From Oscillospiraceae bacterium (GTDB lineage Bacteria; Bacillota_A; Clostridia; Oscillospirales; Oscillospiraceae), in contig JAGAFT010000108.1 in the NCBI GenBank assembly GCA_017627975.1, forward strand, positions 1 through 11,443: a DNA stretch of 11,443 bases, given 5' to 3'. The first letter of the stretch is position 1, and every line of letters begins with the position of its first letter. The position numbers and the translations under genes were made by a program. The notes under the pieces are model-generated. The model had not been told where the DNA came from, searched no databases, and worked only from the letters and a program-made list of their open reading frames with translations. Positions 1-11,443 of the stretch are shown in pieces.

Positions 1-141
1 ATCGTCCAGGGCAAGAAGTCCGTGGCCTTCTCTCTGACCATGCGCGATGAGAACCAGACCCTGACGGACGAGCACGCCGAAGAGATCCTGCGGGAAGTCC
101 TGAAGGCCCTGAAGGAAAAGCACGGCGCCGAAATGCGCTGA
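1..141 (+). CDS. pheT: Phenylalanyl-tRNA synthetase beta subunit, C-terminal end (partial)
   Basis: The window opens inside a reading frame whose last 46 residues are visible, beginning IVQGKKSVAFSLTMRD and ending KHGAEMR before a TGA stop. The pattern KSVAFSLTxRD, then TLTDEHAEEI and a helix ending in an LKEKHGAEMR-like tail, matches the end of the ferredoxin-fold anticodon-binding domain that closes bacterial PheT. PheT pairs with PheS to charge tRNA-Phe in the cytoplasm. The 5' part, and presumably pheS, lie to the left of the window. A strong intrinsic terminator follows about 55 bases after the stop, so this is the end of its transcript. The identification rests on a short but characteristic fragment. 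Confidence 0.88.
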   Translation: MVQGKKSVAFSLTMRDENQTLTDEHAEEILREVLKALKEKHGAEMR

Positions 142-157
142 CCAACCCCCGCGCGGT

Positions 158-196
158 ATTGCTCATTTCCCATTTAACATTTCACATTTCACATTT
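158..196. repeat. CATTTCA-type short intergenic repeat, copy 1
   Basis: An ATTGCTCATT block (158-167) is followed by AACATTTCACATTTCACATT (from 176), in which CATTTCA is repeated in tandem. The same two blocks occur at 7537-7567, again directly after a stop codon. It does not code. Its role is unknown; the recurrence suggests a dispersed intergenic repeat of this genome. Confidence 0.5.
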
Positions 197-197
197 C

Positions 198-238
198 CCC
201 GCCCTGAGGATCTGATCCCCGGGGTGGGATTTTTATTT
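198..238 (+). terminator. Rho-independent terminator of pheT
   Basis: The arm CCCGCCCTGAGGAT pairs with ATCCCCGGGGTGGG across a CTG loop. This gives a 14-position stem with a single A-C mismatch and a few G-T pairs. It is followed at once by ATTTTTATTT. Stem, short loop and T-run together make a strong intrinsic terminator downstream of the pheT stop. Confidence 0.88.
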
Positions 239-499
239 ACGGGGGAAAAAGGAGGGCCTGCGGCCATTGCCATGATTGCCGAGAACGGGGGATGGGACAT
301 AGCTTGGGAAACGGCGAAACATCCCATCGCGCCAGCGTTTTTGCCCTCTCATTGCCATCATTTCCCATACTTTTATAACATATGTATGATGTATATAGGA
401 AAGGGGAAGCCCTCCGTATATACGCGCGCACACGTATACGTATAAGAGTTTCAGAGCTTCGGAAATACTGCTGAGCAATGGCACCGCCCCCTCCGGCCC
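239..499. other. Gene-free stretch with alternating purine-pyrimidine tract
   Basis: No reading frame here has a convincing start, ribosome binding site or protein character. The notable element is 415-444, a 30-base run in which purine and pyrimidine alternate without a break. It contains the palindromes CGTATATACG (415-424) and ACGTATACGT (432-441). The stretch lies between the pheT terminator and the 3' end of the minus-strand DUF559 gene. No clear terminator for that gene was seen. Confidence 0.55.
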
Positions 500-862
500 T
501 CACTGGACTGTGCTGACTCTTTCTCCAACTGCCTCCTCAATGGCCCGGCACACGCGCCCCAGGTGATACCGGACCTCGTAGTTCGGAAACCGCAGCACCC
601 GAAGCCCCTCCGCTTCGAGTTTCCGGTCCCGGACCTGATCCGCGTACCGGCCGTCAAGCTCCTCGTGTTGCCGCCCGTCCAGCTCGATCACCAGTGCCGC
701 CGCCCGGCAGTAAAAGTCTACAATGTATTCGCCGATCACCCTCTGCCGGTACCAGTGCAGAGGGTGTCTGCGCAAATATCGGTACCAAAGCGCCTGCTCT
801 TCCAGCGTCATGGACTGCCGCAGCCCCCGCGCGGTCTCCAGCATGTAATCATGATCTGCCAT
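500..862 (-). CDS. DUF559 domain protein (Vsr/PD-(D/E)XK nuclease-like)
   Basis: This 120-residue protein covers a whole DUF559 domain, a family related to the Vsr very-short-patch-repair endonuclease fold. An N-terminal helix pair (about residues 8-32, with RQSMTLEEQALWYRYLR) leads into the core strands VIGEYIVDFYC and ALVIELDGRQHEE. Conserved acidic residues in view are E45, D49, E60 and D62. A later strand, LRVLRFPNYEV, is also typical. The start at 862 is chosen because GGAGGAGGGG lies just upstream; a longer frame would begin far from any binding site. The family is thought to act on DNA, but its substrate and in vivo role are generally not known. It stands alone on the minus strand, with about 200 bases separating it from the next upstream gene, and could be host or mobile-element cargo. 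Confidence 0.82.
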   Translation of the reverse strand: MADHDYMLETARGLRQSMTLEEQALWYRYLRRHPLHWYRQRVIGEYIVDFYCRAAALVIELDGRQHEELDGRYADQVRDRKLEAEGLRVLRFPNYEVRYHLGRVCRAIEEAVGERVSTVQ

Positions 863-1064
863 TTTTGCCCCTCCTCCGACATATAGTTCTGTCCTTTTTG
901 TTTGTGCGCGAGCTGCGGACATGTGTCTGCGAACGATGAACGCCGCTCGTGCGACCTCTCCACCCTCTGACCTGCACCGGTTTTTCCCCGAATTTCCTGT
1001 GCCCCGCAGTACGTCAGGCGGGGGAGAGGATTTCCGGATCCGCCCACCCGGAAAGCCTTTTCCC
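863..1064. other. Intergenic region with two short hairpins
   Basis: Between the two minus-strand genes lie two small inverted repeats. TTTCCGG (1031-1037) pairs with CCGGAAA (1048-1054), and CCCCGC (1002-1007) pairs with GCGGGG (1018-1023). Neither is followed by a T-run on the minus strand, so they are weak candidates for ending the upstream 182-residue gene's transcript. No gene was seen in this stretch. Confidence 0.35.
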
Positions 1065-1613
1065 TTATGCCGCGAACCTCGCCGCGGCTTCTTCGTCCTC
1101 TTCCGTGATCCACTGCGGAAGCTTCTTGGTTTCTTCGTCCTCGTCTCCTCCGAGGATGTCCCCGGTTTCGATAAAGTCCACGATCTTGTCTCCGTGGTTG
1201 ACTACTTCGCTGGAGCGCTGATAATCCGAATCATGAACCTTGACCCGGAACCAGTCTTCCGTCATCTGCCGTTCAAGGAGAGTTTCGAGGATCCTGTCCT
1301 CCTGCACGATTTGAGGTTTGCCCCGCTCATCCTCGTCGATGCCGTCCCCGCCGAGCCAGAAGATTTCGAAGCGCCTGCCCCTCGCGTTCCGGACCATGTA
1401 CCCGACCCCGAGCACGGTTTCGGGAACGAAGAAGATTTCTTCCAGAACCCCGAGCTTGAGATCTCGCATGAGCAGGCGGAAGTCTCCGAGAAAATCCGCC
1501 GCGTCGTCATATTCCCGAAGCGTCTCAATGTAGCTGCTGCCGAGTGCGCCCTGTACCCACTGGCCGGCCGTGGCGCTCATGTAGAAACGGTCCCAGAATC
1601 TCCCGACTCCCAT
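1065..1613 (-). CDS. Uncharacterised acidic protein, 182 aa
   Basis: I do not recognise this family. The protein is 182 residues and soluble-looking, with no signal peptide or membrane segment. The first half mixes aromatic and hydrophobic stretches (GRFWDRFYMSATAGQW, then LEEIFFVPETVLGVGYMV). The C-terminal third is strongly acidic (GDILGGDEDEE, then ITEEDEEAAARFAA). The start follows the stop of the 58-residue gene by only a few bases and has GGGGGTGA upstream, so the two are probably translationally coupled. Both are read from a good minus-strand promoter in the region shared with the XRE regulator gene. That arrangement suggests repression by the XRE protein. An internal ATG (MSATAGQW) is a possible alternative start. 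Function is unknown; an acidic effector, inhibitor or phage accessory protein are all possible. Confidence 0.7.
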   Translation of the reverse strand: MGVGRFWDRFYMSATAGQWVQGALGSSYIETLREYDDAADFLGDFRLLMRDLKLGVLEEIFFVPETVLGVGYMVRNARGRRFEIFWLGGDGIDEDERGKPQIVQEDRILETLLERQMTEDWFRVKVHDSDYQRSSEVVNHGDKIVDFIETGDILGGDEDEETKKLPQWITEEDEEAAARFAA

Positions 1614-1617
1614 TTCA

Positions 1618-1794
1618 TCACCCCCAGACCCGGAGGTAGCCGCCGTCCGGCTGCCGCTCCCACACCGTTGGGATCAGCCAGGGCTCTGTCCGATCCGCCA
1701 GGACCGCCCATCTCTGAAGTGCCGCCTGATAATTTCCGTAGAATTCCTCATGATGCAGGTTACCATCATTCCCGTACACTCTAAGCTTGAACAT
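1618..1794 (-). CDS. Uncharacterised small protein, 58 aa
   Basis: This small frame begins at an ATG preceded by GGAGGGGTAA at good spacing and ends in two consecutive TGA codons, 4 bases before the next gene's ATG. The product starts MFKLRVYGNDGNLHHEEFYG and ends GGYLRVWG. It is rich in aromatic residues (four Trp, four Tyr) and reads as a compact alpha/beta domain: strand, helix (YQAALQRWAVLAD), then two strands (PTVWERQ and GGYLRVWG). I cannot name a family. It is the first gene of a two-gene minus-strand operon under a TTGATT / 17 bp / TATAAT promoter that carries operator-like repeats. The strong promoter, ribosome binding site and coupling make it a real gene despite its size. Confidence 0.72.
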   Translation of the reverse strand: MFKLRVYGNDGNLHHEEFYGNYQAALQRWAVLADRTEPWLIPTVWERQPDGGYLRVWG

Positions 1795-1828
1795 CCTTAC
1801 CCCTCCTGCATTTACCGTTTTTTATTTT

Positions 1829-1857
1829 ATTATAAACGAAAACGGAACAAAAATCAA
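1829..1857 (-). promoter_or_regulatory. Minus-strand promoter of the 58-aa/182-aa operon
   Basis: On the minus strand, TTGATT (complement of 1852-1857) and TATAAT (complement of 1829-1834) are separated by exactly 17 bases. This is a near-consensus sigma-A type promoter, 35 bases upstream of the 58-residue gene's ATG. One 14-bp operator-like repeat (1832-1845) overlaps its -10 box and spacer. Confidence 0.78.
1832..1845 (+). promoter_or_regulatory. Operator-like repeat, copy 1
   Basis: The sequence ATAAACGAAAACGG differs at two positions from copy 2. It overlaps the -10 box and spacer of the minus-strand promoter, where a bound repressor would block RNA polymerase. Binding by the adjacent XRE protein is inferred. 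Confidence 0.5.
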
Positions 1858-1866
1858 CGATAAAGG

Positions 1867-1880
1867 ATAAACGTTAACGG
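1867..1880 (+). promoter_or_regulatory. Operator-like repeat, copy 2
   Basis: The sequence ATAAACGTTAACGG lies between the two divergent promoters and contains the perfect palindrome CGTTAACG (1872-1879). It is the best match to both other copies and may be the core site of the switch. Confidence 0.5.
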
Positions 1881-1890
1881 AAAATTCAAA

Positions 1891-1902
1891 AACGATATCG
1901 TT
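1891..1902. promoter_or_regulatory. Perfect 12-bp palindrome at the XRE promoter -35 box
   Basis: AACGATATCGTT is a perfect palindrome that overlaps the start of the TTGACA box of the plus-strand promoter. Its half AACGATA also occurs alone at 1856-1862. It differs from the ATAAACG repeats and could be a second class of operator for the same or another regulator. Confidence 0.5.
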
Positions 1903-1929
1903 GACAGATGTGCCGAAAACGTTTATTCT
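1901..1929 (+). promoter_or_regulatory. Promoter of the XRE regulator gene
   Basis: TTGACA (1901-1906) and TATTCT (1924-1929) are 17 bases apart. This is a consensus -35 with a good -10, placed just before the GGGAGGTGA ribosome binding site of the XRE gene. A 12-bp palindrome overlaps the -35 and an inverted copy of the 14-bp repeat fills the spacer and -10, which points to autoregulation. Confidence 0.8.
1913..1926 (-). promoter_or_regulatory. Operator-like repeat, copy 3 (inverted)
   Basis: Read on the minus strand this is ATAAACGTTTTCGG, two differences from copy 2. It covers the spacer and the start of the -10 box of the plus-strand promoter. The inverted orientation relative to copies 1 and 2 gives each divergent promoter a copy facing the other. 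Confidence 0.5.
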
Positions 1930-1947
1930 AATGTGGGAGGTGAGTTG

Positions 1948-2157
1948 ATGGATATTTCAACGAAAATCAAGCTCGCTGCAACCTATGCAGGGATCAGCGA
2001 ATCTGAACTTGCAAGACGAATCGGCATGTCTCCGCAGTCGCTCAACAAGCGTCTGAAAACAGGGAAGTTCACCTCTGAAGATCTGGAAAAATTCGCCGAA
2101 GCCCTCGGCGCCCGTTATGACTGCTTCTTTGAATTTCCCGACGGCCAGAAAATCTGA
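1948..2157 (+). CDS. XRE-family (Cro/C1-type HTH) transcriptional regulator
   Basis: This 69-residue protein is essentially one helix-turn-helix domain. Helices run KIKLAATYAG, ISESELARRIG (first HTH helix), SPQSLNKRLKTG (recognition helix) and SEDLEKFAEALGARY, followed by a short tail FFEFPDGQKI. This is the size and layout of single-domain Cro-like repressors, which usually bind palindromes as dimers. The ATG at 1948 is preferred to an upstream GTG at 1933 because GGGAGGTGA sits 7 bases before it and would lie inside the longer frame. The gene is divergent from the 58/182-residue operon and the intervening region carries repeated operator-like sites. It therefore probably represses itself and the divergent pair. 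A terminator follows its stop, so it is not cotranscribed with the terminase unless there is readthrough. Confidence 0.88.
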   Translation: MDISTKIKLAATYAGISESELARRIGMSPQSLNKRLKTGKFTSEDLEKFAEALGARYDCFFEFPDGQKI

Positions 2158-2191
2158 ATATCGCCAGGCCTGAAAACGGCCGCAGAGCATC

Positions 2192-2227
2192 AGAAGCCCG
2201 ATCAATCCGATCAGGCTTCTTTTTTTA
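2192..2227 (+). terminator. Rho-independent terminator after the XRE gene
   Basis: AGAAGCC pairs with GGCTTCT, and the inner GATC pairs with GATC across AATCC, giving a two-part stem followed by seven T. It lies 35 bases after the XRE stop and separates the regulator from the phage late genes. Confidence 0.88.
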
Positions 2228-2400
2228 TGCCCATTTCCAGAATTATGTAAACCAGACAACCATAGCTGAAATCACGTGAAAACCCTGCAATTACGCTCCT
2301 GTTTCTACTCTGGGAAAAAGCTGGGAAGAAATATCGAAGCCCCCTGGCTACAATGGAACCATACCGAAACCCAACCCATCCAAGGAGCTTGTGACCAACC
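2228..2400. other. Leader region before the terminase gene
   Basis: No gene or convincing promoter was found here. TACAAT at 2349-2354 is a possible -10 box but has no good -35. Two tiny frames (ATG at 2353, GTG at 2391) end before or inside the terminase start and look accidental. The late-operon promoter must lie here, or transcription must read through the upstream terminator. Confidence 0.35.
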
Positions 2401-4017
2401 GTGAAAAACTCCCAGGCACAACTGGATAATCTGAAGCTCTCCGCCCCGTATCGCTTTACGAGCGAGACCGCCCGTGAAGCCGGCAAGAAGGGAGCCAAAG
2501 CTTCCCAGGCAGCCCGAAAGCGCAACAAGACCATGGCCCAGCTTGCCAAGCAGATCGCCGAAGCCCGTGTTGAGTCCGCGGACATCCAGGATCAGCTGAA
2601 AGAACTCGGACTGACGGATGAAGAAATGCAGAATGCCGCCCAGGTTGTCGCCGGTGTGTTTTTCCATGCGATCAAGGGCGATATCCCCGCCGTGGACAAG
2701 TGGGAGCAGTTTGTGGAACGTGCCAACACGGAAGAGAACGGAATCCTCGACACGGATACGCGTCGGGCGCTCGCCATCATGCGCGCCAACTACCTGCCGA
2801 ATATCTCTTCCAACTTCGGCGCGATCTCCGTCTGCGCCCTGAAGCACAAGTACACCCATTATGAAGCCTCCGGCGGCCGCGGCAGCCTGAAGTCCTCCTG
2901 GGCCTCTCTCACGGTTGTCCGCCTGATCATGGAGCACCCGGACGCCCATGCCCTGGTGCTCCGCAAGATCGCCAATACCATGCGCGACTCCGTGTACGCC
3001 CAGTATCGCTGGGCCATCGAGCAGCTCGGCGTCTCCGAATTCTGGGAGGCGCGGAAAAGCCCGCTGGAACTCTGTTTCCGTCCCACCGGCCAGCGGATCC
3101 TCTTCCGCGGCGCCGACGATCCCATGAAGATCAAGTCGATCAAGGTTCCCTTCGGCTACCTGGCCATCACCCACTTTGAAGAAAAGGACCAGTTTTCCGG
3201 CCGGCCCGAGATCGACACCATCCTTCAATCCACCATGCGCGGAGGGGATGTGTACTGGAACTTCGAGACCTACAACCCGCCCCTGAGCCGCGACAACTGG
3301 GCGAACAAAGACAGCGCCGAAGAGCGCTCCGACCGCATCCAGCACCGCAGCTCCTATCTGGAGCTTGATGATCCTTCCTGGCTCGGCGACCAGTTCATCG
3401 CGGAGGCCGAAGAACTCCGGAAAAGAGATGAGCGCCGGTACCGTCACGAGTATCTGGGCGAAGCCGTCGGGTCAGGCGGGAACGTCTTCGACAATCTGGT
3501 GTTCCGTCCCGTCTCGGATGAAGAGATCGCGGCCTTTGCCGGCATCTACCAGGGTACGGACTGGGGCTGGTTTCCGGATCCGTATGCATTCGTCCGTCTT
3601 GCCTACGATCACGCCCAGGAAACCATCTACCTGCTCGATGAACTCTACGTCAACAACAAGACCAACGAGGAGACCGCCCAATGGATTACCTCTCACGGCT
3701 ACACCGACACGCAAATCACCTGCGACAGTGCGGAGCCGAAAAGCGTCGCAGACTACCGAAGCCTCGGGATCGCCGCGAAACCGGCAGTCAAAGGGCCTGG
3801 CAGCATCGATTACGGCATGAAGTGGCTGCAGGGCCGCAAGATCGTCATTGACCGCCGCCGCACCCCGAACGCTGCCCGCGAGTTTGAAAGCTACGAATAT
3901 GACCGCGACCGCAACGGCAATTTCGTCTCCGGCTACCCTGACCGCAACAACCATACCATTGACGCCACCCGCTATGCCCTCGAGCGCGTGATCCGCAATT
4001 ATCGCTCAAATGCTTAA
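2401..4017 (+). CDS. Phage terminase: small-subunit-like region fused to large subunit
   Basis: The 538-residue protein packages phage DNA into the procapsid. Residues about 1-125 resemble small terminase proteins of Firmicutes phages, with a basic motif KKGAKASQAARKRNKTMAQL (29-48). From about 127 (MRANYLPNISSNF) it is a PBSX-type large subunit, which is normally a separate protein of roughly 400-450 residues. The ATPase has Walker A GGRGSLKSS (158-166), where leucine replaces the usual Gly/Thr, and an acidic Walker B-like HFEEKDQF (E260, E261). The C-terminal RNase H-like nuclease has GTDWG (D387), CDSAEPKS (D442) and HTIDATRYA (D521). The frame is continuous across the junction. GTG at 2401 is the only in-frame start after an upstream stop; AAGGAG lies about 13 bases upstream, which is long. 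An internal ATG at 2779 could allow a separate large subunit but has no good binding site. Confidence 0.9.
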   Translation: MKNSQAQLDNLKLSAPYRFTSETAREAGKKGAKASQAARKRNKTMAQLAKQIAEARVESADIQDQLKELGLTDEEMQNAAQVVAGVFFHAIKGDIPAVDKWEQFVERANTEENGILDTDTRRALAIMRANYLPNISSNFGAISVCALKHKYTHYEASGGRGSLKSSWASLTVVRLIMEHPDAHALVLRKIANTMRDSVYAQYRWAIEQLGVSEFWEARKSPLELCFRPTGQRILFRGADDPMKIKSIKVPFGYLAITHFEEKDQFSGRPEIDTILQSTMRGGDVYWNFETYNPPLSRDNWANKDSAEERSDRIQHRSSYLELDDPSWLGDQFIAEAEELRKRDERRYRHEYLGEAVGSGGNVFDNLVFRPVSDEEIAAFAGIYQGTDWGWFPDPYAFVRLAYDHAQETIYLLDELYVNNKTNEETAQWITSHGYTDTQITCDSAEPKSVADYRSLGIAAKPAVKGPGSIDYGMKWLQGRKIVIDRRRTPNAAREFESYEYDRDRNGNFVSGYPDRNNHTIDATRYALERVIRNYRSNA

Positions 4018-4034
4018 TTCCGCTTTGCACTTTT

Positions 4035-4109
4035 CGGACACGGTTTCCCAGCGGACACGGGGACTGTTACCTCTGTCCGGGAGGACAGGGTGACCGTCCC
4101 CTGTGTCCG
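4035..4109. repeat. GGGGAC-type palindromic repeat, copy A
   Basis: A long hairpin spans 4052-4109. The left arm CGGACACGGGGAC...CTCTGTCC pairs with GGACAGGG...GTCCCCTGTGTCCG over a GGGA loop, with only small bulges and mismatches along about 27 pairs. A degenerate partial arm (CGGACACGGTTTCCCAG) precedes it at 4035-4051. It sits between the terminase stop and the portal's ribosome binding site. A near-identical element lies at 9019-9080. It has no T-run, so it is a mobile palindrome of REP/MITE type rather than a terminator, though it could stabilise or partition the transcript. Confidence 0.8.
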
Positions 4110-4143
4110 ACACGCCAGACGGTAAAACAATGAGGTACCCCAT

Positions 4144-5547
4144 TTGAATATTATCGAAAAACTCAAAGAACTCGGCTATACCACCGTTTCTCCGGATTGG
4201 TACCAGCTGATTGACCTCTGGGATGCGTGGTACAAGGGAACCGTCCGCGGCTTCCACGACTACCGTGTTTTTAATGGGATCAAGCACGTCCACTGCACCA
4301 AGCTGACTGCCGGCATGGCCAAATCCGTATCCGAAAACTGGGCGGATCTCCTGATGTCGGATAAGGTCAGCATCACTCTGGAGGGCACGGCGGAACAGAG
4401 CTTCTTCGACGCAATATGCGAGGCGAACAACTTTCACCAGCAGATGAACCGATACGAGGAATACTGTTTTGCGCTGGGAACCTCCGCCGTCGTCGCCCGC
4501 GTTACTGACATGAAGGTGGACGAAGAGGGGAGAGCCGTAAGCCCTGCGGGTGGCATCTGCCTTGACTATGTTCGGGCGGGTGAAATCTTCCCCCTCAGCT
4601 GGCGCAACGGCACCGTCCGCGAGTGTGCTTTTACCAGTTCTCACAGCTGCGGCGGCAGCAGCTTCGTTTATCTCCAGATCCATCACCTGGATGAAGATGA
4701 AAACTACGTGGTTGAAAACCACCTATTTCAGGAACTCAACGAAAACCTCCACGAAGTTCCGCTCGAATCCGTTCCGGCCTTCGCTGATGTCGCGCCGGTC
4801 TTCCACACCCACCAGGCCGAGCCGCTCTTCGTGCTGAATCGCCCAAACATTGCCAATAACCTGAATCCCGACATCCCGATGGGCGTCTCGATCTACGCCA
4901 ACGCCATCGACCAGCTCAAAAACTGTGACAATATCTTTGACAGCCTGAACTCCGAGTTTGTTTTGGGGCGCAAGCGGATCATGGTAAAGCCCGAGGCCCT
5001 GAAAAACCTGGACGGTGAACCCCTCTTCGACGCCAACGATCTGGTCTTCTACCTTCTCCCGGAGGATTCAAGCAATGGCTCCACCGTCAAAGAGATCGAA
5101 GCCAATCTCCGGACAGAGGAACATTTCACTGCTCTTCAGACTGCTTTGAACATGTTGGCCATCAAAACCGGCTTCGGATCCAATCACTGGAAGTTTGATT
5201 CCGGCCATATCACCACCGCAACCCAGGTGATCGCGGACAACTCGGAAGAGTACCGGACCCAGTGCAAGCACGAAATCGTCCTCGAACAGGTCCTGACCGA
5301 TCTGGCCCGCATCATCCTCCGACTCGGAAACGCATTCCTGGGCCAGAGCCTCAATGAGGAGGTCGAGATCTCCGTCGACTTTGACGCGTCCGTCATCGAA
5401 GACAAGACTGCCGACTTCGAGCGTGACTGCCGCATGCTGGAACTCGGCGTTCTGAGCAAGGAAGAGTTCCGGAGTAAATGGCTGAATGAGGATACAAAAA
5501 CAGCGGCCAAAGCAATTCATGAGATTCCCGACAAAGAAACGTCGTGA
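4144..5547 (+). CDS. Phage portal protein (SPP1 Gp6-like family)
   Basis: This 467-residue protein has the length and features of the SPP1 Gp6-type portal family. Portals form the 12-subunit ring at one capsid vertex through which the terminase pumps DNA. The N-terminal part (WYQLIDLWDAWYKGTVRGFH, then KLTAGMAKSVSENWADLLM) matches the usual opening of the family. The middle includes SIYANAIDQLKNCDNIFDSL, the long helix region lining the channel, followed by KTGFGSNHWKFDSGHITTATQV. The C-terminal segment is helical. The TTG start at 4144 is chosen because GAGGT sits 7 bases upstream and no ATG fits. It follows terminase after the hairpin repeat. No minor head (MuF-like) gene follows it, unlike many related phages. 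Confidence 0.92.
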   Translation: MNIIEKLKELGYTTVSPDWYQLIDLWDAWYKGTVRGFHDYRVFNGIKHVHCTKLTAGMAKSVSENWADLLMSDKVSITLEGTAEQSFFDAICEANNFHQQMNRYEEYCFALGTSAVVARVTDMKVDEEGRAVSPAGGICLDYVRAGEIFPLSWRNGTVRECAFTSSHSCGGSSFVYLQIHHLDEDENYVVENHLFQELNENLHEVPLESVPAFADVAPVFHTHQAEPLFVLNRPNIANNLNPDIPMGVSIYANAIDQLKNCDNIFDSLNSEFVLGRKRIMVKPEALKNLDGEPLFDANDLVFYLLPEDSSNGSTVKEIEANLRTEEHFTALQTALNMLAIKTGFGSNHWKFDSGHITTATQVIADNSEEYRTQCKHEIVLEQVLTDLARIILRLGNAFLGQSLNEEVEISVDFDASVIEDKTADFERDCRMLELGVLSKEEFRSKWLNEDTKTAAKAIHEIPDKETS

Positions 5548-5550
5548 TCT

Positions 5551-5602
5551 GCGGGCTAAAGCACCTGCCCGCCATAAATTCTGAGACCAAAGCACCGGTC
5601 TC
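5551..5602 (+). promoter_or_regulatory. Tandem hairpins with identical AAAGCACC loops
   Basis: Directly after the portal stop there are two hairpins. In the first, GCGGGC (5551-5556) pairs with GCCCGC (5567-5572) around T-AAAGCACC-T. In the second, GAGACC (5583-5588) pairs with GGTCTC (5597-5602) around AAAGCACC. The stems are unrelated and perfectly paired, while the eight loop bases are identical, which is the pattern of selected RNA structure. The second hairpin ends only 7 bases before AAAGGAG, the scaffold gene's ribosome binding site. A cis-acting RNA element bound by a protein or other ligand, tuning scaffold/capsid translation, is the natural inference. I do not recognise a named RNA family. 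Confidence 0.7.
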
Positions 5603-5621
5603 TTGTCAAAGGAGTAATCCA

Positions 5622-6176
5622 ATGAGTTTATCCCGTACTGATCTCAAATTGATTGGGCTGAATGATGATCAGATTTCCTCTGTCATTGCTGCCCACAGCG
5701 AAACGGTTTCTGCGCTGAAGCAGAAATATTCCGAGCTGGAAACGAAGTACAGCAGCGCGAAAGAAAGCGCTGACCGTCTCCTGACCGTTCAGAAGGAATT
5801 GGACGAGCTGAAGAAATCCGACTTTAAGTCGATGTACGAATCCGAGCAGCGTGCCCATAACGCGCTGAAAGAATCTGTCTCCCGTGAGAAAGCCCGCACT
5901 GCCAAAGAAAAGGCAGCTCGCGCCTACTACGAGGGCAAAAACATCCGGGGCAATAATCTTGCCATTGCCATGCGCGGTACCGATCTGGATCAGCTGCAGC
6001 TGGACGATTCCGGCAACCTGGCTGATACTGCGGCCCTCGATGCTCTGGTTGAAGGCGACTTCAAGCCCCTGGTGACCACCCGCCGTACCGTATCCAGCGG
6101 CGGAACCCTGGCCGGTCATCCCGAGCCGACTTCTTCTTCCAATGAAGTCATGAATAGACTTTTCAGAGGACTTTAA
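5622..6176 (+). CDS. Phage capsid scaffold protein (Gp20-like)
   Basis: This 184-residue protein lies between portal and major capsid, where scaffold proteins are normally encoded. It is dominated by a long charged coiled coil (about residues 25-110: LKQKYSELETKYSSAKES, then VQKELDELKKSDFKSM and similar). A short globular segment with RGNNLAIAMRGTDLDQLQLD follows, then a low-complexity tail ending NEVMNRLFRGL. This is the layout of the phage minor structural Gp20/scaffold family, which guides capsid assembly and then leaves the head. The ATG at 5622 is used because AAAGGAG precedes it; a longer frame from 5544 would cross the tandem hairpins and lacks a binding site. It is preceded by those hairpins, which may control it. 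Confidence 0.88.
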   Translation: MSLSRTDLKLIGLNDDQISSVIAAHSETVSALKQKYSELETKYSSAKESADRLLTVQKELDELKKSDFKSMYESEQRAHNALKESVSREKARTAKEKAARAYYEGKNIRGNNLAIAMRGTDLDQLQLDDSGNLADTAALDALVEGDFKPLVTTRRTVSSGGTLAGHPEPTSSSNEVMNRLFRGL

Positions 6177-6203
6177 TCAACATAAAGAAATGAGGTATTT
6201 TCT

Positions 6204-7148
6204 ATGAGTGGAGCTATTCAGAGAGACCATCTGGCGGGCCTGATCCCTGAACCCGTCACCCGCGAAATCTTTCAGGGAGTCGTGGAGCAGAGCACCGCAC
6301 TGAAGTACGGACGCCGGCTCCCGAACATGACCAGCAAGACCCAGAGTATCAACGTCTTGGATATGCTGCCCATGGCCTATTGGGTCGAAGGCGACAGCGG
6401 CTACAAGGAAACCTCCCATCTGGAGTGGGAAAAGAAAAAGCTGTACGCCGAGGAGTTGGCTGTCATCATCCCGATTCCCGAGGCGGTGCTGGAAGATTCT
6501 AACTATGATATCTGGGGCGAAGTGAAGCCCCGCCTTGTGGAGGCCATGGGCCGCCGCATCGACGAGGCCATTCTCTTCGGTATCGGCCGGCCGTCCACCT
6601 GGCGCCACGGTATCGTGAAAACGGCAAAGGACGCCGGTAATGCTGTTACCGCGACGGCAGGCGGCGATGTCTATAAGGACCTGCTCGGCGAGGGCGGCGT
6701 GATTGCCAAGGCGGAAGAGTCCGGTTATACCCCGACCCAGATCCTCGGCGCAATCCAGATGCGCGCCAAGCTCAGAGACCTGCGGGATTCCAGCAAGCGT
6801 CCGATCTTCATGTCCACCATGCAGGGGGCAGCGCAGTACATGCTCGACGGCATCCCGATGGACTTCCCGATGAACGGCTGCTGGGACCATGAGGAGGCGC
6901 TGATGATCGTCGGTGACTTCAGCCAGCTGGTGTACTCCATCCGCCAGGATGTGACCTACAAGCTGCTGACTGAGGCAACCATTGTGGAACCCGCCAGCAA
7001 GAGCGTGGTTTACTCCCTGGCCCAGCAGGACATGGTAGCACTCCGTGCCGTCATCCGTCTTGGCTGGGAGATTCCGAACCCCACCAGCTCCTATCGCAAT
7101 ATCCTGGACAACTACAGCCCCTTCGCGGTCTATCTGCCGGCAGCCTGA
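6204..7148 (+). CDS. Phage major capsid protein (HK97 fold)
   Basis: The 314-residue product fits the HK97-type major capsid family that forms the icosahedral shell. Characteristic segments include an N-terminal IPEPVTREIFQGVVEQSTAL, an N-arm and E-loop region around VLDMLPMAYWVEGDSGYKET, EELAVIIPIPEAVLEDSN, the spine helix VKPRLVEAMGRRIDEAILFG, and a C-terminal DMVALRAVIRLGWEIPNP. No separate protease gene or long N-terminal delta domain is seen, which agrees with a separate scaffold. GAGGT lies 7 bases before the ATG. It follows the scaffold by 27 bases and its stop overlaps the next gene's start by one base, so the genes are tightly coupled. Confidence 0.94.
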   Translation: MSGAIQRDHLAGLIPEPVTREIFQGVVEQSTALKYGRRLPNMTSKTQSINVLDMLPMAYWVEGDSGYKETSHLEWEKKKLYAEELAVIIPIPEAVLEDSNYDIWGEVKPRLVEAMGRRIDEAILFGIGRPSTWRHGIVKTAKDAGNAVTATAGGDVYKDLLGEGGVIAKAEESGYTPTQILGAIQMRAKLRDLRDSSKRPIFMSTMQGAAQYMLDGIPMDFPMNGCWDHEEALMIVGDFSQLVYSIRQDVTYKLLTEATIVEPASKSVVYSLAQQDMVALRAVIRLGWEIPNPTSSYRNILDNYSPFAVYLPAA

Positions 7149-7537
7149 TGATAGCGGATTACGCTTTCTATTCTGGCGAATACTATGGGAAGCTCCTCTC
7201 CGAGGAGGAGTTTCCCGAGTACGCGACCCGCGCCGACGCCTACTTGGATCAGATGACAACCGGGAGGTATGCCTCTACGGATCTCTCCGAAAAGACTGTC
7301 CTTGCGGTGAAGTTCGCCGAATGTTCTGTTGCCGAACTATGCCGGCAGATGGCGGCTGACTCCGCTGAAAATCCTTCTTTCCTTGAGAAGGAAACTGTCG
7401 GCAGCCATTCCGTCGCCTATCGTGCCGCAAGTGACCTCGCCTCGTCCTGGTCTTCCCGGATCCGCGATGTGATCTATCTTTACCTCGCGCACACCGGCCT
7501 CCTGTACCGCGGCGCAATCCTGCAATTCAAGCTGTAA
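7148..7537 (+). CDS. Phage head-tail connector protein (Gp6/Gp15-type adaptor)
   Basis: This 129-residue protein starts within the TGATG overlap with the capsid stop. The N-terminal sequence FPEYATRADAYLDQMTTGRY and the helices that follow (KTVLAVKFAECSVAELCRQM) match the small helical connectors that dock under the portal. The central loop SFLEKETVGSHSVAY resembles the family's loop region, and the C-terminal half is a helix with YLYLAHTGLLYRG. Such connectors bridge portal and neck in siphophages. The position right after the major capsid gene supports the call; the exact family name is less certain. Confidence 0.82.
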   Translation: MIADYAFYSGEYYGKLLSEEEFPEYATRADAYLDQMTTGRYASTDLSEKTVLAVKFAECSVAELCRQMAADSAENPSFLEKETVGSHSVAYRAASDLASSWSSRIRDVIYLYLAHTGLLYRGAILQFKL

Positions 7538-7567
7538 TTGCTCATTGAACATTTCACATTTCACATT
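7537..7567. repeat. CATTTCA-type short intergenic repeat, copy 2
   Basis: ATTGCTCATT followed by AACATTTCACATTTCACATT, overlapping the last base of the connector stop codon, repeats the element at 158-196. The first copy has eight bases between the two blocks and this one has a single base. Confidence 0.5.
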
Positions 7568-7572
7568 GCGCA

Positions 7573-7622
7573 GGAGGTTTCCCGTGTATTGCCCCCACAC
7601 CGTTTCTCTCATAAATACGCAC
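7573..7622 (+). repeat. Duplicated gene start, copy 1 (decoy start)
   Basis: Fifty bases covering a GGAGGT ribosome binding site, a GTG start (7584) and 13 codons (MYCPHTVSLINTH) recur at 7667-7716 as the real start of the next gene. The last 31 bases (7592-7622) are identical to 7686-7716. Reading on from this first GTG leads out of the real frame into an unrelated 131-codon frame ending near 7981. This copy therefore looks like a vestigial or decoy start rather than a gene. Confidence 0.75.
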
Positions 7623-7656
7623 AAGACAGAGGGACGGTTCTTTTGTCTTCCCGTCC
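7623..7656. repeat. GGGACGGTTC-type repeat fragment
   Basis: AAGACAGAGGGACGGTTCTT and the following bases resemble one arm of the long palindromes at 4052 and 9019 (GACAC-GGGGAC...GACCGTCCCC). GGACGG (7632-7637) can pair with CCGTCC (7651-7656), and AAGAC (7623-7627) with GTCTT (7645-7649). It lies exactly between the two copies of the duplicated gene start, so its insertion and the duplication may be linked. Confidence 0.55.
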
Positions 7657-7677
7657 TGCTTTTCCCGGAGGTCTATT

Positions 7678-8136
7678 GTGTACACCCCCCACACCGTTTC
7701 TCTCATAAATACGCACGCTGGTCGCCAATACTTGGTCATCCTGCGCTCTGTGATGCTTCAGGCCCTGAACGGCCAGAGCGTCCAGCGCCGCGGAGATCAG
7801 GAAGAGACGAACGCAAATCTTTACGTCCCGCTCTCCGTCCGCGCGGAGAACGCGGCAGGGGAGCCCCTGACCTTCCTTCCGCCGCTGGAATACGCCCGCT
7901 GCCCGGAACCGGAAAAGCACTGGACCCTGCAGCCGGAAGGGCAAACCGCCGGCCGCTGCAGTTTCTTCGTGAAGGGTGAGATCCCGGAAGCCTGCTCCCT
8001 GGCCGAAGCGCGTGAGAAGTACGATTTCGTCTACATCGTCGCCGGCTGGCAGCTTCACGACTACGGAAGCCTTGCGCTTCAGCACTATGAGGTCGTGAGC
8101 AAGGTCTCTTCGAGGTATTACCAGTATGGAAATTGA
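7678..8136 (+). CDS. Phage head-tail joining protein (DUF6751-like)
   Basis: This 152-residue protein begins at a GTG with GGAGGT 5 bases upstream. The opening YTPHTVSLINTHAG, the segment YLVILRSVMLQALNGQSVQR, NANLYVPLSVRAEN and CSFFVKGEIPEA, and the ending LQHYEVVSKV, match a family found in many gut Firmicutes phages between the head connector and the tail genes; I associate it with DUF6751. It is probably a neck protein such as a head-closure or stopper component. Its 5' end is duplicated just upstream, giving a second ribosome binding site and start 94 bases earlier in a different frame. Its stop overlaps the next gene's start by 11 bases. Confidence 0.75.
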   Translation: MYTPHTVSLINTHAGRQYLVILRSVMLQALNGQSVQRRGDQEETNANLYVPLSVRAENAAGEPLTFLPPLEYARCPEPEKHWTLQPEGQTAGRCSFFVKGEIPEACSLAEAREKYDFVYIVAGWQLHDYGSLALQHYEVVSKVSSRYYQYGN

Positions 8137-8491
8137 CCTGATCCTTTCCTGGCTGGAACAGTGCCCGTCCCTGGGCGGCGAGAAGCTGAATTGGAACTAT
8201 CTTCCAAGCTATTCCGGCTGGTCCCTCTCGATTCCGAAGGCCGAGACGCGAACCGATATCCTCGGCAACCGCCACGAGCGGTGGCAGCTGAAGATCACCC
8301 GACGATATACGATACAGTCAAACGAAGACCGCCTCGCCGTCGTCGAAGCGCTGGAAGACCTCGCCGCCTGGGCAAAGGCCAACCCGCCGGAGAATGCCCG
8401 CCTGAAAGTTGCCGGTCTCCCTGAATTCACCAGCCGAAACAACTCCGGCATCGAAGACATTTCAATTACCATCCAATTGGAGGAATCCTAA
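8126..8491 (+). CDS. Phage minor capsid / tail terminator-like protein
   Basis: The 121-residue protein starts inside the previous gene and ends one base before the major tail protein gene. LILSWLEQCPSLGGEKLNWNYL, a middle strand-rich section around RHERWQLKITRRYTI, and a helix LAVVEALEDLAAWAKANPP follow the pattern of a Clostridia phage family placed just before the major tail protein. That position is where tail terminator or tail-to-head joining proteins are encoded, and some family members carry misleading names such as chloramphenicol resistance protein. The role is inferred from position and overall pattern. Confidence 0.72.
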   Translation: MEIDLILSWLEQCPSLGGEKLNWNYLPSYSGWSLSIPKAETRTDILGNRHERWQLKITRRYTIQSNEDRLAVVEALEDLAAWAKANPPENARLKVAGLPEFTSRNNSGIEDISITIQLEES

Positions 8492-9016
8492 ATGGCCGAA
8501 CTTACTTTTAACACTCCCTCGGGCCAGACCATTGCCCGCGAACTGCTCATCGCCTATCTCAACACCGGCACCGCTTCTGCCCCGGTCTGGAGCCCCATTG
8601 GCAAGCGTGTGGAGGACAGTTCCACGGAACTCGACTGGGAGAGCGAGATCTCCCGTGACATCCTCGGCGCAACCTACGGCACGCTGAAAAAGCCGAAGAT
8701 CACCCAGACCTTCGACCCGTGCGACCTGGACGGCGCGGACGCCGCACAGCTGAAGATCTGGAACCTGGCCGTCAAGGATCAGGACGCCCAGGCTCTGGCG
8801 GCCCAGGACATGCTCATCGTCCACTTCTACGCCGGTGAATCGGCCTCGCCCTTTGCCGAGCGCTATGCCTCCTGCATGATCGAGGTCACCGGCCTCGGCG
8901 GCGAAGGCGGCGGCAACGTGGGTATGCCCATCTCCATCACCTACGGCGGCACCCGCACCACCGGCACCGCCTCGCGTAACGCCGAAACCGGCGCCGTGAC
9001 GTTTACGGCGTCGTAA
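8492..9016 (+). CDS. Phage major tail (tube) protein
   Basis: This 174-residue protein is beta-rich. It has ARELLIAYLNTGTASAPVW near the N-terminus, then VEDSSTELDWESEISRDILG, a pattern common in siphophage tube proteins where the chain loops before the main sandwich. The C-terminal half contains IEVTGLGGEGG and a terminal strand. Tube proteins stack as hexamers around the tape measure. TTGGAGGAAT precedes the ATG and the gene abuts the previous one. It is followed directly by the second long palindromic repeat, which lies between it and the chaperone gene. Confidence 0.85.
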   Translation: MAELTFNTPSGQTIARELLIAYLNTGTASAPVWSPIGKRVEDSSTELDWESEISRDILGATYGTLKKPKITQTFDPCDLDGADAAQLKIWNLAVKDQDAQALAAQDMLIVHFYAGESASPFAERYASCMIEVTGLGGEGGGNVGMPISITYGGTRTTGTASRNAETGAVTFTAS

Positions 9017-9018
9017 CC

Positions 9019-9080
9019 GTCGGACACGGGGACTGTTTCATCTGTCCGGGAGGACAGTGTGACCGTCCCCTGTGTCCGAC
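9019..9080. repeat. GGGGAC-type palindromic repeat, copy B
   Basis: From GTCGGACAC to GTGTCCGAC this is a nearly perfect hairpin with a GGGA loop. Its arms differ from copy A (4052-4109) at only a few bases. It begins three bases after the major tail protein stop. As in copy A there is no T-run. Two nearly identical copies placed right after stop codons in one operon suggest mobile palindromes tolerated only between genes. Confidence 0.82.
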
Positions 9081-9126
9081 TCACCCTCGGTAATTCCACT
9101 TTTTATCTTCTGAAAGGTGAAAAACC

Positions 9127-9549
9127 ATGAAGACTCTTTCGTTTCAAGATGGCCTTGAGGACTACCTCCTCGCCGGGAAGGTGGCGGTCTCGTTCAACCC
9201 CACCGACATGAACTTCCTTGAACGCCTCTCCCGCGCCTTCTCCGAACTGGACGCCCTCCAGGAAGAAGTCCGCCAAAGCCGTGAAAAAATCACGGACGAC
9301 AGGGAGGTGTTCCCCATCGCCCGTGAGCTGGACGGCAAGATGCGCGGGATCCTGAATGATCTTTTCGGAAAGGAAATCTGTGAGCCGCTCTTCGGCTCCA
9401 TGAACCTCTTCGCCTCCTCCGGCGGCCTGCCCGTCTGGGCAAACCTGATGCTCGCCGTCACGGATGAAGTCCAGAGCGCCCTCCAGGGCGAACTCGCAGC
9501 CCGTAAGCAGCGCATCGCGAAATATGTGGAGAAGTATCAAAACAAATAA
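9127..9549 (+). CDS. Phage tail assembly chaperone (DUF6673-like)
   Basis: This 140-residue protein follows the major tail gene, the usual place of the tail assembly chaperone that helps load tube protein on the tape measure. The N-terminus LSFQDGLEDYLLAGKVAVSFNPTDMNFLERLS is characteristic: the SFNPTD-type stretch followed by a helical region resembles DUF6673. The rest is helical, with REVFPIARELDGKMRGILNDLFG and NLFASSGGLPVWANLMLAVTDE, then a basic C-terminal helix. GAAAGGTGA precedes the ATG. The partner gene (Gp15) would normally follow at once, but here it is separated by a reversed membrane-protease gene. Confidence 0.82.
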   Translation: MKTLSFQDGLEDYLLAGKVAVSFNPTDMNFLERLSRAFSELDALQEEVRQSREKITDDREVFPIARELDGKMRGILNDLFGKEICEPLFGSMNLFASSGGLPVWANLMLAVTDEVQSALQGELAARKQRIAKYVEKYQNK

Positions 9550-9577
9550 AAATCGGGGAGTGTTTAAAGCTCCCCGA
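9543..9577 (-). terminator. Rho-independent terminator of the prsW-like gene
   Basis: TCGGGGAG pairs with CTCCCCGA over a 9-base loop. On the minus strand the stem is followed by TTTTTATTTG, so it terminates transcripts arriving from the protease gene. On the plus strand no T-run follows, so it should not stop late-operon transcription efficiently. Its tail overlaps the last codons of the chaperone gene. Confidence 0.82.
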
Positions 9578-9640
9578 CAAACCGGAATGATGTCGAAAAA
9601 TACGCTCTGTTATTCATAAGAGCTATGAAATGGGCCAGGC

Positions 9641-10408
9641 TTATGCCGCTTCTTCCACCAGGGTGCTCATACCACAGAACATTGCTGTCTTCTTTTTGCA
9701 GCGAACAAGAACGATGAGCTCATAGATCAGCAGGGCCACATAACCGATCAGGGCTCTGATCATGCCGCTCACCTCACCCCTCATCAGACTGGAGTTGAAG
9801 GCAGTGCATACATCGCACAACGTATGGACGACAATGGGAACAAGAAGAGCCAGCACATAGTTGAGAACAACGGTGCCCTTACCGTTCAGTCTGTTGAACT
9901 TCGCCCTTCCCAAAAACTCCGCCATGACCATGTTGAAGGTCATATGCGCTGGGACGGAAATCATTCTCCCGATTGTGGAGACGATGGTCGCATCGTCTGC
10001 ACCATAAGAAAACTCCTCAATAATGGAAAAGCCGATACCCACGCACGCACCGATCAGAATGTACTCATAAACGTTTTTAACCTTTTTGCGAAAGATGAGC
10101 AGTATAACGATGATCAGGATCAGCTTGACAATCTCCTCCAGACCGCCGGCGAGAATGAGGGCACGCTCCAAAGACTGGATCAAGTTCATTTCGGACAGCT
10201 TCACAGCATTCGGGTCCGCCGCCATTGCCTTAAGGTAGCCCATGGAAAAGGGAATCGTCAACGGAAGGGAGAGCAAGCCGATCGCAATGGGGAGCAGTGC
10301 CTGCAGCCAGCCAACGGGCTCCGGGATTTCTCTCTTGACCATTCTCCAATACAGGAAGCCAAGAAAAAGAACGGTAATCACAGTTGAAAGAATAGACATG
10401 GGGTTCAT
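9641..10408 (-). CDS. PrsW-family intramembrane metalloprotease
   Basis: The 255-residue protein has multiple hydrophobic membrane helices and the PrsW-family motifs in order: GGLEEIVK (E91, E92), GIGFSIIEEFSYG (E131, E132), PAHMTFN (H155) and VVHTLCD (H195, D199). PrsW of Bacillus cleaves the anti-sigma factor RsiW in the membrane; relatives have varied or unknown targets. Here the substrate is unknown. The start at 10408 is chosen because AAGGAGG lies 11 bases upstream and the first helix follows directly; a 26-residue longer frame would run through the promoter. It has its own promoter and terminator, is opposite to the phage operon and looks less GC-rich than its neighbours. This fits a moron-type insertion between chaperone and Gp15. 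Confidence 0.86.
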   Translation of the reverse strand: MNPMSILSTVITVLFLGFLYWRMVKREIPEPVGWLQALLPIAIGLLSLPLTIPFSMGYLKAMAADPNAVKLSEMNLIQSLERALILAGGLEEIVKLILIIVILLIFRKKVKNVYEYILIGACVGIGFSIIEEFSYGADDATIVSTIGRMISVPAHMTFNMVMAEFLGRAKFNRLNGKGTVVLNYVLALLVPIVVHTLCDVCTAFNSSLMRGEVSGMIRALIGYVALLIYELIVLVRCKKKTAMFCGMSTLVEEAA

Positions 10409-10439
10409 ACGCGTAGAATCCTCCTTGTAATTTTCAACT

Positions 10440-10445
10440 ATTATA
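10440..10445 (-). promoter_or_regulatory. -10 box of the prsW-like gene
   Basis: On the minus strand a perfect TATAAT lies about 14 bases upstream of the AAGGAGG ribosome binding site. No good -35 hexamer is seen at 16-18 bases, so the promoter may be weak or need an activator. Confidence 0.5.
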
Positions 10446-10599
10446 GCACAGAATCTGTTTTTGGGAAGATGCGGTTTGTTCTCCAATAAGACCTGATTCT
10501 CAGCACGATTCTACCGCTGTGATTCCTATTTTATCTGCATAGCGCGATTTGTCAAGATCATTCTGTTTTGATTCCCATCTCAAATCAAATGAAATATTT

Positions 10600-11148
10600 A
10601 TGTTGAACTTTATTTTTTCCCTCCCGACAAGTGTTGCAGCAGGGGATAAGAGCTATAGTGTCCGCACCGACTTCCGCGTGATCCTCGAGATCTTCGTCAT
10701 GCTCGATGATCCGGATCTCACCGATGCAGACAAGACCGCAGCCCTGCTCCGGATGTTTTATGTAAACCGACCGCCTGACGCAGAAGCCGCTCTCCGGGCC
10801 TTCACTGACTTCGTTGATCCGCGTCATGGTAACCAGGGCAAGAAGCCTCCCGGCCGTCTCATAGATTGGTCCCAGGACTTTGACCTGATGGTCGCCCCGA
10901 TCAACCACATTCTCGGCTTTGAGTGCCGTGCAGCGGATTACCTCCACTGGCGAACCTTCCTGGCCGCCTATTTGGAGATCCCGCCGGAGAGCGTCTTCGC
11001 CCGTGTGCTCCGCATCCGGGAAAAGCTTCGCACCGGCAAGAAGCTGGAGAAGAACGAGCGCACTTGGTACCACAAAAATCGTGACCTGGTTCATCTCAAG
11101 CCGAAGTTCTCCAAGGCGGAAGAAGCAATCCTCTCCGAATGGGCTTAA
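10600..11148 (+). CDS. Phage Gp15 family tail protein
   Basis: This 182-residue protein matches the bacteriophage Gp15 family. It opens MLNFIFSLPTSV, followed by YSVRTDFRVILEIFVMLDDPDLTDADKTAALLRMFY, then FDLMVAPINHILGFECRAADYLHWRTFLAAYLEI, and ends in a basic region with RTGKKLEKNERTWYHKNRDLVHL. Gp15 normally follows the tail chaperone directly and precedes the tape measure gene. Here it is about 1,050 bases from the chaperone, and after its stop the phage sequence ends. No Shine-Dalgarno sequence lies before the ATG at 10600; a TTG 51 bases upstream would extend the frame but is no better supported. The coding part is intact, but expression is doubtful. Confidence 0.85.
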   Translation: MLNFIFSLPTSVAAGDKSYSVRTDFRVILEIFVMLDDPDLTDADKTAALLRMFYVNRPPDAEAALRAFTDFVDPRHGNQGKKPPGRLIDWSQDFDLMVAPINHILGFECRAADYLHWRTFLAAYLEIPPESVFARVLRIREKLRTGKKLEKNERTWYHKNRDLVHLKPKFSKAEEAILSEWA

Positions 11149-11189
11149 TAATAATCGCGGAAGAGCCCAATGAAATGGGTCTTCCGCGA
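11146..11189 (-). terminator. Strong hairpin, possible terminator for crcB
   Basis: TCGCGGAAG pairs with CTTCCGCGA, and after a one-base bulge GCCCA pairs with TGGGT over an ATGAAA loop. On the minus strand the stem is followed by TTATTATTA, a moderately T-rich tail that overlaps the Gp15 stop. It is best placed to end the crcB transcript, 129 bases after that gene's stop. On the plus strand no T-run follows. Confidence 0.5.
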
Positions 11190-11214
11190 AAAGGACGAGC
11201 AGCGGAGGGAGCGA

Positions 11215-11238
11215 GCTTTCCTGACACCTCAGGGAAGC
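11215..11238. repeat. Second hairpin between Gp15 and crcB
   Basis: GCTTTCCTGA pairs with TCAGGGAAGC (one G-T pair) across a CACC loop, giving a 10-bp stem. With the neighbouring hairpin it makes most of this intergenic stretch self-complementary. No T-run adjoins it, and its role is unknown. Confidence 0.5.
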
Positions 11239-11317
11239 GAGACGATCCGAAGCTTGTGAGGACGCAAGAGCCCCAGCGATTTCTCACCAGGGCTACTGAG
11301 CAACAAACTGGAAGTTA

Positions 11318-11443
11318 TCAATGTGTTAGCATCGAGAGCTTTCTTCCACAGATGACCCCCAGTAAGCAGAATACTACACTTAGAAGCATATAGCTTCCAC
11401 CTGCAAGATATGCTTTCTTCTCAATCAGATTGAAGGCTTCAAG
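11318..11443 (-). CDS. crcB: Fluoride ion channel CrcB/FluC, C-terminal end (partial)
   Basis: The minus strand is open from the window edge to a TGA at 11318, giving the last 41 residues: LEAFNLIEKKAY, then a hydrophobic helix SYMLLSVVFCLLGVICG and a short basic tail GRKLSMLTH. In CrcB/FluC proteins the conserved TTFSTFS motif is followed by this kind of S/L-E-xx-L-I-E segment and a final membrane helix, so the fragment fits the end of that family. These dual-topology dimers export fluoride. The start, and any fluoride riboswitch, lie outside the window. The call rests on a short fragment. Confidence 0.68.
   Translation of the reverse strand, partial: LEAFNLIEKKAYLAGGSYMLLSVVFCLLGVICGRKLSMLTH

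What the first reader, a model, noticed from the sequence alone, without database searches (positions are those of the whole stretch)
5551..5602. Two tandem hairpins with different stems but the same 8-nt loop before the phage scaffold gene
Seen directly: GCGGGC/GCCCGC and GAGACC/GGTCTC stems both present AAAGCACC in the loop, with loop starts 31 nt apart, in the 74-nt gap between portal stop and scaffold ATG. Unrelated perfectly paired stems with an identical loop are the mark of selection for RNA structure and loop sequence. Paired loop sites next to a ribosome binding site suggest translational control of the scaffold, perhaps feedback by a capsid or scaffold protein, or an undescribed phage RNA motif. 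The tandem design resembles other two-hairpin cis elements, but I recognise no named family with this loop.
Basis: partly seen in the sequence, partly recalled or inferred. Interest (0 to 1): 0.75.

Follow-up and report, generated by a model that had tools for sequence, protein, structure and literature searches.

The report
RNA hairpins controlling phage scaffold protein
In front of the gene for a phage's capsid-building scaffold protein lies a set of RNA hairpins whose loops repeat one short sequence that recurs at the ribosome-binding site; related gut and rumen phages share it, and it changes in step with the tip of the scaffold protein, as expected if that protein limits its own production.

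Summary
The window has three tandem hairpins, not two, and AAAGCACC is one instance of a looser loop, RAAGNAYN. Of such loops, 36 of 78 within 120 nt upstream of scaffold genes are closed by 4 or more Watson-Crick pairs, against 37 of 1924 elsewhere on that strand and 2 of 784 on the other. A DNA pattern of loop plus ribosome-binding region hit 25 viral contigs; in 24 the next gene is scaffold. The motif recurs unpaired at the Shine-Dalgarno, and an outer helix begins there. A scan for a variant Shine-Dalgarno site alone (GAGACA) gave 19 scaffold loci; in all 19 the hairpin loop has A at position 4 and the scaffold lacks Arg at residue 5. Over 100 loci: Arg5/loop-G4 82, other/A4 16, other/G4 2, Arg5/A4 0; only five independent contrasts (4 agree, 0 disagree, 1 neutral, p 0.125). 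Best reading: an autogenous translational operator read by the scaffold's N-terminal tip. No Rfam family reached its threshold. No experiment was done; co-inheritance of the adjacent leader and N-terminus is not excluded.

The parts
5529..5544 (+). hairpin 0, CGAC-AAAGAAAC-GTCG, loop 5533-5540, ends directly before the portal stop codon 5545-5547
   Evidence: L001, L004 and L007 have a hairpin of this loop class at the portal end too
5551..5572 (+). hairpin 1, GCGGGC-UAAAGCACCU-GCCCGC
   Evidence: L007 has GCGGATC-AACGCACC-GATCCGC in its place
5583..5602 (+). hairpin 2 (P2 of the wider family), GAGACC-AAAGCACC-GGTCTC
   Evidence: L007 has GAGGCA-AAAGCACC-TGCCTC; aligned with 51 others
5574..5581 (+). 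5' strand of a predicted outer helix P1 (AUAAAUUC), pairing with 5624-5631
   Evidence: minimum-energy fold; a shorter alternative AUUCU with GGAGU of the Shine-Dalgarno was the best complement in the family test
5624..5631 (+). 3' strand of predicted P1 (GAGUUUAU); begins with the last base of the start codon
   Evidence: prediction
5608..5614 (+). Shine-Dalgarno AAAGGAG; its first six bases AAAGGA fit the loop core RAAGNA
   Evidence: in relatives RAAGNA lies directly before or over AAGGAG
5622..6176 (+). scaffold gene, 184 aa, PF06810 (E 2.7e-11); Arg5 codon CGT at 5634-5636
4144..5547 (+). portal gene (SPP1 Gp6-like, PF05133), upstream neighbour whose last codons carry hairpin 0
6204..7148 (+). 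major capsid gene (PF05065), downstream neighbour

Best explanation
The hairpins are a multi-site operator in the mRNA leader of the scaffold gene. The single-stranded core RAAGNA is displayed in the 8-nt loops of one to four hairpins and once more, unpaired, at the Shine-Dalgarno, where an outer helix begins. The scaffold protein, predicted as a long coiled coil with a short N-terminal helical tip carrying (A/S)-(L/F)-(T/S)-Arg5, is proposed to bind these copies when free scaffold accumulates, closing the leader over the ribosome-binding site and lowering its own synthesis; procapsid assembly removes scaffold and relieves the block. SHOWN: conserved structure, association with scaffold genes, shared motif in loops and at the Shine-Dalgarno, association with the scaffold N-terminus. 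INFERRED: binding, repression, simultaneous use of several sites, the feedback loop.
For: 65 hairpins in 44 of 95 loci against 2.1 (max 5) in 20 shuffles; 36 of 78 against 37 of 1924 and 2 of 784; 24 of 25 pattern hits precede scaffold; outer-helix test 4.73 against 3.88, max 4.17 of 200; element present in 84 of 108 loci with a like N-terminus, 1 of 26 without; natural exchanges of capsid and of N-terminus; 19 of 19 GAGACA-site scaffold loci have A4 loops and no Arg5; 82/16/2/0 table over 100 loci, 4 of 5 independent contrasts agree, none disagrees; Arg5 written with all six Arg codons; 7 of 25 in-gene motif loops paired against 0.38 with synonymous codons.
Against: No binding or repression data. 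Leader and N-terminal codons are neighbours, so linkage can mimic covariation. Two of 18 non-Arg rows keep G4 (L139, L154); L200 and L245 have unlike loop and Shine-Dalgarno classes, and RAGG loops agree in 0 of 9. L102 and L095 have Arg5-type N-termini but no element. In L007 the array lies 163 nt and more from the assigned start. The window's model R1 did not find L004, L005, L007 or L013, which have hairpins. Predicted N-terminus matches no known RNA-binding fold.
Confidence: 0.7

Rival explanations
1. The element is a real translational operator, but another protein reads it: capsid protein, another phage protein, or a host RNA-binding protein. The link with the scaffold N-terminus then comes from linkage of neighbouring DNA.
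For: Leader and N-terminal codons are adjacent; type B and type D N-termini look like exchanged modules; the number of independent contrasts is small (5, p 0.125).
Against: L096 and L160 have no convincing capsid similarity (41% over 41 aa) yet both keep the element; L111 and L160 have 91% identical capsids yet different leaders (capsid taken as the next long reading frame, not checked by family). Within one N-terminal type, LTR to LTQ/LTN/MKP goes with G4 to A4 (L298, L301, L320, L356, L328). A host factor would not be expected to follow a phage protein.
Confidence: 0.17
2. The hairpins act without a dedicated protein: transcription termination or attenuation, mRNA stability or processing, or local insulation of the ribosome-binding site.
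For: 34 of 61 upstream motif hairpins are followed by a T-rich stretch by a loose rule; stable hairpins next to start codons are common.
Against: Does not explain a shared loop sequence, its copy at the Shine-Dalgarno, or the association with Arg5. The window's hairpins 1 and 2 are not followed by a T run.
Confidence: 0.09
3. A DNA-level feature (protein-binding palindromes or a recombination boundary), with RNA folding incidental.
For: Inverted repeats form on both strands; the G.U against A.C strand test for P1 was inconclusive; phage modules do exchange around here.
Against: Motif loops are rarely paired on the other strand (2 of 784); the Shine-Dalgarno copy has no inverted repeat of its own in most rows; in-gene hairpins persist beyond synonymous-codon expectation.
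Confidence: 0.03
4. Chance resemblance in one window.
For: In the window alone the loop repeat is only mildly improbable (7 of 200 shuffles).
Confidence: 0.01

Closest known systems
Autoregulation of the phage P22 scaffolding protein gene (Wyckoff and Casjens 1985)
   Same: A scaffold gene whose product is reported to control its own gene; the 80alpha paper PMC5744158 cites it for a regulatory role of a scaffold protein (passages seen).
   Different: The original paper is not held; details of mechanism and any RNA site are not known to me from a call. Homology of the P22 scaffold to PF06810 was not tested.
Coat-protein and other single-gene translational operators of phages (MS2/R17 coat hairpin, T4 gp32 and RegA; recalled, PMC3014915 seen only in a listing)
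   Same: A structured or unpaired site at the ribosome-binding region, thought to be bound by the gene's own product.
   Different: Here one core is repeated in several hairpin loops and at the Shine-Dalgarno, with two recognition classes; the proposed reader is a scaffold protein; binding is not shown.
CsrA/RsmE sites (recalled)
   Same: A purine-rich core in hairpin loops and at the Shine-Dalgarno, several sites per leader.
   Different: CsrA needs GGA; here loop position 5 is A 56, G 11, C 10, U 5 of 82 and AAAGCACC has no GGA.
TwoAYGGAY and ykkC-III/mini-ykkC type two-hairpin RNAs (TwoAYGGAY and ykkC-III seen as table entries in passages of PMC2864571; loops recalled)
   Same: Small tandem hairpins with like loops.
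   Different: Different loop sequences (AYGGAY, ACGR); no Rfam match at threshold.

Membership tests
Any Rfam 15 family | score at or above the family's gathering threshold | tested here: not met
   Window: 0 matches. Five relatives: only gut-2 elsewhere in L013. Fifteen relatives: only a tRNA in L148. Window 5500-5660 with E up to 10: best 12.1 bits, Chlorobi-RRM on the minus strand, threshold 45.
CsrA/RsmE binding sites | GGA in the hairpin loop and at the Shine-Dalgarno | tested here: not met
   AAAGCACC has no GGA; position 5 is G in only 11 of 82 Arg-class loops. Definition recalled.
TwoAYGGAY RNA | two hairpins with AYGGAY loops (recalled from its name) | tested here: not met
   Loops are AAAGCACC, AAAGCACC and AAAGAAAC.
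Guanidine-II (mini-ykkC) riboswitch | two hairpins with ACGR loops (recalled) | tested here: not met
   No ACGR in the three loops; no Rfam match in the window.
Autogenous translational operators of phages | conserved RNA structure at the ribosome-binding site of the regulated gene | tested here: met
Autogenous translational operators of phages | site and gene product change together | tested here: inconclusive
   82/16/2/0 over 100 loci, but 5 independent contrasts (4 agree, 1 neutral), p 0.125, and linkage is possible
Autogenous translational operators of phages | the gene's product binds the RNA and represses its translation | not testable with these tools
   needs purified protein and reporters
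P22-type scaffold autoregulation | free scaffold lowers scaffold synthesis | not testable with these tools
   original paper not held

The most novel reading that the evidence does not exclude
A recognition code between a capsid scaffold and its own mRNA: the helical tip of the coiled-coil scaffold is an unrecognised RNA-binding module, Arg5 reads the G at loop position 4, and phages have repeatedly switched between operator languages (Arg5 with RAAGNA; Ile, Val, Gln, Asn or Pro with RAGACA) in hairpin loops and the Shine-Dalgarno copy together. The multi-site leader would sense free scaffold and set the scaffold-to-capsid ratio.
Probability: 0.55. Interest if true: 0.87.

Novelty: new variant of a known kind. 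Interest (0 to 1): 0.78.

Why it matters
Scaffold must be made in the right amount relative to capsid protein. Feedback on scaffold synthesis is on record for P22 (reference title and citing sentence seen in PMC5744158). Here is a conserved cis element with a candidate reader domain, two recognition classes, and a phage of a cultured rumen bacterium that carries it (Butyrivibrio virus Ceridwen), so the question becomes directly testable. Eight searches of the held papers listed no paper that describes such an element as far as titles and abstract starts show; most subscription papers are outside that library.

Tried and rejected
Window genome: none held. DNA relatives of 5500-5700 among named phages: none. 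Tandem exact AAAGCACC in seven genomes or records: two places, both in G004, where I saw no such hairpins in the printed flanks. Model R1 over 391 genomes of the class of L007's genome: 9 matches at E up to 0.01 where about 4 are expected by chance on rough E-values; none of the nine fetched stretches (1.6-3.1 kb) holds a scaffold reading frame by HMM. R1 over 32 held sources: 11 matched at E up to 0.01, most of them in the model or near-copies; L001, not in the model, matched with 26.2 bits; L004, L005, L007 and L013 did not match. P1 at fixed register: 48.1% of cells paired, but slides of -3 (49.2%) and -1 (47.8%) do as well, and covariation 0.283 is close to 0.272 and 0.271 at -1 and +2. 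Strand test by G.U (32, expected 35.5) and A.C (26, expected 33.8) in P1: inconclusive. Loop to coding-region base pairing as the cause of the Arg5 link: no excess, 4.29 against 4.30. Fold search of the scaffold model: nothing at E up to 0.001. Sequence search of solved structures: She3 (E 6.6e-4), Nop5/Nop56 and Rad50, long coiled coils, taken as compositional.

Rows dropped: one search kept 95 of 115 scaffold loci, 106 of 135, 134 of 194, 152 of 223 (near-identical leaders). A4 uses 52 of the 62 hairpin rows (left out: L186, L139, L157, L154, L004, L126, L161, L005, L013, L125). In some searches and 100 rows were dropped if no P2 was found, if the N-terminus did not fit the pattern (so L019, L020, L042), if residue 5 read E or G (15 rows: 14 E, of which 5 show an ACGGRACC loop with G4 and one GAGTGAAC; L131 G), if the protein was under 140 aa, and L102 and L066 by hand. 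The P2 finder demanded a purine at loop position 1 and A at position 6, so these two are not evidence. Loops of L139, L154, L157 and L150 were entered by hand because their stems are bulged. Start codons were set by script and are wrong at least for L115, L131 and L244; L004 and L007 may start eight codons earlier (P0205).

Full report
OBSERVATION. The coordinates of the finding hold. Hairpin 1 (5551-5572) presents UAAAGCACCU, hairpin 2 (5583-5602) presents AAAGCACC; the gap between portal stop and scaffold ATG is 74 nt. The repeated octamer alone is only mildly unusual (two or more copies in 7 of 200 shuffles), but the fold is unusually stable (z -3.0 and -3.5). A third hairpin of the same loop class, AAAGAAAC, lies at 5529-5544 in the last codons of portal.

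GENES. Pfam and PHROGs give terminase large subunit, SPP1-type portal, PF06810 scaffold, phage capsid and head-tail genes in order. Portal relatives are mostly unnamed metagenome proteins; the best match in the genome collection, L007, is an Oscillospiraceae bacterium of a roe-deer stomach.

CLOSE RELATIVES. L001 (portal 86% identical), L004 (72%) and L007 (71%) keep an array with changed stems. Hairpin 1 GCGGGC/GCCCGC is GCGGATC/GATCCGC in L007, with loop AACGCACC; hairpin 2 GAGACC/GGTCTC is GAGGCA/TGCCTC. L001 shows a compensatory A-U to G-C change, one A.C mismatch in hairpin 2, and loop AAAGCAUC in hairpin 1. L004 has three hairpins of its own. L001, L004 and L007 each have a hairpin of this loop class at the portal end. 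In L007 the array lies 163 nt and more upstream of the assigned scaffold start.

THE WIDER FAMILY. Scaffold genes were collected with scaffold proteins and an HMM run over the fetched loci. In 330 nt upstream of 95 non-redundant scaffold genes (of 115) there are 65 hairpins with an 8-nt loop RAAGNA(A/C/T)N and at least 4 pairs, in 44 loci; 20 dinucleotide shuffles gave 2.1 on average, at most 5. Taking loops RAAGNAYN by sequence alone, 36 of 78 within 120 nt upstream of scaffold are closed by 4 or more Watson-Crick pairs, against 37 of 1924 elsewhere on that strand and 2 of 784 on the other strand. Of loci with scaffold score above 140, 26 of 54 have such a hairpin; of the rest (Bacillus, Listeria and others) 2 of 41.

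GENE SPECIFICITY. The pattern GAAGAACN{4,9}CGAAGAAAAGGAG, with no protein input, occurs in 25 viral contigs. In 24 a scaffold gene by HMM starts 6-12 nt further on; the exception, L184, looks like a place inside a coding sequence. Several of the 24 are near-copies of one another.

ANATOMY. Alignment A4 (52 of the 62 hairpin-bearing rows of 106) shows a P2 hairpin whose closing pair is C-G in 49 of 52 rows, an 8-nt loop, then RAAGNA running into AAGGAG, then the 3' strand of an outer helix P1. P2 pairs occur as GC, CG, AU and UA, but these rows had been chosen for at least 3 pairs. P1 was not used in choosing them. At a fixed register its covariation score is above all 500 shuffles, but slides by -1 and +2 come close. 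In a register-free test the best complement between the two flanks averages 4.73 over 60 loci against 3.88 with partners exchanged, at most 4.17 in 200 draws. Of 98 loci with P2, 38 have one motif hairpin, 54 two, 5 three and 1 four; 61 have one further upstream, 34 of these with a T-rich stretch behind by a loose rule. Within the first 60 nt of 117 scaffold genes, 7 of 25 motif loops are paired, against 0.38 on average and at most 3 in 300 synonymous-codon controls; the seven share the peptide LTEEQV and are partly related.

(a) The element goes with the scaffold N-terminus: 84 of 108 loci with an N-terminal HMM score of 15 or more, 1 of 26 below (that one, L111, is an upstream hairpin). Among those at 15 or more, nine of Bacillus, Listeria and Clostridia type with scores 16-41 lack it, as do some close types such as L102 and L095. 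(b) Natural exchanges (the capsid was taken as the next long reading frame): L096 and L160 share scaffold N-terminus (89%) and body (89%) but show no convincing capsid similarity, and both keep the element. L111 and L224 share capsid (91%, 87%) and scaffold body (80%, 77%) with L160 but have another N-terminus and another leader. L130 shares capsid (70%) and body (83%) with L160 but has another N-terminus and GAGACA sites. L175 and L202 share the N-terminus (68%) but little else (body 27%), and both have motif hairpins. (c) Loop and Shine-Dalgarno copy, 78 loci: RAUG agrees in 5 of the 7 loci where either shows it, RAGA in 1 of 2, RAGG in 0 of 9; 6 agreements outside RAAG, reached in 0 of 10000 permutations without kinship correction. 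(d) A scan for the variant site CCGAGACAAAGGAG before ATG gave 84 contigs and, with session loci, 70 distinct places, 19 of them scaffold by HMM. All 19 have a P2 hairpin with A at loop position 4 (GAGACA 11, AAGACA 4, GATATA 2, GATACA 1, AGGACA 1) and none of the 19 proteins has Arg at residue 5; some are near-copies. The variant CCGATGAAAAGGAG gave 34 contigs, 32 distinct places, 7 of them scaffold, with loops AATGAA 4, GATGGA 1, AGAGAA 1, none found 1. (e) Over 100 loci: Arg5/G4 82, other/A4 16, other/G4 2 (L139, L154), Arg5/A4 0; Fisher p 1e-16 without kinship correction. On a tree made without the first 10 residues there are 5 supported independent contrasts, 4 in agreement, none against, 1 neutral; the sign test gives 0.125 and cannot reach 0.05. 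(f) Arg5 is written with all six Arg codons, and loops show no excess complementarity to the start of the gene, so the link is not RNA-RNA pairing there.

STRUCTURE. AlphaFold2 (34 sequences, mean pLDDT 80, pTM 0.41) predicts a short helix 5-10, a turn and one long helix 15-105: an N-terminal tip on what looks like a coiled coil. No solved fold matches. A dimer would offer two tips, which would suit several sites; this is inference.

MECHANISM. Most likely an autogenous translational operator, as stated under Best explanation. The terminator-like upstream copies in some phages suggest an added effect on transcription; that is conjecture.

KNOWN OR NEW. No Rfam 15 family reached its threshold in the window or in 20 relatives scanned. 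The nearest precedent is P22 scaffold autoregulation (reference and citing sentence seen in passages of PMC5744158; original not held). PMC2864571, PMC3741392 and PMC2629481 were seen as passages only. Eight paper searches listed nothing that describes this element. It works like known phage operators; as an RNA family, and as a proposed RNA-reading scaffold tip, I found no description.

LIMITS. Everything here is comparative. Linkage of leader and N-terminus is the main confounder and independent switches are few. Most sequences are metagenomic. Annotated phage records seen here with the element are Butyrivibrio virus Ceridwen and Dulem virus 33; three unannotated faecal phage records have it too.

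Noticed in passing
L059-L063, L068, L069, L071, L073-L075, L081-L083, L086, L164 (Listeria A118), L017, L028: about 100 nt before scaffold: Scaffold genes of other PF06810-like types lack the RAAGNA element but several show leaders of their own that look conserved, for example GACACGCTAAAAAACATTAAAAAGGAG in Bacillus. They may be other scaffold operators.
   Followed up: no
L111, L155, L224: before scaffold: Scaffolds with an unrelated N-terminus (MFDIDSIIKK..., MADFAEIIKS...) have the leader GGGTAGC(T/A)CCCGTAACAGCGAGAAAGG instead; their upstream hairpin loop reads GAAGCACA, GAATCACA and TTTT, as if decaying.
   Followed up: partly
window 4052-4116 and 9021-9085: A 65-nt repeat, 92% identical, CGGACACGGGGACTGT...GACCGTCCCCTGTGTCCG, with self-complementary ends, in two gaps between genes, REP-like.
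   Followed up: no
window 1656-1669, 7573-7622, 7667-7716: Repeats around CCCCACACCGTTTCTCTCATAAATACGCAC between head-tail genes, with a partial copy near 1656.
   Followed up: no
window 158-207 and 7537-7572: Short AT-rich repeats ATTTCACATTTCACATT at two distant places.
   Followed up: no
L255 2501-3115 (MN882553.2 6273-6887): The scaffold gene of Butyrivibrio virus Ceridwen is annotated 'fibronectin autolysin'; by the HMM used here it is a scaffold.
   Followed up: partly
L013 3281-3329: A gut-2 RNA (RF02990, 40.8 bits, threshold 39.8) upstream of the packaging genes of a related phage or prophage.
   Followed up: no
L116, L118, L131, L133, L134, L146, L151: 24-60 nt inside scaffold: An in-frame hairpin with loop GAAGAACA over the codons for LTEEQV, kept beyond synonymous-codon expectation; a possible further binding site.
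   Followed up: partly
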